DNA of 64,000 bases from Bryobacterales bacterium (GTDB lineage Bacteria > Acidobacteriota > Terriglobia > Bryobacterales > UBA6623): assembly GCA_026713545.1 (NCBI GenBank), contig JAPOOG010000046.1, positions 1 through 64,000 on the forward strand. The letters run 5' to 3'. The notes below the pieces were generated by a model that worked only from the letters and a program-made list of their open reading frames with translations, searched no databases and was not told where the DNA came from. Of the stretch, positions 1-64,000 are shown piece by piece. The first letter of the stretch is position 1. Each line of letters opens with the position of its first letter. Position numbers and translations under genes: made by a program.

Positions 1-74
1 GAGGCTCCCGCCTCGACTTGCCGTACCGCCCGCAACTTGAACTCCGCAGAAAACTTCCGTCTTGACAACGCCAT
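1..74 (-). pseudogene. IS3-family transposase OrfA, N-terminal fragment at the window edge
   Basis: Read on the minus strand from an ATG at 74, the frame runs off the window edge and encodes MALSRRKFSAEFKLRAVRQV and a few more residues. This is the typical start of an IS3-family OrfA, the helix-turn-helix protein that binds the element ends and is joined to the OrfB integrase by frameshifting. A purine-rich ribosome-binding site (GGAGAGAGGT) lies directly upstream. Only about 24 codons are in the window, so whether the element is intact cannot be told. It is called partial because of the edge, not because damage is seen. Confidence 0.7.
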
Positions 75-115
75 AGCACCTCTCTCCGATCACTGTAAAA
101 AGATGCTTAGCTACT

Positions 116-135
116 TGTCTCATTTTTGGGGTCCA
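116..135 (-). mobile_element. Probable left terminal end of the IS3-family element
   Basis: Upstream of the OrfA start the minus strand reads TGGACCCCAAAAATGAGACA. IS3-family elements often begin with TG and an outer end of this kind, so position 135 is the likely boundary of the insertion. The other end lies outside the window, so the inverted repeat and target duplication cannot be confirmed. Confidence 0.5.
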
Positions 136-360
136 CTCCGTCCTGACCAACAGGACAACCCGTCAGGTTGGATCCCAGCTAATTCATATAATCGATGACC
201 CGCACCTCCACCTCGACCTCCAACTACGTTTGGGACGGCTGCCACGAAGATTCACATCAAGCTACAATGCCGTGATAATATCCGGCCAAGAAAATGTAGA
301 CAAAGACTTCACCCATGCCTACGAATTTGCACAACTTGCCGTACACAATCTACGTCGACT
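136..360. other. Non-coding stretch between the IS end and the first gene
   Basis: About 225 bp with no supported gene. The frame of the downstream gene stays open back to a stop at 196-198, but the only standard start in it is the GTG at 361. No convincing ribosome-binding site or promoter was seen. The gene may have lost its native upstream region to the insertion. Confidence 0.4.
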
Positions 361-1959
361 GTGACCGCGAAAGTAGATAGCAAAAGTGGGGGCAATATCG
401 TCTCCCACCCTGACGAGACGATTTGGGTTTGTGTTCGGCGAAATGGTGTCGCGAAGCACCGCAGTTGGATTTGCAGTATTTCGCTGAACGACCTGCCACG
501 AAGGGTAGGCGCGCGCAACGGCGATGTCGTTGAGGTCTGCGTAGCCCACGACTTCCGCCCAGTTGAACCCCGTCGGTTCTCCCATGTGTTCTGCGAGCGA
601 GCCCGCGGCCTTCTCGGCATGGAAATCGCTTATCGCGGTGAGGTCTTGCGTTTCTCGCCAACGTGGATACTCGCAACCAACCGCAGTTTCCGGCGAATAC
701 TGGATCGGTTTCTGAAGCAGCGCAACACAAGCGATGCCGATTTCACCGCCTACGGCAGCCTGCGGGCTTTTTCTGCGCGACAGTTCCTGCTCTCTGGCGA
801 TGACGAGGCCGTCGCGACAGAGCTGTTTCGCGGGGCGCCGCTGGTTTCGCCTTCACCAACCATCGGTGAAGATCGCGCCGATGATCTGGCTCAAGGTATT
901 GCCCAATGGATGCTTGATAATCTCTCGAATGAGGGTGAGTTGCCCTATAAGTATTGGCCGAGCCGGGGAATGGTTTCTCCAGCGGATAATGCCATTCGTC
1001 AGTTCTTGGCTTCGTTGTCTCTCGCGCGGCTGGGAGAATTGCGCAGCAACGCCGAGATTCGCGAGGCGGCTCGACGTAACCTGCGCTTCAACCTGAAGCG
1101 CTATTTTCGCAATATCGGTGAAGGCCGTGGAGCCATAGTCGAACGCACCGGTGCCAAGCTCGGTGCCGCCGCTCTCGCCGCCCTGGCTATTCTGGAAAGC
1201 CCGGCATCTGCTGAGTTTCTACCCGAATTGGAGATGTTGGCAGCAGGTGTGAATTCGCTGGCCGACAAGGATCGAGGATTCCGTACGTTTTTCTTTCCTC
1301 CGGAACGTGACGGTGACAACTGGAATTTCTATTCTGGTGAAGCACTTTTGTTCTGGGCCGAGGCCATGAGGCGAGGAGCGCGTTATGCGCCGACACTGGA
1401 ACAGTGTGTGTCAACGTTCGCCTGTTGCCGGAGACGCCACTACCAAGCCCGAAACCCTGCTTTTGTGCCTTGGCATACACAAGCATGCGCTTCTCTGTTC
1501 AACCGGACAGGACGGCGAGAGTTTGCCGGCTTCGTACTCGAGGCCAACGACTGGCTGTTGTCAATGCAGCAGTGGGACCGGCCGAAGGGGCTGCCGCCAG
1601 ATCTGTGGGGCCGCTTCTACGATCCGCAACGACCTGAGTTCGGTCCTCCGCACGCAGCTTCTACAGGGGCCTACCTCGAGGGACTCGCAGATGCCATGAC
1701 GTTGGCGCGTGAGATCGGCGATGAAGCCCGCGCCGCCGCCTACGAACGCGCGATTGCGCGTGGACTGCGCTCCCTGCGGCAACTGCAGTTCCGCAGTCAG
1801 CACGATGCCTTCTATGTTTCGAGACGAGAGCGCGTGATGGGTGCGCTACGGACCGAGGCCTATGACAACGCGGTTCGCATCGACTCGGCCGCTCACGCGC
1901 TCGCTGCGTCCGTCAAAATACTACAGCACGGACTTCAGCCAAGAGGTGGCAACACGTAG
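361..1959 (+). CDS. Hypothetical protein, probable alpha/alpha-toroid (six-hairpin-like) fold
   Basis: A 532-residue protein starting at GTG with no signal peptide. I do not recognise the family. The C-terminal two thirds is a series of amphipathic helices with motifs seen in six-hairpin glycosidase-like and related toroid enzymes: WHTQACASLFNRTGRREFAG, then AASTGAYLEGLADAMTLARE with Ala-rich helices, then RIDSAAHALAASVKI at the end. The first 130 residues form a separate basic, possibly beta-rich part. The gene sits next to an IS3 end and is convergent with an Asp/Asn hydroxylase gene, overlapping its 3' end by 25 bp. A role in sugar or peptide modification is possible but is only inference from fold-like features. 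The start is uncertain because no Shine-Dalgarno is visible. Confidence 0.65.
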   Translation: MTAKVDSKSGGNIVSHPDETIWVCVRRNGVAKHRSWICSISLNDLPRRVGARNGDVVEVCVAHDFRPVEPRRFSHVFCERARGLLGMEIAYRGEVLRFSPTWILATNRSFRRILDRFLKQRNTSDADFTAYGSLRAFSARQFLLSGDDEAVATELFRGAPLVSPSPTIGEDRADDLAQGIAQWMLDNLSNEGELPYKYWPSRGMVSPADNAIRQFLASLSLARLGELRSNAEIREAARRNLRFNLKRYFRNIGEGRGAIVERTGAKLGAAALAALAILESPASAEFLPELEMLAAGVNSLADKDRGFRTFFFPPERDGDNWNFYSGEALLFWAEAMRRGARYAPTLEQCVSTFACCRRRHYQARNPAFVPWHTQACASLFNRTGRREFAGFVLEANDWLLSMQQWDRPKGLPPDLWGRFYDPQRPEFGPPHAASTGAYLEGLADAMTLAREIGDEARAAAYERAIARGLRSLRQLQFRSQHDAFYVSRRERVMGALRTEAYDNAVRIDSAAHALAASVKILQHGLQPRGGNT

Positions 1960-2594
1960 TATCCGCAACCCTGCGGAGGCAATACATCGAAGATCAGATG
2001 CACACGGGTTTCATCGGACGGGTTGCGTGCGTCGTGCTTGGCCTTGTTGTCGAATGCCCATAACTCACCCTCCCGCATAACGACTGTTTCACCACTCGCG
2101 GTCAATGGGCTGCCACTCGGGCTCTTCAATACGAGGTGGTATCGATCTCGGATCCGGTAGTATGCCCCCGCGTCCACATGCGGGCGGACGCACCCTTGAG
2201 GCTGCAGCGCGACTAGGGTGGCGCGCCCGAGTTCGCCGCCTTGAAGGTCAGCTATCCTTTGGCAGTACTCCAACGCTTGCGGAAACCTCGAAGCGGATCG
2301 CGTGACACGGCTCGCATGAACATTGTTGGCATTGCGTGCCCCCGGAGGAAGCGGTTTCTTCGCGACGCGCAGGAAGATGTTTTGCGTGTCCCGCTGGCAA
2401 CGGACCTTGCGTTGGCGGCTCGTATCGGCTAGCCACATTTCCGGCGCCGCAGCAAGCTCCGACAGGAACGGCCTTACATCGATGCCCTGAGCGATTCTCA
2501 TAAAACGCGAGGACTTCGGGTTGCTCGTCGGAACCGGCATGGTAATACCGTGGCCTGCCCACTGGGCCGCCCTGGTGAAAAAGCCCATGATCAT
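1935..2594 (-). CDS. Aspartyl/asparaginyl beta-hydroxylase family protein
   Basis: A 219-residue Fe(II)/2-oxoglutarate dioxygenase-like protein of the Asp/Asn beta-hydroxylase family. Family members hydroxylate Asp or Asn side chains of proteins or small molecules. Visible signature: RPHVDAGAYYRIRDRYHLVL (His139, Asp141, His153), then GELWAFDNKAKHDARN (His187) and Arg197 in TRVHLIFD. Together these supply an HxD...H metal site and a basic 2-oxoglutarate contact. Animal AspH has Gly where this protein has Asp141. GAAGAGAGA lies just before the start; the ATG at 2588 has better spacing. It lies 162 bp downstream of, and on the same strand as, the gene for an Asp-rich repeat protein, so that protein is a candidate substrate (inference). 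No signal peptide, so it probably acts in the cytoplasm. Confidence 0.82.
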   Translation of the reverse strand: MIMGFFTRAAQWAGHGITMPVPTSNPKSSRFMRIAQGIDVRPFLSELAAAPEMWLADTSRQRKVRCQRDTQNIFLRVAKKPLPPGARNANNVHASRVTRSASRFPQALEYCQRIADLQGGELGRATLVALQPQGCVRPHVDAGAYYRIRDRYHLVLKSPSGSPLTASGETVVMREGELWAFDNKAKHDARNPSDETRVHLIFDVLPPQGCGYYVLPPLG

Positions 2595-2756
2595 TCTCTC
2601 TTCAGCCCGGACACCATTGAGGAACTCCGTGGAGTTCGGGTCCCCGCTGACGGCTCAGTCCGCAGGGCTTAGTATGCGCCTGCCTGGGCAAGCGTTGGAT
2701 GGATCGGCACGGCTGTCCTCGACGTTTTCGCTGACCTCTCGCGGCGAGTCTTTGTC

Positions 2757-4811
2757 CTAATCGTCATCATCATCGTCGTCATCGTCGTCATCATCATCAT
2801 CGTCGTCATCGTCGTCGCCATCCCCGTCGCCGTCGCCATCCCCGTCGCCGTCGCCATCCCCGTCGCCGTCGCCGTCCCCATCGCCATCCCCGTCACCGTC
2901 GCCATCACCATCCCCATCGCCATCCCCGTCGCCGTCGCCGTCCCCATCACCGTCCCCATCACCATCCCCATCCCCGTCGCCATCACCATCCCCATCGCCG
3001 TCCCCATCCCCGTCGCCGTCACCATCGCCGTCGCCATCACCATCCCCATCGCCGTCCCCATCGCCGTCGCCGTCACCGTCACCATCGCCGCCACCGTTTC
3101 CATCATTTTCATTGCCGCCTGACGGGGTCCGTGGTGGACGCACTGCTGAATCATTCGGGTTGCTCGGAGTCGGCGGTGGAGGAGGCGGCGGCACGTTCAC
3201 GGGATCTTGCGGCACCAACACCGGAGATGTCGTAAAGGTGCGCTTCGCGGCATCCGTTTTCATGGCTACTGCGGTAAACAACCCCTCCCCTGGTGAGGTG
3301 CAGTGCACCAACCCCAGGAAGTCCGACGTGTCTGCAATGGTGAACGCGTCTTGGATCAACCAGGACGTCTGCCCGTTGCCCGCCAGAGAAAAGGGAATGG
3401 CGTCGATCAGCACGCTCTCTTTCTTCAATTCGCACCACACCAGCTCCGAACTCGATTCCAGATTGTGAAGCGATACTCCGGTGTTGATTCCTCCTTTCTT
3501 GTGGCGCACTGGCAAGAGTGCGTCGGTAACAGGCAGGCTAGCTCCCACCCTGGTCACTCCGATGTCGGGATGCTCAATCCGGAGCATCCCACTGATAGGA
3601 CCGTCCGAAACCACTCTCACGGATCCCGTCACCGGTTCCCCTCGGCCATGAGTCGCAATCGTGAGCACTCCCAGAGGCTTCATCTCCGTTTGGACGGTCA
3701 GAGCGCCGTCCTCCGCGACGTCCAGATCGCCCGAGATGTCCACCAACGTTTCGGCGGCAATCAGATCGCCCTGCGTGTCATAGAAATAAATTTCGGGACG
3801 GCTCGCAAGAACGCGGGGGTGAAAGGGAGTGCGGCCGGGACCGCTTTGCTGTGTCTCCGTGTTCAGGAACTCCAGATGGGTGATCCAAGTCCCGTTGGCG
3901 AAATGAGCAAAATCCAGTACTGTCTGCCGATTGCTGCTTCCAATCCGGACCACAGGGACCACCGAAAGCGCGTTGAAGATGCTCTTGGCGGCATCCACCT
4001 CCACAGCGATGGCGATAAAACGCCCCTCCTCGGAAGCCGTGCAGCGCACCGACCCCAGGAAGTCCGATGTGTCGGTCGTAGTGAACACGTCTTGGATCAA
4101 CCAGGAGGTCTGCCCGTTGGCTGCCAAGGGAATCTCCACCTCTTCGAGCGCTACGCCCCCGCTCATCAATTGGCACGTCACCCCCATTGGTTCCTCTTCC
4201 AGGTTGTGCAGGGCCGCCGCTGTGCTGATCCCACCCTCTTGGCGTTGCGCCAGGAAGACAACATCCTGGAAGGGCCAGCCGGCTCCAATCTCGGCGACTC
4301 CTACCTCCGGGATGCTGTAGCGCAGCAACCCTCCAATGGAACCGTTTGAAACCACTTGCAACGACCCCGACACCAGATCCCCTCGCCCATGAGTTGAAAT
4401 CGTGAGCTCGCCCAAGGATTCCATCTCCGTCCGAACGGTCAGGCCGCCGTCTTCTCCGATCTCCAGATCACCCACTTCATCGACTAACGCACCCGGGGCA
4501 ATGGGATCGCCACTCTGATCGTGAAAGTATATGGAGGGCCGGATCGGATGGGTAGACACATTCACGAGGACCAGATCGGACGTGATGCCGGTCCCATTGG
4601 CGAAATGTGCAAAGTCCAGAGTTCCCACGCCCTCTGTGGCCCCTGCCCTTTTCGAAAGGGCGCCCAGAGCGACGCACGCGGCGAGGAGCAATGAAAGCGC
4701 ACGGATACCGCCCCGGCGCGGCAGCCTTGATGGGGGCGGAGTGTCGGAAGGCCGCGCTTTGGCCCCCGGTGCTTTCTCTGATATCCCGTAGTTACTCGTC
4801 ATCGTTCGCAC
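2757..4811 (-). CDS. Secreted two-domain protein with a long Gly-Asp and poly-Asp C-terminal tail
   Basis: A 684-residue protein with a basic N-region and a hydrophobic stretch around residues 36-50 (a Sec signal). Two homologous beta-rich domains of about 230 residues follow, the first starting at GTLDFAHFANG and the second near residue 300 at TVLDFAHFANG; each ends with a NGQTSWLIQD...TSDFLG block. A Pro/Asn linker leads to about 110 residues of almost pure (Gly-Asp)n ending in about 20 consecutive Asp before a TAG stop. Such acidic tails commonly bind Ca2+ or mineral surfaces. The DNA is a degenerate hexanucleotide-type microsatellite, so length polymorphism or assembly collapse is possible. 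The start is GTG at 4811 or ATG at 4802, with no clear ribosome-binding site. Function unknown. Confidence 0.8.
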   Translation of the reverse strand: MRTMTSNYGISEKAPGAKARPSDTPPPSRLPRRGGIRALSLLLAACVALGALSKRAGATEGVGTLDFAHFANGTGITSDLVLVNVSTHPIRPSIYFHDQSGDPIAPGALVDEVGDLEIGEDGGLTVRTEMESLGELTISTHGRGDLVSGSLQVVSNGSIGGLLRYSIPEVGVAEIGAGWPFQDVVFLAQRQEGGISTAAALHNLEEEPMGVTCQLMSGGVALEEVEIPLAANGQTSWLIQDVFTTTDTSDFLGSVRCTASEEGRFIAIAVEVDAAKSIFNALSVVPVVRIGSSNRQTVLDFAHFANGTWITHLEFLNTETQQSGPGRTPFHPRVLASRPEIYFYDTQGDLIAAETLVDISGDLDVAEDGALTVQTEMKPLGVLTIATHGRGEPVTGSVRVVSDGPISGMLRIEHPDIGVTRVGASLPVTDALLPVRHKKGGINTGVSLHNLESSSELVWCELKKESVLIDAIPFSLAGNGQTSWLIQDAFTIADTSDFLGLVHCTSPGEGLFTAVAMKTDAAKRTFTTSPVLVPQDPVNVPPPPPPPTPSNPNDSAVRPPRTPSGGNENDGNGGGDGDGDGDGDGDGDGDGDGDGDGDGDGDGDGDGDGDGDGDGDGDGDGDGDGDGDGDGDGDGDGDGDGDGDGDGDGDGDGDGDGDGDGDGDGDDDDDDDDDDDDDDDDDDD
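2760..3100 (-). repeat. Low-complexity GAT/GGC-type microsatellite encoding (Gly-Asp)n and poly-Asp
   Basis: On the plus strand this is an uninterrupted run of tcg/tca and ccg/cca triplets. It begins with GTC/ATC codon complements for Asp only and continues as alternating Gly-Asp complements. Synonymous third positions vary irregularly (gat/gac, ggt/ggc/ggg), so protein-level selection or ageing of the repeat, and not only recent slippage, has shaped it. It is the tail of the secreted protein above. Confidence 0.9.
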
Positions 4812-5234
4812 ACCGCATCTTGCATGCTGGCCAGTGCGCCATCAAGGCTGACGTTCCTGAAACTAAAGTGTCAGGCCCAACGCAGCACTCGACGACCGAC
4901 GACAGACTAAGCTATATACCCATCTCAAGGAAAGAATAGTATATCTGCCCTAGGATAATCCACAAGGAGTAGGAAAAAGTTCCCGTCTTGGCATCAGCGT
5001 TGCGGGTGCTGCGGAGGCTGGGGCTGGAGGGCCGCAATCATAAGAACACGCAGCACAACGATCTGTTGACGAAGCCCGCTACCTATAACGCGTAAACACC
5101 ATAACAGGAAGCTTCCAGACCGAAGTGACCCTACCTTCTGGCGCAGACGACACGAAGCAGAATATACGACAGCCCTCTGCATATACCGTTAAGCGGCTAA
5201 AACACCCACTGCACCACCCACCTCACCGCCCCAC
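4812..5234. other. Intergenic region upstream of lexA, no gene seen
   Basis: Divergent spacer of over 400 bp between the Asp-rich protein gene and lexA. Short open frames exist, but none has a ribosome-binding site or recognisable product. An AT-rich patch around 4905-4960 could hold the promoter of the minus-strand gene, but no convincing -35/-10 pair was found there. Confidence 0.4.
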
Positions 5235-5264
5235 TTGAAACTTTACCGTTTCTTCCCCTAGAAT
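5235..5264 (+). promoter_or_regulatory. lexA promoter (TTGAAA-N18-TAGAAT)
   Basis: A sigma-70-like -35 box TTGAAA at 5235-5240 and -10 box TAGAAT at 5259-5264 are separated by 18 bp. The transcript start would fall about 14 nt before the AAGGAGA ribosome-binding site. This is the only good promoter match in the spacer and points at lexA. Confidence 0.6.
5237..5252. promoter_or_regulatory. Candidate LexA operator, perfect inverted repeat GAAAC-N6-GTTTC
   Basis: GAAACTTTACCGTTTC is a perfect 5-bp inverted repeat with a 6-bp spacer. It overlaps the -35 box and lies between it and the -10 box, where an autorepressor would block transcription. LexA normally represses its own gene, but LexA boxes differ between phyla, so this is a positional and symmetry-based prediction. 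Confidence 0.5.
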
Positions 5265-5284
5265 AGAAGGCGAAGGAGACCGCC

Positions 5285-5914
5285 ATGGCACTCACTCGCC
5301 GCCAGAAAGAAGTCCTGGATTGGATCGCGGGGTTCATCAGCAGCAACGGATACAGCCCGAGTTTCGAAGAGATCGCCGAGGGGATCGGCCTCGCCTCGAT
5401 CGCCACCGTCCACAAGCACCTCACCGCGCTCGACAGCAAGGGCTACCTCAAGCGCAGCTTCAACCAGAGCCGCGCGCTCGACCTTGCTCCCAAGTACTAC
5501 CGCGAGATGCGCCAGCACAAGCAGGTGTTCCCTCCCCCGCCGGAAACTCCTCTGCTGGGCACCATCGCGGCCGGCCGGCCGATCGAAAGCTACAGCAACC
5601 CGGATACCCTCTCCTTCGCCGATTTCACGGGAGTCAAGGACGTCTACGCCCTCGAAGTCCGCGGCGAGTCGATGATCGACGACCACATCATGGAGGGCGA
5701 CTACGTCCTCGTCGAGAACACCAAACAGGTGCGCGATGGCGACATCGTGGTAGCCCTGGTCGAAGGGTCGGAAACGACGCTCAAGCGCTTCTACCGCGAA
5801 GGGACCGATCAGGCCCGCCTGCAGCCCGCCAACCCGGCCATGGAGCCGATCGTCGTTCCCTTGCGGGACCTCGACATCCAGGGACGCGTCCTCGCCGTCC
5901 ATCGGCGCTTTTAG
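5285..5914 (+). CDS. lexA: LexA SOS repressor
   Basis: A 209-residue repressor of the SOS DNA-damage response. The N-terminal winged helix-turn-helix domain (residues 1-65, starting LTRRQKEVLDWI) binds operators. The C-terminal S24 peptidase-like domain self-cleaves when RecA is activated. The cleavage site is Ala96-Gly97 (IAAGRPI), the catalytic serine is Ser129 (GESMID) and the lysine is Lys167 (TTLKRFY), all intact. Length is normal for the family. AAGGAGA six bases before the ATG fixes the start. The gene is preceded by its own promoter with an embedded inverted repeat, and a small hairpin follows the stop. It seems monocistronic, because acpP has its own promoter. Confidence 0.97.
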   Translation: MALTRRQKEVLDWIAGFISSNGYSPSFEEIAEGIGLASIATVHKHLTALDSKGYLKRSFNQSRALDLAPKYYREMRQHKQVFPPPPETPLLGTIAAGRPIESYSNPDTLSFADFTGVKDVYALEVRGESMIDDHIMEGDYVLVENTKQVRDGDIVVALVEGSETTLKRFYREGTDQARLQPANPAMEPIVVPLRDLDIQGRVLAVHRRF

Positions 5915-5943
5915 AAGCCTCCCCGCCGCGGGCGGACGTTCAT

Positions 5944-5968
5944 GTGAGCCCTGGGAACGGCTCATTTC
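5944..5968 (+). terminator. Weak hairpin after lexA
   Basis: TGAGCC and GGCTCA form a 6-bp stem around an 8-nt loop (ctgggaac), followed by a short TTT run, 30 bp after the lexA stop. The stem is short and the U-tract poor, so it is at best a weak intrinsic terminator. Confidence 0.35.
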
Positions 5969-6003
5969 CGTGCTGCTGACGTACTGGACCGACGAATCGG
6001 CGC

Positions 6004-6032
6004 TTGCCCCCTACTCCAAGCACCGTTAAAAT
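6004..6032 (+). promoter_or_regulatory. Promoter of the acpP-fabF-etf genes (TTGCCC-N17-TAAAAT)
   Basis: TTGCCC at 6004-6009 and TAAAAT at 6027-6032 have the ideal 17-bp spacing. They lie 37 bp before the acpP start, which has a strong TGGAGGA ribosome-binding site. No comparable promoter was seen between acpP and etfA, so the four genes may be co-transcribed. Confidence 0.55.
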
Positions 6033-6068
6033 CAGAAATTCATATCGTTTTGCATTTCTGGAGGATCC

Positions 6069-6308
6069 ATGGACGTTGAGCAAAAGGTGAAGCAGATCAT
6101 CTGCGAGCAATTGAGCGTTGAAGAGTCGGAAGTGACCCGCGAAGCTTCTTTCGTCGAGACTCTCAACGCCGACTCCCTCGATATCGTCGAGCTGATTATG
6201 GCTTTCGAGGAAGCCTTCAACATCGAGATCCCCGACAACGAGGCTGAGAAGATTCGCTTGGTTGGCGATGCCATCGATTACATCGAAGCCCACAAGAAGA
6301 AGAAGTAA
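6069..6308 (+). CDS. acpP: Acyl carrier protein
   Basis: A 79-residue acidic four-helix protein that carries growing acyl chains as thioesters on a 4'-phosphopantetheine arm during type II fatty acid synthesis in the cytoplasm. The attachment site is Ser36 in NADSLD, followed by the typical helix-II sequence [26 protein letters not shown] ribosome-binding site lies directly upstream. The C-terminus ends in four lysines. fabF follows after 40 bp, the classic acpP-fabF arrangement. Confidence 0.97.
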
Positions 6309-6348
6309 GCCTCTCTGAACACCACGCCGCAGGAAGGGAGCTATCTGT

Positions 6349-7587
<1,239 letters not shown>

Positions 7588-7621
7588 TAGCCGCTGGAAC
7601 GGCTGAGCAGTCTCGCCCATC

Positions 7622-8392
7622 ATGCGTATTTTCGTCTGCGTGAAGCAGGTGCCCGCCGGCGACTCGCTGCTGCGTGTCGACGCTTCCTCCGGGCGGATCG
7701 ACGACGCGGGCTTCGGCTACGAGATGAACGAGCCGGACGCCTACGCGCTCGAAGAGGCGTTGCAACTCAAGGAAAAGCATGGTGGCGAAGTCGTCGCTGT
7801 CTCCGCCGGCCCGGCGCGGGCGGCGTCAACGATTCGCGAGGCTCTGGCGAAGGGTGCCGACCGCGGCATCCTCGTCGAGGATGACCGTCTTGCCGCCGCG
7901 GACGCCTTCGTGACGGCGCGCGCTCTCGCCGCGGCCATTCGCACTGAGCAGTTTGACCTGCTCCTGACGGGTCTGCAGTCCGACGACGCGGGCTTCGGCC
8001 AAACGGGCGTTCTGCTCGCCGAACTCCTCGGGATACCCCATGCGACGCTGATCGTGAATGTGCAGGTTGACGGCGGCGGGCTCCGTGTCAAGCGCGAGCT
8101 TGAAGCCGGCTGGTTCCAGCACATCGGCATCGACTTGCCGGCGCTGCTCACGATCCAATCCGGCATCAACAAGGTTCGCTATGCGACGTTGATGGGCATC
8201 AAGAGGGCCAGGAACAAGCCTGTGGCGCGTCACGACCCCGCGGGCCTCGGTGTCGATCTCTCGCCTGTTCAGACCGTCCGCCGCTTCTATATTCCTGCCA
8301 AGACCAAGCAGACCCAGATGATCGACGGCGTCGCCGCAGAGGCCGCCGCTGCGTTGATCGAGAAGTTGAAGTTCGAGGCGCGAGTGTTGTGA
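7622..8392 (+). CDS. etfB: Electron transfer flavoprotein subunit beta
   Basis: A 256-residue ETF beta subunit. With EtfA it forms the FAD-containing heterodimer that passes electrons from acyl-CoA and similar dehydrogenases to the quinone pool. The start MRIFVCVKQVP, the MNEPDAYALEEALQLKE segment, the nucleotide-binding loop GLQSDDAGFGQTG and the IQSGINKVRYATLMGIKRA region are all typical. It overlaps etfA by 4 bp (GTGA), so the subunits are translationally coupled. The following of fatty-acid synthesis genes by etfBA is a local arrangement, and no partner dehydrogenase is in the window. Confidence 0.96.
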   Translation: MRIFVCVKQVPAGDSLLRVDASSGRIDDAGFGYEMNEPDAYALEEALQLKEKHGGEVVAVSAGPARAASTIREALAKGADRGILVEDDRLAAADAFVTARALAAAIRTEQFDLLLTGLQSDDAGFGQTGVLLAELLGIPHATLIVNVQVDGGGLRVKRELEAGWFQHIGIDLPALLTIQSGINKVRYATLMGIKRARNKPVARHDPAGLGVDLSPVQTVRRFYIPAKTKQTQMIDGVAAEAAAALIEKLKFEARVL

Positions 8393-9369
8393 GTATTGTT
8401 GTCTTCCTGGAGCGGCAAGCCCGCGGCATCCACCCCATGTCCTGGGAAGCGCTCGCCGCCGGTCAGCAGCTCGCACGGGAACTCGACTCCCGCTTGTACG
8501 CGGTGGCCGCCGGCAGCGGCGGCGGACTCTCCGCGGCGGCATCGAAACGGCTTGACGGCGTGATCGCGCTCGAGAGTGAGGCGCTCGCGGAGTACTCTGC
8601 GGATGCCTGCTGCATCGCGCTGCGCGCCGTGGTCGAGAAGCTGTCTCCGACACTCGTTCTGTTTCCGCACACCTATCAGGTCCGCGACTTCGGGCCGAAA
8701 CTGGCGGCCTCGCTCGATCGGCCTTTTGTCAGCGACGCGGTCGCTGTCCGTCTCGAGGACGGTCAGCTCGTTTTCGTGCGCCAGGTCTACCAGGGCAAAC
8801 TGCACGCGGACGTGACGCTCAGTGGGGAGCCGCCTTTCTTCGCGTCGCTGCAATCCGGTTCCTTCCGTGCGGACCATCTGCAAGACTCCGCCCAATCCGT
8901 GCCCATCGAAACGCTCCCCGTCGAGATCGACCCCGCTCGGCTCCGCACTCGCCCCGAACCCGCGTTTCAGGAATTGAAGGGTGAAGTCGACCTGTCTTCC
9001 GCCGGGATCATCGTCTCGGTGGGCCGCGGGATCAAGAGCGAGGAGAACATCGAGCTGGCCCGCGAGCTCGCCGCCGCCATCGGCGGAGAACTCGCCGCCT
9101 CCCGGCCGATCTGCGATAACGGCTGGCTGCCGCTGGAAAGGCAGATCGGCAGCTCCGGCCAGACCGTTTCGCCGAAACTGTATCTGGCCCTGGGCATTTC
9201 AGGAGCCATTCAGCACGTCGTCGGCATGAAGGGCTCAAAGACGATCGTCGCCATCAATCGCGACCCGAATGCCCCCATCTTCGAAATCGCCGACTATGGC
9301 ATCGTCGGCGACCTCTTCGAGATCGTCCCGGCCCTGATCAAGGTCCTGCGTTCCTCCGCGCCGGCGTGA
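8389..9369 (+). CDS. etfA: Electron transfer flavoprotein subunit alpha
   Basis: A 326-residue ETF alpha subunit, GTG start inside the etfB stop (GTGA). The N-terminal domain pairs with EtfB. The C-terminal FAD-binding domain is intact, with GRGIKSEENIELARELAAAI, the SRPICDNGWLP stretch, GQTVSPKLYLALGISGAIQH and TIVAINRDPNAPIFEIADYG, which contact FAD in characterised ETFs. The length is normal. A dispersed repeat element begins about 50 bp after the stop. Confidence 0.96.
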   Translation: MSIVVFLERQARGIHPMSWEALAAGQQLARELDSRLYAVAAGSGGGLSAAASKRLDGVIALESEALAEYSADACCIALRAVVEKLSPTLVLFPHTYQVRDFGPKLAASLDRPFVSDAVAVRLEDGQLVFVRQVYQGKLHADVTLSGEPPFFASLQSGSFRADHLQDSAQSVPIETLPVEIDPARLRTRPEPAFQELKGEVDLSSAGIIVSVGRGIKSEENIELARELAAAIGGELAASRPICDNGWLPLERQIGSSGQTVSPKLYLALGISGAIQHVVGMKGSKTIVAINRDPNAPIFEIADYGIVGDLFEIVPALIKVLRSSAPA

Positions 9370-9420
9370 GTCTGCGCAAGACGGCCCGTGCGAGACGAAG
9401 ATTCCGATCGCTCCTATGTA

Positions 9421-9705
9421 GCCTGCCTGTCTCACCACGCGGCGAGGTGAAGTGAGTGAGAGGGCCGTCAGGACGAGGCGTGAGCCGGGCTGAGGAAAAA
9501 GGCGCGCGCAGGCGTACTTGCCAAATCGCCTCCTTCACTCCTCGGGTCACGAAACACGGCCTCTCCGGTTCACCGGCCATCAGACATTTCTTCTGGAGCG
9601 AACCAGCCCTCCGCCCATGGTTTTCACGAGACACGAAACACGAAACACGAATCACGGCCTTTTTACCGCCTGCTTCGACCGTCGCGTGGTGAGACATGCC
9701 GGTTA
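9421..9705 (+). repeat. Dispersed repeat, family A copy 1, with terminal inverted repeats
   Basis: A non-coding element of about 285 bp in the convergent gap after etfA. The left end reads TGTCTCACCACGCGGCGA and the right end TCGCGTGGTGAGACA, giving imperfect inverted termini. Inside are a segment at 9421-9480 that matches 14961-15020 at roughly 53 of 60 positions, a 60-bp box (9567-9628) shared with copies near 15.1, 25.1 and 63.4 kb, and a five-unit 7-bp array (CACGAAA type) at 9625-9659. No credible protein is encoded. Confidence 0.8.
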
Positions 9706-9996
9706 GGGCCGGCCTACGGCGCCTATACGGACAGGCTGCGCACGATCGGCGGCATCAAAGTCAAATTCACCGGAACCTGAGTTCCATGGCGATCTCCGAT
9801 GGGATCAGCCTCCACCCGCTCCGCCGGTCGATTTCAGACAAGCAGCACGGATTCTCGTTTATTGCTGGTTCGGGGCCAGCAACCCGGACTGGGCTGCTGC
9901 ATATCTTTCCAGCCACATTCCTCTGTGGGCCGTGAATAAGCACCTTAACGACTCCGCAGGGGGAGAACGGCCCGGACATGCAGGCGGTGCAGCCGT
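9706..9996. other. Intergenic region 3' of the first TonB receptor
   Basis: No gene seen. It holds one symmetrical hairpin, TTGCTGG and CCAGCAA around a 7-nt loop, at 9862-9882. This could mark the 3' end of the minus-strand receptor transcript, but there is no T-run on either side. Confidence 0.35.
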
Positions 9997-12900
9997 TCAG
10001 AACCGCACGCTGAGCCCCGCCTGCGCACGCCGGGTGTCGCCGAGCCCGCTGCGGAGCGAACCGTCGAAGTTGAAGAGGAGCGAGCCGACGGCGGGGTCGA
10101 CGAAGTTGTCGGCGTTGGTCAGGTTGAAGATCTCGAAGATCGGCTCAATGGCGGCGGCGCCGAGCGCGAATCGCCGCGACACCCGCAGGTCCCAGGATAA
10201 GAACCCATTCTGTCGACGTAGCGTGTTGCGCGTGAGGATCGAACCGTCGGCGCAGATCCGGTCCGCCGGCTGGACGGCCCGCTCGCCCCGGTTGGCGCAC
10301 TGCTCGGAGACCGGCGACGCTGACAGGTACCGCACGACCTGGTTCAACTGGACCTTCGCCGGGAGGGCGGCCAGCATGTACCCGCTCACCTGATGGCGCC
10401 GGTCTCGATCCGACCAGCCGTACTCGGGAGCCAGGTTGGCTGCGTGCGCGTACCTGAGCGTGAAGGGATCGCGCTCGTTGTCGTCGTCGGAGCGATCGAA
10501 CGCCAGCGTGTAATGGGTCTCGAAGGTGATCGGCCGGCCGCCGAGGCCGCTGCGCCCGCGCAGCCCCGCGGTAAGCGCGTGATAGCGGGAACGGGCGCTG
10601 CTCTCGGTGACGGTCAGCGTGTTGATGCCGCCGCCCGCCGGGTGCGTCCCGATCCCGAACGGCGCCCCCAGGACTGCGTCGTTGCGGTTGAAGAAGCGGA
10701 AAAGGTGGTCTGTGCGCGCGTGGATGTATCCGATGCTGGCAGCAACCCCGCGTCCCAGGTCGTGCTCGACGCCGCTGCTGAACGACCAGGTCCGCGGCAA
10801 CTCCAGGTCGCGGTCCGCCACCTGGATGTCCGGCAGGAACGGCGGCGCCCCCGAAGTGTCGATCTGCTCGTCGATGGCGGGGACCGGACCAAGCCCCCGC
10901 GCGCTGCTGCTGCGGAAGAGTGTCTGCTGGAACGCGCCGTTGGTCGTCCGGTGCTGGGCGAAGACGAGCATCGGGATACGGGCGACGTACGATCCGGCAT
11001 TGGCGCGCAGCACGGTGCGTCCGTTGCCGGCCAGGTCCCACGCCAGCCCGAAGCGGGGCTGCAGGTTGTCCAGGTCATCCGGAATCCGGCCGTCGGACGG
11101 AAACAGCGGATCGTCCAGATACGGAGCGAAGAAGGTTTCGGCCGGCTCGATGAAGACGTCCGGGTGCCATGTGCCGTCCCAGCGCAGCCCGATGTCCAGG
11201 GTGACCCGTTCGTGGGGATGCCACGTGTCCTGAACGAACACGCCCAACTCGTGCATCGGGAACTGCTGGCGTCCGAGCTGCTCCGCGGGGACGCCGGGGA
11301 CGGTCGCCGACTGCAGGTAGAGCAGAACCGGACCGGCGATTTCGGATCCGGGCGGACAGGCCCCGTGCATGTTGGTCGATCCGTCCGAGCAAGTGACGTA
11401 ACGGTCGCCGTGCGTGACGAAACCGATGAAGCCCTCGACCGAAGCGAACAGGTAGCGGCTGTTCGCCAACCCGAGGAACTGCTGCCCGACCCGGGTCCGG
11501 TTGTACTCCACTCCGGCCTTGACGAGGTGGGCTCCCTTGGCGAACGAGACGTTGTCTACTACCTGAAACCGCGTGTCGAACGCCGGATCGATCGGAAGAA
11601 AGAACGGCAGCCCGATGCGGAACCCGTCGGCGAAGTCCATGCCGATGTCGGGAAACGGCCGGCCGCCCAACTCGGCGAATTGGGGCGGACCGGGCAGGCC
11701 CGTGCCGGGGAGCAGCGGTCCCTGGTACCAGCGCGGCCGGTCCTCGCGCGCCATCTGCACGCGCAGTTCGTTCGAGAAGGCGTCGGTCAGTAGCGAGCGG
11801 AGACTGGCGTTGACCGCGTGCGAGCGGTCTCCCTCGATCCCGTTGGCCGATGCGCCCCACGAATCGACGTCGAAGGTGCCGTTTACCTGCTCCGACCAGG
11901 TGTAGTTGTACTTGAACGAAGCTTGGTGGCGGCCGTCGAGCGTCAGGTCGAGCTTGGCCAGCAGGGCCCTCGCGTCGTCGGTGCGCCGGATCGGCCCGAA
12001 CTCGTTGTCGAACAGGCCCGGCCAGCGCGCCTGCAGAAAGCGCTCGAGACGCTGCAGGTTCGCCGGGTTGTGGACATGGCGGGTCGCCTGCTTGGTCTCG
12101 GCCGCCGCCTGCTGGTCGTAGGCCAGGAAGAAGAACGCCCTGTCGCGCGCGAGCGGCCCGCCCAGTGTCGCGCCCAACTGGTTCCGATGGAAGTCGGGAC
12201 GCCCACCTCCGCGCGGCGCTGGAAACGGCGCGGCGATCTCGTCCCACTGGCCGAAGTAGTGGGCGGAGCCGGTCAGCTCGTTGGTTCCCGACTTGGTGAT
12301 CACGGTGACGAAGCCGCCGGCCGAGCGGCCGAACTCGGGGGTGGAGCCCTGGTTCACCACCACAACTTCCTCGATGGCGTCCTGATTGAACGTGAACGCC
12401 GGACGCTGCCCCCCGCGCTGCTCGCCGAAGAACGGGTTGTTGAAGTCCGCGCCGTCTACGATGAGATTGTTGAAGATGCCGCGCTGGCCGCTGATGTTGA
12501 GTTCGTCGCCGTCCGATCCCTGCGAGATCGACGTGCCGGGGGTGAGCAGCGTCAGGTTCAAGAAGTTGCGGCCGTTGCTCGGGATCCCATCGACAACATC
12601 CTCCAGTACGCGCTGCGAGCTGGTAACGTCTGCGGTGTCGAGCGTTGGCGGCAGCTCGCTGACGACGGTGACGGTCTCGGACGTCACGATCTTGAGCGCG
12701 ACGGCCAGGTCGAGCATTTCCCCGACGCGCAGCGTCGCACCCTCGATGCGCTCGGTGCTGAACCCGGCGGTCTCAACCTTCACGGTCAGATCGTACGTCC
12801 CCGGCGGCAGCAGCGTGCGCGCGAACGTCCCGGACGAAGAGGTCTCCACGGTGGTTAGCAAGTCGGTCTCCCGGTGCTGCAGCATAACGACCGCCCCAGC

Positions 12901-13227
12901 CACCGGATCGCCGAGCGGATCGCGGACCGTGCCGCGGATGATGCCGGTGGTCGTCCCGGTCTGCGCGGCCGCCTCGGTCGCGGTCTGATGGACCAGCATC
13001 GCGGCCGGCAACGCGGCGGCGATGGTGAAGACGAGCCGGAGCGGGACTCTGAAGCTGCAAGCGTTGGCAAGGGCTTGGCCCAGCCGCTCGTCAATCGAGC
13101 GAACAGAGCGGCCCTTGCTGAAACCGGGCAGCAGTTCCCGCTGCAGGGTCTCTCTTGTCGCTCTCGCAATCTCCAGCATGGCGCCGATACCAACCATAGG
13201 CCTCTCATTATCATGTGCTGCCCCCAC
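9997..13227 (-). CDS. TonB-dependent receptor, Oar-like, with carboxypeptidase-regulatory domain
   Basis: A predicted outer-membrane protein of about 1076 residues. After an N-terminal region with a hydrophobic stretch near residue 65 comes a carboxypeptidase-regulatory-like beta-sandwich (about 95-180, GIIRGTVRDPLGDPVAGAVV). A plug-like domain follows (IPSNGRNFLNLTLLTPGTS, FNNLIVDGADFNN, FGRSAGGFVTVITKSGTNEL), then a long TonB-type beta-barrel ending in Phe (LSVRF). Such Oar-like proteins are expanded in Acidobacteria and are thought to import glycans or peptides; the substrate is unknown. The start is unclear: GTG 13227, ATG 13197 and ATG 13179 are in frame and none has a good ribosome-binding site. 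The long N-terminus before the hydrophobic stretch is unusual. Confidence 0.88.
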   Translation of the reverse strand: MGAAHDNERPMVGIGAMLEIARATRETLQRELLPGFSKGRSVRSIDERLGQALANACSFRVPLRLVFTIAAALPAAMLVHQTATEAAAQTGTTTGIIRGTVRDPLGDPVAGAVVMLQHRETDLLTTVETSSSGTFARTLLPPGTYDLTVKVETAGFSTERIEGATLRVGEMLDLAVALKIVTSETVTVVSELPPTLDTADVTSSQRVLEDVVDGIPSNGRNFLNLTLLTPGTSISQGSDGDELNISGQRGIFNNLIVDGADFNNPFFGEQRGGQRPAFTFNQDAIEEVVVVNQGSTPEFGRSAGGFVTVITKSGTNELTGSAHYFGQWDEIAAPFPAPRGGGRPDFHRNQLGATLGGPLARDRAFFFLAYDQQAAAETKQATRHVHNPANLQRLERFLQARWPGLFDNEFGPIRRTDDARALLAKLDLTLDGRHQASFKYNYTWSEQVNGTFDVDSWGASANGIEGDRSHAVNASLRSLLTDAFSNELRVQMAREDRPRWYQGPLLPGTGLPGPPQFAELGGRPFPDIGMDFADGFRIGLPFFLPIDPAFDTRFQVVDNVSFAKGAHLVKAGVEYNRTRVGQQFLGLANSRYLFASVEGFIGFVTHGDRYVTCSDGSTNMHGACPPGSEIAGPVLLYLQSATVPGVPAEQLGRQQFPMHELGVFVQDTWHPHERVTLDIGLRWDGTWHPDVFIEPAETFFAPYLDDPLFPSDGRIPDDLDNLQPRFGLAWDLAGNGRTVLRANAGSYVARIPMLVFAQHRTTNGAFQQTLFRSSSARGLGPVPAIDEQIDTSGAPPFLPDIQVADRDLELPRTWSFSSGVEHDLGRGVAASIGYIHARTDHLFRFFNRNDAVLGAPFGIGTHPAGGGINTLTVTESSARSRYHALTAGLRGRSGLGGRPITFETHYTLAFDRSDDDNERDPFTLRYAHAANLAPEYGWSDRDRRHQVSGYMLAALPAKVQLNQVVRYLSASPVSEQCANRGERAVQPADRICADGSILTRNTLRRQNGFLSWDLRVSRRFALGAAAIEPIFEIFNLTNADNFVDPAVGSLLFNFDGSLRSGLGDTRRAQAGLSVRF

Positions 13228-13438
13228 TGCTGGCAGGAGGTGCCTCCAGGTCGTGTAGCCATCTTTACTGCCGCTTCTGGAATTCGTGTGGGAAGCTGGA
13301 GCGTCCGGCTAGACGTCGAGCCCTCTCGGATTGATGTAGTTTTTTTTGTGGAATCGCGCGCGGTATCGACCCGTGCGTTGGTTTGACACTACCGAAACGA
13401 GCCGATACGATCAGATCGTAGTTGCTGCCTCGCAAAAC

Positions 13439-13515
13439 GCGCTCGTAGCTCAGTTGGATAGAGCGTCTGGCTACGAACCAGAAGGTCGGGAGTTCGAATC
13501 TCTCCGGGCGCGCCA
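13439..13515 (+). tRNA. tRNA-Arg (anticodon ACG)
   Basis: A 77-nt cloverleaf with the CCA end encoded. The acceptor stem GCGCTCG pairs with CGGGCGC (one G-U pair). The D-arm has AGCTCAGTTGGATAGAGC. The anticodon stem CTGG/CCAG holds the loop CTACGAA, so the anticodon is ACG (read as ICG for CGN arginine codons). The T-loop has GTTCGAATC. It lies between the receptor gene and the BNR lipoprotein gene. Confidence 0.96.
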
Positions 13516-13679
13516 CTTGGCTTTTCGGGATCGATAACCGGTGGGACGACCGATCTGCCGAGTTTCACGAGATTCCCCGTCCCCTGCCGATAGGAAAACT
13601 CTCATTCTTTCCTGTCGGATCCGGAACGCAGATGCGCCGTGCTGCTTCCTATGATTCCGTTCGCGGTTGCGCTCATCTC

Positions 13680-14951
13680 ATGAATGCCTCCTTGAAGTGT
13701 TGGGTCACGTTCGGTTGCCTCGGGCTCATGTTGCTTGCGGGATGCGGAGCTGATGAAACTTCCACCGGCTTGCGTTCGGTGAACCGGTCTCCCGAGTTCG
13801 CATCCATGGCGCCTAACGGCGAGGTCGCCGTCCTCCGGGACGGGCGGAAGGTCGATGCCCTGCCGGCGGAATTCATCCCGCTGGACTACCCCGGCATGCC
13901 CTGGCGCGGCGACCCGGCCATCGGCATGAGTTCCGATGGGACGATCTACGTCGCGCTGTATGCCAGGATCTTCGTGTCCAATGACGGCGGACGTCAATGG
14001 GAATCCCGGACTATCGATGTCGAATCGTTCGAGCCGCCAGCAACCGGGAGGGCGAACTACGATTCGTTCGTCGTTCTCAGAGACGGGACGCTGCTGTGGG
14101 CGTACCATGCCCCGGAACACGAGACCGATTTTGTCGTCCGCAGCGTTGACGGTGGAAAGACGTGGCGGCCGTGGAGTCGCCTCGCGGACCGTTCTCCCTT
14201 CAGTTCAGCCGGCGGCAATCAGAATGGCATGACCGAGTTGGCGGACGGCACGATCCTCTGGCCGACACGTCTGGGTCCGTCCGGAAACGAACGCGAGCTG
14301 AACAACCCTTGGAGTGGTCCGGCCCACTGGACGACGTACGTCTACCGCTCGACAGACGCAGGACGGTCCTGGAAAGAGAAGACCCTGCTGCAGACCTGGG
14401 GCACCGAGACGAACCTGCTCGAACTCGCTTCGGGCCGGTTGTTGGCCGCCATCCGCTATCAACGTTATGCGCAAGCCCCTGCGCCGCCCAACGAGCCCGA
14501 AGAGTTGTCCGCGGCCGACCAGCAACAGGGCTCGGTTGGCAAGCGCGTCTTTCTGGCGGATTCGTCGGACGGGGGTTATACCTGGACGGACTTTCGGCCC
14601 GTCAGGAGCAACGCCGGCGGAGAGATGGACATCGCCTTTGGCGAGGCTCATGGACATCTGGTGCAACTGTCTGACGGCACGGTCGTGCTGGCGCATGAGC
14701 GGCGGTATCCCTACGAAGCAGGTGATGTCCGGGCGCGCGTGAGCCGCGACCAGGGGCGAACGTGGGCTCCGGAGGCGTACCGGTTGAGCCCCGGGCACGG
14801 ATATGCAGCAAGCGTCGTCCTTCCTGATGACACGATCGTCACTGCTCTCGGCAACACCCCCTTGAACGAGAAGGGCCGGCCCGTTGATGGCAATTGGTAC
14901 GCCCAGGTGGTTCGCTGGCGCCTGAACGACAGCGAATGGAATCAGCGGTAA
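13680..14951 (+). CDS. BNR-repeat (sialidase-like) lipoprotein
   Basis: A predicted lipoprotein of about 423 residues with a six-bladed propeller. The ATG at 13680 gives a normal signal peptide ending in the lipobox LLAGC; an in-frame ATG at 13632 would add 16 residues. At least five Asp-box motifs mark the blades: SNDGGRQW, SVDGGKTW, STDAGRSW, SSDGGYTW and SRDQGRTW. Sialidases and related exo-glycosidases share this fold, but the catalytic Arg triad and Tyr/Glu pair cannot be assigned by eye, so activity on sialic acid is not claimed. It probably sits at the cell surface and acts on or binds glycans. A family A repeat starts 10 bp after its stop. Confidence 0.82.
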   Translation: MNASLKCWVTFGCLGLMLLAGCGADETSTGLRSVNRSPEFASMAPNGEVAVLRDGRKVDALPAEFIPLDYPGMPWRGDPAIGMSSDGTIYVALYARIFVSNDGGRQWESRTIDVESFEPPATGRANYDSFVVLRDGTLLWAYHAPEHETDFVVRSVDGGKTWRPWSRLADRSPFSSAGGNQNGMTELADGTILWPTRLGPSGNERELNNPWSGPAHWTTYVYRSTDAGRSWKEKTLLQTWGTETNLLELASGRLLAAIRYQRYAQAPAPPNEPEELSAADQQQGSVGKRVFLADSSDGGYTWTDFRPVRSNAGGEMDIAFGEAHGHLVQLSDGTVVLAHERRYPYEAGDVRARVSRDQGRTWAPEAYRLSPGHGYAASVVLPDDTIVTALGNTPLNEKGRPVDGNWYAQVVRWRLNDSEWNQR

Positions 14952-14960
14952 CGGATGCCG

Positions 14961-15243
14961 GCCTGCATTTCTCACCACGTGGCGAGGCGAAGTAGGTGAG
15001 AGGGCCGTCAGGACGAGGCGCGAGACGCTTGACGAGCGCAGGTGTAGCGGCCTTATCGCTTCCTTCGGCCCTCGGGTTACGAAACACGAATCACGGCCTT
15101 TACGGTTCCCCGGGCCGTCAGACATCTCTTCTGGAGCGAACCAGTCCTCCGCCAAAGCTTTTTACTAATAACTGGCAACTAACCACTAACCACGGCCTTT
15201 TTCTCTCGTGCTCCGGCCGTCATGGGGTGAGAAATGCAGGTCG
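14961..15243 (+). repeat. Dispersed repeat, family A copy 2, with terminal inverted repeats
   Basis: About 283 bp filling the convergent gap between the BNR gene (stop at 14951) and the luciferase-like gene (stop at 15255). The left end GCATTTCTCACCACG and right end GGGGTGAGAAATGC are inverted. It shares its first 60 bp and the 60-bp box (15104-15165) with copy 1. At the place of the 7-bp array it carries a different unit: ACTAATA, ACTGGCA, ACTAACC, ACTAACC at 15164-15191. The element occupies nearly the whole gap. Confidence 0.8.
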
Positions 15244-15254
15244 GGATTGCGAAG

Positions 15255-16373
15255 CTAGCCGGAGCCGGTCTCAACCGATCCGTTCAGTCGTGGAGCCACT
15301 TCGTGGGCGAAAAGCTCCAGGCTGCGCTTCCATACATCACGATCGTCCCAGTCGTGGGCGACAAGCACCAGAGTTCCGAAGGGTCCGATGCGCTCGCGAA
15401 GCTGCAGGATCCGGCGGGCAACTTCCTCCGGGTCGCCGGCGATGACAACCTCGTTCGTGAAGTAGTCCAGATTGCAGTCGTCGTCGCTCATCTCCGGGTC
15501 GGGCTTCCAGATCGTCAGACCTGAGCCCGACGTGCGCTTGGTCAACTCCAGGATGTATTGAATGCACGAGCCCAGGGAATTCCTGCGGGCGAGTTCCCGG
15601 GCTTCGGCCGTCGTGTCCGCGACGAGGATGTTGCGGGATACGCTCCACTCCGACGGGTCGGCCGGGCGTTCCACCGAGGCTGCTCCTTCAGCGAACGTCT
15701 TCCATTGGGCGGCGAGGACCTCCTCGTGAAGCATATGGTGGCTGATGAGGCGAAACCCTCGGGCGGCGGCGGCCTTCAATCCCGCCGAGGCGCGGCTGAT
15801 GCCCGGGACGAAGATCGGCGGAGTCGGCCGTTGCATCGGCTTGTGAAGAGCCCCGATGCCCATTTCCGCATCAATGGTGTCGCTGAGCCGTACCTTCCAG
15901 AACCGTCCGTTTAGATCGTAGGGCGGATCGCTCGTCCAGATCTTCAGGATCATGTCGATCGCTTCGGCGACCCGCGCGCCGCTCTCCTGCGGATCGATGC
16001 CGTAAAGCTCCATGTCGGTAGCCACGGCGCCCGGACCGAAACAGACGTTCAACCGTCCGTGCGACAGATGGTCGAGAAACGCCAGCCGGCTCGCGACATG
16101 GGCGGGGGGATGGTACTGCAGGCAGACGGGTGCGGCGCCGACACGCATCGTTTTCGTCATGCCTAGCACCTTGCCGAGAAAGATCTCCGGCATGACGATG
16201 TTCTCGTAGCGCGACGAATGATGCTCGCCGACCCAGAAGTCTCGAAAGCCCGACTCCTCGCACTTCACCGCAAGCTCGAGATCTTCGTCGTAGCACTGCG
16301 CCAGGGGCTTCTTCGGGTCATGGATCGGCATGACGAACATGCCGTAGTTCAAAGCAGTGGATAGCACCATCAT
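15255..16373 (-). CDS. Luciferase-like (LLM class) flavin-dependent monooxygenase
   Basis: A 372-residue TIM-barrel enzyme of the bacterial luciferase superfamily, which uses reduced FMN and O2 to oxidise organic substrates. Conserved stretches include YGMFVMPIHDPKKPLAQCYD, GEHHSSRYENIVMPE and HVASRLAFLDHLSHGRLN. The ATG at 16373 sits beside GGGAGGA and gives exactly the length of the paralogue at 19090-20208, so the 30-residue upstream extension is rejected. It is third in a likely operon after the Nramp-like and cyclase-family genes (95 bp gap). The substrate is unknown; the context suggests a catabolic oxidation. Confidence 0.9.
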   Translation of the reverse strand: MMVLSTALNYGMFVMPIHDPKKPLAQCYDEDLELAVKCEESGFRDFWVGEHHSSRYENIVMPEIFLGKVLGMTKTMRVGAAPVCLQYHPPAHVASRLAFLDHLSHGRLNVCFGPGAVATDMELYGIDPQESGARVAEAIDMILKIWTSDPPYDLNGRFWKVRLSDTIDAEMGIGALHKPMQRPTPPIFVPGISRASAGLKAAAARGFRLISHHMLHEEVLAAQWKTFAEGAASVERPADPSEWSVSRNILVADTTAEARELARRNSLGSCIQYILELTKRTSGSGLTIWKPDPEMSDDDCNLDYFTNEVVIAGDPEEVARRILQLRERIGPFGTLVLVAHDWDDRDVWKRSLELFAHEVAPRLNGSVETGSG

Positions 16374-16468
16374 TCCTCCCGGACGGGGATCGCCGGCGGC
16401 CCGGAACAGGTCAGCGGCCTCTGATTCCGGGCGTGCGGCGGGAGGGCTTCGTAACCCGCTCACGAATA

Positions 16469-17461
16469 TTACCGTACAGCGATCGGATTCCCCGGAGAAC
16501 CTGTCGCGCCCTTGAGCCTCAGCGGCGAAAAGACAAACGCGAACTCATACACCTTGTCGGCGGCCAACTCTTCGAGATCCAGGTTTTCCAGGTGGTGCAC
16601 GCCGTTGCGGGTGATATTCCATTGATGGACCGGAAACGCCTGGTCGGGGTCTTCGTGGGGTACGGCTTCGATCGCCCAGGTATCCGCTCCGATGAGGGCT
16701 ACCTTGTGATCGGTAAGGAACTTGGCGGATTCCATGCCCAGCCCCGGCTCGCCCGCTCCGTAGGCCTCGTTGTCTCGCATCCAGAGTTGTCCGTGACCGG
16801 TGCGGATGAGCACGATGTCGCCCGGTCGGATCTCGAGACTCTGCGCGTCCAGAGTCTCGCGGAGTTCGCTTGCTGGGATGGCGTAGCCCGCCGGCAGGCG
16901 GTCAACTCCCTTGAACTCGACAAGGTCGATCAGAATACCGCGCGTGAAGAACACGCCGACGTTTTCGACGCCGAGTTTTTGAAGCCCATAGGGATCGCCG
17001 AACTCGCCCAGCTTGAAACCGTTGTAGAAGATGTCTTCCCCGTCGACGTGCGCTCCGACGTGCCCGAGCCCGTCGAACTGCGTGCCGACTTGGCCGATTT
17101 CGCCGCTGAACAGCTCGTCGTTCGACACGATCTGATTGGCGCCGGTCGGCGCCCCCGTCGGAAGGCCGGGAATCGTCAGGCTGAAGTGGCGCTTGCCGGG
17201 CAGCGGCATACCGTGTTCGTAGATGCGGCCCAGTTGGTAAATGCGGCCTTGCTGAATCAGGTCGCGCGCTTCGAGCACCTTGTCCGGCGTGAGTCGGTTG
17301 GCGGCCCCGCGCTGGTCATCCGCACCCCACTCCGAAGGCCACCACTTCGAGCCGATCGGCGTGTCATCCGCCAGCACCGCCCCGAGGCCCAACAAGGCCA
17401 GGACGATGGCGCCGGCCAACACGGAAACGTAAGCGGCGGGATGCAGCGTAGTCGGTTTCAT
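16469..17461 (-). CDS. Cyclase-family (kynurenine formamidase-like) hydrolase, exported
   Basis: A 330-residue member of the metal-dependent cyclase/formamidase family (COG1878 type). The first 31 residues form a signal peptide or anchor (hydrophobic stretch ending GLGAVLADD). The metal-site motif is a variant: GQVGTQFDGLGHVGAH with Asp130, His134 and His138, where classical members have HxGTHxDxPxH. GQ-GTQFD-GHxG variants are common in one subgroup of the family. The ribosome-binding site is AGGTGA before ATG 17461. It follows the transporter gene by 45 bp. The family opens amide or lactone rings or hydrolyses formamides; the substrate here is unknown. Confidence 0.87.
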   Translation of the reverse strand: MKPTTLHPAAYVSVLAGAIVLALLGLGAVLADDTPIGSKWWPSEWGADDQRGAANRLTPDKVLEARDLIQQGRIYQLGRIYEHGMPLPGKRHFSLTIPGLPTGAPTGANQIVSNDELFSGEIGQVGTQFDGLGHVGAHVDGEDIFYNGFKLGEFGDPYGLQKLGVENVGVFFTRGILIDLVEFKGVDRLPAGYAIPASELRETLDAQSLEIRPGDIVLIRTGHGQLWMRDNEAYGAGEPGLGMESAKFLTDHKVALIGADTWAIEAVPHEDPDQAFPVHQWNITRNGVHHLENLDLEELAADKVYEFAFVFSPLRLKGATGSPGNPIAVR

Positions 17462-17506
17462 GGAATCACCTTTTCATGTACGAATGAGAGTTGTCCTTCG
17501 GAGTCT

Positions 17507-18868
17507 TCACCCAAGCTGCCGCAAGAGCGAGTACCCCATCATCACTGCGGTCAGGGCGGTCGTCACCCAAAGCGCGAGTGTGATCCAGCCCTTGGGAAGA
17601 ATCCTTCGAGGCAAGTGAACGTACCGCAGATACAACGTGGCTGCTCCGATGATCGGCAGCATCAGGGCTTGGGCGATCCCGCCGATCTTCACCATCAGGA
17701 CCGGTTCCCGCAACAGGACATAGTAGAGCACCGGGATCAACAGCAGAACGGCGGAGAAGATTCGAATGTAACGGAAGCGCGCTGCGGCGTCATGTCGATC
17801 GTACACGCCGAGGACGCGGACGAAATCGGCATAGGCTCTGGCGGCGGCGGCCGTACCCGCGAACAACGACGAATACAAAACAGCGATGGCGCCGCCGAGG
17901 AAAAGGTAGTTCGACCAGCCTCCCAGCGTCTCGGTGTAGATGTTCGAAAGGGTGCGAACCATTTCGGTCCCCTCGGGCACTGCTCCGAGTCCGTGCAGGA
18001 TGCCCGCGCCCAGCAGATAGAAAGCGACGGTCGCGAACGTGTAAATCGACGCCGAGAAAATCACGTCCGCGCCCATGACGCGAATCCATCCTCGGGCCCG
18101 TTTGAGCCAGGCCGGAGTTTCGTCGCGCTGACCCGCGTAACGCGCATAGCCCTTCTCGATGCACCAGTACGAATAGTTGATCAGGTCCGCCGAGCCGACC
18201 CCCGTGATGCCGAACACGGCTGCCGCCGTTGCCAACCCGCCTTGCGGCAGATGAAACGAGAATCCTTCAGCAAGGCGTCCCCAGGAGAAGTATTCGGGCC
18301 TCAGCATCAGAACGAAAGCGGCGCCGACCGTGACGAAGGTAAAACAGACGACGAGACTGATCGAGATCTTCTCGATGAAACCATAGCGGCCGGCGACCAA
18401 CAGAACGATGGTTCCGATCGTGAGCGTCCATATCCAAACCGGGATCGATATCGAGGGGAAGACACGATTCATCACCTCGGCGATGCCGGCCAGCATCGTG
18501 CTCTGTGTCATCAAGGTCGTGGTGTACATGCACAGCCACAGCCACAGCACCCACGAGACGCGCAGGCGCGGGCCTGGCAGGCGATTCAACGCTTCCACCC
18601 CGGTCTCGCCGGTGCCGATGGCGTAACGGCCCAGCTCGTTTTGCACGACGATTTTGATCACGCAGCTCAGGATCACGAGCCACAACAGCAAATAGCCGTT
18701 CTCTGCTCCCAGGACCGGTGTTGCGATCAACTCGCCGGTGCCCACGACCGCGCTCGCCGTGACCAACCCGGGGCCGATGCGCTTCAGGATTGCGAAGGGT
18801 CGAACGGGAGCATCCTCCACGTCCTCCGCGGTGAGTAGATACGGGTCATCCGTTGTGCCGGCGGCCAT
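17507..18868 (-). CDS. Nramp-family-like membrane transporter lacking canonical metal motifs
   Basis: A 453-residue inner-membrane protein with about 11 hydrophobic segments and overall similarity to Nramp/SLC11 divalent metal transporters. The helix-1 DPGN metal motif is replaced by GPGLVTASAVVGTGE (Pro33 region). Helix 6 reads FGITGVGSADLINYSYW and lacks the canonical Met-Pro-His. This matches Nramp-related subgroups that may carry something other than Mn2+ or Fe2+. It is the first gene of a probable three-gene operon with a cyclase-family hydrolase and a flavin monooxygenase. An organic substrate is therefore possible, but this is inference. Confidence 0.85.
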   Translation of the reverse strand: MAAGTTDDPYLLTAEDVEDAPVRPFAILKRIGPGLVTASAVVGTGELIATPVLGAENGYLLLWLVILSCVIKIVVQNELGRYAIGTGETGVEALNRLPGPRLRVSWVLWLWLCMYTTTLMTQSTMLAGIAEVMNRVFPSISIPVWIWTLTIGTIVLLVAGRYGFIEKISISLVVCFTFVTVGAAFVLMLRPEYFSWGRLAEGFSFHLPQGGLATAAAVFGITGVGSADLINYSYWCIEKGYARYAGQRDETPAWLKRARGWIRVMGADVIFSASIYTFATVAFYLLGAGILHGLGAVPEGTEMVRTLSNIYTETLGGWSNYLFLGGAIAVLYSSLFAGTAAAARAYADFVRVLGVYDRHDAAARFRYIRIFSAVLLLIPVLYYVLLREPVLMVKIGGIAQALMLPIIGAATLYLRYVHLPRRILPKGWITLALWVTTALTAVMMGYSLLRQLG

Positions 18869-19089
18869 GGGTCAGCACAATCGTACTGGAAGCCGGCCGG
18901 GGCTTCAACCGTGGCCAGTTTGCCGGCAAGTTACATTCCCTCGCCTGGGGCTTACCCGAAACGAGCCGGGATCATTCTTTCCGAACCTGCCTGTCGGGCG
19001 CAACGAGGGCCGCCGGATTCGATTCGTATAACTTTTCAATAGCTCGTCTAGAATATGGGAGACTTGTTCGACGATCGGAGCCGCCACCC
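18869..19089. promoter_or_regulatory. Divergent regulatory gap between transporter operon and second LLM gene
   Basis: A 221-bp divergent spacer. A TAGAAT hexamer at 19049-19054, 35 bp before the plus-strand ATG, is a plausible -10 box but has no good -35 partner. No operator symmetry was found. The region is open in the frame of the downstream gene, but the predicted extension has no homology to its paralogue. Confidence 0.3.
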
Positions 19090-20208
19090 ATGAACGACGA
19101 AGTCAATCACATCGACTACGGCATGTTCATCATGCCCTTTCATCCGCCGGACAAGCCGCTGGCGCAGTGCTACGACGAAGATCTCGAACTGATCGTTCGT
19201 GTCGAAGAGCTCGGTTTCTCGGAGTTCTGGATCGGCGAGCATCACACGATGAAGTACGAGAACATCGTGATGCCGGAGATTTTCATCGCTCGGGCGCTCG
19301 GAGAGACGAAAACGATTCGTATGGGTCCCGCGCCGGTCTGTCTTCAGCAACACCACCCGGCTCACGTCGCCAGTCGGCTCGCCTTTCTGGACCATCTGTC
19401 GAAGGGCCGGCTCAACCTCTGCTTCGGACCCGGCAGTGTGACCGCCGACCAGGAGTTGTACGGTCTGGAGCCCAAATACGCTTCTTCCATGGTGAGCGAA
19501 GCCATCGACATGATTCTTCACCTTTGGGAATCCGATCCGCCCTACGTGATCGAGGGCAAGCACTGGAACATTCGGTTGCGGGATACGGTCGATGAGGAAA
19601 CCGGCATCGGATACATCCACAAGCCCTTCCAGAAGCCGCATCCTCCGATCGCCATGCCCGGCATGAGCCGGAATTCAGCCTCGATGAGAGAGGCCGGTCG
19701 ACGAGGGTTCCAGCCGTTCGGCCACTGCCTGGTGACGGCCAACGTTCTGGCTGACATGTGGAACTCCTACGAAGCCGGCGCCCGCGAGGCGGGTCGCATC
19801 GCCGACCGTTCCCGGTTCAAGATCGCGCGATCGATTTTCCTGGCCGACACCACCAGGGAAGCCGAAGAGAGCGCGCGAAGGAACTCGCTGGGACAGAACT
19901 ACGAGTACATCGGCCGCCTCTTCGATAAGGGGCTCGGCCGCAAGATCTACAAACGAGACCTCGACATGAGCGACGCCGATTGCCAGCTCGACTTCCTCAT
20001 GACCGAGCAGATCATCGCAGGCGATGTCGATGAAGTGCTGCGGCGCCTGCTCGAGATGCGCGAAGAAACCGGTCCTTTCGGAACCCTCATCCTGATGAGC
20101 TACGACTGGGACGACAAGGAGAGTTGGCTACGCAGCATGGAGTTGTTCGCTGATGAATTGATGCCCGCCCTCAACGCGGCGGTCAGCGAGACAGCGCTCG
20201 TGCAGTGA
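19090..20208 (+). CDS. Luciferase-like (LLM class) flavin-dependent monooxygenase, paralogue
   Basis: A 372-residue paralogue of the product of 15255-16373, aligned without end gaps: the Tyr-Gly-Met motif is at the same position from the N-terminus in both (MNDEVNHIDYGMFIMPFHPP here). It keeps GEHHTMKYENIVMPE and HVASRLAFLDHLSKGRLN. The start at ATG 19090 is chosen from this alignment. The frame continues upstream to 18853, but those residues do not match. It is divergent from the transporter-cyclase-LLM operon, so the two enzymes bracket the cassette. They may act on the same pathway with different substrates (inference). Confidence 0.9.
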   Translation: MNDEVNHIDYGMFIMPFHPPDKPLAQCYDEDLELIVRVEELGFSEFWIGEHHTMKYENIVMPEIFIARALGETKTIRMGPAPVCLQQHHPAHVASRLAFLDHLSKGRLNLCFGPGSVTADQELYGLEPKYASSMVSEAIDMILHLWESDPPYVIEGKHWNIRLRDTVDEETGIGYIHKPFQKPHPPIAMPGMSRNSASMREAGRRGFQPFGHCLVTANVLADMWNSYEAGAREAGRIADRSRFKIARSIFLADTTREAEESARRNSLGQNYEYIGRLFDKGLGRKIYKRDLDMSDADCQLDFLMTEQIIAGDVDEVLRRLLEMREETGPFGTLILMSYDWDDKESWLRSMELFADELMPALNAAVSETALVQ

Positions 20209-20212
20209 GCGC

Positions 20213-20752
20213 CTACGGCCTGCTCGAAAAAACCCGGTACTCTATCGATTCCCAGCGCCCACCGGGCAACCGCCTTTGAAAGAGCAGCAGGACGTCTTTC
20301 TTTTGGGTGTCCGCATGGCGGTACATGCGCAGCGCTGCCTTCCAGTCTCGTTCTGTTTCCTGATACTGGGGATGTCCCGTTTTGCTGTGGTGCCGTTCGG
20401 CGTCCGTTCCCACGGGGTTGTCGGTTGAACGCAGAAACATCGTGCCCGCGATGGGAACGCTGGGGGCGCCCTGTCCATTACTCTCCGTTGGCTTCCCCTC
20501 GATCGTCGTCTTTTCCAGGTCGGAGCTTACGAAAACGAGTGTCGGTTTCTCCCCGTCGAACTGCGCTCTCACGCGGTGCATGCCCTGCTCGAGCAACCGG
20601 CCGTCTCGCGTGTACAAGTCTTGCGGCAGGCGAATCACGTTTTCGAAAGCAGGCGCCCCAGTCTCGTTTCCGCCCTCATCCGCCGCCTGGACATGGTTCC
20701 AGACCAACACCGTGAGCGCCGCCAGAACAAGAAATCGTTGACTTCGATTCAT
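20213..20752 (-). CDS. Secreted hypothetical protein, third gene of a cytochrome/DUF1501 operon
   Basis: A 179-residue protein with a clear signal peptide (MNRSQRFLVLAALTVLVWNH...VQAAD). I do not recognise the family. The mature part is probably beta-rich and polar, with no Cys and no catalytic motif that I can name. It starts inside the stop of the DUF1501 gene (ATGA), so it is translationally coupled to it and probably exported with it. CTGGAGGG precedes the ATG. It converges on the LLM gene, 4 bp away. It may be an accessory or binding protein of the cytochrome/DUF1501 system. Confidence 0.75.
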   Translation of the reverse strand: MNRSQRFLVLAALTVLVWNHVQAADEGGNETGAPAFENVIRLPQDLYTRDGRLLEQGMHRVRAQFDGEKPTLVFVSSDLEKTTIEGKPTESNGQGAPSVPIAGTMFLRSTDNPVGTDAERHHSKTGHPQYQETERDWKAALRMYRHADTQKKDVLLLFQRRLPGGRWESIEYRVFSSRP

Positions 20753-22302
20753 CCCTCCAGCAGGCGCGACGCGATGCTATGGTTCCCCGTCTCGCCCACG
20801 CCGGTGGCCCTCCTTTCAAGGCCTTCGAAAAAGTAGGTCAGCCTCTTGTGGTCGAGGCCCAGGAGTTCAAGCACGGTCGCGTGCAGGGCATTGACGTGAA
20901 TCCTGTCTTCCACCGCGGCGAAGCCGAACTCGTCGGTGGCGCCGATCACCTTGCCGCCACGAATGCCTCCTCCGGCCATCCAGGCGCTGAATCCGTAGGG
21001 ATTGTGGTCGCGCCCATTGCTCCCTTGCATGACCGGGGTGCGGCCGAATTCGCCCACGCAAACCACGAGAGTGCTTTCGAGCAAACCTCGCTGCTTCAGG
21101 TCTTTGATGAGGCCGGCGACGGGCTGATCCATCTTCGCCGCCACCTCGAGGTGACCCTTGTCACACTCGCTATGCCCGTCCCAACCGCTGCTGTAAAGTT
21201 GAACGAAACGTACGCCGCGTTCGACCATGCGGCGCGCCAGCAGGCACATGCCGCCAAATCGAGCCGTCTGCTTTCCCGGCAGTCCGTAGAGTTCCCGAAT
21301 GTGCTCAGGCTCCTTCGATAGATCGACCAGTTCCGGCGCGGCCATCTGCATGCGGAACGCCAACTCGTAGTTGTTCATGCGGGCGTCGAGCCTGGTATCG
21401 TCTTCACGCGTTTCGAGGTGTCGCCGGTTCCAGCGATGGACCTGATCCAGGATCCTGCGCTGTCTTCCCATGCCGATGTGTGGCGATGGATTCAGATTCT
21501 CGAAGGCGGGTCCCACAGTCGAAACCAGAGTGCCCTGGTAGGTGGCCGGCAGGAACCCCGTTCCATACAGAGACTTGCTCGACCGCAGATAGTTGTCGGT
21601 CATCACGACATAGGCCGGCAAGCTGTCGGATTCACTCCCCAGGCCATACAACGTCCACGCTCCCAAGCTCGGCGCGCCCAACCGAAGCGAGCCGGTATTC
21701 AGCATGCTGAGAGCAGGTCCGTGGATGAAGGATTCGTGATAGCAGGACCGTAGGACGGCCAGCTCATCCGCCAGCTCAGCCGTTTGCTCGAAGAGATCGG
21801 AAATCTCGATGCCGGACTGGCCTCGCTTCTTGAACGTCCGGCGGGTCTGCATGAACTTTGCTTCGAAGGCGTTGATTTGCGCCAGCAGCAGCTTGCCGCC
21901 CTGGTAGTCCGCGGGAAGCAGCTTGCCGTCCCACCGAGCCAGAGCCGGCTTGGGATCTAAGCTGTCGACTTGGCTCAGGCCTCCTTGCAGGAAGAGGAAG
22001 ATGACACTCTTCGCTTTGGCGGGGAAATGAGGCTTCTTGTCGCGTAACGGGTTTGCCCGGCTTGATGCCGTCTCGGCCGCGAATGCAGCGCCGTCCCGGT
22101 CGAGCAGATGGCCCAGCGCCAGCGATCCGAAGCCGAATGCAGACTGCTGCAGGAACTGTCTGCGCGAACGGACCCGCACACTGCTAGCGAGAGAGTCCTC
22201 AGACCGACAAGTAGGACAACTGATCGCCGCGTCAACTTGAGTCAAATGTGAACCTTGGCAGCGAAGGAAAAAACTAGTGGATGAACTGGACATCGGACTC
22301 AA
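20749..22302 (-). CDS. DUF1501 protein, Tat-exported
   Basis: A 517-residue DUF1501 protein. The family belongs to the alkaline-phosphatase/sulfatase-like fold, but its reaction is not established. A twin-arginine signal is visible (RSRRQFLQQSAFGFGSLALG, around residue 46). The family blocks FLFLQGGLSQVDSLDPKP, the RFVQLYSSGWDGH stretch and VVCVGEFGRTPVMQGSNGRDH follow. The TTG at 22302 overlaps the stop of the upstream cytochrome gene (TTGA). ATG 22293 or GTG 22179, which would put the twin arginines at the N-terminus, are alternatives. It is the middle gene of a three-gene operon. Confidence 0.9.
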   Translation of the reverse strand: MSPMSSSSTSFFLRCQGSHLTQVDAAISCPTCRSEDSLASSVRVRSRRQFLQQSAFGFGSLALGHLLDRDGAAFAAETASSRANPLRDKKPHFPAKAKSVIFLFLQGGLSQVDSLDPKPALARWDGKLLPADYQGGKLLLAQINAFEAKFMQTRRTFKKRGQSGIEISDLFEQTAELADELAVLRSCYHESFIHGPALSMLNTGSLRLGAPSLGAWTLYGLGSESDSLPAYVVMTDNYLRSSKSLYGTGFLPATYQGTLVSTVGPAFENLNPSPHIGMGRQRRILDQVHRWNRRHLETREDDTRLDARMNNYELAFRMQMAAPELVDLSKEPEHIRELYGLPGKQTARFGGMCLLARRMVERGVRFVQLYSSGWDGHSECDKGHLEVAAKMDQPVAGLIKDLKQRGLLESTLVVCVGEFGRTPVMQGSNGRDHNPYGFSAWMAGGGIRGGKVIGATDEFGFAAVEDRIHVNALHATVLELLGLDHKRLTYFFEGLERRATGVGETGNHSIASRLLEG

Positions 22303-24920
22303 TCGACAAATAGAAACTCATTCAGATTAAAGACCGTCAGGCAAAGCTCCGTCAACGCCCGTGCCGCTGCCGGGTCGATGCTCTCCAGGCTTGCGGGGAG
22401 GTTGTCCGGCCTCTCTTTCCACCCCTCGAGGGAAGCAGACCCGAGCAGTTCGAGCGCCTCCCGCTTTTCGGCATCCGTGGGAGGACGCGCGAAACTGATG
22501 CGCCACAGAAGATCGACCCTTGCGTCAGGATCTTCCCCGGCTTCCCGCAACACTCGGCCGGCAAACTCCATTGCCTGTCGGAAGACGATCGGATTGTTGA
22601 GCAGGAACAGAGACTGGGGAGCGACCGTGGTCACTTCCCTGCCCGAGCTGCTCACGGCCGGATCCGGCGTGTCGAACTTGTCGAACATCGGGAACGGAAA
22701 GGTACGGCGCGCCAGCATGTAGACTCCCCGCCGCGAGTGATCCGCCGGGTCAGCCGGAACCGTCCACCACCATTTATTGCGTAGCGGCGCAAGCTCGGCG
22801 TCGGAAAGCGGCGGTACGAAGGGGCGCCCTCCCATCTTCCGGTTCAGGGTGCCCGACACCGCATGGATCGCATCCCAAACGGCTTCCGCTTCCAGGCGCC
22901 GCCGGTTGGCGCGCCACAGATAGCGGTTGTCTTCGTCGATGGCCAGATTCTCTCTGATCGAGAATTGACTCGACATTTGATAGACGTAAGACGTCATCAT
23001 CAGCCGGTGCATCGATTTGAGGCTCCAGCCGCGGGCGATGAATTCGGTGGCCAGCCAATCAAGCAGTTCGGGATGGGTCGGCGGTTGACCCTGCCGGCCG
23101 AAATCATTGGCGCTGCCGACGATCCCACGCCCGAAATGCCATTGCCAAAGGCGATTGACGATCACACGGGCAACAAGTGGATGGTCGGGACTCGTAAGCC
23201 ACAGGGCCAGCTTCTTGCGATACCGGAGGCCGTTCGGGTCTCGGTTCTCGAACTCGTCCCCACGGCTGAGGGAGGCGGGCAGGCCGGGACCCACCTTGGC
23301 CTTGTGACTTCCGAGGTCTCCTCTCTCGAGAACGTGTATCTCGGGGATCAACTCCGGCAGGACCGGTCCCAGCACCATCGCCGAGGGGATGTCGAACAAG
23401 GCATCGAAGCGGACGTTGTGCGAGGCGTCTTTTCGAGGAACCGCCATCACTGCATCGGCGATCGCAAGCTGGTACCTGGTCTTCTCGGATTCTTCCTCGG
23501 AACTCAACTGTTCCTCGGGTTTGATCTCGGCAACCGCCTCGACGAGAGGTGCGGCAAGCTTCTTCTGCTCGGCTGATCGGTCTTCTTCCGGCACATGGAA
23601 CGCAGCGGCCACGGCCGCATCGAACTCCTTCTTCTTTTCGTCGACGAGACGCTGTTTGACACGATCGAGAAACAGTTCGTAGGCATTGCGGCTCTCATCG
23701 AGCGCGATGTAACGCGGGTAGGCCTCGTTCCGGTGAAGCTCCGTCATCTTCGTGACAACCGAGAGGCGAACGGGTTGACTCGCTGCAAATATCGCCTGTA
23801 GCCGGAAGTACTCTTCCTGAGTGATCGGATCGAACTTGTGATCGTGACACCGGGCGCAACCTACCGTGAGTCCCATGAAGGCGGCCCCGGTTGTGTCGAT
23901 CCAATCCGTGAAGCGTTCGTAAAGCAACTGCGGCGTCTCGAGATACGACTCGCCAATAGCAGTGCCGAACGTATAGAGGCCGGTTCCGACGCGCGCCTCC
24001 AGATGTTCCACTTTCTCCGGGCGGATCGCGTAACTGCTGTCATGGAGATCCAGATTGTCCGGCCAGAGCTCGTCTGCGGCGATTTGTTCCTGGACGAACC
24101 GATCGTAGGGTTTGTCTTCGTTGAACGACTTGATCACGTAGTCCCGATACCGCCACGCCTCGGGATAAAACTCGTCGGTCTCGAAACCACCGCTATCGGC
24201 GTAACGAACAACATCCAGCCAGTGACGGCCCCAGCGCTCCCCGTAGTGCTTTGATTCAAGAAGCCGGTCGATCAGTTTCTGGTAAGCGTCGGGCGATTCG
24301 TCGGTGACGAATTGGTTGACCTCCTCCGGTGTTGGAGGCAGGCCGATCAAATCGAAATAGGCCCGTCTTGCCAGCACGTGCTTGCTTGCCGTTGGAGCGT
24401 GGCGTAGTCCCTTCTGCTCCCACCTCTTGAACACGAAAGCGTCAATCGGGTTTGCTACGGCGGCATGCTTGACTTCCGGCGCTTCGGGACGGCGGGGCGT
24501 CTTGAACGACCACCATTCTTCGTCCAAGTCCGAACCGGAGGGGCTTTCCGCCATGGGATAGGGAGAGCCCGCGTCAATCCAACGCCGCAGGATGTCGAGC
24601 TGATCGTCAGGTAACGGATGGGCGCTCCCCGGCGGCATCTTCAGATCTCCAAGGTGAGCCGCGGCTTGGTAGAGCAAGCTTGACTCGGCCTGGCTCGCAA
24701 CCACGGCCGGTCCGCGAACGCCTCCGCGCAGCAACGCCTCACGATTTCGAAGATCGAGCCCCGACGTCTTCGCCGAGCCGTGGCAGGACAGACAGTGTTC
24801 CGCGAGCACTTCGTGCGCGGCTCCACTGATGTCGGCCCCCGTTTGCGGGTACGCGGTGAGGCTGATGGATAAGAGGGCTATGACCTTCCCGGTCATGCCG
24901 CGGGCAGAGCTCATCAGCAA
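22299..24920 (-). CDS. PSCyt1/DUF1549/DUF1553 multi-haem-motif cytochrome-like protein
   Basis: A large exported protein of about 870 residues. After a signal peptide comes a Planctomycete-type cytochrome C domain with CLSCH at residues 43-47 (HEVLAEHCLSCHGS) and the MPPG box of class I cytochromes. DUF1549 follows, with a second CxxCH in [16 protein letters not shown] charged, helical middle region leads to DUF1553 (NRLWQWHFGRGIVGSANDFG). The family is widespread in Planctomycetes, Verrucomicrobia and Acidobacteria, with unknown function; covalent haem and redox activity are likely. The start may be TTG 24920, ATG 24914 or ATG 24896. It leads the operon with DUF1501 and the 179-residue protein. 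Confidence 0.9.
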   Translation of the reverse strand: MLMSSARGMTGKVIALLSISLTAYPQTGADISGAAHEVLAEHCLSCHGSAKTSGLDLRNREALLRGGVRGPAVVASQAESSLLYQAAAHLGDLKMPPGSAHPLPDDQLDILRRWIDAGSPYPMAESPSGSDLDEEWWSFKTPRRPEAPEVKHAAVANPIDAFVFKRWEQKGLRHAPTASKHVLARRAYFDLIGLPPTPEEVNQFVTDESPDAYQKLIDRLLESKHYGERWGRHWLDVVRYADSGGFETDEFYPEAWRYRDYVIKSFNEDKPYDRFVQEQIAADELWPDNLDLHDSSYAIRPEKVEHLEARVGTGLYTFGTAIGESYLETPQLLYERFTDWIDTTGAAFMGLTVGCARCHDHKFDPITQEEYFRLQAIFAASQPVRLSVVTKMTELHRNEAYPRYIALDESRNAYELFLDRVKQRLVDEKKKEFDAAVAAAFHVPEEDRSAEQKKLAAPLVEAVAEIKPEEQLSSEEESEKTRYQLAIADAVMAVPRKDASHNVRFDALFDIPSAMVLGPVLPELIPEIHVLERGDLGSHKAKVGPGLPASLSRGDEFENRDPNGLRYRKKLALWLTSPDHPLVARVIVNRLWQWHFGRGIVGSANDFGRQGQPPTHPELLDWLATEFIARGWSLKSMHRLMMTSYVYQMSSQFSIRENLAIDEDNRYLWRANRRRLEAEAVWDAIHAVSGTLNRKMGGRPFVPPLSDAELAPLRNKWWWTVPADPADHSRRGVYMLARRTFPFPMFDKFDTPDPAVSSSGREVTTVAPQSLFLLNNPIVFRQAMEFAGRVLREAGEDPDARVDLLWRISFARPPTDAEKREALELLGSASLEGWKERPDNLPASLESIDPAAARALTELCLTVFNLNEFLFVD

Positions 24921-25120
24921 CCTGTTGTCCGGAAACGGCGCGATGCTTTCCTCCCGTCCTCCATAGCAATTCTAACGCGGGTATGACTTTTACAGTATTC
25001 CCGGATATGGTTCGCTCACCGAATCGTCTGCTGCGAGAGCGGCATGCCGCGTCCCTGTCTTCTCCTCAACCGGCGCGGCGAAGGCATCGACCGTCCCTGG
25101 GCTTTTGCGGATGGTTGTCT

Positions 25121-25392
25121 AAGGTTCACTGGCCATCAGACATTTCTTTCTAAAGCGAACCAATCCCCATCAAATGCTTTTCACGAGACACGAATCACGA
25201 GTGTCGAAACAGTGCATTGGGGTACTGAAGCCCTTCAGTCTTTTTTTTTTCGCCCAGGCCGGCATAGCATGAGGACAGAGAGGACGGAATCCGGACCTGA
25301 ATGTCTCACCACGTGGCGATACGAAGTGCGGGAGAGGGCCGGCGGGACGAGGCGCGAGCCGCCTGCGCCGGCAACTCGGCCGGTAACAAGGT
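25121..25392 (-). repeat. Dispersed repeat, family A copy 3 (inverted modules: box, array, terminator hairpin, head)
   Basis: A non-coding modular block in the divergent gap before the DUF1592-type gene. It holds the shared 60-bp box (25123-25185), a three-unit 7-bp array CACGAGA/CACGAAT/CACGAGT (25182-25202), a hairpin with poly-T (25224-25250) and the family head TGTCTCACCACGTGGCGA near 25303. The order of modules differs from copies 1 and 2, so the block is rearranged. Confidence 0.7.
25224..25250 (+). terminator. Terminator-like hairpin with ten T's inside the repeat
   Basis: ACTGAAG and CTTCAGT form a perfect 7-bp stem (25224-25239) followed by C and ten T's. This has the form of a Rho-independent terminator on the plus strand. 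The same hairpin recurs at 63578-63593 (poly-A on its left, so acting on the minus strand) and, with one mismatch, at 63031-63046. Confidence 0.6.
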
Positions 25393-25859
25393 TTTTCACG
25401 AAACACGATACACGGCCTTTTTCTCGCGTGCTTCGGCCGTCGAATGGTGAGAAATGCAGGTCAGGGTCGCATCACGAAAAACCGCCGCCCGGTCACTGTT
25501 TCCCGGTGCCCGTTCGCGTGGCATGGCGCGGCATCGCGCGGCAACGGGGCGCCCCGAGCGGCTGTCCGCGCACCGTCCGCAGCAGCAACACGGCCTTTAG
25601 GGTTTTTGCGAAACACGAATCACGGCTTCTATGCTTTTCACGAAACACGATACACGGCCTTTTTCTCGCGTGCTTCGGCCGTCGGGTGGTGAGAAATGCA
25701 GGTCAGGGTCGCATCACGAAAAACCGCCGCCCGGTCACTGTTTCCCGGCGCTCGTTCGCGTGGCATGGCGCGGCATCGCGCGGCAACGGGGCGCCCCGAG
25801 CGGCTGTCCGCGCACCGTCCGCAGTAGCAACACGGCCTTTAGGGTTTTTGCGAAACACG
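25393..25859 (+). repeat. 242-bp tandem duplication inside the repeat region
   Basis: Two near-identical direct copies with a 242-bp offset: 25393-25634 and 25635-25859, the second ending about 17 bp short. Differences are few, for example AATGGT against GGGTGG and AGCAGC against AGTAGC. Each copy begins with TTTTCACGAAACACG, contains the family A right end (TGGTGAGAAATGCAGGTC) and a GC-rich segment. Open frames across it are by-products of composition. Confidence 0.85.
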
Positions 25860-26167
25860 GACTTTACCGCCGCCCGGATCGCCGCGCCCGCCGCCCCCTG
25901 ACGACTTCCCTGCGAATCTTGACGGGGCCATTCTCGATATTCCGGGTTTATTGCCGCGTGAGAACGGGTCTTTGCCGCGTGAGAACGGGTTTTTGCCGCC
26001 TGATGACGACTTTTTACCGAATCCTAACGGGTCAATATCCCACAATTCTTCGGAATTCTTCGGAATTCTTCGGATACCCCCCGAGCCGCTGTCCGCGCTT
26101 CGTCCGCTGCCGCTCCCGTCGCCCTCCGAAGTGCTTCCGCAGCGGCGAACGCAAAATGAACCCATGC
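25860..26167 (-). repeat. Dispersed repeat, family B copy 1, with 10-bp and 21-bp internal arrays
   Basis: Read on the minus strand it starts at 26165 with ATGGGTTCATTTTGC, the conserved family B head (about 36 of 45 positions shared with 62599). It then has three exact AATTCTTCGG units (26044-26073 on the plus strand), four degenerate 21-bp units (25951-26033, TTGCCGCGTGAGAACGGG type) and a GC-rich tail GGCGCGGCGATCCGGGCGG. The tail is also seen at 62798 and 63247. Non-coding. Confidence 0.7.
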
Positions 26168-26234
26168 TGAATATGGGGAGCGTTTCGGGTTGCGTTGTCA
26201 AACTTCGGCTTGCGGCGCTGGGCTCGATCAGCGC

Positions 26235-26240
26235 TACAAT
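26235..26240 (+). promoter_or_regulatory. Candidate -10 box (TACAAT) for the DUF1592/DUF1552 operon
   Basis: TACAAT at 26235-26240 with a possible weak -35 (TTGCGG, 26210-26215, 19-bp spacer). It lies downstream of the family B repeat and 35-74 bp upstream of the two plausible start codons. This argues that translation does not begin further upstream. Confidence 0.35.
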
Positions 26241-26313
26241 TTCGCTAGGAAAGAGGGACGGGTGTGACCGTATCATGCAGCCAACTTTCCCTGTACGCGA
26301 TGGCAAGCCCGGC

Positions 26314-29300
26314 ATGAACTTTTTCGACGCCTTGGGCCTTTGGCGGAAATTCACCTCTTGTCGCCGCAGGAAGAACCGGTTCATTGTTCCCCGCTCCGTC
26401 GCTGTCTTGGCGGTTCTGGGCGCAGCGTTGGTTTGCGCGCCCAACGTTCACTCGGCCGAGCCCGACCGGCATTACTTCGCTGGGTTGGCTGACGAATACC
26501 GGACTGAGGTTCGGCCGATGGTGCAGCAGTTCTGCCTGGGTTGCCATTCAACGGCGGCGCGCCTAGGCGAGCTGGATCTCGAACGGTTCGCGACACTGGC
26601 GGAAGTTCGAAAAGACACGAAGACCTGGCTCAAGGTTGTCGAAATGCTCGACAACGGCGAGATGCCGCCCGAGTCCGCAAGGCCGCCCTCATCGGAGCAG
26701 CGAAATAAACTGCGCGGCTGGGTCGAACGGTATCTCCATGCCGAGGCTTTGGCCAACGCCGGAGACCCGGGACCGGTCGTTCTGCGGCGGCTCAACAATG
26801 CCGAGTACACCTACACGATCCGGGACTTGACAGCAGTCGGCTTGAATCCGGCCCGCGAATTCCCCACCGATAGCGCGGCTGGGGAAGGATTCACGAATAC
26901 CGGCAACGCGCTCGTCATGTCACCGGCCCTGTTGAACAAGTATCTGGACGCAGCGAAGCAGATTGCCCGCCATGCCGTGCTGCTCCCGGATGGCTTCCGC
27001 TTCTCGTCAAACACGACCCGTCGCGACTGGACAGACGAAACCCTTGCCGAGATTCGTTCTCTCTACGGGCAGTTCGCTGACACCGCGGATCTTGGGGTCG
27101 GTTCGGAAGTCGGCAACGTCGCTGTCCACGGTGACACACGAATCGGCTTGGCCGGCCGCCTGCCGCTGGAGAAATACCTTGCCGCGACCCTTGTTGAACG
27201 GGACGCGCTCACGACGGGCAGCAAGACGATCGAGGCCGTGGCGAGCGAACGTGGCCTGAGCGCAAAGTATCTCGTCACTCTCTGGAAAAGCTTCACCGGG
27301 CCCCCGTCATCGCTGCTCCTGGACGGCCTCCGTTCCCGGTGGCGCCGCGCGATGCCGCAGGACGCGCCCGCTCTCGCGGAGGACATCGCCGCGTGGCAAA
27401 GGGGGCTTTGGACGTTTGGTCCCGTCGGCCTGATCGGGAGAAAAGGAGGCCCATCACGATGGATGGAACCGGTCGATCCCTTGCTCACACAGCAGGAAGT
27501 CCGTTTCTCCATTCCCGAGGATTTACGCGGAGAAAAAACCGTCCTCCTCTCGCTCGTGACCACCGACGCGGGGGATGGCGGCGATCATGACCACGTAGTG
27601 TGGAAAGAGCCGCGGCTTGTCGCAGCCGGCCGGCCGGACATTTACCTGCGTGACGTCCGAGAGCTGTATCGAGGTTCGGGTCTCATCGAACCAGCGGATG
27701 GCTCGGAGGAGTGGGGCTGGGATGTGGGGATGTTCGGCGGCCGCCCCGATGGGAGCGCCATCGACCCTGCCTCCCTCTGGACAAGCGGTCCCTCTGTGAT
27801 GACGATCCGTTTGCCCGGCCACTTGGCGGCCGGTCGCGAGTTGGTGGCGACCGCCGTACTCGACAAAGAGATGGGAGGCGGCGGGAGCGTACAAGTGGAC
27901 GTGGCCGTCGGGACACCGGCCGCCACCTCCGGGCTGCTCCCGAGCGAGGTCGTCGTCACGTTCTCCAGGGTCACCCAGGTGTTCGCGGATCGTAGAGAGG
28001 TTTCCTTCAAACGGGCCTTTCTTATCGACCGGAACAACCCGACCCGGCGGCGGCTCGAGGCGGCATTCGATGAGTACCGCAGCCTGTTTCCGGCGGCGCT
28101 TTGCTTCAACCAGATCGTTCCCGTCGACGAAGTGCTCACGCTTACGGTGTTTTATCGGGAGGATGATCATCTCGCGCGGCTGATGCTCGACGATGCGCAG
28201 AAATCTCGGCTCGACCGGCTCTGGCGAGAGTTGCACTACGTCAGTCAGAGTCCACTGCTGCGAGTCACTGCGTTGGATCTGCTCATGGAAGCGTTCGAAG
28301 GTAACGGAGTCGAAGATCGTTCTCAGTACGAGGCGGTCAAACCTCTGCGCAAGCCGTTTGACCAGCGCGCCGCCAAGTACCGCAAGGAGCTGATCGCCCA
28401 CGAGCCCATACAGGTCGACGCGCTTGTCGATTTCGCCGCACAAGCCTGGCGCCGCCCGCTGACGCTCGCTGAAGCAGATGAGTTGCGCGGTCTGTATCGA
28501 GAGATGCGCGATCAGCAACTGCTCCACGACGAGGCCTTTCGGCTGACTCTCGCCCGTGTCTTCATCGCTCCGGCTTTCCTGTACCGGCTCGAAAACGCGC
28601 CAATGGGTATGGCTGCAGCCAAGGTTTCCGATTGGGAACTCGCGAGCCGTCTGAGTTACTTCCTCTGGTCGTCTCAACCGGATGAGAAACTACGCGCCCT
28701 CGCCGCCTCAGGCGCCCTGCACGAACCTGAAGCGCTAAGGAAACAAACCCGGCGGATGTTGACTGACGCTCGCGTGCGGCGCTTGGCCACAGAGTTCGCC
28801 TGCCAGTGGTTGCATATCCAGGATTTCGATTCGCTCGACGAGAAGAGCGAAAAGCACTTTCCCGAGTTCGAGGATCTTCGCGGCGACATGTACGAGGAAT
28901 CGATCAGATTCTTCACCGATGTATTCCAAGGAGACGGCTCCTTGCTGAGTCTGTTCGACGCCGACCACACCTTCCTGAACGAACGGCTGGCTCGCTTCTA
29001 TGGAATCGAGGGAGTCGAAGGAGAGTCATGGCGCCGTGTCGATGGCATGCGTCGGCATGGGCGTGGTGGAATCTTGGGGCTTGCGGCAACCCTCGCGAGA
29101 CAATCGGGCGCATCGCGAACGAGCCCGGTCCTTCGAGGAAACTGGGTCAGCGAAGTGCTCCTGGGTGAGAAGTTGCCCCGCCCGCCGCGAAATGTCCCTC
29201 AACTTCCCGCCGATGAAACCGCAATCGAAGGGTTGACGGTCCGCCAGCTAGTCGCAAGACATGCCAGCGACCCTCGATGCTCTTCATGCCACCAGAGGAT

Positions 29301-29670
29301 CGACCCGTTCGGCTTCGCGCTGGAGGGCTTTGATGCCATCGGCCGCCGCCGTGAGAGTGATCTCGCCGGCCGCCCCATCGACACCCGCACGAACCTTCCC
29401 GACGGAAGTCAAATCAACGGTTTGGAGGGCCTGCGGGATTACCTACTGGAGAAGCGTCGTCAAGCCATCCTCCGCCAATTCTGCCGCAAACTGCTGGGCT
29501 ACGCCCTCGGCCGGGAAGTGCAGCTCTCGGATGAACCGCTGCTCGCCGAAATGCAGGAGCGGCTCCCGAAAAGCGGCTACCGTTTTTCGTCGGTCATCGA
29601 TATGATTGTCCAGAGTCCTCAGTTCCGGAGAATCCGGGGGAGAGAGACTCCACTTGCAGATGCGCGGTGA
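26314..29670 (+). CDS. DUF1592-type multidomain cytochrome-like protein (DUF1587/1592/1588/1585)
   Basis: An exported protein of about 1118 residues. A signal sequence (hydrophobic VAVLAVLGAALVCAP) precedes a Planctomycete cytochrome C domain with CLGCH at residues 74-78. Next come DUF1587 (VVLRRLNNAEYTYTIRDLT), a long beta-rich insert, DUF1595/DUF1592 (WRRPLTLAEADELRGLY; WELASRLSYFLWSSQPDEKL), DUF1588 with a second haem motif (DPRCSSCHQRIDPFGFALE) and DUF1585 (FCRKLLGYALGREVQLSD). The frame is open to 25951, but that part is a DNA repeat array and is rejected. ATG 26275 is an alternative start. It pairs with the DUF1552 gene 28 bp downstream. Function unknown; probably a periplasmic redox protein. 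Confidence 0.88.
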   Translation: MNFFDALGLWRKFTSCRRRKNRFIVPRSVAVLAVLGAALVCAPNVHSAEPDRHYFAGLADEYRTEVRPMVQQFCLGCHSTAARLGELDLERFATLAEVRKDTKTWLKVVEMLDNGEMPPESARPPSSEQRNKLRGWVERYLHAEALANAGDPGPVVLRRLNNAEYTYTIRDLTAVGLNPAREFPTDSAAGEGFTNTGNALVMSPALLNKYLDAAKQIARHAVLLPDGFRFSSNTTRRDWTDETLAEIRSLYGQFADTADLGVGSEVGNVAVHGDTRIGLAGRLPLEKYLAATLVERDALTTGSKTIEAVASERGLSAKYLVTLWKSFTGPPSSLLLDGLRSRWRRAMPQDAPALAEDIAAWQRGLWTFGPVGLIGRKGGPSRWMEPVDPLLTQQEVRFSIPEDLRGEKTVLLSLVTTDAGDGGDHDHVVWKEPRLVAAGRPDIYLRDVRELYRGSGLIEPADGSEEWGWDVGMFGGRPDGSAIDPASLWTSGPSVMTIRLPGHLAAGRELVATAVLDKEMGGGGSVQVDVAVGTPAATSGLLPSEVVVTFSRVTQVFADRREVSFKRAFLIDRNNPTRRRLEAAFDEYRSLFPAALCFNQIVPVDEVLTLTVFYREDDHLARLMLDDAQKSRLDRLWRELHYVSQSPLLRVTALDLLMEAFEGNGVEDRSQYEAVKPLRKPFDQRAAKYRKELIAHEPIQVDALVDFAAQAWRRPLTLAEADELRGLYREMRDQQLLHDEAFRLTLARVFIAPAFLYRLENAPMGMAAAKVSDWELASRLSYFLWSSQPDEKLRALAASGALHEPEALRKQTRRMLTDARVRRLATEFACQWLHIQDFDSLDEKSEKHFPEFEDLRGDMYEESIRFFTDVFQGDGSLLSLFDADHTFLNERLARFYGIEGVEGESWRRVDGMRRHGRGGILGLAATLARQSGASRTSPVLRGNWVSEVLLGEKLPRPPRNVPQLPADETAIEGLTVRQLVARHASDPRCSSCHQRIDPFGFALEGFDAIGRRRESDLAGRPIDTRTNLPDGSQINGLEGLRDYLLEKRRQAILRQFCRKLLGYALGREVQLSDEPLLAEMQERLPKSGYRFSSVIDMIVQSPQFRRIRGRETPLADAR

Positions 29671-29698
29671 ACCTTCCATCGTATTCAGGAGGTAGCTC

Positions 29699-31003
29699 AT
29701 GAGGACTCATCTCTTTTCTCGCCGCACCTTCCTCCGTGGCCTCGGTGTCACGATGGCGTTGCCATGGATGGAGTCTGTCCCTGTATGGGGCGATCGAGCG
29801 ACCGCCCCCGTGAAGAACAGCAGCCAGGCTCCTGTTCGTTTGGCCGTGCTGTTCTCGGGGAATGGCTTTCGGAGCAACGAATGGTGGGCCAAGGGTGAAG
29901 GAAAGCGGATGCAGCTCGGCCAGGTGCTGACTCCACTGGCTGACTTCCGTGAGAAACTTCTTTTTGTCCGCGGGCTGTACAACGAGGAAGCCCTCAAGGG
30001 CAACATCCATAGTTCTCAGACCGGCAATCTGCTTTCCGGTGCGCCACTCGCGTCCGGTGGCGGGATTCGTTCCGGCACGAGCATCGACCAGGTCGTGGCT
30101 CAACAGTATGGATACTCGACCAAGGTTCCCAGCTTGGTGCTCGGTTGTGAGAGATCGAATCCGGGGATTCACAAGAACTATTCGATGCTGTACAGCTCGC
30201 ATATCTCGTGGAGTTCTCCGACGACCCCGACGCCTTTGGAACTCTATCCGGCCCTCGCGTTCGATCGACTTTTCAAAGATTCTGTACAAAAAGCGGACAA
30301 GAGCGTGCTCGATGCCGTGCAGTCCGACGCGAATCGGTTTCGGAGGAATATCAGCTCGGCCGATCAACACAAGCTCGACGAGTACCTCAACTCTGTACGA
30401 GAGGTCGAGCGGCGCATCGACCAAGCCGGCAGCAACGGGGAGATGCAAGGTTGGCGGCCGACGCTCGATAAGCCCAACGTTCCGCGTCCGCCGGACGGCA
30501 TTCCGCAGAATCTCGCTGAGCACATGCGACTGATGTGCGACATACTGGTGCTTGGCTTCCAGACCGACACGACGCGTGTCTCGACGCTGAAACTCAACAA
30601 CGATCACAGCTATCTGCTGTTCCGGCGCCTGGGCGTCGATGTCGGCCATCATGAACTATCGCATCGGGACGACGCCGACTACCTGAGGGTGAATCAGTTC
30701 TTCCTGGAGCAGTTCGCCTACATCGCTCGTAAGCTGGACGAGATTCAAGAGGGTGAGGGAACCGCGCTCGACAACTCGATGCTCATGTATTGCTCAAGCA
30801 TGCTGACGGGCAGGCACGACGCCACGCAGTTACCCATTGTGTTGTTGGGTGGCGCCGGCGGGCAGATTCGAGGCGGACGAGCCCTCGACTACCTCGAGAA
30901 ACCGGACCGCAAGGTGTGCAGCCTTTATCTCTCGATGCTCGCCAAGTTCGGCATTCGCCCGAAGGAGTTCGGCGACTCGAGCCAACCGCTGGAAGAAGTG
31001 TGA
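29699..31003 (+). CDS. DUF1552 protein, Tat-exported
   Basis: A 434-residue DUF1552 protein with a textbook twin-arginine signal (FSRRTFLRGLGVTMALPWME). DUF1552 is distantly related to DUF1501 and is almost always found next to DUF1592-type cytochromes, as here. Typical blocks are RLAVLFSGNGFRSNEWW, HSSQTGNLLSGAPL and LKLNNDHSYLLFRRLGVDVGHHELSH. A GGAGG ribosome-binding site lies upstream of the ATG. The biochemical role is unknown; folded, possibly metal-containing export through Tat is implied by the signal. Confidence 0.92.
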   Translation: MRTHLFSRRTFLRGLGVTMALPWMESVPVWGDRATAPVKNSSQAPVRLAVLFSGNGFRSNEWWAKGEGKRMQLGQVLTPLADFREKLLFVRGLYNEEALKGNIHSSQTGNLLSGAPLASGGGIRSGTSIDQVVAQQYGYSTKVPSLVLGCERSNPGIHKNYSMLYSSHISWSSPTTPTPLELYPALAFDRLFKDSVQKADKSVLDAVQSDANRFRRNISSADQHKLDEYLNSVREVERRIDQAGSNGEMQGWRPTLDKPNVPRPPDGIPQNLAEHMRLMCDILVLGFQTDTTRVSTLKLNNDHSYLLFRRLGVDVGHHELSHRDDADYLRVNQFFLEQFAYIARKLDEIQEGEGTALDNSMLMYCSSMLTGRHDATQLPIVLLGGAGGQIRGGRALDYLEKPDRKVCSLYLSMLAKFGIRPKEFGDSSQPLEEV

Positions 31004-31336
31004 TTTATGCAACGGAGATAGAAGCGCTATTGTGCCGTCACCCGGCATGAGCTTTGACACGAACGACCAGGAGCCGTCGCAGCACAGTCGGATTCATTCC
31101 ACTGTGGTTACCGCCAACGTTACTGGCAACCCCGTCAATGCCGATCGTTAAAGGTGACCTCAAATCCCGACTCGATATCAACGGGCATCGTGAAGACGAC
31201 TTCAGAAATACGGGCCGACGCGGCAGACAACCCTGAGAACGGTCGCAGGAGCATTTCATCGTGGGACGCCGTTATCGGTGGACCGTAAGCGCACTAACGG
31301 ATTTGGGCTGGTTGGCGACCTTCCCGCTCTATCCCG
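31004..31336. other. Intergenic region before the O-antigen ligase gene
   Basis: 333 bp without a supported gene. Small open frames in it have no ribosome-binding site or recognisable product. No clear promoter for the downstream gene was found. Confidence 0.4.
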
Positions 31337-32608
31337 ATGGCATACTGGTTGGTTTCAATGGCATCCGAAGTCAGCACGATCTCGCCTGCAGTCGGGGTCA
31401 ACCTCCGTGATCGCCTGAGACGCTACGCGTTCGTCGCGGCGTTTGTCTCTAGCGTGGGTCAACTTGTCTCGATCTTTGTAGCGCACACAGCTCTTGCCGC
31501 GGCATGCATAGGGTTGGTTGCTTCCAAGGAACGTATCCGGGTGCCTCCGATCGCCACCCCCCTCGTGGGTTTCGTCTCATGGACCCTGCTGTCGCTCGCC
31601 TTCTCGGATGACCCGGCTGCTGGCTGGCCGCAAGTGCGAAAACTGCTCGTCTTCTTGACCCTGCCGGTCGTGTATTCACTTTTTCGAACAATGAGCCAGG
31701 TTCAGCGCTTGCTCGAAGCGCTCTTCGTCGCCATGTTGGCCTCCAGTATCACGGCGCTGGGCCAGTTCGCGTGGAAAGCGGGCGAAGCGTACGCGAGCGG
31801 CCAGAGCTTCTACTACAGTTATGTCGGCCGCCGCATCACGGGATTCTTCAGCCATTGGATGACATTCAGCCAAGTCCTGTTGCTTGTAGCGCTGATACTG
31901 GCAAGTTATCTGCTGTTCAGTCAAAAACAGCGTTGGCCGGGACGTGGCGTGTGGGTTGGGGTCGGAGCCGTGCTCGGAATGGTGCTGTTGCTTAGTTATA
32001 CGCGAAGCACCTGGGCGGCTGCCCTCGCTGGGGGTGCCTATCTCATTTGGCATTGGAAACCAAGGCTGCTGTGGATCGCGCCGATCGGGTTCGTGCTGTT
32101 GTTGGGAATCGCTCCGGAACCAGTGAGGCAGAGGTTAAAGTCTGTCGGCGAACCCGATTCCTATTCAAATCGACTTCTGATGTGGCAAACGGGCGTACGA
32201 ATGGTGAAAGCTCACCCCTGGTTCGGCGTGGGGCCGGAGCAGGTTCGGGAGCGTTTTGACGACTTCCAGCCGGCTGGCGCTGGGGAGCGCCCCCCGGGCT
32301 ATTACGCTCACTTGCATAACGTTGTGATCCACTACGCAGCCGAACGGGGCATCCCGGCAACCATATTTATCCTATGGTTTCTGCTAGCCGTCTTCCGGGA
32401 CCATGCCTCAGCCGCGCGCGGGCAAATAAGGGCAGTTCACAGACTGTCTTGGCTTCCTCATGGTGTGGCCGCGGCTACTGTGGGTCTGCTTGTAGCAGGC
32501 TTGTTCGACCAGAGCCTCGGGGACAGCGAGATCCTGGGCACTTACCTGGTCTCCGTCGCTTTGGGGTACCGCATCATTTCGCTCGGCAAAGTGGAAAATG
32601 CCTGCTAA
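31337..32608 (+). CDS. O-antigen ligase/polymerase family membrane protein
   Basis: A 423-residue inner-membrane protein with about ten to twelve hydrophobic segments and a large periplasmic loop. Features of the Wzy/WaaL (O-antigen ligase-like) family are visible: the LSYTRSTWAAALAGG segment and the loop region NRLLMWQTGVRMVKAHPWFGVGP with AHLHNVVIHYAAERGI. These enzymes polymerise or ligate lipid-linked oligosaccharides. It converges with a polyprenyl glycosylphosphotransferase gene and overlaps it by 4 bp, which supports a surface-polysaccharide role. ATG 31358 is an alternative start; neither has a strong ribosome-binding site. Confidence 0.88.
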   Translation: MAYWLVSMASEVSTISPAVGVNLRDRLRRYAFVAAFVSSVGQLVSIFVAHTALAAACIGLVASKERIRVPPIATPLVGFVSWTLLSLAFSDDPAAGWPQVRKLLVFLTLPVVYSLFRTMSQVQRLLEALFVAMLASSITALGQFAWKAGEAYASGQSFYYSYVGRRITGFFSHWMTFSQVLLLVALILASYLLFSQKQRWPGRGVWVGVGAVLGMVLLLSYTRSTWAAALAGGAYLIWHWKPRLLWIAPIGFVLLLGIAPEPVRQRLKSVGEPDSYSNRLLMWQTGVRMVKAHPWFGVGPEQVRERFDDFQPAGAGERPPGYYAHLHNVVIHYAAERGIPATIFILWFLLAVFRDHASAARGQIRAVHRLSWLPHGVAAATVGLLVAGLFDQSLGDSEILGTYLVSVALGYRIISLGKVENAC

Positions 32609-34020
32609 CTGGCCCCTCGTCCGGCCACGACCTGTGGAATGGACTGCAGCAGAATCTTGACATCGAGCAACAGTGACCAGTTGTCGATGTACTGCAGGTC
32701 CAGCTTCATCCAGGTGTCGAAATCCACCTTGTCGCGCCCGTGGATCGCCCACAGGCACGTAAGGCCGGGACGCATCCGCAGACGCCGCCGCTGCCAAGTC
32801 GCATATTGGGACACCTCTGAGGGCACGGCCGGGCGTGGACCCACGAACGACATGTCACCGCGCAGGATATTCCAAAGCTGCGGCCACTCGTCGATGGAGT
32901 AGCGGCGAAGAAAGCGGCCTACGGAGGTCAAGCGAGGATCGTCTGCGATCTTGAAGATGGGGCCGTCCCGTTCATTGAGGTGCTGCAAGGCCGCTTTGAG
33001 TTCGTCGGCGTTCTCCACCATCGAGCGGAACTTGTAGAACGTAAACGTTCGGCCGTTCAAGCCGCAACGAACCTGGCGAAAAATGGCAGGGCCGCGCGAA
33101 GTCGCCCGCAGTAGGATTGACAGCAGCAGCATCGGAACCGCCAAGACCACGAATGCCGCCGACGCGAGCACGACATCGAGCACCCTCTTGACGAACAGGC
33201 GCACTTCATCATCGGGCGTTGCAGAGAACGTCAGGAAGGGAACAGGGCCAAAGCGGTCAAGATAGACGTTCCGATGGGCGTAGGGAAAAACATCGATGAC
33301 CACACGGATACGGACTCCCTCCTCATCGCAGAGCAGAAAGATCTCCTCCAGATCGACGAGCTTCGACGCTTTGACGCTAAAGATGATCTCGTCAATAACA
33401 TGGCCTCGGAGTCTGCTGGCCAGATCATCGACCCGCCAAACCGGATAGGACTTTTTGAGCTGTACGTTCGGACCGAGATGCCCGGCCGGATCAACAAAGG
33501 AGACAAGCCGGATTCCGTACTCGCGGGCCGCTTCCATCCGACGGCCCACCTCCAGGGCGGTCTCTCCCGAACCCACGATCACATGAAAGACCTCGGCGCC
33601 GAATTGACGCCGAATCCAGCCTCTCAGCGGTCCCGCCGCTATTCGATAGAAAAGCAACAGAACGAAACTGAAAACGGCAAACAGACCGATGAACACACGG
33701 CTGATATCCAGTTTCAAGATGAACTGAAAAGCGACGAGGCCAAGGGTGGTCAGGATGACCTGACGTACGGTGTCATAAACCGCTGCGCGAATCTGATGGG
33801 CGTAAAGACGATCGTAAACACCAAGCCACCACCCCGTGAGCAACCAAACCAAGAGAGTAAAGCCCAGAACCAGGCCCTTGACCGGCGAAAGGATATAGAA
33901 CTCGAGGGGTAGCGGAAGAAACACCCGGAGCTGATAGGCAGCCTCGAACGAGGCTATCAGCAGGACGACATCGACGACTGCGAAAAGGACGGCCGCCTTC
34001 TTACGATGACGTTCAAACAT
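32605..34020 (-). CDS. Exopolysaccharide polyprenyl glycosylphosphotransferase
   Basis: An initiating sugar transferase that moves a sugar-phosphate from a nucleotide sugar to undecaprenyl phosphate at the inner membrane. Four N-terminal membrane helices (about 8-110) are followed by a CoA-binding-like Rossmann part (HVIVGSGETALEVGRRME) and a C-terminal bacterial sugar transferase domain. The latter contains KRVLDVVLASAAF, TFYKFRSMVENADELK, FLRRYSIDEWPQLWNILRGD and MSFVGPRP with the family's Lys-Phe-Arg-Ser-Met and Asp-Glu motifs. ATG 34020 gives the usual start (MFERHRKKAAV); the frame also has an ATG at 34140 adding 40 untypical residues. Convergent with the O-antigen ligase gene. Confidence 0.92.
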   Translation of the reverse strand: MFERHRKKAAVLFAVVDVVLLIASFEAAYQLRVFLPLPLEFYILSPVKGLVLGFTLLVWLLTGWWLGVYDRLYAHQIRAAVYDTVRQVILTTLGLVAFQFILKLDISRVFIGLFAVFSFVLLLFYRIAAGPLRGWIRRQFGAEVFHVIVGSGETALEVGRRMEAAREYGIRLVSFVDPAGHLGPNVQLKKSYPVWRVDDLASRLRGHVIDEIIFSVKASKLVDLEEIFLLCDEEGVRIRVVIDVFPYAHRNVYLDRFGPVPFLTFSATPDDEVRLFVKRVLDVVLASAAFVVLAVPMLLLSILLRATSRGPAIFRQVRCGLNGRTFTFYKFRSMVENADELKAALQHLNERDGPIFKIADDPRLTSVGRFLRRYSIDEWPQLWNILRGDMSFVGPRPAVPSEVSQYATWQRRRLRMRPGLTCLWAIHGRDKVDFDTWMKLDLQYIDNWSLLLDVKILLQSIPQVVAGRGAS

Positions 34021-34336
34021 GGATTTCGCGAGCCGGAATCCCAGAATATCAGAGTGGCGGAGCGACAGCAGACAGGAAAGATATGATGGGCTACCTTCGG
34101 AAGTGTAAGTTTGAGGTCTGTCCTTGACCCTCGTCCACATGAACGAGAGTCAGTGAACCGCGACGCGCGCTTGCCCGGTTTCATACTGTTCGCACTCATT
34201 TTCGATGTGACTCGTTAGTGGTGACAGACCCTGCTCGATGAAGGTTGTGCGTGTGCTCAGATAGCCCCTGAGACGCCGGGCTCGGTATGGACAAGGCTCG
34301 ACGCATCACAGAAAATAGGGGCTGGACACACCGCTC
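34021..34336. other. Divergent intergenic region, no gene seen
   Basis: About 316 bp between the sugar transferase and the next cytochrome operon. It includes the possible 40-codon extension of the sugar transferase (34021-34140). No promoter, repeat or RNA was recognised. Confidence 0.35.
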
Positions 34337-37300
34337 ATGAAGGTGAGACTGCATCTGGCGGCGGCTGTGGGCTTAGCGTTCTCCTCAGCCGTACAAACGG
34401 GCGCTGCAGCAACGGCCTCGGCGGTCGACTTTGACCGCGACGTGAGGCCCATCCTGTCCGAGCGCTGCTTCACGTGCCATGGGCCGGATGACGGGACACG
34501 CGTCAACGAGCTTCGGCTCGATTTGGAAGATGCCGCGTTTGGACGCTTGGCGAGTGGTGGATTCGCGATCGTACGAGGAAATCCTCAAGAGAGCGTTTTG
34601 CTTGATCGAGTCGCGTCGGACGATCCTGCTCGACGGATGCCCCCATCCTACAAGGGCTTCGACAAGCTCCCCGATTCGGAAGTCGAAGTGCTTCGAAGCT
34701 GGATCGAGCAGGGCGCGCCCTGGGCCCAGCACTGGTCGTTTGTTCCGCCTACTCGACCGCAACCTCCCCCCGTTGAGCGCGCCGACCTGGTTCGCAACGA
34801 AATCGACCGCTTCGTGCTGCGACGACTGGAAGACGAAGGCCTGCAACCGCAACCCGAGGCGACGCGCGAGGCGCTAGTCCGGCGTTTGGCGCTCGACCTG
34901 ACCGGGCTTCCCCCTTCGCTGGAGGAAGTCGACCGCTTCCTTACAGACACCGCTGCAAACGCTTACGCAAAGCTAGTCGACCGCATGCTGGCATCGCCTC
35001 GATACGGCGAGCGCATGGCCACCCCATGGCTGGACGCGGCGCGCTACGCCGACACGAACGGATACCAGATGGACGGCACGCGGGATATGTGGCGATGGCG
35101 GGACTGGGTTGTCGAGGCATTCAACAGCAACATGGGTTTTGACCAATTCACCATCGAGCAAATCGCGGGTGACCTGCTTCCGAATGCGACTCTCGATCAG
35201 AAAATCGCCACCGGCTTCCACCGCAACCTGCGCACCAATGCAGAGGGCGGAATCGTCGAGGAAGAGTTCCTCGTTGAATATGCCGCCGATCGCGTGGCGA
35301 CAACCTCGACTGTTTGGCTCGGGCTCACTATGGAATGCGCGCGGTGCCACGACCATAAATACGACCCGCTCTCGCAGAAGGAGTTCTATCAGCTCTTGGC
35401 CTACTTCAACAACGTGCCTGAGCGTGGGCTGGTCTATCATTTCGGCAACGACGGCCCGATGATCAAGGCGCCGACGGACAAGCAAAGGTCCGAACTCGCC
35501 AAATTGGACAAAGAGATTCTGGCGGCGGAGCAAAGGCTTGAGGAACTGGAGCCAACCATCAAAGAGGGGATCACTGCTTGGTCTCGTTCACTTGCGAAGC
35601 ATCGGAAAGCTGACTGGAGCGTTTCAGAAGGGCTCGTCGCTCACTATCCGTTCCGTAAAGCACGTTTGGACTACGCAGAGTGGAAGCAAAGGCCGGAAGA
35701 CCATGAACCGGGCGCTCGCAGAGTCGATCTGGCGGAGGGCCGACAGGGCTCCGCGGGACTATTCGCAAAGGCTCAATCGGTCGACCTCGGCGATCTCGGA
35801 GGTTTCGACTACAACGACCCGTTCACGTTCTCTTTCTGGATCAATCCCGAGAGTGCAAATGGGGCCACCCTGACGCGGACGCTGAACGTAGAGAAGGCGC
35901 AAGGCTACGGACTCTACCTCGTCGACGGCAAGCTGCGGTTCGAACTCACCCATCGCTACACCGATCTCAGCATGAGGATTATCTCCAAACAACCGCTGGC
36001 GCTGAATCGTTGGCAGCATGTCGCTCTGACCTACACAGCGGAACGGCCCAGCTCGCGCGGAGCGCGGTTCTATGTTGACGGCGAGCCTTGGTCTTTCGAG
36101 GTGGAATGGGACGACCTGAAATGGCCATCGAGCTACGCGTTTCCGTTCCGGCTCGGTGCGGGCGGAGGACGGCCGAGTTTCCGGGGACGTCTCGACGAGT
36201 TGAGGATCTACAGCCGTGCCTTGAGTGCTGAGGAAGTCGCAGTCCTGAGCTTGGACGAAAGTCTTCCTGCAATAGCGGCCTTGCCCGCCGAGGAACGCAC
36301 GCCGGCCCAAACCAGGAAACTTCGCTGGGCTTACCTCGACACAGAGGCTTCGAAGAGGGTTCGACGAGCCATCGCGGCGGTGAAGATGGCCCGGCTTCGG
36401 CGCGCCCTGTTCGACGAGAAAATTCCGAGCGTGATGGTGATGACCGAGAGCGACAAGGCCAACCGTGCTCACGTCCTGCGCCGCGGAGCGTACGATGCGC
36501 GCGGAGAGGAAGTCGCGCCCGCAACACCAGCCGTGCTGACCCGACCTGGTTCCGTGGCGCCACAAACCCGGCTCGACCTGGCCCGCTGGCTTGTCTCGCG
36601 GGAGAATCCGCTGACGGCGCGTGTCGCTGTGAACCGCTATTGGGAGATGCTCTTCGGAGTGGGACTGGTGAAGACGAGTGAGGACTTCGGAACGCAGGGC
36701 GAAAGGCCGCTGCACTCCGAGCTGCTCGATTGGTTGGCTGTCGAGTTCATGGATAGCGGTTGGGACGTCAAAGCGATCCTGAAGACGATCGTGATGAGCA
36801 CTGCGTATCGACGGTCCTCGACCGTGACACCGGAGTTGATGGAACGCGACCCCGAGAACCGCCTGTTGGCGCGTGGACCGCGATTTCGGTTGCCCGCCGA
36901 GTTCATACGGGATCAAGCGTTGAGCGTGTCCGGACTGCTTGACGAAACAAGGGGCGGGCCGCCGGTCAAGCCTTATCAACCGCCTGGGATTTGGAATGAG
37001 GTCTCCGGAGTCGTTTACCGAGAGGACTCCGGTAGCGCGCTCTATCGAAGAAGCCTGTATACGTATTGGAAGCGCACGGTCCCGCCACCCTCGATGGTCG
37101 CCTTCGACGCGGCGGACCGGGAAAGCTGCCAAATGCGAAGGCCTCGGACGAACACTCCGATCCAAGCGCTGACGCTGATGAATGATCCGACATACGTCGA
37201 AGCTTCGCGGAAGCTCGCGGAACGGATGATGCACGAAGGCGGGTCGACCACGCGGGAGCGTCTTGCATACGGATTTCGGCTCGTGACCTCCGTGCGGCCA

Positions 37301-37501
37301 CACCACTCGGAGCTCGACGTTTTGGCAAAGGCCTTCGAGGACTTCAGAACCGGGTTTCGCCGCGAGCGGAAAGCCGCTGTGGCTTATCTGAGTGTCGGGG
37401 AATCACAGTGGGATACGACTCTGGACCCACGAGAGTTGGCCCCCTACGCAGCTCTTGCGAGCCTTATGCTCAACTTGGACGAGGCGGTGACAAAGCAATA
37501 G
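34337..37501 (+). CDS. PSCyt1/DUF1549/DUF1553 cytochrome-like protein with LamG domain
   Basis: A 1054-residue exported protein. A signal peptide is followed by a Planctomycete cytochrome C domain (CFTCH at 44-48). DUF1549 contains a second haem motif ([15 protein letters not shown]). A coiled-coil stretch (residues about 375-415) precedes a laminin-G/concanavalin-like domain (about 470-640, [13 protein letters not shown]...[15 protein letters not shown]). DUF1553 closes the chain ([21 protein letters not shown]). The LamG insert is a likely carbohydrate-binding module and distinguishes it from the 24920 paralogue. The DUF1501 gene follows after 2 bp. No ribosome-binding site is obvious at the ATG. 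Confidence 0.92.
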
Positions 37502-37503
37502 CC

Positions 37504-38952
37504 ATGAACCCGCACAAGTCTCTGCGGAGAATTCAGACACGACGTCAGTTCTTTGGCCGGGGTGCATTCGGCATTGGTGCTGCGGCACTCTCAAGCCTGC
37601 TGGCGAGGGAGATGCACGGCGTCCAAGAAACCACACTCAAAACCCTGCCCGGTATTCCTCACCACCCTCCCAACGCGAAACGTGTGATTTACCTGTTCAT
37701 GTCGGGCGGCCCTTCGCAGTTGGAACTGTTCGACGATAAACCTCTCGTGAGAGAGCGGAACGGCCAGGAACTGCCAGACTCCATTCGTAAAGGCCAGCGG
37801 TTGACCGGCATGACCTCAACACAGACCAGCTTCCCGCTGGCCGGCTCCAGGGTCTCCTTCGAACGTCATGGGGAATCGGGCGCCATTGTCAGCGAGTTGC
37901 TGCCGCACACCGCCAAGATCGTGGACGACCTCACGTTCATCAAGTCCATGCACACCGAGGCGATCAACCACGACCCGGCGGTCACGTTCTTCCAAACCGG
38001 ATCGCAGATCGCGGGGCGCCCCAGCATGGGAGCATGGGCGACTTACGGGCTGGGCAGCGAAAGCACAGACCTGCCGGCATTCGTCGTCCTGATCACAAAA
38101 GGCACCGGCGGACAGCCGATTTACGACCGCTTGTGGGGGAGTGGGTTCCTTCCGACGCATTACCAGGGTGTGAAATTCAGGTCGGTCGGTGACCCGATTC
38201 TTTATTTGTACGATCCTCCGGGATTCGATCGAAAGAAGCGGCGACGATATCTTGACGCTCTTGCGGAGTTGAATCAGATCGTGTTTGACGAGTTCGGTGA
38301 TCCCGAGATATCGACCCGCATCGCCCAATATGAAATGGCGTATCGAATGCAGACGTCGGTGCCCGAATTGACGGACATTTCAGACGAGCCGCTGAGTACG
38401 TTTGAACTTTACGGAGAGGATGCCCGCACGCCGGGGACGTTCGCGGCGAACTGTCTACTCGCGCGACGGCTTGCCGAGCGCGACGTCCGCTTCATTCAGC
38501 TCTACCACCGCGGCTGGGATCAACACGGCAACCTGCCGAAAGGCATTCGCAAGCAGTGCGCCGCGACGGACCAGGCTTCCGCGGCGCTCATCCGCGACCT
38601 CAAGCAAAGAGGACTTCTGGACGATACGCTCGTCGTTTGGGGCGGAGAGTTCGGCCGTACTGTCTATTGCCAGGGCCGCTTGACCGAAACCGACTACGGC
38701 CGGGACCACCATCCGCGCTGCTTTACGATGTGGCTCGCCGGAGGTGGTGTCAAACCCGGCCAGACCATCGGTGAGACGGACGACTATTCCTACAACGTGG
38801 TCGCTGACCCCGTGCACGTGCACGATCTGCAGGCGACCATTCTCCATTGCCTCGGCATCGATCACACTCGATTGACGTACAGGTTTCAGGGCCGCGACTT
38901 CCGTCTGACGGATATCCACGGCCAAGTTTTGGCCAAGGCGCTCAAGGGTTAG
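37504..38952 (+). CDS. DUF1501 protein, Tat-exported
   Basis: A 482-residue DUF1501 protein with a twin-arginine signal ([18 protein letters not shown]). Family blocks include [37 protein letters not shown] and [16 protein letters not shown]. The ATG at 37504 lies 2 bp after the cytochrome stop, and the upstream extension to 37408 overlaps that gene and is rejected. It follows the same gene order as the other DUF1501 loci here, which implies joint function with the preceding haem protein. Catalytic activity is not established for the family. Confidence 0.92.
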
Positions 38953-39079
38953 TCAGTCTGTGGCAAGCCTAGCGCCTCATGTCGTTCACTCCGAAGTAAG
39001 GCAGATGCCGCCGAAACCCGTGTGAGCCGCAGGCAGGGTATCCCCTGTGCCCCTTATGGCGTCCCAAGCAAGGGCAGAC

Positions 39080-40768
39080 TTAGTTCTGGATACCCTTACC
39101 CTCGATCACGTGCACGTAGCGGTCGATCGGCACGGCGGATAGTCGCTCCACCGTTTCGCTGGGTCGTGGCCAATCTATCTCGATCCAGTCAACCTTTGTC
39201 GCGGCTCCGAGACCCAGCACCTCACGAGGGTCATGGGACGAGAGATAGCTGCCGCCCCCGGTACGGAGCCGTGACCTCTTCTTGCCGCCGCAAGACCACG
39301 TGATTCGTGCCCCAATCGCATCGCGGTTGCAGTGGACGCCTTCCAGCTTCAAGCCCACCCAATGGTTTCCCCTCGCCGCTCGGTTACGCAACAGAAGAGG
39401 AGCTTCTCCATTGTTGGCGATCAGCACGTCGACGGCGCCGTCGTTATCGTAATCGCCTACGGCGAGTCCACGTGCAGAAAAATTCTTCTGAAAAACCGGG
39501 CCCGCTTGGGCGCTGACTTCTCGCAGCTTGCCGTTTTCATGGTGAAACAATAGCAAGGGTTCCTTGTATGTGACCTTCAGCGAATATTGGCCGATCATGT
39601 CATCCGGGTGACCGTTAGCAAGCAATAAATCAAGCTCGCCGTCGTTGTCGTAGTCAAAAAACTTAAGTCCCCATCCGCTCAGCAGTCGGGTCGCCTGGGA
39701 GATGCCATGCACGCGCGCAGCGTCCTGGAAAGACTCGTCTCCTCGGTTGCGATAGAGGGAGAACATCTCCTGGTCGATGTTGGCCACAAAAAGATCCTGG
39801 TGGCCGTCCTGGTCGAAGTCGGCGGCATCGACTCCCATGCCGGAACGGGCTTTCCCGTCAGCGCTGAATGCCACTTCGGCGAACATGCCGCTCTCTTCCC
39901 ATACACCTCTCCCGCGGTTGACGAACAGAAAGTTCTGCACCGTGTCGTTAGCGACAAACAGATCCATCAACCCATCGTTATTGATGTCGGTCGCCACGGC
40001 GCCGAGCGCCTTACCCATCGCCGCTTCGATGTCGGTCCCCTTGCTGACGAGAGTGAAGGTGCCATCGCCGTTATTTCGGTAGAGCAAGCTCGGTGTCGGC
40101 TTGAAGACGCGCGGTATGCAGTAATAGCGCTTGCCCGACTTGTTGGTCCCGCAATTGATGTGTGTATCGGCGCGGAACTCGACAAAGCTGCATAGGAAAA
40201 GGTCGAGCAGGCCGTCGTTGTCATAATCGAACCAGACGGCGCTCGTCGACCAATCCGGCGACACAATGCCGGCCTTTGTGGTGACGTCGGTAAAAGTTCC
40301 ATCTCCGTTGTTCTGGTAAAGGATGCAGCGGCCGTAGGCGGTCACCAGCAGATCCGGATAGCCGTCGTTATCATAATCACCAACAGCCGCTCCCATTCCG
40401 AATGTGCCAGCACCGACACCGGCTACATCGGTGACGTCTGTGAATGTCCCGTCTCGATTGTTTCTGTAGAGCGCATTACGCAACGGCTCCCGTGGGGAAT
40501 AAAAGTCACACGCGCCGCTGTTGACCAGATAGAGATCGATCCAGCCGTCATGGTCGTAGTCGATGAACGCACATCCCGGCCCGACCGTCTCCGGCAGGTA
40601 ATGTTCAGGCGACATCGCGTTTTGGTGTACGAATGAGATCCCACTCGCCGAGGCGGGAATCTCCTCGAAGGACGGTGTGGATGCACAAAGCGGCGAGAAC
40701 AACGGGGATAAACCAAGCCCCGCACCCAGAGAGAGAAACTGCCGCCTGGAATGGCTAGATGGAATCAT
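39080..40768 (-). CDS. FG-GAP/VCBS repeat protein with ASPIC/UnbV domain (CRTAC1-like), Tat signal
   Basis: A 562-residue exported propeller protein. A twin-arginine signal ([19 protein letters not shown]) is followed by about seven FG-GAP/VCBS blades carrying calcium-type loops such as [32 protein letters not shown] and [16 protein letters not shown]. The C-terminal ASPIC/UnbV module is intact ([19 protein letters not shown]...GGSYLSSHD...VDWIEIDWP). Proteins of this type are secreted Ca2+-binding adhesins or scaffolds; the function here is unknown. It is separated by 230 bp from the PPC gene upstream on the same strand, so it may end that operon or have its own promoter. Confidence 0.9.
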
Positions 40769-40998
40769 TCGTCCAGTAGCGGACTCAGCAGCCTTGCCCC
40801 TCGACTATCATCTCTCATTACGCTCCATGACCCTACATGCCAGAAGCATCTTGGCTTCGAAACACACTCTCTCGACCCAGGTAAGCAGAAGGGAGCACCT
40901 CTATGCAAAGCTCGAGATATTGGCCGCAGACAGTGCTCGCCGACAACACAGCCTGCAGACAGGGAATGATAATGCGGACAGGCGCGGCTCAACCGAAT

Positions 40999-43206
40999 CT
41001 ACTTGGCCTCTGACAGCCTTTGAACGTCGGGCTTGATCGTGAGCCGAAAGAACGCCGCAACCCGGGTCATGAAAATCCGGTTGTAAGTAATCTGGCCAAG
41101 AACCGTCATCAAGTAGTCATCCAAGGGGGGCGAATCCGCTTCTGCTCGGAATGTAACCCAGCCTTCGGTTTCCTTCGGTCCGAGCGACGTCTTACTCTGC
41201 TTCTCTTCGAAAATGATGCCTTCAGGAAGCTCGCTCAGGCGTTGTGTCAGGTTCCAGAGGATCACGTTCATCTCGATCGGGCCGTCATAGTTGTCACGCG
41301 TTACCTTGATATCCACGGTGGCCGATTCGCCGGGACGTAGCGTGACACGCCGTGGAGTCGTATCCATGATAATGTCGCTGCCCTCGACCGCTGCGGCAGT
41401 GATCGAGGGCGCAGCATAGAAGCTGCGCCCACCCGCTTGGCCCATTGGGGCGAAAGGTTTCGCTGTCCGCTGGATCGTCTTGGTTTGCCCGTCGGAGAGG
41501 CGGGCTTCGGCTACGCCATACACTTCGACGTCCTTAGCGTCCGGCATTACGTCCAGGGAACCTGTCAATACGATATTGCCTTGGTTCAGATGGGGTGGAA
41601 TGGCGCTCCTTTCGGCGACTATCCCCTCTGGCAATCCTCTCACGAAGAGTTCGACCGGGCCGTCAAAACCATTCCGGCGTTCGACCGTAACCACACTCGT
41701 GTAGGATTCTCTTGGGCCTACGGGCATCCGGTCGTCATCAACGATCAGAGCAAAGTCGGGTTCTTGTGGCCGGGCAATCAGATGATAGACGTGATCCCAG
41801 CTACCAAAGTAGTTGGCGTCGCGGACCTGCACTTCGTATTCGCCGTCGGCCGGAGCGGTCCACTCGATCCGCGCGTTCTTGTCCGCAGGGAATGCGAGCG
41901 ATCCTCGGGCCCCTTGGCCAAGGGTGATCACGCCGTCGTCCTGAGCAGCCAGAAGCGTTCCCGTAACGTCGCGCACCTCAAGCAATGGATCAAGATAAGA
42001 GTTGCCCCGCTGTACAACAAACTCCAGCGCGTCACCCTCACGAGCCCTGAAACGATAACGGTCTACCTCGCTTTCGGTGGAAATTCGACCGCTGATTCCT
42101 GCCGGGATCTTGATCTCGGTAAACTCCCTCTGTCCATCCGTCTCCGCTGCGGTCATCAAATCGGTGATCAACAAACGCACGGGGTTCGACTTGCCTCGAC
42201 GAGACGCGACTTGAAAACGGAAATCCGTACCAGCGTCCTCCGGCACATCGACTTCGTAGGAGCCAATTCCCTCGAGATTGAAACCTTCGAGTTCCAGTTC
42301 TGCTCTTGACCCAGCTTTGGCAACAGGAGGGAAGATGGATGTCACGTGCGGTGTAGTGAGCACTGATAGTGCATACCACCACTTGTCCTTGCCGGAGTGG
42401 TAGCGAGCCTCGCGCACTCTCAAGTAATACGTCCCGGATTGCCGGAAAGTGTGAAACAGTTGAGGGTCTTGTCCGTTCCAGTCGTCCGCTGCGGCCAGTT
42501 CGTTGTCGTCGCTGTCGTGAAGACTCATGATGAGATCTGCGAAGTTCCTCTCAAGATGAGGTACGGGGCGCTGGAGGCGCGCCGAGTAGACGATGAAACT
42601 CATGCTCTTGCCTGCCTTGGCATGGAATTTGTACACATCAACATCAACTTCCTTGTCGAGCAAGCCGTTGACGGTCTGCGGAACTTCGATCGTTTGCGCT
42701 TCCGAAGTGGAGTCGTTTGGTTCCGATTCGTTCACGCCGGGCGCTTCGGAGACCAGAAGATAGGCAAGTGCGGATAAGCTTCCCTTGGTGACAATGCGGA
42801 AGGGGCGGATGCCCGGCATTGCGTCTTCGTCCACCGTTACCTTGACCCGCAAAGTCTCGGGGGGAAATACAGGAAGCTTGTTCTTCGCCGGTTGGGGGTT
42901 TTCCAGCTCAGACCAATCGACCACACTGGCCATGACTCCTTCACCACTGAAGAGAACCCGATTTGCCTCCCTCAGGTTATATCTGCCACGCAGGAGGACT
43001 TCTGTTGTCTTACCGCGTGTCACCGCCCCGGGATAGACCGTTTCGATCCGGGGGTAGCCTCTTTGGGCAAGACCTTGGCTAAAGTCAAACAACAAAAAAA
43101 GGGCCGTCGCCAAGAGCAGAAAGCGCAGTGACCTCGGCAATACAGGGCAGGAGAGCAGGGATAGACCTCCCCGGCCCCAAGAGGAGATGTCAGCGGTTCT
43201 TCGCAT
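40999..43206 (-). CDS. Exported protein with bacterial pre-peptidase C-terminal (PPC) domains
   Basis: A 735-residue secreted protein. The signal peptide (FLLLATALFLLFDFSQGLAQ) is followed by Ig/IPT-like beta domains (RIETVYPGAVTRGKTTEVLLRG) and two PPC-type beta-jelly-roll domains: NESEPNDSTSEAQTIEVPQ...VDVYKFHAKAGKSMSFIV, and RISTESEVDRYRFRAREGDALEFVV. More beta domains follow. PPC domains usually flank secreted proteases or bind surfaces; no protease domain is present. ATG 43206 is chosen because GAGGAAGG lies just upstream; it overlaps the WD40 gene by 17 bp. Fourth gene of the 48350-40999 operon. Confidence 0.86.
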   Translation of the reverse strand: MRRTADISSWGRGGLSLLSCPVLPRSLRFLLLATALFLLFDFSQGLAQRGYPRIETVYPGAVTRGKTTEVLLRGRYNLREANRVLFSGEGVMASVVDWSELENPQPAKNKLPVFPPETLRVKVTVDEDAMPGIRPFRIVTKGSLSALAYLLVSEAPGVNESEPNDSTSEAQTIEVPQTVNGLLDKEVDVDVYKFHAKAGKSMSFIVYSARLQRPVPHLERNFADLIMSLHDSDDNELAAADDWNGQDPQLFHTFRQSGTYYLRVREARYHSGKDKWWYALSVLTTPHVTSIFPPVAKAGSRAELELEGFNLEGIGSYEVDVPEDAGTDFRFQVASRRGKSNPVRLLITDLMTAAETDGQREFTEIKIPAGISGRISTESEVDRYRFRAREGDALEFVVQRGNSYLDPLLEVRDVTGTLLAAQDDGVITLGQGARGSLAFPADKNARIEWTAPADGEYEVQVRDANYFGSWDHVYHLIARPQEPDFALIVDDDRMPVGPRESYTSVVTVERRNGFDGPVELFVRGLPEGIVAERSAIPPHLNQGNIVLTGSLDVMPDAKDVEVYGVAEARLSDGQTKTIQRTAKPFAPMGQAGGRSFYAAPSITAAAVEGSDIIMDTTPRRVTLRPGESATVDIKVTRDNYDGPIEMNVILWNLTQRLSELPEGIIFEEKQSKTSLGPKETEGWVTFRAEADSPPLDDYLMTVLGQITYNRIFMTRVAAFFRLTIKPDVQRLSEAK

Positions 43207-44842
43207 GGTGTACCTTCCTCGGACGTATGACCTGACCAAGATTTGGGGAGGCATTGTAGGTTCCCTCCGGAGTAACGGCCAGCCATTCACTCGCAGCTTG
43301 CGCACCGTGCGACTTATATACAAAGACCGTGAGGAGAGCGCCCGAATCGACATCCCATACACGGGTCAATCCATCGCCGCCGGCGGCAGCCACACGTTTC
43401 GAATCCGGGCTGATAGCGGCAGTGTACAGCAGGTCGTCGGCGGCAACCCAGGCATGGATAGGCCGGCCGGACCTGCCATCCCACAAACGAACGGTGCGGT
43501 CGGCACCGGCCGTGGCGAGAAACTGTCCATTCGGACTGAAGCGCATATCGTAGACCGGTTCGAGATGGCCCGGGAACTTGCGCGAGGCGATCCAGCCCGC
43601 CTCCGTAACAGTTGCCCCTATTTCAGCCAGCTCCCACCAATAGATCTCCGGGGATTCACCCGAAGTCAGCAGAAACTTTCCGTCCGGGCTGAAGGCTACA
43701 GCCAGCATTCCCTTCAGCTCGGGATTCAGTGTGAGTTCCCCTTTCCCCGTCGTGCCGTCTGAAATCTTCACGGTCATGTCCATGGCTCCCGTGGCGATGG
43801 TCTTTCCCTTGGGGTCGAATGCAACACACTGCACCGTGTCGGAATGATCGTTGATCTCTGCGATTCGTTTTCGCGCGCCCAAATCCCAGATTTCAACCGT
43901 CTTGTCGAAGCTCACCGTAGCAAGGCGCTGTGAGTCCGGACTGAATGACTGGTCGAGAATGACCTCTTTATGTGCGGTCAAGACGGCAATCAGTTGGAAA
44001 TCGGATTGAGGATGATAGAGCCGGACTTCTCCAGGTGAGTACGGCTTCCCTCCGGCGATGGAAAGCAGCTTGCCGTCCGGGCTGAATTCGAGGCTGTTGA
44101 CGCTGCCGCTGACGTCATCGAGTTCCCTGACGACGGAACGTTTCGAGAGGTCCCAAACCGCCACACCGCCAAAGGAGCCCACCAATAGGTAACCGCCATC
44201 CGGGCTGAACGCGACGGCGGTGGCGGGCGCCAGAGGTCCCATTTTTACGTCCAAGCCGTCCTCATACGGCTTTGCCGCGATCGAGTGCGTTTGGTGCTCC
44301 TGTTCCACCACCAAGGTTCCGGGAATGCGGAGGGTCGCTGTCTTTTGCGGACTTAATTGGTCCATGGTGGGTCTGACCGGCTGCCGGCGACCGAACGGTA
44401 CGAACACATCAATGGCCCGAACGGCGATCCGAGGAGTCGTTCTCGTGTCCGGGGGGGAGATAACGGACTCTGCGGGCATCCCTTCTCCTGCGCCGTCTTC
44501 TATCCATTGGCGGACAACGGCGATGGATTCGGCAGGCAGAGGAGGTCCACCTCTTGGCATGCGGACAGACGGGTCGGAGGCTTCCAGACGACGCAGTAGC
44601 TCGCTTCCTGACGCCTGGCCGGGCTTCACAATCGGTCCCTTTCCGCCTTTCAGAACCGCGTAGTAAGAATCCAAGGCCAGTCCTCCCGACACAGCCGGCT
44701 GGTCGAGGGATCCGTGGTGGTGGCAACCCACACAGTTCTTCTCGAGGATGGGGCGAACGTTCCGGGAGTAGTCGACGGACTCCGCCCGCACACCCCATGG
44801 CACACTGAGCCAGAAAGCGGCCAACAGCACGCTCGATCTCAC
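43190..44842 (-). CDS. Cytochrome c (PSCyt1)-WD40 fusion protein
   Basis: A 550-residue exported protein. After a signal peptide (MRSSVLLAAFWLSVPWGVRA) comes a Planctomycete cytochrome C domain with CVGCH at 37-41 and a MPRGG box. A seven-bladed WD40 propeller fills residues about 190-530, with repeats such as VAFSPDGGYLLVGSFGGVAVWDL, LEFSPDGKLLSIAG, QSFSPDSQRLATVSFDKTVEIWDL and MRFSPNGQFLATAGADRTVRLWD. The propeller probably supports protein or ligand binding next to the haem. The GTG start overlaps the DUF1501 stop (GTGA), with GGAG upstream, so it is coupled in the operon. Confidence 0.92.
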   Translation of the reverse strand: MRSSVLLAAFWLSVPWGVRAESVDYSRNVRPILEKNCVGCHHHGSLDQPAVSGGLALDSYYAVLKGGKGPIVKPGQASGSELLRRLEASDPSVRMPRGGPPLPAESIAVVRQWIEDGAGEGMPAESVISPPDTRTTPRIAVRAIDVFVPFGRRQPVRPTMDQLSPQKTATLRIPGTLVVEQEHQTHSIAAKPYEDGLDVKMGPLAPATAVAFSPDGGYLLVGSFGGVAVWDLSKRSVVRELDDVSGSVNSLEFSPDGKLLSIAGGKPYSPGEVRLYHPQSDFQLIAVLTAHKEVILDQSFSPDSQRLATVSFDKTVEIWDLGARKRIAEINDHSDTVQCVAFDPKGKTIATGAMDMTVKISDGTTGKGELTLNPELKGMLAVAFSPDGKFLLTSGESPEIYWWELAEIGATVTEAGWIASRKFPGHLEPVYDMRFSPNGQFLATAGADRTVRLWDGRSGRPIHAWVAADDLLYTAAISPDSKRVAAAGGDGLTRVWDVDSGALLTVFVYKSHGAQAASEWLAVTPEGTYNASPNLGQVIRPRKVHHAKNR

Positions 44843-46191
44843 GAAATCAGCTCCATGATCGGCTCGCCTTCATTCAACACCGCGATCGGACGGTTTTCCG
44901 AGGAGAGATACTCGAGTGTGGTGGGAATGCCAAGCGCATGGTACACGGTAGCGCAGAAGTCCTGTACCGAAACAGGTCGTTCGGTAGGGTAATCGGATCG
45001 GCCACTGGTCTCACCGACGACGATGCCGGTCTTGATGCCGCCGCCGCCCATGGCAAAAACCTGAGTGGCGGGCCAATGGTCCCGTCCGGCTTCGGCATTG
45101 ATCTTGGGCGTCCGCCCGAACTCACCCATACAGATCACCAGTGTCGAGTCGAGCATCCCTCGGTCCGAGAGGTCTTGCAGTAACGCCGAATACGTAGTGT
45201 CCAGAACGGGGAGCAGCTTGTCTTTCAGATCGTTGAAATTATCGACGTGCGTGTCCCAGCCCGGCATGCCGACCGTGACATAGCGCACCCCGGCCTCGAC
45301 AAGTCTTCGGGCCAACAGGCAACTCTGGCCGTACATGGTCCGCCCGTACGCATCCCGCAGTTGAACGGGTTCCTCGTCGAGGTCGAACGCTCGCTTCGCC
45401 ATCGGCGAGGTCACAAGCGAGTATGCTTTTTGGTAATAGGTATCCACAGACTGTAGGCTCGCCAACCGAGTGTCCGTGTCCCGTTGCCAGCGGTCCAGCA
45501 TGGTCAGCATCTCTCGCCGACTGTTCAACCGGGCAAGATCGACTCCCTTGGGAGGAGAGACCCCAAGGACCTTGAAATCCGGCTTATTCGCCTGGTCCCC
45601 GAGTTGTAGTGGATTGTGCTGCGCTCCCAAGACGCCCGCATTGAGTGCGTCTCGTTTGCGGAACTCGTCCGGACCCGTAACATCACCGACATAGACATAG
45701 GGCGGAACGCCGTCCCGATACCCGACGACCCAACTGACGATCGACCCCTGGCAGGGATAACGAACTCCAACACCGGAAGGTGTAGGAGCATAGCCACTAG
45801 TCACCAATTGATCGGCGAGTCCGTGCGTGCCCTGGTTGTGAGTCATCGAGCGGACCAGTGAAAACTTCGGCGTCATCTGCGCGAGCTTCGGAAGGTGCTC
45901 CACGAAGTGAATCCCCGGCGTGCGGGTGGGGATCGTACCAAACTCACCGCGGATCTCCCTCGGGGCGTCGGGCTTGGGGTCAAAGCTGTCGATCTGGCTG
46001 ATCCCCCCGCTCAACCACATCAGGATGCAGGACACTTTCCCGGCTGGGACCGTCTTGGCCGTCTCGGATTCAGCCGCGCGCAGCAGTTGAGGCAGGTTGA
46101 GTCCAAACAGACCCAGTGAGCCGATACGCAGGTATTCGCGGCGTGGGATGCCGTCACATTTGCGATGAGATACGGTCGGCACGTCGATCAT
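44839..46191 (-). CDS. DUF1501 protein, Tat-exported
   Basis: A 450-residue DUF1501 protein with a twin-arginine signal (GIPRREYLRIGSLGLFGLNLP). Blocks typical for the family are CILMWLSGGISQIDSFDPKP, VRSMTHNQGTHGLADQLVTSG, RYVTVGMPGWDTHVDNF and LVICMGEFGRTPKINAEAGRDHWP. GGAGG 8 bases before ATG 46191 fixes the start. It follows the DUF1549 cytochrome gene by 14 bp and overlaps the next gene by 4 bp. Function not established. Confidence 0.93.
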   Translation of the reverse strand: MIDVPTVSHRKCDGIPRREYLRIGSLGLFGLNLPQLLRAAESETAKTVPAGKVSCILMWLSGGISQIDSFDPKPDAPREIRGEFGTIPTRTPGIHFVEHLPKLAQMTPKFSLVRSMTHNQGTHGLADQLVTSGYAPTPSGVGVRYPCQGSIVSWVVGYRDGVPPYVYVGDVTGPDEFRKRDALNAGVLGAQHNPLQLGDQANKPDFKVLGVSPPKGVDLARLNSRREMLTMLDRWQRDTDTRLASLQSVDTYYQKAYSLVTSPMAKRAFDLDEEPVQLRDAYGRTMYGQSCLLARRLVEAGVRYVTVGMPGWDTHVDNFNDLKDKLLPVLDTTYSALLQDLSDRGMLDSTLVICMGEFGRTPKINAEAGRDHWPATQVFAMGGGGIKTGIVVGETSGRSDYPTERPVSVQDFCATVYHALGIPTTLEYLSSENRPIAVLNEGEPIMELIS

Positions 46192-46205
46192 GACTTACGC
46201 CTCCA

Positions 46206-48350
46206 TCAGTGGTTAAAGAGAAACTCCCGAGAATTCAACAGAACCCATAAAAGATCTTCGAGAACCTGCCGTTTTGCTTCTGCGTTCCGCCTTTGACCCA
46301 GGATTTCCATCGTTCGAGAGAACTCTACGTTGGAGGGAGGACGACTTACGGTGGCATAGTACAGGTTGACAACGGCTTGCTCCAGGGGAACAAGCTGGAA
46401 CAAAGACGCCACGCGGCCGCTGGGCGAAGCGATTTTCTCTTGCAGGTATTCGCCGTTCATCAGGCTAAGAACCTGATTCATATTGCTGTCGTTCAGACGC
46501 GAGCACTCACATGGCACCAGCCTTCGAGGCCGGCCAAACAGGTCCAGAAACTCCGAAGGAACCTCCGGGTCGGGCAGTTGAATGGGACGCAGGTCAGCAG
46601 GGAGATTGGGGAATTTGTCCGGAGAATGCGTTGCGTACGTGATCGCATCCAGCAATTGCTCAGCCAAAAGCCTTTTGGGACTGTAGAACGTATTGAACGT
46701 GTTGTCCGGCGGGCTGCCGGGAGCAGGCCGTGAATCGAGCTGATAGACGCGCGAATTGGTGATTCTGCGCAGTAGATGCTTCTGGTCGAACCCGCTCTTC
46801 TGAAAATCCATTGCCAAGGCGTTCAGCAGCTCGGGTACCGATGGTGGGTTGGTGTCGCGAATGTCGTCGAGCGGTTCAATTAATCCACGGCCCATCACGT
46901 ATCCCCAAAAGCGGTTCGCGAAGTTCCTTGCGAGCCAGGGGTTCGTATCCGAAGTGAGCCAATCAGCAAGCTTGATCCGCAGATCTCCTTCGTAGCCGAA
47001 AGTGTCACCACCGGGGATGGATGGCCGAACCACTTGCTGTGTCTTCGGGTGCCGGACAAATCCAGTGGGTTTCAAACGCAAGGTCGCCTGACCGTAATCG
47101 GCATCGGGTTTGGAGTCAAGCCGTGCAAAGAAGGCCGCCATCCCGTAATAATCGTCCTGACCCCACTTCTCGAACGGATGCTGATGACACTTGGCACAGC
47201 CCAAACGCAGCCCCATAAAGGTTACGCTGACCGCTTCGGCGGCCTCCTCGGGTGAACGGGTCATCTTGTAGAAAGCCGAGACGTTCTCACGATTCGGTTG
47301 TCCTCGCGCGAGGAGAATCTCCCGTACCATCTCGTTGATCGGACGGTTCTCACCCATGCTCCGGTGAAGCCAGCGGTTGAAATTCCACATGGGCTTCTCA
47401 CCCATGCCGTTGCGAGTGACTCGCAGGAGATCACCCCAGCGGAGAGTCCAGAAGTCCTGGTATTCGGGACGTTCCAGCAGATAGTCAATCACCATCGACC
47501 GCTTGTCTTCGGAAGTGTCGGACACGAACGCCCGCACTTCGGCCTCTGAGGGCAGTATGCCGATCAGATCCAGATACACACGGCGAAGAAACTGTGTGTC
47601 ATTCGAAGGCCCCGCAGGACGGAGTCCGAGCTGCTCCCATTTCCCGGCGAGTATCTCGTCAATGTAATTGTTGGTTTCGAAAGGAAAGCTTTCATCGAGA
47701 AGGGCGTACGGCGTCAACAGGTTCACGACGGCTGTTTTCCCCATGTAACGAGCCAAGACGGCGGCCCTGCCGCCGGCTTTCGCGGTGACCACACCTTGCG
47801 GAGAGACCTCGGCGACGTTATCGTTCAACACCTCCAGGCGGCACGTCTGTGTTACGTCCCGCGTACTCCCGTCGCTGAAACGGGCGGTTACCTTCAGCGG
47901 GAACTTCTCGCCGACGCTCAACGTCCGGGATGCGGGCCGAGCATCGACACTCGTGAGCTGGGGGTCGGTCGCCAGCGGTTCCGGGACTCCCGCTGCTATC
48001 CAACTCAGCAAAAGGTTGTAGGTCGATGAATCTACAGCGAAGCGAAGCCCCCCGCCGTGAGGAATCGTCAGAGTCGGCTTACGCAGGACAAGACTTGCGG
48101 CAGGATCGCTGAGATTAACTCGTCTTCCCTTGAGGTTTTTTACGATCGCGTTGTAGTCGGATGCAACGTCGAAGCCCAGCAGGGACAGTTTGAAGCCGCC
48201 TTTGCCGTACTGGGAACCGTGGCAGCGGCCGGAATTGCAACCTAACTTCGTGATAGCGGGGATGATATCGTTGCGGAAGCTGGGTGTCACCGCTTCTGTT
48301 GCCGCCAAGCACTGATATCCGATCAGAAACCCCAACAGCAACGGTCTCAT
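46206..48350 (-). CDS. DUF1549/DUF1553 protein with a CX4CH motif and Ig-like (Big_2) domain
   Basis: A 714-residue exported protein leading a five-gene run. The N-terminal haem-like motif is CNSGRCH (Cys38-X4-Cys43-His44), longer than CxxCH; this form recurs in one subfamily of planctomycete-type cytochromes. A bacterial Ig-like domain follows (about 145-215, LSVGEKFPLKVTARFSDGSTRDVTQ...). DUF1549 carries a regular CxxCH (LGCAKCHQHPFEKW), and DUF1553 completes the protein (FANRFWGYVMGRGLIEPLDDI). The upstream 40 bp hold a perfect inverted repeat over a TACAAT box. Function unknown; likely a periplasmic redox or substrate-processing partner of DUF1501. Confidence 0.9.
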   Translation of the reverse strand: MRPLLLGFLIGYQCLAATEAVTPSFRNDIIPAITKLGCNSGRCHGSQYGKGGFKLSLLGFDVASDYNAIVKNLKGRRVNLSDPAASLVLRKPTLTIPHGGGLRFAVDSSTYNLLLSWIAAGVPEPLATDPQLTSVDARPASRTLSVGEKFPLKVTARFSDGSTRDVTQTCRLEVLNDNVAEVSPQGVVTAKAGGRAAVLARYMGKTAVVNLLTPYALLDESFPFETNNYIDEILAGKWEQLGLRPAGPSNDTQFLRRVYLDLIGILPSEAEVRAFVSDTSEDKRSMVIDYLLERPEYQDFWTLRWGDLLRVTRNGMGEKPMWNFNRWLHRSMGENRPINEMVREILLARGQPNRENVSAFYKMTRSPEEAAEAVSVTFMGLRLGCAKCHQHPFEKWGQDDYYGMAAFFARLDSKPDADYGQATLRLKPTGFVRHPKTQQVVRPSIPGGDTFGYEGDLRIKLADWLTSDTNPWLARNFANRFWGYVMGRGLIEPLDDIRDTNPPSVPELLNALAMDFQKSGFDQKHLLRRITNSRVYQLDSRPAPGSPPDNTFNTFYSPKRLLAEQLLDAITYATHSPDKFPNLPADLRPIQLPDPEVPSEFLDLFGRPRRLVPCECSRLNDSNMNQVLSLMNGEYLQEKIASPSGRVASLFQLVPLEQAVVNLYYATVSRPPSNVEFSRTMEILGQRRNAEAKRQVLEDLLWVLLNSREFLFNH

Positions 48351-48371
48351 AATGCACTATACCCATGGTAG

Positions 48372-48390
48372 ATTGTAACAAAGCGTTACA
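48372..48390. promoter_or_regulatory. Divergent operator, perfect inverted repeat TGTAAC-N5-GTTACA, over a -10 box
   Basis: TGTAACAAAGCGTTACA (48374-48390) is a perfect 6-bp inverted repeat with a 5-bp spacer, in the 39-bp gap between two divergent genes. On the minus strand TACAAT (48377-48372) overlaps it and would be the -10 box of the cytochrome operon. A dimeric regulator binding here could control both directions. No -35 match is clear. Confidence 0.5.
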
Positions 48391-49847
48391 TGGAAGCTAT
48401 ACGGTTATCGACGCTTTTCTGTCTTTCCTGCCGCCTGCTGACCCATTGCTTTTTGCTGAATGCTGCTTGCTGGTCAGCCCAACCTGGCAACGTGTTGCAA
48501 CAAGCTGTCCGGGCGATGGAAGCAAAGAACTTTGCAGTCGCTGCTTCATACTTCGAGCAAGCACTTCAACATGATCCCGAAAACGTGTCGATCCTCAGTT
48601 CACTCGGATACTGTCTCGCCGGGGCGCAGCGATTCGGAGACGCCGCCGTTCGCTTCCGGACCCTGACCATTCTGCAACCTGGCGTCGGGGCTCACCGCTA
48701 CAACCTCGGATTAGCGCTGCTGAACACAGGCGAGTTCCAAGCGGCCGAAGCGGCCTTCCGTGAAACACTTCGACTGTCTCCGCAACACCCACGGGCGCAA
48801 GTGCAACTCGGGAACGCTCTTCTCGCGCAGGCTCGCAAGGGCCACACCGGCAAGATGCGGGAAGCGGCCGAAGCCTACACCCGGGCCCTCGCCCACGCAG
48901 GTAATGACCCCGAGTTGCGCTTCAACCTGGCCTTCACGTTGGCACGGACGGGAGATGAGTCCGGTTCGCTGGAACAGTACCGGGAAGTGGTCCAGCTGGC
49001 GCCGGATTTCCCACAGGGACACTTCTTTCTCGGGATTACTTTGTTTCAACTTGGCCGCTGGGACGAAGCGACATCCCCTTTGCAGGAGGCGATGGCCCGC
49101 GGACATAAAGACTTCTTTGCTCACTATTACCTCGGTTCGGCGTTGCTCAAGATCGGGGACCAGGATGGTGCGCGTCCTCACCTGAATGAAGCTGTGCAAC
49201 TCGACCCCCAACACCCGGGGGCTCACTTCCAACTTGCGGCACTACACCGCGCCGCCGGCGAGAGAACGCAGGCCATGCAGGAACTGCGCGCATTTCGCGA
49301 CCTTACCGCCAGCCAAGAAGCCGAGTGGCGAGCCGACGCGCTAGAGCAGGCCGCCCGCAGGTCTCTGCAACAGGGTGACCTGGCGCAGGGTATCAGTGCG
49401 CTTAGACAGGCCTTCGAGGGGCGGCCCAGCGTCTCCGCTGCGCGCAACCTGGCGCTGGCTTACCTCCAACAAGGCAACCCTGCCGAAGCCCGGAGCCTGC
49501 TGGAGAAATCGCTTGAGATGGCACCCCGGGATGGACCCACTCACAACTACCTAGGGCTTCTGGAGGCCCGCGAAGAGAATTTTCTGTTAGCGGAACAGTA
49601 TTTCGAGCAGGCGGCGCGCTTCGATCCCGATCTGGTCGATGCACTTTACAATGCGGGTGTCGCGGCGGCAAGGTCGGGACGTCCCGAACGCGCTGTGGCT
49701 CATCTTCTCGAGGCGATCAAGCGCTCCGACACGCCTCGTATCCGGGAGGCGTTGGCCATGGCTCTGGTTGACGCAGGACGAATTGAAGAAGCTCGACAGC
49801 ATTTCGAAGCGGCTCAGAAGCAAATCATTCCCGCTGGCGGACCTTAA
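48390..49847 (+). CDS. Exported TPR-repeat protein
   Basis: A 485-residue protein with a possible signal peptide (TLFCLSCRLLTHCFLLNAACWSAQ) and about twelve tetratricopeptide repeats. Typical units are AASYFEQALQHDPENVSILSSLGYCL, AHRYNLGLALLNTGEFQAAEAAF and HNYLGLLEAREENFLLAEQYFEQAARFDPD. TPR solenoids mediate protein-protein contacts. The ATG at 48390 overlaps the inverted repeat of the divergent promoter, so the true start could be later (ATG 48516, which would lose the signal). It is followed after 84 bp by a second TPR gene on the same strand and diverges from the cytochrome operon. Confidence 0.85.
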   Translation: MEAIRLSTLFCLSCRLLTHCFLLNAACWSAQPGNVLQQAVRAMEAKNFAVAASYFEQALQHDPENVSILSSLGYCLAGAQRFGDAAVRFRTLTILQPGVGAHRYNLGLALLNTGEFQAAEAAFRETLRLSPQHPRAQVQLGNALLAQARKGHTGKMREAAEAYTRALAHAGNDPELRFNLAFTLARTGDESGSLEQYREVVQLAPDFPQGHFFLGITLFQLGRWDEATSPLQEAMARGHKDFFAHYYLGSALLKIGDQDGARPHLNEAVQLDPQHPGAHFQLAALHRAAGERTQAMQELRAFRDLTASQEAEWRADALEQAARRSLQQGDLAQGISALRQAFEGRPSVSAARNLALAYLQQGNPAEARSLLEKSLEMAPRDGPTHNYLGLLEAREENFLLAEQYFEQAARFDPDLVDALYNAGVAAARSGRPERAVAHLLEAIKRSDTPRIREALAMALVDAGRIEEARQHFEAAQKQIIPAGGP

Positions 49848-49931
49848 CAGCGCTACCGGCTCACGATCGAGACGGCCAGTGTTTCGGACGATCAACCACG
49901 GGAAAGAACACCACCAGTAAGGTGCACCCAG

Positions 49932-51821
49932 GTGCAATCCGGCCTTAGTATCGTGTCCAGAATCAGGCGGTGGTCACAGTCCGGGAGACCTCTGATACTC
50001 GCCGTTTACGCCATTGCGGCACTGAGCCTAGCTCAAGAGCCCGCCTCCGATTTCGAAGGCCATCTTCGTCTAGGCCGGTATTTCCTTGAAAACGACGCCG
50101 CAGGCCGCGCCGTTTCGGAGTTCGAGACCGCAATTCGTCTTGCTCCCGAGAGAGCGGAGGCGCATTACAACCTGGGGAATGCCCTGCGGCTGTGGGGAGA
50201 TTCATCAGGAGCGGAGAAGGCGCTCCGCAAGGCGCTCGAGATCCAACCCCGTTTCCCCGAGGCCCACTTTGTTCTGGGACTCCTTCTCGGAGATCGAGTC
50301 GGGTCCGAACATCTCGGCCTATCCGAATTCGAAGCCGCCATCGCTCAGAAGCCAAACTATTCCGAGGCACATTTCAACGTCGGAATCATTCACTGGAAAG
50401 GAGGCGACACCGAACGAGCTCTGGCAGCGTTTCGACGCGCTGCAAAAGAGAATCCTGAATCCGCCGAGTACCGTGTCCGGCTCGGACAAACTCTCGCTCA
50501 TCTGGATCAAGTGATGGAAGCGATCGCCGAGTTGAAACGCGCCGTGGCATTGAACCCAGATTCTTTCGAGACGCACTACCAGCTCGGGCGAACACTCCTC
50601 AAGCAGAACGAAAACAAGAAGGCTGCACAAAGACACCTTGAGATTGCCAAACGGCTCAAACAAGCAGGGCAAACGGCAGTTGCGAGCGATCAGAGCTATC
50701 TCTCGTACCAGCAGGGGCTGTCCGCGCTCGAACAGGGCCGTTTCCAGGAGGCTATCGACTTATTGAAAGAGGCTCTGGAGGGTACAGACAATGTATCGAC
50801 GGTCCGGTCTGTCCTCGGTATCGCGTACCAGCGCAGAGGCGACTTGGTGAAGGCCGGCGAAGAGTTCCGGCGGGTCATCGCACTCGACCCTGGCTCCCCG
50901 GATGGACACCTCAACTACGGGTCGCTCTTGATGTTGAACGGAGACGCTGCCGGGGCGGAACGAGAGTTCCAAGAATGCCTGCGCATCGACCCCAATTTTG
51001 CGGAGGCCCACTACAACTTGGGTCTTGTTCTTGCCAGTAGAAGGCGTTGGGGAGCGGCAAAAGCGTCGCTCACCACAACGCTCCGACTGCAACCGGACCA
51101 CATTCGGGCCCGCTGGAACCTGGCCCGCGTTCTGAGGGATTCAGGAGATGGCACGGGCGCTCTGGAGGAGTATCGGAAAGCCTGTTCGGATGACCGGATA
51201 CTGGTCCAGGCTTGTCTGGAGTACGGCGAATTGCTCGACGCCAGCGGGGAAACGGCCGGCGCCATCGCAGCTTGGAACGAGGCCCTGCAGCACGATCCGA
51301 CCCATCTGCAGCTCCATGAACTCCTGGAAGAGGCTCTCGATCAATCAGGGCAGGACGCCGCCGCCGATCGCCAGCGCCGGAAATTCCTGCTACTCACTGA
51401 GAAGTCCAATTACCTGCAGGGCGTTCACGCGCTTGATGCCGGAGATTTCGAACAGGCCGCCGGAATTTTCCGGTCGTTGATTGATCTCCATCCCGAGCTG
51501 GACGAGGCGCGCCGCCGACTGGCGATGGCTCTGTTTGCGAAGCACGAGTATGCTGCGGCGGCAGTGGAGTACGGCCGCCTGCTGGAGACGGCTCCTGATA
51601 ACGCGGAACTGCACTTGAATCTCGCGGCTGCATTGGGGCGGGCGGGTTCCTATATCGAGGCGCGGGAAGAAATCGAGCGGGCGCTTCGCATCAAACCCGA
51701 TTCGGCCCGGGCCTACCATCAAATGGCGCTCACCTACTGGAAAGAGGGTGAACGATCTCGAGCAATGCAGTTCTTCCATCAAGCCCGAAGGCTCGATCCC
51801 AGCGTCACGATCCCTCAGTGA
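49932..51821 (+). CDS. Exported TPR-repeat protein (large)
   Basis: A 629-residue protein, GTG start, with a hydrophobic N-terminal segment (LILAVYAIAALSLAQ) that fits a signal peptide. About 15 tetratricopeptide repeats fill the rest, for example AHYNLGNALRLWGDSSGAEKAL, AHFNVGIIHWKGGDTERALAAF, AHYNLGLVLASRRRWGAAKASL and AYHQMALTYWKEGERSRAMQFF. No catalytic domain is seen. It likely scaffolds envelope proteins. Its 3' end overlaps the convergent PpiC-ASPIC gene by 7 bp. Probably co-transcribed with the preceding TPR gene. Confidence 0.88.
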   Translation: MQSGLSIVSRIRRWSQSGRPLILAVYAIAALSLAQEPASDFEGHLRLGRYFLENDAAGRAVSEFETAIRLAPERAEAHYNLGNALRLWGDSSGAEKALRKALEIQPRFPEAHFVLGLLLGDRVGSEHLGLSEFEAAIAQKPNYSEAHFNVGIIHWKGGDTERALAAFRRAAKENPESAEYRVRLGQTLAHLDQVMEAIAELKRAVALNPDSFETHYQLGRTLLKQNENKKAAQRHLEIAKRLKQAGQTAVASDQSYLSYQQGLSALEQGRFQEAIDLLKEALEGTDNVSTVRSVLGIAYQRRGDLVKAGEEFRRVIALDPGSPDGHLNYGSLLMLNGDAAGAEREFQECLRIDPNFAEAHYNLGLVLASRRRWGAAKASLTTTLRLQPDHIRARWNLARVLRDSGDGTGALEEYRKACSDDRILVQACLEYGELLDASGETAGAIAAWNEALQHDPTHLQLHELLEEALDQSGQDAAADRQRRKFLLLTEKSNYLQGVHALDAGDFEQAAGIFRSLIDLHPELDEARRRLAMALFAKHEYAAAAVEYGRLLETAPDNAELHLNLAAALGRAGSYIEAREEIERALRIKPDSARAYHQMALTYWKEGERSRAMQFFHQARRLDPSVTIPQ

Positions 51822-54349
51822 CGGCTTGCTCCTTCGGCGCCTCGGAACGCAAACGAGGGTCGCGCGAGTGTGCGGTAGTTGTTTTCCGACTCCTTGATTT
51901 CGACTGTCTGATTTACGCCCACATCCTTGAAAACCTGCGTTAAACCACTTGCCGGCCAGCGGATTTCGAGCGCTTCGATGCGCTGTGCTTTCCCGAGGCC
52001 GATGTGCTGTTGGAAGCTCGAAGCCCCAAACGATCCGCCGCTCGTAACCACTCGATATATCGATCGAGGCTCTGCGTCCTCCGACGCCAAGGTCGCTTTG
52101 ATCCGAGCCCCGATGGCCGCCCGGTTGGACTTTTCACCCACCAGTTTCAAACCGATCCAGTTGTTCTCATGGCCAGGATTCTTGAACAGCACGTTACGGT
52201 AGGTATCACCCGGCACGGCTCCGCCCACATGCAAAAAGATGTCCTCATCGCCATCGTTGTTGAGATCGCCAAAGGCGATGCCGTGTCCTTTCTGGAGATG
52301 ACCCGTGCCGGACGACGAGGTGATGTCAGCGAAAGTCTCGCCTCCTTGATTCCGAAACATCAGATTCGGCACCAGGGACGAATATGACGGAGATCCAGTA
52401 CCCAGATAGATATCCAGGAACCCGTCATTGTCAATGTCACCGAAGTTCGCGCCCATAGCCATCGAAATACGGTCCAGACCCGCTTGTTCTGTTATGTCTT
52501 CGAAACCGTCCCTCCCCGCGTTGCGATAGAGCTTGATGGTCTCACCCCGGGTGGGCAGACCAAGATACTCGGCAGCGATTTCGGCCACCGACTGCACATA
52601 GCTCGACACAAACAGGTCTTGCCGGCCGTCATTGTCATAATCGAAGAACCAGACTGGAAAGCTGACGATCGGCCGTTCGACCCCAAGCGCGCGGGCGACT
52701 TCGGTAAAGCTGCCGTCACCGTTGTTGTGATAAAGGAAGTTCTCGGCCTCGAAGTTCGAGACGTAGAGGTCGGGAAATCCATCGTCGTTGTAGTCACCCC
52801 ATGCGGCGCTCTTCGTGAACGCCTTGCGGTCCATGCCCGTCTTCTTCGCCACATCGGTGAAGGTCCCGTCACCGTTGTTTCGGAACAATTGTCCGGGGGC
52901 GTTCTCATTCCCTACGAAGAGGTCAACGAAACCGTCGTTATCGTAGTCCGCCCAACTCGCGGTGGGCGTCGGATACGCAGGAGAGGCCAAACCACTTTCC
53001 ACCGTGACGTCGGTAAACGTCCCATCCGCATTGTTTCGAAGAAGCGAGTTCCGCATCGGGAACTCCCAACCGCCCCGCATAACGAAGATATCCAGCCGTC
53101 CGTCGTTGTTGTAATCGGTCTGATTCAAGTTGATGCCGCCCAGTTGCCCGCTGAGTTTGGCCCGCTTCGTCCAGTCGCTGAACGAGCCATCGCCGTTGTT
53201 GTGGTAGTAGTGCATGGGTTCGCAGACATTGACAACCGAGATGACGATGTCAAGGAGCCCGTCGCTGTCGAAGTCGTCCATGATCGAGCCACCTGCGGCA
53301 TTCAAGCGGTCCAACCCCGCGGCCGATGAGATATCCACGAAGCGGCCGACATCATCCTGGGATTCGAACTCCCGCGGGGGAAAAAGAAGATCGGACGGGA
53401 TGCCTTCGGGATACTTCCCTAAAGTCATCGCGGCAATGTTCCCCAGCCACCGCACCTCCAGGTCCGCCGGATTGTCCCTAAGATACCCCAGAAAGAGCCC
53501 CATCGCTTTCTCGGAACCCGATTGTCGGCGATGCTGTGCCGCTCGGCTGAGCGGAAAAATGCAACTCTGCACGTTGTGGTCGTGGACGCAATTATCGACC
53601 TCACCCCGGCGCAAATGGGCGACTCCGAGTTTTTCCTGGAGAGCCGGCTTGAAGTCGGTCACGTCGTTGTCGTCGGCAATCCGATACGCCGCCTCAAAAT
53701 GCTCGATGGCCCTGTCCATCGAGCCTTGAAAAGCGGCCAGTTGTCCGACCGTATGGTGATTCTGGAGGAGTTCCTGAGCATCGGTGCTTTCAGCCAGCCG
53801 GGCTTCCAAATCCGCGACGGCCACCTCATTGGCCGCCCGCCTGAGCTCACAGATGGCTTTCAAATCCTGAGCATATTCCGCAGGTTTCGGGTGGCGGGAG
53901 AAAAAGTAAAGGCTCTCTTCAAACCCCGACACATAGGCCGCGAACTGAATCCTGTTCGAACCGGTATTCGGGTCCGCTTTCGGTCGGGCCTTCCGGAGGA
54001 CCTTGAGAATCATGAAACCCGCGGGTATCTGAAAGACAGGAGTCACTTGTCCTTGAGCAACCCCTTCGAGAGCCTGGCGCAACTCCGGGCGAACGTCCGC
54101 CAGCTTGACCGGACCGAGATAGCCGCCCTCGGCTGCGGTTGCATCCGTTGAATACCGTGTCGCGAGAACTTGAAAGTTGTCGCCTGCCCGGATGCGCGCC
54201 AGGAGATCCTCGGCCCTTTCCCGTTCGCTCACCAGGATCATCCCCAACACACGTTCCGTTCCGGGTTGTGCTTCGGCCGCAGCAAGGGTCATGACCCCTG
54301 CCGGAAGGCAGAGGCTCAGGATCACCCAAAAGGTTCGAGACAAGGTCAC
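51815..54349 (-). CDS. PpiC-type isomerase/TPR/FG-GAP/ASPIC fusion protein (CRTAC1-like)
   Basis: An 844-residue exported protein, GTG start, with an unusual layout. After a signal peptide comes a parvulin-like region (about 30-123: GMILVSERERAEDLLARIRAGDNFQVLATRYSTD...GGYLGPVKLADV...GFMILKVL), as in PpiC/SurA prolyl isomerases. A helical TPR-like part follows (about 150-310). Then come FG-GAP blades with DNDG/DSDG loops (DYNNDGRLDIFVMRGGWEF, DYDNDGFVDLFVGNENAPG) and a C-terminal ASPIC/UnbV domain (NRAAIGARIKATL...VVTSGGSFGASSFQQHIGLG). It is paralogous to the 54455-56695 product apart from the isomerase part. It is last of three consecutive genes, 105 bp after its neighbour. Confidence 0.88.
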   Translation of the reverse strand: MTLSRTFWVILSLCLPAGVMTLAAAEAQPGTERVLGMILVSERERAEDLLARIRAGDNFQVLATRYSTDATAAEGGYLGPVKLADVRPELRQALEGVAQGQVTPVFQIPAGFMILKVLRKARPKADPNTGSNRIQFAAYVSGFEESLYFFSRHPKPAEYAQDLKAICELRRAANEVAVADLEARLAESTDAQELLQNHHTVGQLAAFQGSMDRAIEHFEAAYRIADDNDVTDFKPALQEKLGVAHLRRGEVDNCVHDHNVQSCIFPLSRAAQHRRQSGSEKAMGLFLGYLRDNPADLEVRWLGNIAAMTLGKYPEGIPSDLLFPPREFESQDDVGRFVDISSAAGLDRLNAAGGSIMDDFDSDGLLDIVISVVNVCEPMHYYHNNGDGSFSDWTKRAKLSGQLGGINLNQTDYNNDGRLDIFVMRGGWEFPMRNSLLRNNADGTFTDVTVESGLASPAYPTPTASWADYDNDGFVDLFVGNENAPGQLFRNNGDGTFTDVAKKTGMDRKAFTKSAAWGDYNDDGFPDLYVSNFEAENFLYHNNGDGSFTEVARALGVERPIVSFPVWFFDYDNDGRQDLFVSSYVQSVAEIAAEYLGLPTRGETIKLYRNAGRDGFEDITEQAGLDRISMAMGANFGDIDNDGFLDIYLGTGSPSYSSLVPNLMFRNQGGETFADITSSSGTGHLQKGHGIAFGDLNNDGDEDIFLHVGGAVPGDTYRNVLFKNPGHENNWIGLKLVGEKSNRAAIGARIKATLASEDAEPRSIYRVVTSGGSFGASSFQQHIGLGKAQRIEALEIRWPASGLTQVFKDVGVNQTVEIKESENNYRTLARPSFAFRGAEGASRH

Positions 54350-54454
54350 GATCTACTCGCAATGGGTTCGGCCACTCCAAGGGCAAGGATGGCTCCCTGC
54401 TTCCCTCTCCGTGAAATATGGCCGTTCACTGTCCGATTCTTCTACCGGGCCGAG

Positions 54455-56695
54455 TCAGTGTTTGTGAGGAGCATCCTTTTCGGTGAGGTGAAAGGACTGC
54501 CTCTCGATCACATCGTAGTTTTCTGAGAATTCCTTGATCGCAAGAACCTGATTCGTAGTGATGTTCTCAAACCTTTGCCGCGTGTTGCTCGCGGGCCACC
54601 AGATTTCGAGGGCCGCTATGCGATCCGCATTCCCCGCCCCCACGTGTTGCTCGAAGCTGGAGGCGCCGAAAGAACCGCCGCTGGTCACCTCACGGTGAAC
54701 CTCCCGGCCTCCGGGAAGTAGGAGTTTGATGCGAACGCCGACTGCAGCGCGGTTCGTCTTCTCACCTTGAAGCTGAATGGCGATCCAGTGGTTGCCGTGT
54801 CCAGGGTTCCGGAACACTGCATTCCGGTAGGCGTCTCCGGGGACAGCACCGCCGGTGTGGAGAAAAATGTCCTGGTCACCGTCACTGTCGAGGTCGCCAA
54901 AAGCGATCCCATGGCCTTTCTGCAGGTGTCCGGTTCGTGAGGACGAGGTCACGTCCGAGAAAGCCTTGCCCGCTTCGTTGCGAAAGAGAAGATTCGGCAT
55001 CAGGGCCCCGTAGGAGGGCGCGCCGGTGCCTACGTAAAAATCCAGGTAACCGTCGTTGTCGAGGTCGCCGAAATTACAGCCCATGGTAAGAATGTTCCGC
55101 GCCATTCCCAGCACGCCGGTAACATCCTGAAAACCGCTCTTTCCCATGTTGCGGTAAACCTTGAAGGTTTCTCCCTTCAACGGCCGTCCCAGATACCCCC
55201 GCACAACATCCGCCAGGGACTGAACGTAGCCTGAGACAAACAGGTCAAGCCTGCCGTCGTTGTCATAATCCATGAACCACGCCGGGAAACTATAGACCGG
55301 ATTCTCGACTCCCAACATCCGAGCCGCCTCCGTAAACGTGCCGTCACCGTTGTTGCGATAGAAAAAGTTCTTTTCGGCGTAGTTCGAAACATAGAGATCG
55401 GGATATCGATCGTTGTCGTAGTCCGCCCAGACGGCCGCTTTCGTAAACGCGGTACGGTCGACGCCAGCCGCAGGGGCGACGTCAACGAATGTCCCATCAC
55501 CCCTGTTTCGGAACAACTGGCTGGGAGAAAACTCGTTGCCGACAAACACGTCCAGGTAGCCGTCGAGATCGAAATCCGCCCAGGCAGCCGTTTGCGTCGC
55601 GGTCGCAGGGGAGGCCAAGCCGCTCTTACGGGTCACATCGGTGAACGTCCCCTCTTTGTTGCTGCGCAGCAGCGAGTTCCGCATCGGGAATTCCCAACCA
55701 CCACGAAGAACAAAGATGTCCGGCCGGCCGTCGTTGTCGTAGTCCGTCTGGACCAGATTGAGCCCCCCGAGCTGATCCGCCAGCCCTGCTTCCGCCGTTC
55801 CATCTTCGAACGTTCCGTCCCCGTTGCTCCGGAAGAAACGAAGCGGGGCGCAACTATCCTGGCTCGAGACCACAGCGTCGAGATAGCCGTCACCGTCGAA
55901 GTCTTCGAGGATGGCGCCGCCGGCCATGTTCGACGCATCCAGGCCCAACGAAGGGGCCACGTCGTTCAGTGTCCCGACCTCTGCTTTGGATTGGAACACC
56001 GAAGGAGGGAGGAGATACTCCGAGGGGACCTTCGCGGGATAGCTTCCCAACGTCATGTGGGCGACGTTCAGGAGCCAGCGAACTTCGAGATCGTCCGGGG
56101 CTTTCGCGAGAAACTTCAAGAAGTGCTTGATCGCGGATTCGGAGCCGGAAGGCCGTTGGTGCTGCGCCTCCGCGGAGAGCGGGAAGATGCAACTCCGTGC
56201 ATTGTGGCTCTCGACGCAGTTTTCGACTTCGCCCCGGCGCATCTGCGCGATACCCAGTTTTTCTTCAAGCGACTGTTGAAAATAGGCGAGCTTCTGCTCG
56301 GCGGCGATGCGGTACGCCGCCTCGAAGCGTTCGATCGCGCGCACCATGTCGCCCTGATAGCCATGGAGCTGAGCCAACTGATGGTGAAGCTTCATGATCG
56401 ACTGGTGATCGCGCTGCGCGGGCGGAGCCGATTCCAGATGAGCCAGGTAGTCTCCGGTGGCTTGGAAAGCGTTGCGAACGACGGTTTGCTTCATCGCACA
56501 GATGCTGTCGAGGTCCTGATCGTCGTAGGGAACGTTGGAGAAAGCTGTCAGCGCCGCGAGCCCGGAGACATCGATGATGCCCTCGGTCCACAACTGGGTC
56601 GTCCGTTGGATCTGGTCCTGGGGCGGCGCGGCGACGACGGGTTGGAGAAGAAGCAGTGATGCTAATACCGCACAGGTCAAAGCAGCCTTCGTCAC
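54455..56695 (-). CDS. TPR/FG-GAP/ASPIC protein (CRTAC1-like)
   Basis: A 746-residue exported protein. A signal peptide (LTCAVLASLLLLQPVVAAPP) and a helical TPR-like region (LHGYQGDMVRAIERFEAAYRIAAE...) precede about seven FG-GAP blades with calcium-type loops (DFDGDGYLDAVVSSQDSC, DYDNDGRPDIFVLRGGWEF, DFDLDGYLDVFVGNEFSPS). The ASPIC/UnbV C-terminus is complete (NRAAVGVRIKLLLPGG...VTSGGSFGASSFEQHVG). It closely resembles the next gene product but lacks the isomerase domain. The GTG start overlaps the stop of the preceding gene (GTGA), so the two are coupled. Confidence 0.9.
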   Translation of the reverse strand: MTKAALTCAVLASLLLLQPVVAAPPQDQIQRTTQLWTEGIIDVSGLAALTAFSNVPYDDQDLDSICAMKQTVVRNAFQATGDYLAHLESAPPAQRDHQSIMKLHHQLAQLHGYQGDMVRAIERFEAAYRIAAEQKLAYFQQSLEEKLGIAQMRRGEVENCVESHNARSCIFPLSAEAQHQRPSGSESAIKHFLKFLAKAPDDLEVRWLLNVAHMTLGSYPAKVPSEYLLPPSVFQSKAEVGTLNDVAPSLGLDASNMAGGAILEDFDGDGYLDAVVSSQDSCAPLRFFRSNGDGTFEDGTAEAGLADQLGGLNLVQTDYDNDGRPDIFVLRGGWEFPMRNSLLRSNKEGTFTDVTRKSGLASPATATQTAAWADFDLDGYLDVFVGNEFSPSQLFRNRGDGTFVDVAPAAGVDRTAFTKAAVWADYDNDRYPDLYVSNYAEKNFFYRNNGDGTFTEAARMLGVENPVYSFPAWFMDYDNDGRLDLFVSGYVQSLADVVRGYLGRPLKGETFKVYRNMGKSGFQDVTGVLGMARNILTMGCNFGDLDNDGYLDFYVGTGAPSYGALMPNLLFRNEAGKAFSDVTSSSRTGHLQKGHGIAFGDLDSDGDQDIFLHTGGAVPGDAYRNAVFRNPGHGNHWIAIQLQGEKTNRAAVGVRIKLLLPGGREVHREVTSGGSFGASSFEQHVGAGNADRIAALEIWWPASNTRQRFENITTNQVLAIKEFSENYDVIERQSFHLTEKDAPHKH

Positions 56696-58569
56696 TTGCG
56701 AATCCCTTCACCCTGGACGACCGTGTAGAACCTGTTCACTTTGGGGACAGCTATCGTCTCTCTCTCTCCGTTCGACCAGCGGATCTCGAGCTTGTCGACA
56801 CGCTCCGCAGATCCCAATCCGAAATGGACTCTCAGGTCGCTTTGGGAAACGTAGCTGCGCCCGGACGCCACCTCCCCTTTCTGACGAAAGCCTCCGGCCT
56901 CGCAAAAGACCACCGACCCGATCGCGTCGCGCGGAGTTTGGCGTGCCGGGTCGCCGATCAGTTGCAGCGATATCCAATGTCCGGCGCTGTTCCCACCCCG
57001 GTTGCGGAGCACAGTAGGCGGTTCATCGACGTTGATCAGGACGATGTCGAGATCTCCATCGTTGAACAGATCCCCCACTGCCGCCCCGCGTGAGCTCTTG
57101 GGCCTGATCATGCCGGGTCCCAGGTTTCCGGTCACGTCGACGAATTTGCCGTTGCGCAGATTCCGGACCAACAAGGTGCGCTGCCGGAAAGAGGTGAATC
57201 GGCTATGTTCGTCCACCTGCGGATACACGTGCCCGTTCGCCGCGAGGATATCCAGCCAGCCGTCGTTGTCGTAGTCCAGGAACAGTGCGCCCCAGCCGAG
57301 AAAGGGGATCGTGATCGATCCCAGGCCAGCGGTCTGCGTCACGTCGTTGAAGTCCAGGTTCCCTCTGTTGAGGTAGAGCGAATAGTTGTCATTGGAAAAC
57401 GTCGTCAGGAAAAAGTCCGATGCGCCGTCGTGGTTGTAATCCCCGATCGCCATGCCCATATAGGCCTGCGCGCGCCCGTCGGCATTGGTGCCAAGTCCGC
57501 TGAGATAACCTATTTCCTCGAAAGTACCGTCTCCCTGGTTGTGGTACACGTAGTTGGGCTTCGAATCGTTGGCCACCACCAGGTCCAGCCGGGCGTCGTC
57601 ATCAAGATCCACCCAACCGACGGCAAAGCCGTAGTAGAGTTGCTCGTCGGCAACACCCGCCTTCCGGGTAACGTCAGTGAACGAGCCGTCTCCGTTGTTC
57701 CGGAACAGGAAGTCCGGGGCGCCCTTCATGCCCAGCGGTCCGCAGGCCACCCGCATACCGAGAAACGTGCAAAACGGCTGTCCGGGATCGTAGGCCGCTC
57801 CGCTCATCCCGCCGCGATCGTTGCTCCCCGGGCGCGCCGGGGAGCCGGATGACGAACGGAGCGCGGGCCGATTTGCGCTCTCCGCGTCTTCACTCGACTC
57901 ACCGGCCGGAGGCGGATTGTCCCAATCGAATTCGACGTAGCCGGCCACGTACAGGTCCAGGCGCCCATCGCGGTCATAATCTCCGAAGGCGCATCCGGTC
58001 GCCCACAGATCCACTTGCACCCCCGCTTCAGGGGCGACATCGGTGAAGCTCCCGTTGCCGTTGTTGCGGTACAGACGGCTCTTTCCCAGGTTGACGACGT
58101 AAAGATCCGCCCAACCGTCATTGTCGAAATCCCCGGCGCAGACGCCCGTGCCCCAGCGGTTGTTCTCGACGCCGGCACCGGCAGTGACATTGCTGAACGT
58201 GCCGTCGCCGTTGTTGCGAAACAGGGCGGACGGCAAGGGCTTTTCCTTACCTCTCCGAGCGGCGTGCGTCAGAGAATTGACGAAGTAGATATCGACCCAT
58301 CCATCGTTATCGAAATCGAGGAGAGCCAGTCCGGAGCCCGTGGTTTCCGGCAGGTAGGGTTTGAGAGGCTCCCCCGCGATATGCTGAAACCGACCCAGGC
58401 CGGAGGCTTCGGTCACATCCTCGTAGTCCACTCCCTGCATCGCCTCCCGAGTAGGGGGTGGAACAACTCGTGTCAGGACTTCAGACTGGGTAGAGGTATC
58501 CGCAGATCCTGCAACCAGGGGAATCGCAAAGCCCAACAAAACGGTGGCGAAGCATCTGCACTTCCACAT
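56692..58569 (-). CDS. FG-GAP/ASPIC protein (CRTAC1-like)
   Basis: A 625-residue exported protein, first of three paralogues on this strand. ATG 58569 gives a normal signal peptide (MWKCRCFATVLLGFAIPLVAG). The frame is open 53 residues further, but a TACAAT box on the minus strand (58589-58584) lies within that stretch, so the longer form is rejected. FG-GAP blades carry loops such as DFDNDGWVDIYFVNSLTHA, DFDNDGWADLYVVNLGKSR and DYDRDGRLDLYVAGYVEFD. A Ser/Ala-rich insertion (about 215-255) interrupts the propeller. The C-terminal ASPIC-like module is a variant (PRDAIGSVVFCEAGGFRQ...GRSYVSQSDLRVHFGLG). Confidence 0.87.
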   Translation of the reverse strand: MWKCRCFATVLLGFAIPLVAGSADTSTQSEVLTRVVPPPTREAMQGVDYEDVTEASGLGRFQHIAGEPLKPYLPETTGSGLALLDFDNDGWVDIYFVNSLTHAARRGKEKPLPSALFRNNGDGTFSNVTAGAGVENNRWGTGVCAGDFDNDGWADLYVVNLGKSRLYRNNGNGSFTDVAPEAGVQVDLWATGCAFGDYDRDGRLDLYVAGYVEFDWDNPPPAGESSEDAESANRPALRSSSGSPARPGSNDRGGMSGAAYDPGQPFCTFLGMRVACGPLGMKGAPDFLFRNNGDGSFTDVTRKAGVADEQLYYGFAVGWVDLDDDARLDLVVANDSKPNYVYHNQGDGTFEEIGYLSGLGTNADGRAQAYMGMAIGDYNHDGASDFFLTTFSNDNYSLYLNRGNLDFNDVTQTAGLGSITIPFLGWGALFLDYDNDGWLDILAANGHVYPQVDEHSRFTSFRQRTLLVRNLRNGKFVDVTGNLGPGMIRPKSSRGAAVGDLFNDGDLDIVLINVDEPPTVLRNRGGNSAGHWISLQLIGDPARQTPRDAIGSVVFCEAGGFRQKGEVASGRSYVSQSDLRVHFGLGSAERVDKLEIRWSNGERETIAVPKVNRFYTVVQGEGIRK

Positions 58570-58935
58570 CGTCGAGGGGTCACATTGTAGCATCGACTTT
58601 CGCACGGGCCGGCCCTGTGGAACCGGGCGTCCGCTGACCGGCAGCACTGCGGTCAACGAGTACTCCATGAACGACACGACGGCTCTACGCAACGAGGCGC
58701 AGAGCCGTCGTGATGACTGTGAGATCATCGCGTTTGTCAGGCGCCGCCCAGCAGCCCGCCGGCCGCCGGGGGCTTAGCGGCCCGTGGCAAAAGCCCCGCT
58801 ACATTCAAGCGGCGATGCATCCCGGCTGAACTGCGTTGCTCCTCGGTCGAATATGTTCAATATGCTCCCTCGTCGCGCCTTGTCAGCCGGGCGCCTCGCC
58901 ACTCTCGGTGCTACTCGCGGTTTCACCACGGACCG
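58570..58935. other. Intergenic region with hairpins between ASPIC operon and second TonB receptor
   Basis: 366 bp without a supported gene. It contains a perfect 11-bp stem (58676-58686 with 58701-58711, ACGACGGCTCT and its complement) around a 14-nt loop. A smaller stem lies at 58635-58655 (TGACCG/CGGTCA). Neither has a T-run in the direction of the receptor transcript. The TACAAT box at 58584-58589 (minus strand) is the likely -10 of the ASPIC operon. Confidence 0.45.
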
Positions 58936-61900
58936 CTAGAAAAGCACCTTGAGACCAAATTGCATGATCCTGGGGTCCTGAGCCCCGTTGACAAGAAGCA
59001 ACCCGAAACTGGGGTTGTCAACATTCGTGAATGCCGGCGAACCATGACCGGGTATGCCTCTGAAGTTCGTCTGATTGAAGACATTGAACGATTCAATCCG
59101 CAACTGCAGCCGTAATCTTTCATTGATCGGAAAGAACCTGGCGAGCATCAAGTCCGTACCGGCGAAACCAGGTCCCCGCATGATACTGCGGCCCGCGTTG
59201 CCGCGGGTGCCCAAGGCGGTCGTCTGAAAGGCGGCCTGGTTGAAATAGCCGTTGTTGATCGCATCGTGCCGACTGACGTTGTTCAACCGCCAATCGACGC
59301 CGGGGACCACATCGGCCCGATCGATACTGCTGTGTCCGGGCGAAAGCGAGTTGCCCCTGCTGCTGACGGGAGTAAACGGGTTGCCGCTGCGAATGAAGAC
59401 CAGCGAAGAGATCTCCCAGTTACTGGCCAGGTATTGCAGTGCGGGCGGACCCGACCTGACCTTCGGCAGATCCCACACCATCGACGCGTTGACGACATGC
59501 GTGCGGTCAAACTCCGACAACCCGCGATTGAACCATGGACCGCGCGGGTCCTGGTTGCCGAACGCACCAGCCCAACCAATGTCGTTGGAACCCGTGTCGA
59601 TGGATTTCGACAAGGTGTAGTTGACAAGAAACGTCAATCCTCCGGCATAACGCTTTTCGGCCGTCAACTGCATCGAGTGGTAGAAGGAGTCGGCGATTCC
59701 GCTGCTGACGTTGATGGCCTGGAAATTCGGATCGGGCCGGCGTTCCTGACGGTTGGCCTGAGTGGACTGCCCCGGAATAAAGACGGGGAGGTTGGTCTCA
59801 TATCCGCCGATGATGTGCGTGCCGCGGCTTCCCACATAGGCGCCCCGCAGCAGGACATCGTTGCCCATGTTCCGCTCAATCGTCAGGCTCCAGTTCCAGG
59901 TGTTGGGATTTTTCGTATTCGGATCATAGGCCCATTGAGAGGGAAACGGCAGCGGGACCGCTGAAGACGAATCGGCCGGCGGGATCGGAATACCCACAGT
60001 ACCGTTGTACGGAGGCGAATCCCAGGGATTCTTGATGCTGACGGGATTCACGATGTTGACGTTCCCGGAGGCGTACGGCGAGGCGGACGTGCCGGCGCCT
60101 CCCAGCGCAAAGCCGCCTGCCTGCATCTGGCCGAAGTAGCTTCCGACACCGCCGCGGACCGCCCACTTGCCGGTCCCGCTCGGGTCGTACGCGAATCCGA
60201 GCCGGGGGGCGAACTGATTCAAGCGGGCAAACGCGCTCGTGTCCGGCGTACCGGGATCACCCCAATACAACCAGCCGGGAGGCGCGTTGGGGAATCTCTG
60301 GGATTGCTGACCGGGGAACGGCCAAGACATCCAACGGGTGCCGTCGACGCGGAACTTGTCGCGCGAGTGGGTTCCCGGATCCCAACGAACGCCCATGTTC
60401 AGCGTCAGCTTGCGGTTGACGCGGAAATTGTCGTTCACGTACAGCGAGGCCAGAATCCGGTAACTGCCCGCGAGACGCGCCTCGCCATAACTCCCCACGC
60501 GGTACAGGCTCGCCAGACCCGCCACCGCATCCGCCGCGGCCAGCCCGGTGAAGGTGTCGGTGAAGGTGAAGCCGCCTCCCGATTGGAGCGGAGGCTCATT
60601 GGGGTTCGCATTGTGGTGCTTGGAGTAGAGTCCGCCGATCGCGATGTCGTGATTTCCCCGGATCCATTTCACGGCGGAGTTGATCTCCCACGAGTGAGTG
60701 TCTTTGGCGCTGCAGCGGTCCCAGATTCGGATCCCGCCGCGGCCGGCAACACCGAAGTTCAGATCCTGACAGCCCGGATCGTTCTGGATGTCCGAGCCGT
60801 GAGCCGACCAGGAAGTCAAGAACGGATGCGGCGTCAGGGCAAAGGGGTTTTTGAGGAAACCGAAGCCGCCCGTAACCAGCACGTTGGGAGAGGCGGTCCA
60901 GGTTTCAGTAATCGCCCACGTGATGGCTTCGGTCGTGTTGCCCCCGTCGTTGATTCCGACGTTCCACAAAGCATCCTGGGCATCGTTGAAAGCGCCGCCG
61001 AACTTGTTGCCGTAGATGAAACGCCCCATGATCGAATGATCGCCCAGGATGGCGTCCACGCGGTTGATCCACTGATACTGATCTTGCGCGGCCGGAATGA
61101 AATGGGGAATGAGGTACCCTACCGAGGGTGAATCGGGCGTGTGCTGGGACAAGATGCTGCCCATGATCGGGTCCACTCTCGTGGCCGGCATGGTGTTGTT
61201 GGGGTAGGGCATACCCAGAGAGCCGCAATCTTTGTTGGCTGTCAAGGGATCAAAGATGGCGCCCGAATCGACCGAGATCATCGAGCCGTCGCAGGCCGGG
61301 GAGGGCACCGAGCGCATCATACCGGTCAGGTGCTCCGTAAAGTCGCCTCTCTTCTCGAGCGCGGTCCAGCTCTGGTGAAAACCGGGAGACCCCGGCTTGC
61401 GGACCGGCGTTGACTGGTATGAATTCATCCAGAAAAACTTGTTGCGCCCGTCGAACACTTTCGGAATGTAAAAGGGTCCGCCGATGGCCCAGCCGTACTG
61501 GTTGCGCTTCAGACCGTCGTCCTGGCCTCGAGTGTCGAAGGCGTTGCGGGCGTTGAAGTAGCCGTTGCGCACGAACTCGAAAATCGATCCATGAAGCTGA
61601 TTGGTTCCCTTCTTGGTCACGGCGCTGAGCTGTGCCCCGGGGTTGCCGCCCATCTCGGCGGAGTATTGCGCCGTGTTCAAAGTGAACTCCTCCACGGCAT
61701 CGGGATTGGGGTAGATGTTCGACACCCGGCGCTCCATGAACTGGTTTCCCATGCCGTCCAGCATGTATGAGTTACCCTGGGTCCGATTGCCGTTGACGAC
61801 CGTCGTTGTCGTGTCAAACCCGGAGGTACCGGCATAGAAAGCGGTGGACCTGTCGGTGACCGACGCTCCGGCGACCGTCAGGGAAAGCTGCGTGACGTCA

Positions 61901-62376
61901 CGACCGTTCAGCGGCAACTCGACCACGCGCTTCGAATCGACCGTTTGCGAGAGTTGGGAAGTATAGGTGTTCGTCAACTCGGCGGCGGCTATCACCTCGA
62001 CGGTTTCGGTCACCGCACCGAGAACGAGCTCGACGTTGCGGCGAACCGTCTCATTGGTCTGCAGCAAGACGTCGGTGACGCGCGCAACGTTGAACCCCTC
62101 CTGGGACACCTCGATGTCGTAGGTGTCCGCCGTGAGCTGCTGCACGACATAGCTTCCAACAGCATTGGTATTGACAACTCTTGTCAGGCCGGTGCTGGTG
62201 GAGATCACCTTCACCTCGGCGCCCGGTATGGCCGCTGCGTTCGGGTCGGTGATGGTGCCAAAGATGCTGGACCCGGCAGTCACTTGGGCGAAGCCGACGT
62301 CCGGGGTGTGAAAACTAAAAAGCGCCGCGAGAAGCGGCGCTGCCAGAAACAGAAATCGTGAACGGCTGTAAGACAC
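58936..62376 (-). CDS. TonB-dependent receptor, Oar-like, with carboxypeptidase-regulatory domain
   Basis: A predicted outer-membrane protein of 1146 residues. The start is taken as GTG 62376 because GGAGG (62385-62389) lies 8 bases upstream. The TTG at 62391 would overlap that site. A signal peptide (FLFLAAPLLAALFSFHT...FAQ) is followed by a carboxypeptidase-regulatory domain (about 30-115, IFGTITDPNAAAIPGAEVKV), plug-like segments (LPLNGRDVTQLSLTVAG, NSYMLDGMGNQFMERR, YSAEMGGNPGAQLSAVTKKGTN) and a large beta-barrel ending in Phe (LKVLF). It probably imports an unknown glycan or peptide through TonB. Three exact 21-bp repeats lie upstream and are likely regulatory. Confidence 0.92.
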   Translation of the reverse strand: MSYSRSRFLFLAAPLLAALFSFHTPDVGFAQVTAGSSIFGTITDPNAAAIPGAEVKVISTSTGLTRVVNTNAVGSYVVQQLTADTYDIEVSQEGFNVARVTDVLLQTNETVRRNVELVLGAVTETVEVIAAAELTNTYTSQLSQTVDSKRVVELPLNGRDVTQLSLTVAGASVTDRSTAFYAGTSGFDTTTTVVNGNRTQGNSYMLDGMGNQFMERRVSNIYPNPDAVEEFTLNTAQYSAEMGGNPGAQLSAVTKKGTNQLHGSIFEFVRNGYFNARNAFDTRGQDDGLKRNQYGWAIGGPFYIPKVFDGRNKFFWMNSYQSTPVRKPGSPGFHQSWTALEKRGDFTEHLTGMMRSVPSPACDGSMISVDSGAIFDPLTANKDCGSLGMPYPNNTMPATRVDPIMGSILSQHTPDSPSVGYLIPHFIPAAQDQYQWINRVDAILGDHSIMGRFIYGNKFGGAFNDAQDALWNVGINDGGNTTEAITWAITETWTASPNVLVTGGFGFLKNPFALTPHPFLTSWSAHGSDIQNDPGCQDLNFGVAGRGGIRIWDRCSAKDTHSWEINSAVKWIRGNHDIAIGGLYSKHHNANPNEPPLQSGGGFTFTDTFTGLAAADAVAGLASLYRVGSYGEARLAGSYRILASLYVNDNFRVNRKLTLNMGVRWDPGTHSRDKFRVDGTRWMSWPFPGQQSQRFPNAPPGWLYWGDPGTPDTSAFARLNQFAPRLGFAYDPSGTGKWAVRGGVGSYFGQMQAGGFALGGAGTSASPYASGNVNIVNPVSIKNPWDSPPYNGTVGIPIPPADSSSAVPLPFPSQWAYDPNTKNPNTWNWSLTIERNMGNDVLLRGAYVGSRGTHIIGGYETNLPVFIPGQSTQANRQERRPDPNFQAINVSSGIADSFYHSMQLTAEKRYAGGLTFLVNYTLSKSIDTGSNDIGWAGAFGNQDPRGPWFNRGLSEFDRTHVVNASMVWDLPKVRSGPPALQYLASNWEISSLVFIRSGNPFTPVSSRGNSLSPGHSSIDRADVVPGVDWRLNNVSRHDAINNGYFNQAAFQTTALGTRGNAGRSIMRGPGFAGTDLMLARFFPINERLRLQLRIESFNVFNQTNFRGIPGHGSPAFTNVDNPSFGLLLVNGAQDPRIMQFGLKVLF

Positions 62377-62384
62377 TTCGAAAA

Positions 62385-62389
62385 CCTCC
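62385..62389 (-). promoter_or_regulatory. Shine-Dalgarno site that decides the receptor start (GGAGG)
   Basis: GGAGG on the minus strand, 8 bases before GTG 62376. An in-frame TTG at 62391 overlaps this site and so is an unlikely start. Confidence 0.7.
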
Positions 62390-62434
62390 AAGCCTTCTTA
62401 GGATGAACGACTGGGACTTCGAACTACATACAGC

Positions 62435-62497
62435 ATACGTACGGATGTGCTGCCTATACGTACGGATGTGCTGCCTATACGTACGGATGTGCTGCCT
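62435..62497. promoter_or_regulatory. Three exact 21-bp direct repeats upstream of the TonB receptor (candidate operators)
   Basis: Three perfect tandem copies (62435-62455, 62456-62476, 62477-62497) of a 21-bp unit that begins ATACGTACGGATGTGCTG. Each contains the palindrome CGTACG. The spacing equals two turns of B-DNA, so bound proteins would line up on one face. The array lies 59-121 bp upstream of the receptor start, where the promoter should be. A partial fourth unit (ATCGTAGACTGC) may follow. Confidence 0.65.
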
Positions 62498-62596
62498 AAT
62501 CGTAGACTGCGATTCACCAATAGTCAAGCCTTTTTTCTGCCAACGCAATAGAGAAAGCTCCCCTGTTCGTGCGATCCGGAACGTTGACCTTTCTCA

Positions 62597-62980
62597 GGAT
62601 GGGTCCATCTTGCGATTGCCGCAGCGGCAGCAGCCCGGAGGGCGACGGGAGCCGCGGCGAACGACGCTCGTCGTGAGGACTGCCGAGAACGGCAGACGGC
62701 ACGCGGACACTGGCTCAGGGCAATATTTTTTAGTGAACAATAGCGAACAATAGTGAACAATGGCGAACAGAAGTGAACAGGAAAGCAGTGATTGTGCGAC
62801 AGGCGCGGCGGCCCGGGCGGCGGCTGTTGGTTGTGCGAACCTATCGCACCCACGTCGAACCGCATGGCGATAAAGGCCATGATGCATGTCTCGGGAAAAG
62901 CCGTGTTTCGTGTCTCGTATCTGGTGATTCGCGACCTGCACGGACCTTGCCTCACCACTTGGTGAGAAAGGCAGGCCGGG
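62597..62980 (+). repeat. Dispersed repeat, family B copy 2, with 10-bp array and a palindromic end
   Basis: Starts with ATGGGTCCATCTTGCGATTG at 62599 (family B head), then a Ser-codon-like GC-rich stretch and five 10-bp units at 62732-62781 (AGTGAACAAT type). A GC-rich tail (GGCGCGGCGGCCCGGGCGG) and GCCGTGTTTCGTGTCTCG-type 7-bp motifs follow. It ends at a palindrome CTCACCA-CT-TGGTGAG (62951-62966), which resembles two family A ends head to head. Non-coding. Confidence 0.7.
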
Positions 62981-63030
62981 ATTGCGCACCTCTGTCGTCA
63001 TGCCAGGCAGGCCGGAGCGGGGAAAACAAG

Positions 63031-63046
63031 ACTGAAGGGCTTCAAT
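63031..63046 (-). terminator. Decayed copy of the repeat-borne hairpin
   Basis: ACTGAAGGGCTTCAAT, one mismatch from a perfect stem, preceded on the plus strand by an interrupted A-run (GGGGAAAACAAG). The flank (GGCCGGAGCGG) matches the intact copy at 63559-63593. Confidence 0.4.
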
Positions 63047-63063
63047 ACCACGAGTTTCCGAGC

Positions 63064-63719
63064 ATGGGTTCATCTTGCGATTGCCGTAGCGGCAGCAGTC
63101 CGGAGGGCGCCGGGAACTGCGGCGATCGGCGCGAGGCCTGCCGAGAACGGCGGACGATGTGCGGAAACTGGCTCAGGAGTAAATTTTTTACCGGGAAATG
63201 GCGGGAAATGCGGGGAAGTGGTGGGTAGAGAAGCCGTAACTCGCAGGTGGGCGCGGCGGTCCAGATGGCGGTTTCTGGTCATTTTGTTTTTTGCGCCTTG
63301 CGCACCCACGGGGAACCGAACGGCCGTAAAAGCCGTGTTTGGTGTCTCGGGAATAGCCGTGTTTGGTGTCTCGTGATTCGTGAAAACCATTGGCGGGGGA
63401 CTGGTTCGATCCAGAAGAAATGTCTGACGGACGGTGAACCCCAAAAGCCGCGTTTCGTGATTCGCGTCTCGTGATTCGGGGTCCACACAGACATCGCTTC
63501 GCCACCTGGTGTTACATGCAAGGCAGGATTCCCGCCTCGCTGTATTCATGCTACGCAGGCCGGAGCGGAAAAAAAAGACTGAAGGGCTTCAGTACCAAGA
63601 TGCAACGTTTCTCCTGCCTGTCCCTGCCTCGCCGGCAGGCAGGCGGCAGACAGATGTTTCGTGATTCGGGTCTCGTGCCCCATGCGGACTTCGCCTCGCC
63701 GCGTGGGGAGACATGCAGG
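63064..63719 (+). repeat. Composite of family B copy 3 and inverted family A modules
   Basis: Begins with the family B head ATGGGTTCATCTTGCGATTG (63064), then three 10-bp units of the GCGGGAAATG type (63191-63220) and the GC-rich tail (63247). Family A modules then follow in reverse: 7-bp motifs, the 60-bp box (63381-63440), a head-like end (63489-63522), the hairpin module (63559-63593) and a second head (63688-63719). The last head ends exactly where the next gene's stop codon begins (63720). Non-coding; open frames across it are not supported. Confidence 0.7.
63571..63593 (-). terminator. Terminator-like hairpin with poly-T on the minus strand
   Basis: A perfect 7-bp stem ACTGAAG/CTTCAGT at 63578-63593 with an A-run directly to its left, so the minus-strand transcript would end hairpin-C-TTTTTT. 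It lies about 130 bp after the stop of the minus-strand TPR gene and could terminate it. Confidence 0.55.
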
Positions 63720-64000
63720 TCAGTTGATCGGCATGGACTGGCGTAACTCATCCGCAACGGCCATCTGCTTTTTGGCCAACGCGGGCCGGTTGGTCCTGTG
63801 ATAGATGCGCGCAAGTTGAAAGTGGGCTTCGTAGTTCCTTGGATCCATGTCGATGGCGCGCTTCAGCGTGTTTTCGGCCACGAAGTAGCGCTCCTGCTGA
63901 GAATACACTTTCGCCAATAGCACATAGGACCGAGCGGACCGCAGGTTGAGCCAAATGGCTCTCTGCAGCGGATCGACCGCTTCATCGAATCTTCCCAGCC
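63720..64000 (-). CDS. TPR-repeat protein, C-terminal part (gene continues beyond the window)
   Basis: The minus-strand frame is open to the window edge and encodes about 92 residues, so the N-terminus is outside. The visible part is tetratricopeptide repeats: LGRFDEAVDPLQRAIWLNLR, SYVLLAKVYSQQERYFVAENTLKRAIDMDP and NYEAHFQLARIYHRTNRPALAKKQM. The GTG at 63923 is internal and is not a start. A family A repeat head begins right after the stop codon. Confidence 0.85.
   Translation of the reverse strand, partial: LGRFDEAVDPLQRAIWLNLRSARSYVLLAKVYSQQERYFVAENTLKRAIDMDPRNYEAHFQLARIYHRTNRPALAKKQMAVADELRQSMPIN

Follow-up and report, generated by a model that had tools for sequence, protein, structure and literature searches.

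Heptamer direct repeats, TAACTGA among them, are known from Beggiatoaceae, Cyanobacteria and Bacteroidetes as short intergenic arrays, which in Beggiatoaceae lie just before start codons. Different units are mixed within one array, and strains differ from each other by steps of 7 nt (PMC4679880). Miniature transposons (MITEs) with internal tandem arrays have likewise been described in Porphyromonas gingivalis, where the two types BrickBuilt and MITE464/PgRS have near-identical ends that match a resident IS5-type insertion sequence, different internal repeats of 23 or 41 bp, and roughly 10-20 copies (PMC4596501).

The window considered here, a stretch of 64,000 nucleotides from a Bryobacterales genome, carries two full copies of a dispersed repeat, family A, that recalls both systems. 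These repeats are non-autonomous MITEs with 17-bp inverted ends and 4-bp YTRR target duplications, and heptamer arrays are their cargo. A single degenerate heptamer, MACKRDN, covers both unit types of these arrays, and TAACTGA, when rotated to AACTGAT, fits the same grammar; no mobile carrier was identified for the TAACTGA repeats, however (PMC4679880). In contrast to those repeats, the units here are CACGAAT, CACGAAA and CACGAGA or [CA]ACTA[AT]C, and both window copies sit between convergent genes. The P. gingivalis elements are bounded by GAGACCTT(C/T)GCA and have 23- or 41-bp units (PMC4596501), whereas the consensus end here is CCTGCATTTCTCACCAC and the heptamer unit is 7 bp; the present family also differs in its IS1380-type ends, its hundreds of copies, its 7- and 10-bp units of common degenerate grammar and its clean 4-bp duplications. 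Among the papers searched, none described an IS1380-derived MITE with arrays. The earlier note on this DNA, which knew of no named element with this design, was half right: the repeat can be classed as a MITE whose ends resemble those of IS1380, and other MITEs that carry tandem arrays inside are on record (PMC4596501). The widespread, unexplained heptamer arrays of bacteria thereby gain a concrete vehicle in one genus, in the form of hundreds of MITEs. Together with a likely transposase and a sister species for site-by-site comparison, this makes the origin, spread and change of the arrays testable.

Table 1. Family A elements, their parts and neighbours, and decamer arrays in the window
Feature	Position	Strand	Sequence or remark
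MITE copy 1	9422..9702	+ (head to tail)	281 bp
Copy 1 left neighbour	8389-9369	+	ETF alpha gene
Copy 1 right neighbour	9997-13227	-	TonB-dependent-receptor-like gene
Copy 1 left flank	9418..9421		GTAG (YTRR-like target)
Copy 1 right flank	9703-9706		TTAG
Copy 1 left terminal repeat	9422..9438	+	CCTGCCTGTCTCACCAC
Copy 1 array slot 1	9548..9554	+	single CACGAAA unit, then CACGGCC
Copy 1 conserved box	9575..9606	+	GGCCATCAGACATTTCTTCTGGAGCGAACCAG, 32 bp
Copy 1 array slot 2	9625..9652	+	CACGAGA CACGAAA CACGAAA CACGAAT (G-type), then CACGGCC
Copy 1 right terminal repeat	9686..9702	-	GTGGTGAGACATGCCGG = CCGGCATGTCTCACCAC read inward
MITE copy 2	14962..15240	+ (head to tail)	279 bp
Copy 2 left neighbour	13632-14951	+	BNR-repeat gene
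Copy 2 right neighbour	15255-16463	-	luciferase-like monooxygenase gene
Copy 2 left terminal repeat	14962..14978	+	CCTGCATTTCTCACCAC = consensus
Copy 2 array slot 1	15078..15091	+	TACGAAA CACGAAT (G-type), then CACGGCC
Copy 2 conserved box	15113..15144	+	GGCCGTCAGACATCTCTTCTGGAGCGAACCAG, 32 bp
Copy 2 array slot 2	15163..15190	+	TACTAAT AACTGGC AACTAAC CACTAAC (T-type), then CACGGCC
Copy 2 right terminal repeat	15224..15240	-	GGGGTGAGAAATGCAGG
Third family member, shortened	25296..25460	+	begins larger composite repeat reaching ~25859
Decamer array	26043..26074	+	ATTCTTCGGA units
Decamer array	62731..62780	-	ATTGTTCRCT type; degenerate composite, family-like end ~62950-62976
Decamer array	63192..63228	-	ATTTCCCGCC type; composite also with family A box and G-type array pieces (63358-63464)

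Family A elements and their likely mobiliser

The two full copies with inverted termini that had been noticed from the sequence were recovered, with true ends slightly beyond the CTCACCACG first given, at 9422/9702 and 14962/15240 (Table 1). Their ends take the form CCTGC(A/C)T(T/G)TCTCACCAC...GTGGTGAGA(A/C)ATGC(A/C)GG, and an end-to-end alignment of the two copies spans 291 columns at 74.6% identity (within-window E = 7e-51). The longest open frames inside them are 93 and 81 codons. That they belong to a dispersed family, and do not resemble each other by chance, was borne out in the 5.6-Mb genome of the window (G000), in which copy 1 finds 53 matches at E <= 0.001, 41 of them at E <= 1e-48. 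The terminal repeat CCTGCATTTCTCACCAC, at no more than one mismatch, occurs 467 times in G000 and about twice as often in a sister species (974 in G001); nine further matches lie in G002 and none in the reversed-pattern control. The element had no match in any of 58 further genomes that belong to the same family and order.

Statistics for individual copies were drawn from samples of 0.83 Mb (G000) and 0.28 Mb (G001). The former contains 99 end pairs that delimit elements of 34-541 bp, among them an array-free class of 176, 187 or 197 bp, an array-bearing class of about 220-290 bp, composites reaching 541 bp and, at 34-66 bp, end-only miniatures. One 66-bp miniature (L075, ~3353-3418, on contig C98 of G000) consists of two MITE ends around a short unrelated middle, and thus very different interiors can occupy the space between the ends.

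Both flanks of the elements conform to YTRR. Of 84 elements, 18 have exactly the same 4-mer on the left and on the right, where shuffling gives 6.6. The duplications of the window copies themselves are imperfect (GTAG/TTAG for copy 1 and CCGG/TCGG for copy 2). Orthologous places were found in G001 by flank mapping, and several are clean empty sites at which the 4-mer stands once, as at C48_38615 (TTAG), C98_12546 (CTAA) and C48_159850 (a single YTAG). The family therefore has the features by which MITEs are recognized, namely terminal inverted repeats, target duplications with empty sites, short length without a transposase, many copies, and ends matching an autonomous element.

Such an element is found in the sister species, which has two intact IS1380-type insertion sequences, L266 and L288 (on C109 and C121), with a transposase that matches DDE_Tnp_1_4 at E = 4e-148. 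They are flanked by the 4-bp duplications CTAA/CTAA and CTAG/CTAG, respectively; their ends are CCYGCATTTCTCACCAGCGG and CCCGGATATCTCACCAGGGG, and the left end of L288 is identical to the MITE end at 16 of 17 positions. The MITEs resemble the IS1380 family (Pfam DDE_Tnp_1_4), as represented by L266 and L288, in having ends of the form CCYGSAT..CTCACCA and 4-bp YTAR duplications. They differ from it in the lack of a transposase and in that only the terminal 16-17 bp are common to MITE and insertion sequence, and thus simple internal deletion of these copies does not account for the MITE. Two more genomes of the family contain IS1380-type insertion sequences with similar ends and CTAG duplications (L267, L268), while the copies in G000 are decayed fragments, with similar ends that are again flanked by TTAG. 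On this agreement of ends and targets, the IS1380-type insertion sequences of G001 are the likely mobilisers of the MITEs in trans. No convincing autonomous copy was seen in the 0.83-Mb sample among terminal repeat pairs 0.7-4 kb apart.

Other transposase families were also considered. The target sequence of IS5 and IS701 is YTAR. The IS701-type transposase (DDE_5, PF13546) is absent from G000, and PF01609 is represented there by a decayed IS1380 copy and one fragment, with no MITE-matching ends beyond the IS1380-like ones.

Heptamer and decamer arrays

The strict 7-bp period reported for the window copies holds across the genome sample, where lags from 2 to 30 were compared: period 7 gave 27 arrays in 0.83 Mb, and no other lag gave more than nine. 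Of these 27, 23 have a terminal repeat within 600 bp. The arrays of slot 2 occupy the same place in both window copies, with GGTTTT or GCTTTT before them and CACGGCC after them. Read in the register set by these flanks, the typical units, CACGAAA and CACTAAC, are identical at five of seven positions, the differences being confined to positions 4 and 7. Two unit types do occupy one slot, as the earlier note proposed, and unit sequence varies while length stays at 7; the swap is nevertheless milder than it had appeared, since the "ACTAACC" unit is CACTAAC rotated by one base. Copy 2 combines a G-type array in the upstream slot with a T-type array in the downstream slot.

The in-register arrays number 158, of which 139 are pure G-type (CACGA[AG][AT], chiefly the three units named above) and eight pure T-type; three mix G and T, and eight have other fourth letters. 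One mixed array reads CACTAAC AACTAAC AACTATC CACGAAT, and the intermediate units CACGAAC and CACGATC also occur. Across whole genomes, the T-type pattern has 18 matches in G000, five in G001 and none in the control. Arrays are always oriented head to tail (80 to 0), and the dominant order, CACGAAT CACGAGA CACGAAA CACGAAT, recurs in 23 of them, which points to inheritance by copying.

As such, the heptamer grammar also occurs outside this genus. A degenerate five-unit pattern matches at least 119 stretches over GTDB genomes in many phyla, and arrays of at least five units occur in Cyanobacteria, Bacteroidota, Proteobacteria, Planctomycetota, Acidobacteriota and others. Among the matches listed, 126 arrays were parsed into 98 T-type, 21 G-type and seven mixed. 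The exact T-type array followed by GGCCTTT gave no outside match in a search of GTDB genomes that may leave out near genomes. In two Acidobacteriota MAGs (L201 and L208), arrays mix T-type with G-type units, e.g. CACTAAC CACGAAC.

A second class of array is built from decamers of the pattern ATTNNNCRSN, with 89 matches in G000, 32 in G001 and none in the control, and occurs in composites together with family A pieces. At least six unit types can be told apart by positions 4-6 (TCC, GTT, GCC, CTT, CGT and CCC). Adjacent decamers agree at these positions in 83% of cases (27% when shuffled), but at positions 8-10 in 23% (13% when shuffled). Slippage or conversion by whole units should homogenise both halves of the decamer, and thus neither obviously explains coherence at 4-6 with variation at 8-10. 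This position-specific coherence is a clear and countable pattern, unpredicted by simple slippage. Although it concerns a different array family, no other observation hints as strongly at the re-templating first suspected for the heptamers.

Replacement of interiors and origin of array variety

Where both species carry an element at one site, the ends are conserved and the interior is often different, as at L006, C98_11708, C48_167369, C37_70510, C102_61299 and window copy 1, although some of these elements could have inserted independently at the identical YTRR target. The sole T-type array common to both species (C138_30753) has stayed T-type, with a difference of one unit. On a tree of the non-array head, box and tail, the five T-type copies need five changes, which is the maximum. 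Support is weak, with three starred branches, and so poorly resolved a tree of short elements stays compatible with T-type arrays having arisen once. Interior replacement at shared sites, the one retained T-type array and the scatter of T-type copies together point to exchange of modules with gain and loss of units. The interior is modular, holding either a 176-197-bp array-free core or cassettes of box and array, the latter laid out as GGTTTT, heptamer array and CACGGCCTTT. Array types would differ where modules have been swapped by recombination or conversion among the many dispersed copies, which have GGTTTT, CACGGCCTTT and the in-array CAC in common. Whole units would then be gained or lost by slippage, by which the 7-bp register would be kept. 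From comparison of present-day copies, as opposed to observation of the event itself, exchange of modules with unit gain and loss fits best, and we consider it probable that these are IS1380-ended MITEs with modular interiors whose array variety arose in this way.

Array variety could instead descend from one ancestral heptamer by gradual substitution and homogenisation within each array (concerted evolution), with no exchange between copies. Units in register do differ at just two of seven positions, and intermediates and mixed arrays exist. Concerted evolution nonetheless leaves the T-type copies unclustered on the non-array tree, the wholesale replacement of interiors at shared sites and the failure of variable positions 6-7 to homogenise inside arrays unaccounted for, and the mixed array quoted above joins a G-type end to a T-type run near-identical to one at another locus; we regard this course as rather unlikely. 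Replacement of arrays was one half of what the earlier note suggested, and the replaced interiors lend it substance. The other half, active rewriting or re-templating of units in place at fixed unit length, would suit the presence of two unit types in one slot with the period fixed at 7, the linkage of positions 4 and 7 between T- and G-type with few intermediates, and edge partial units that follow array type (CACGGC versus CACTGC endings, ctgCCCacg versus ctgTTCacg), as well as decamers coherent at positions 4-6 and barely above chance at 8-10. The intermediates and mixed arrays, the identical four-unit order in 23 G-type arrays and the type retained in the sole T-type array common to both species speak against it, nothing supports it directly, and it appears very unlikely. 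In its broader form, set positions would change together in all units of the 7- and 10-bp arrays of this genus, edge partials included, while others stay free. If true, this would speak for a sequence-coherent process of unknown kind, carried by IS1380-type MITEs, in which units are synthesised from a template or strongly co-selected by a factor reading every one of them; we hold that to be quite unlikely.

Host-conserved functional sites, such as structured RNA genes, terminators or regulator-binding arrays with transposon-like ends by coincidence, could explain why folding is stronger in both window copies than in shuffled sequence (z about -4), why arrays are 55% unpaired against 31% elsewhere in the element, and why the same heptamer grammar recurs in many phyla; a translational role has been proposed for TAACTGA heptamers (PMC4679880). 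Strong folding is expected, however, wherever inverted ends are long and imperfect, the gene-context bias is mild, and both presence and content vary between the sister species. The elements had no match in an Rfam 15 search at gathering scores, which returned only a tRNA at 13439-13512, and a functional origin is highly improbable. High copy number, intergenic position and palindromic parts would also suit elements of the REP/BIME type, which a Y1 (RAYT) transposase mobilises. Such elements make no target duplication, whereas the inverted ends and 4-bp duplications of family A match a DDE element of the IS1380 type, and a REP/BIME identity is scarcely credible.

Composite repeats elsewhere in the window

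The composites at 25200-25900 and 62900-63720 mix family A pieces and decamer arrays with a GGTACTGAAGCCCTTCAGTCTTTTTTTT hairpin module, and a 242-bp block is duplicated within 25393-25859. A long tandem repeat of 12/18 bp, of the CATCGCCGTCGCCATCCC type, lies at 2757-3154 inside overlapping reading frames.
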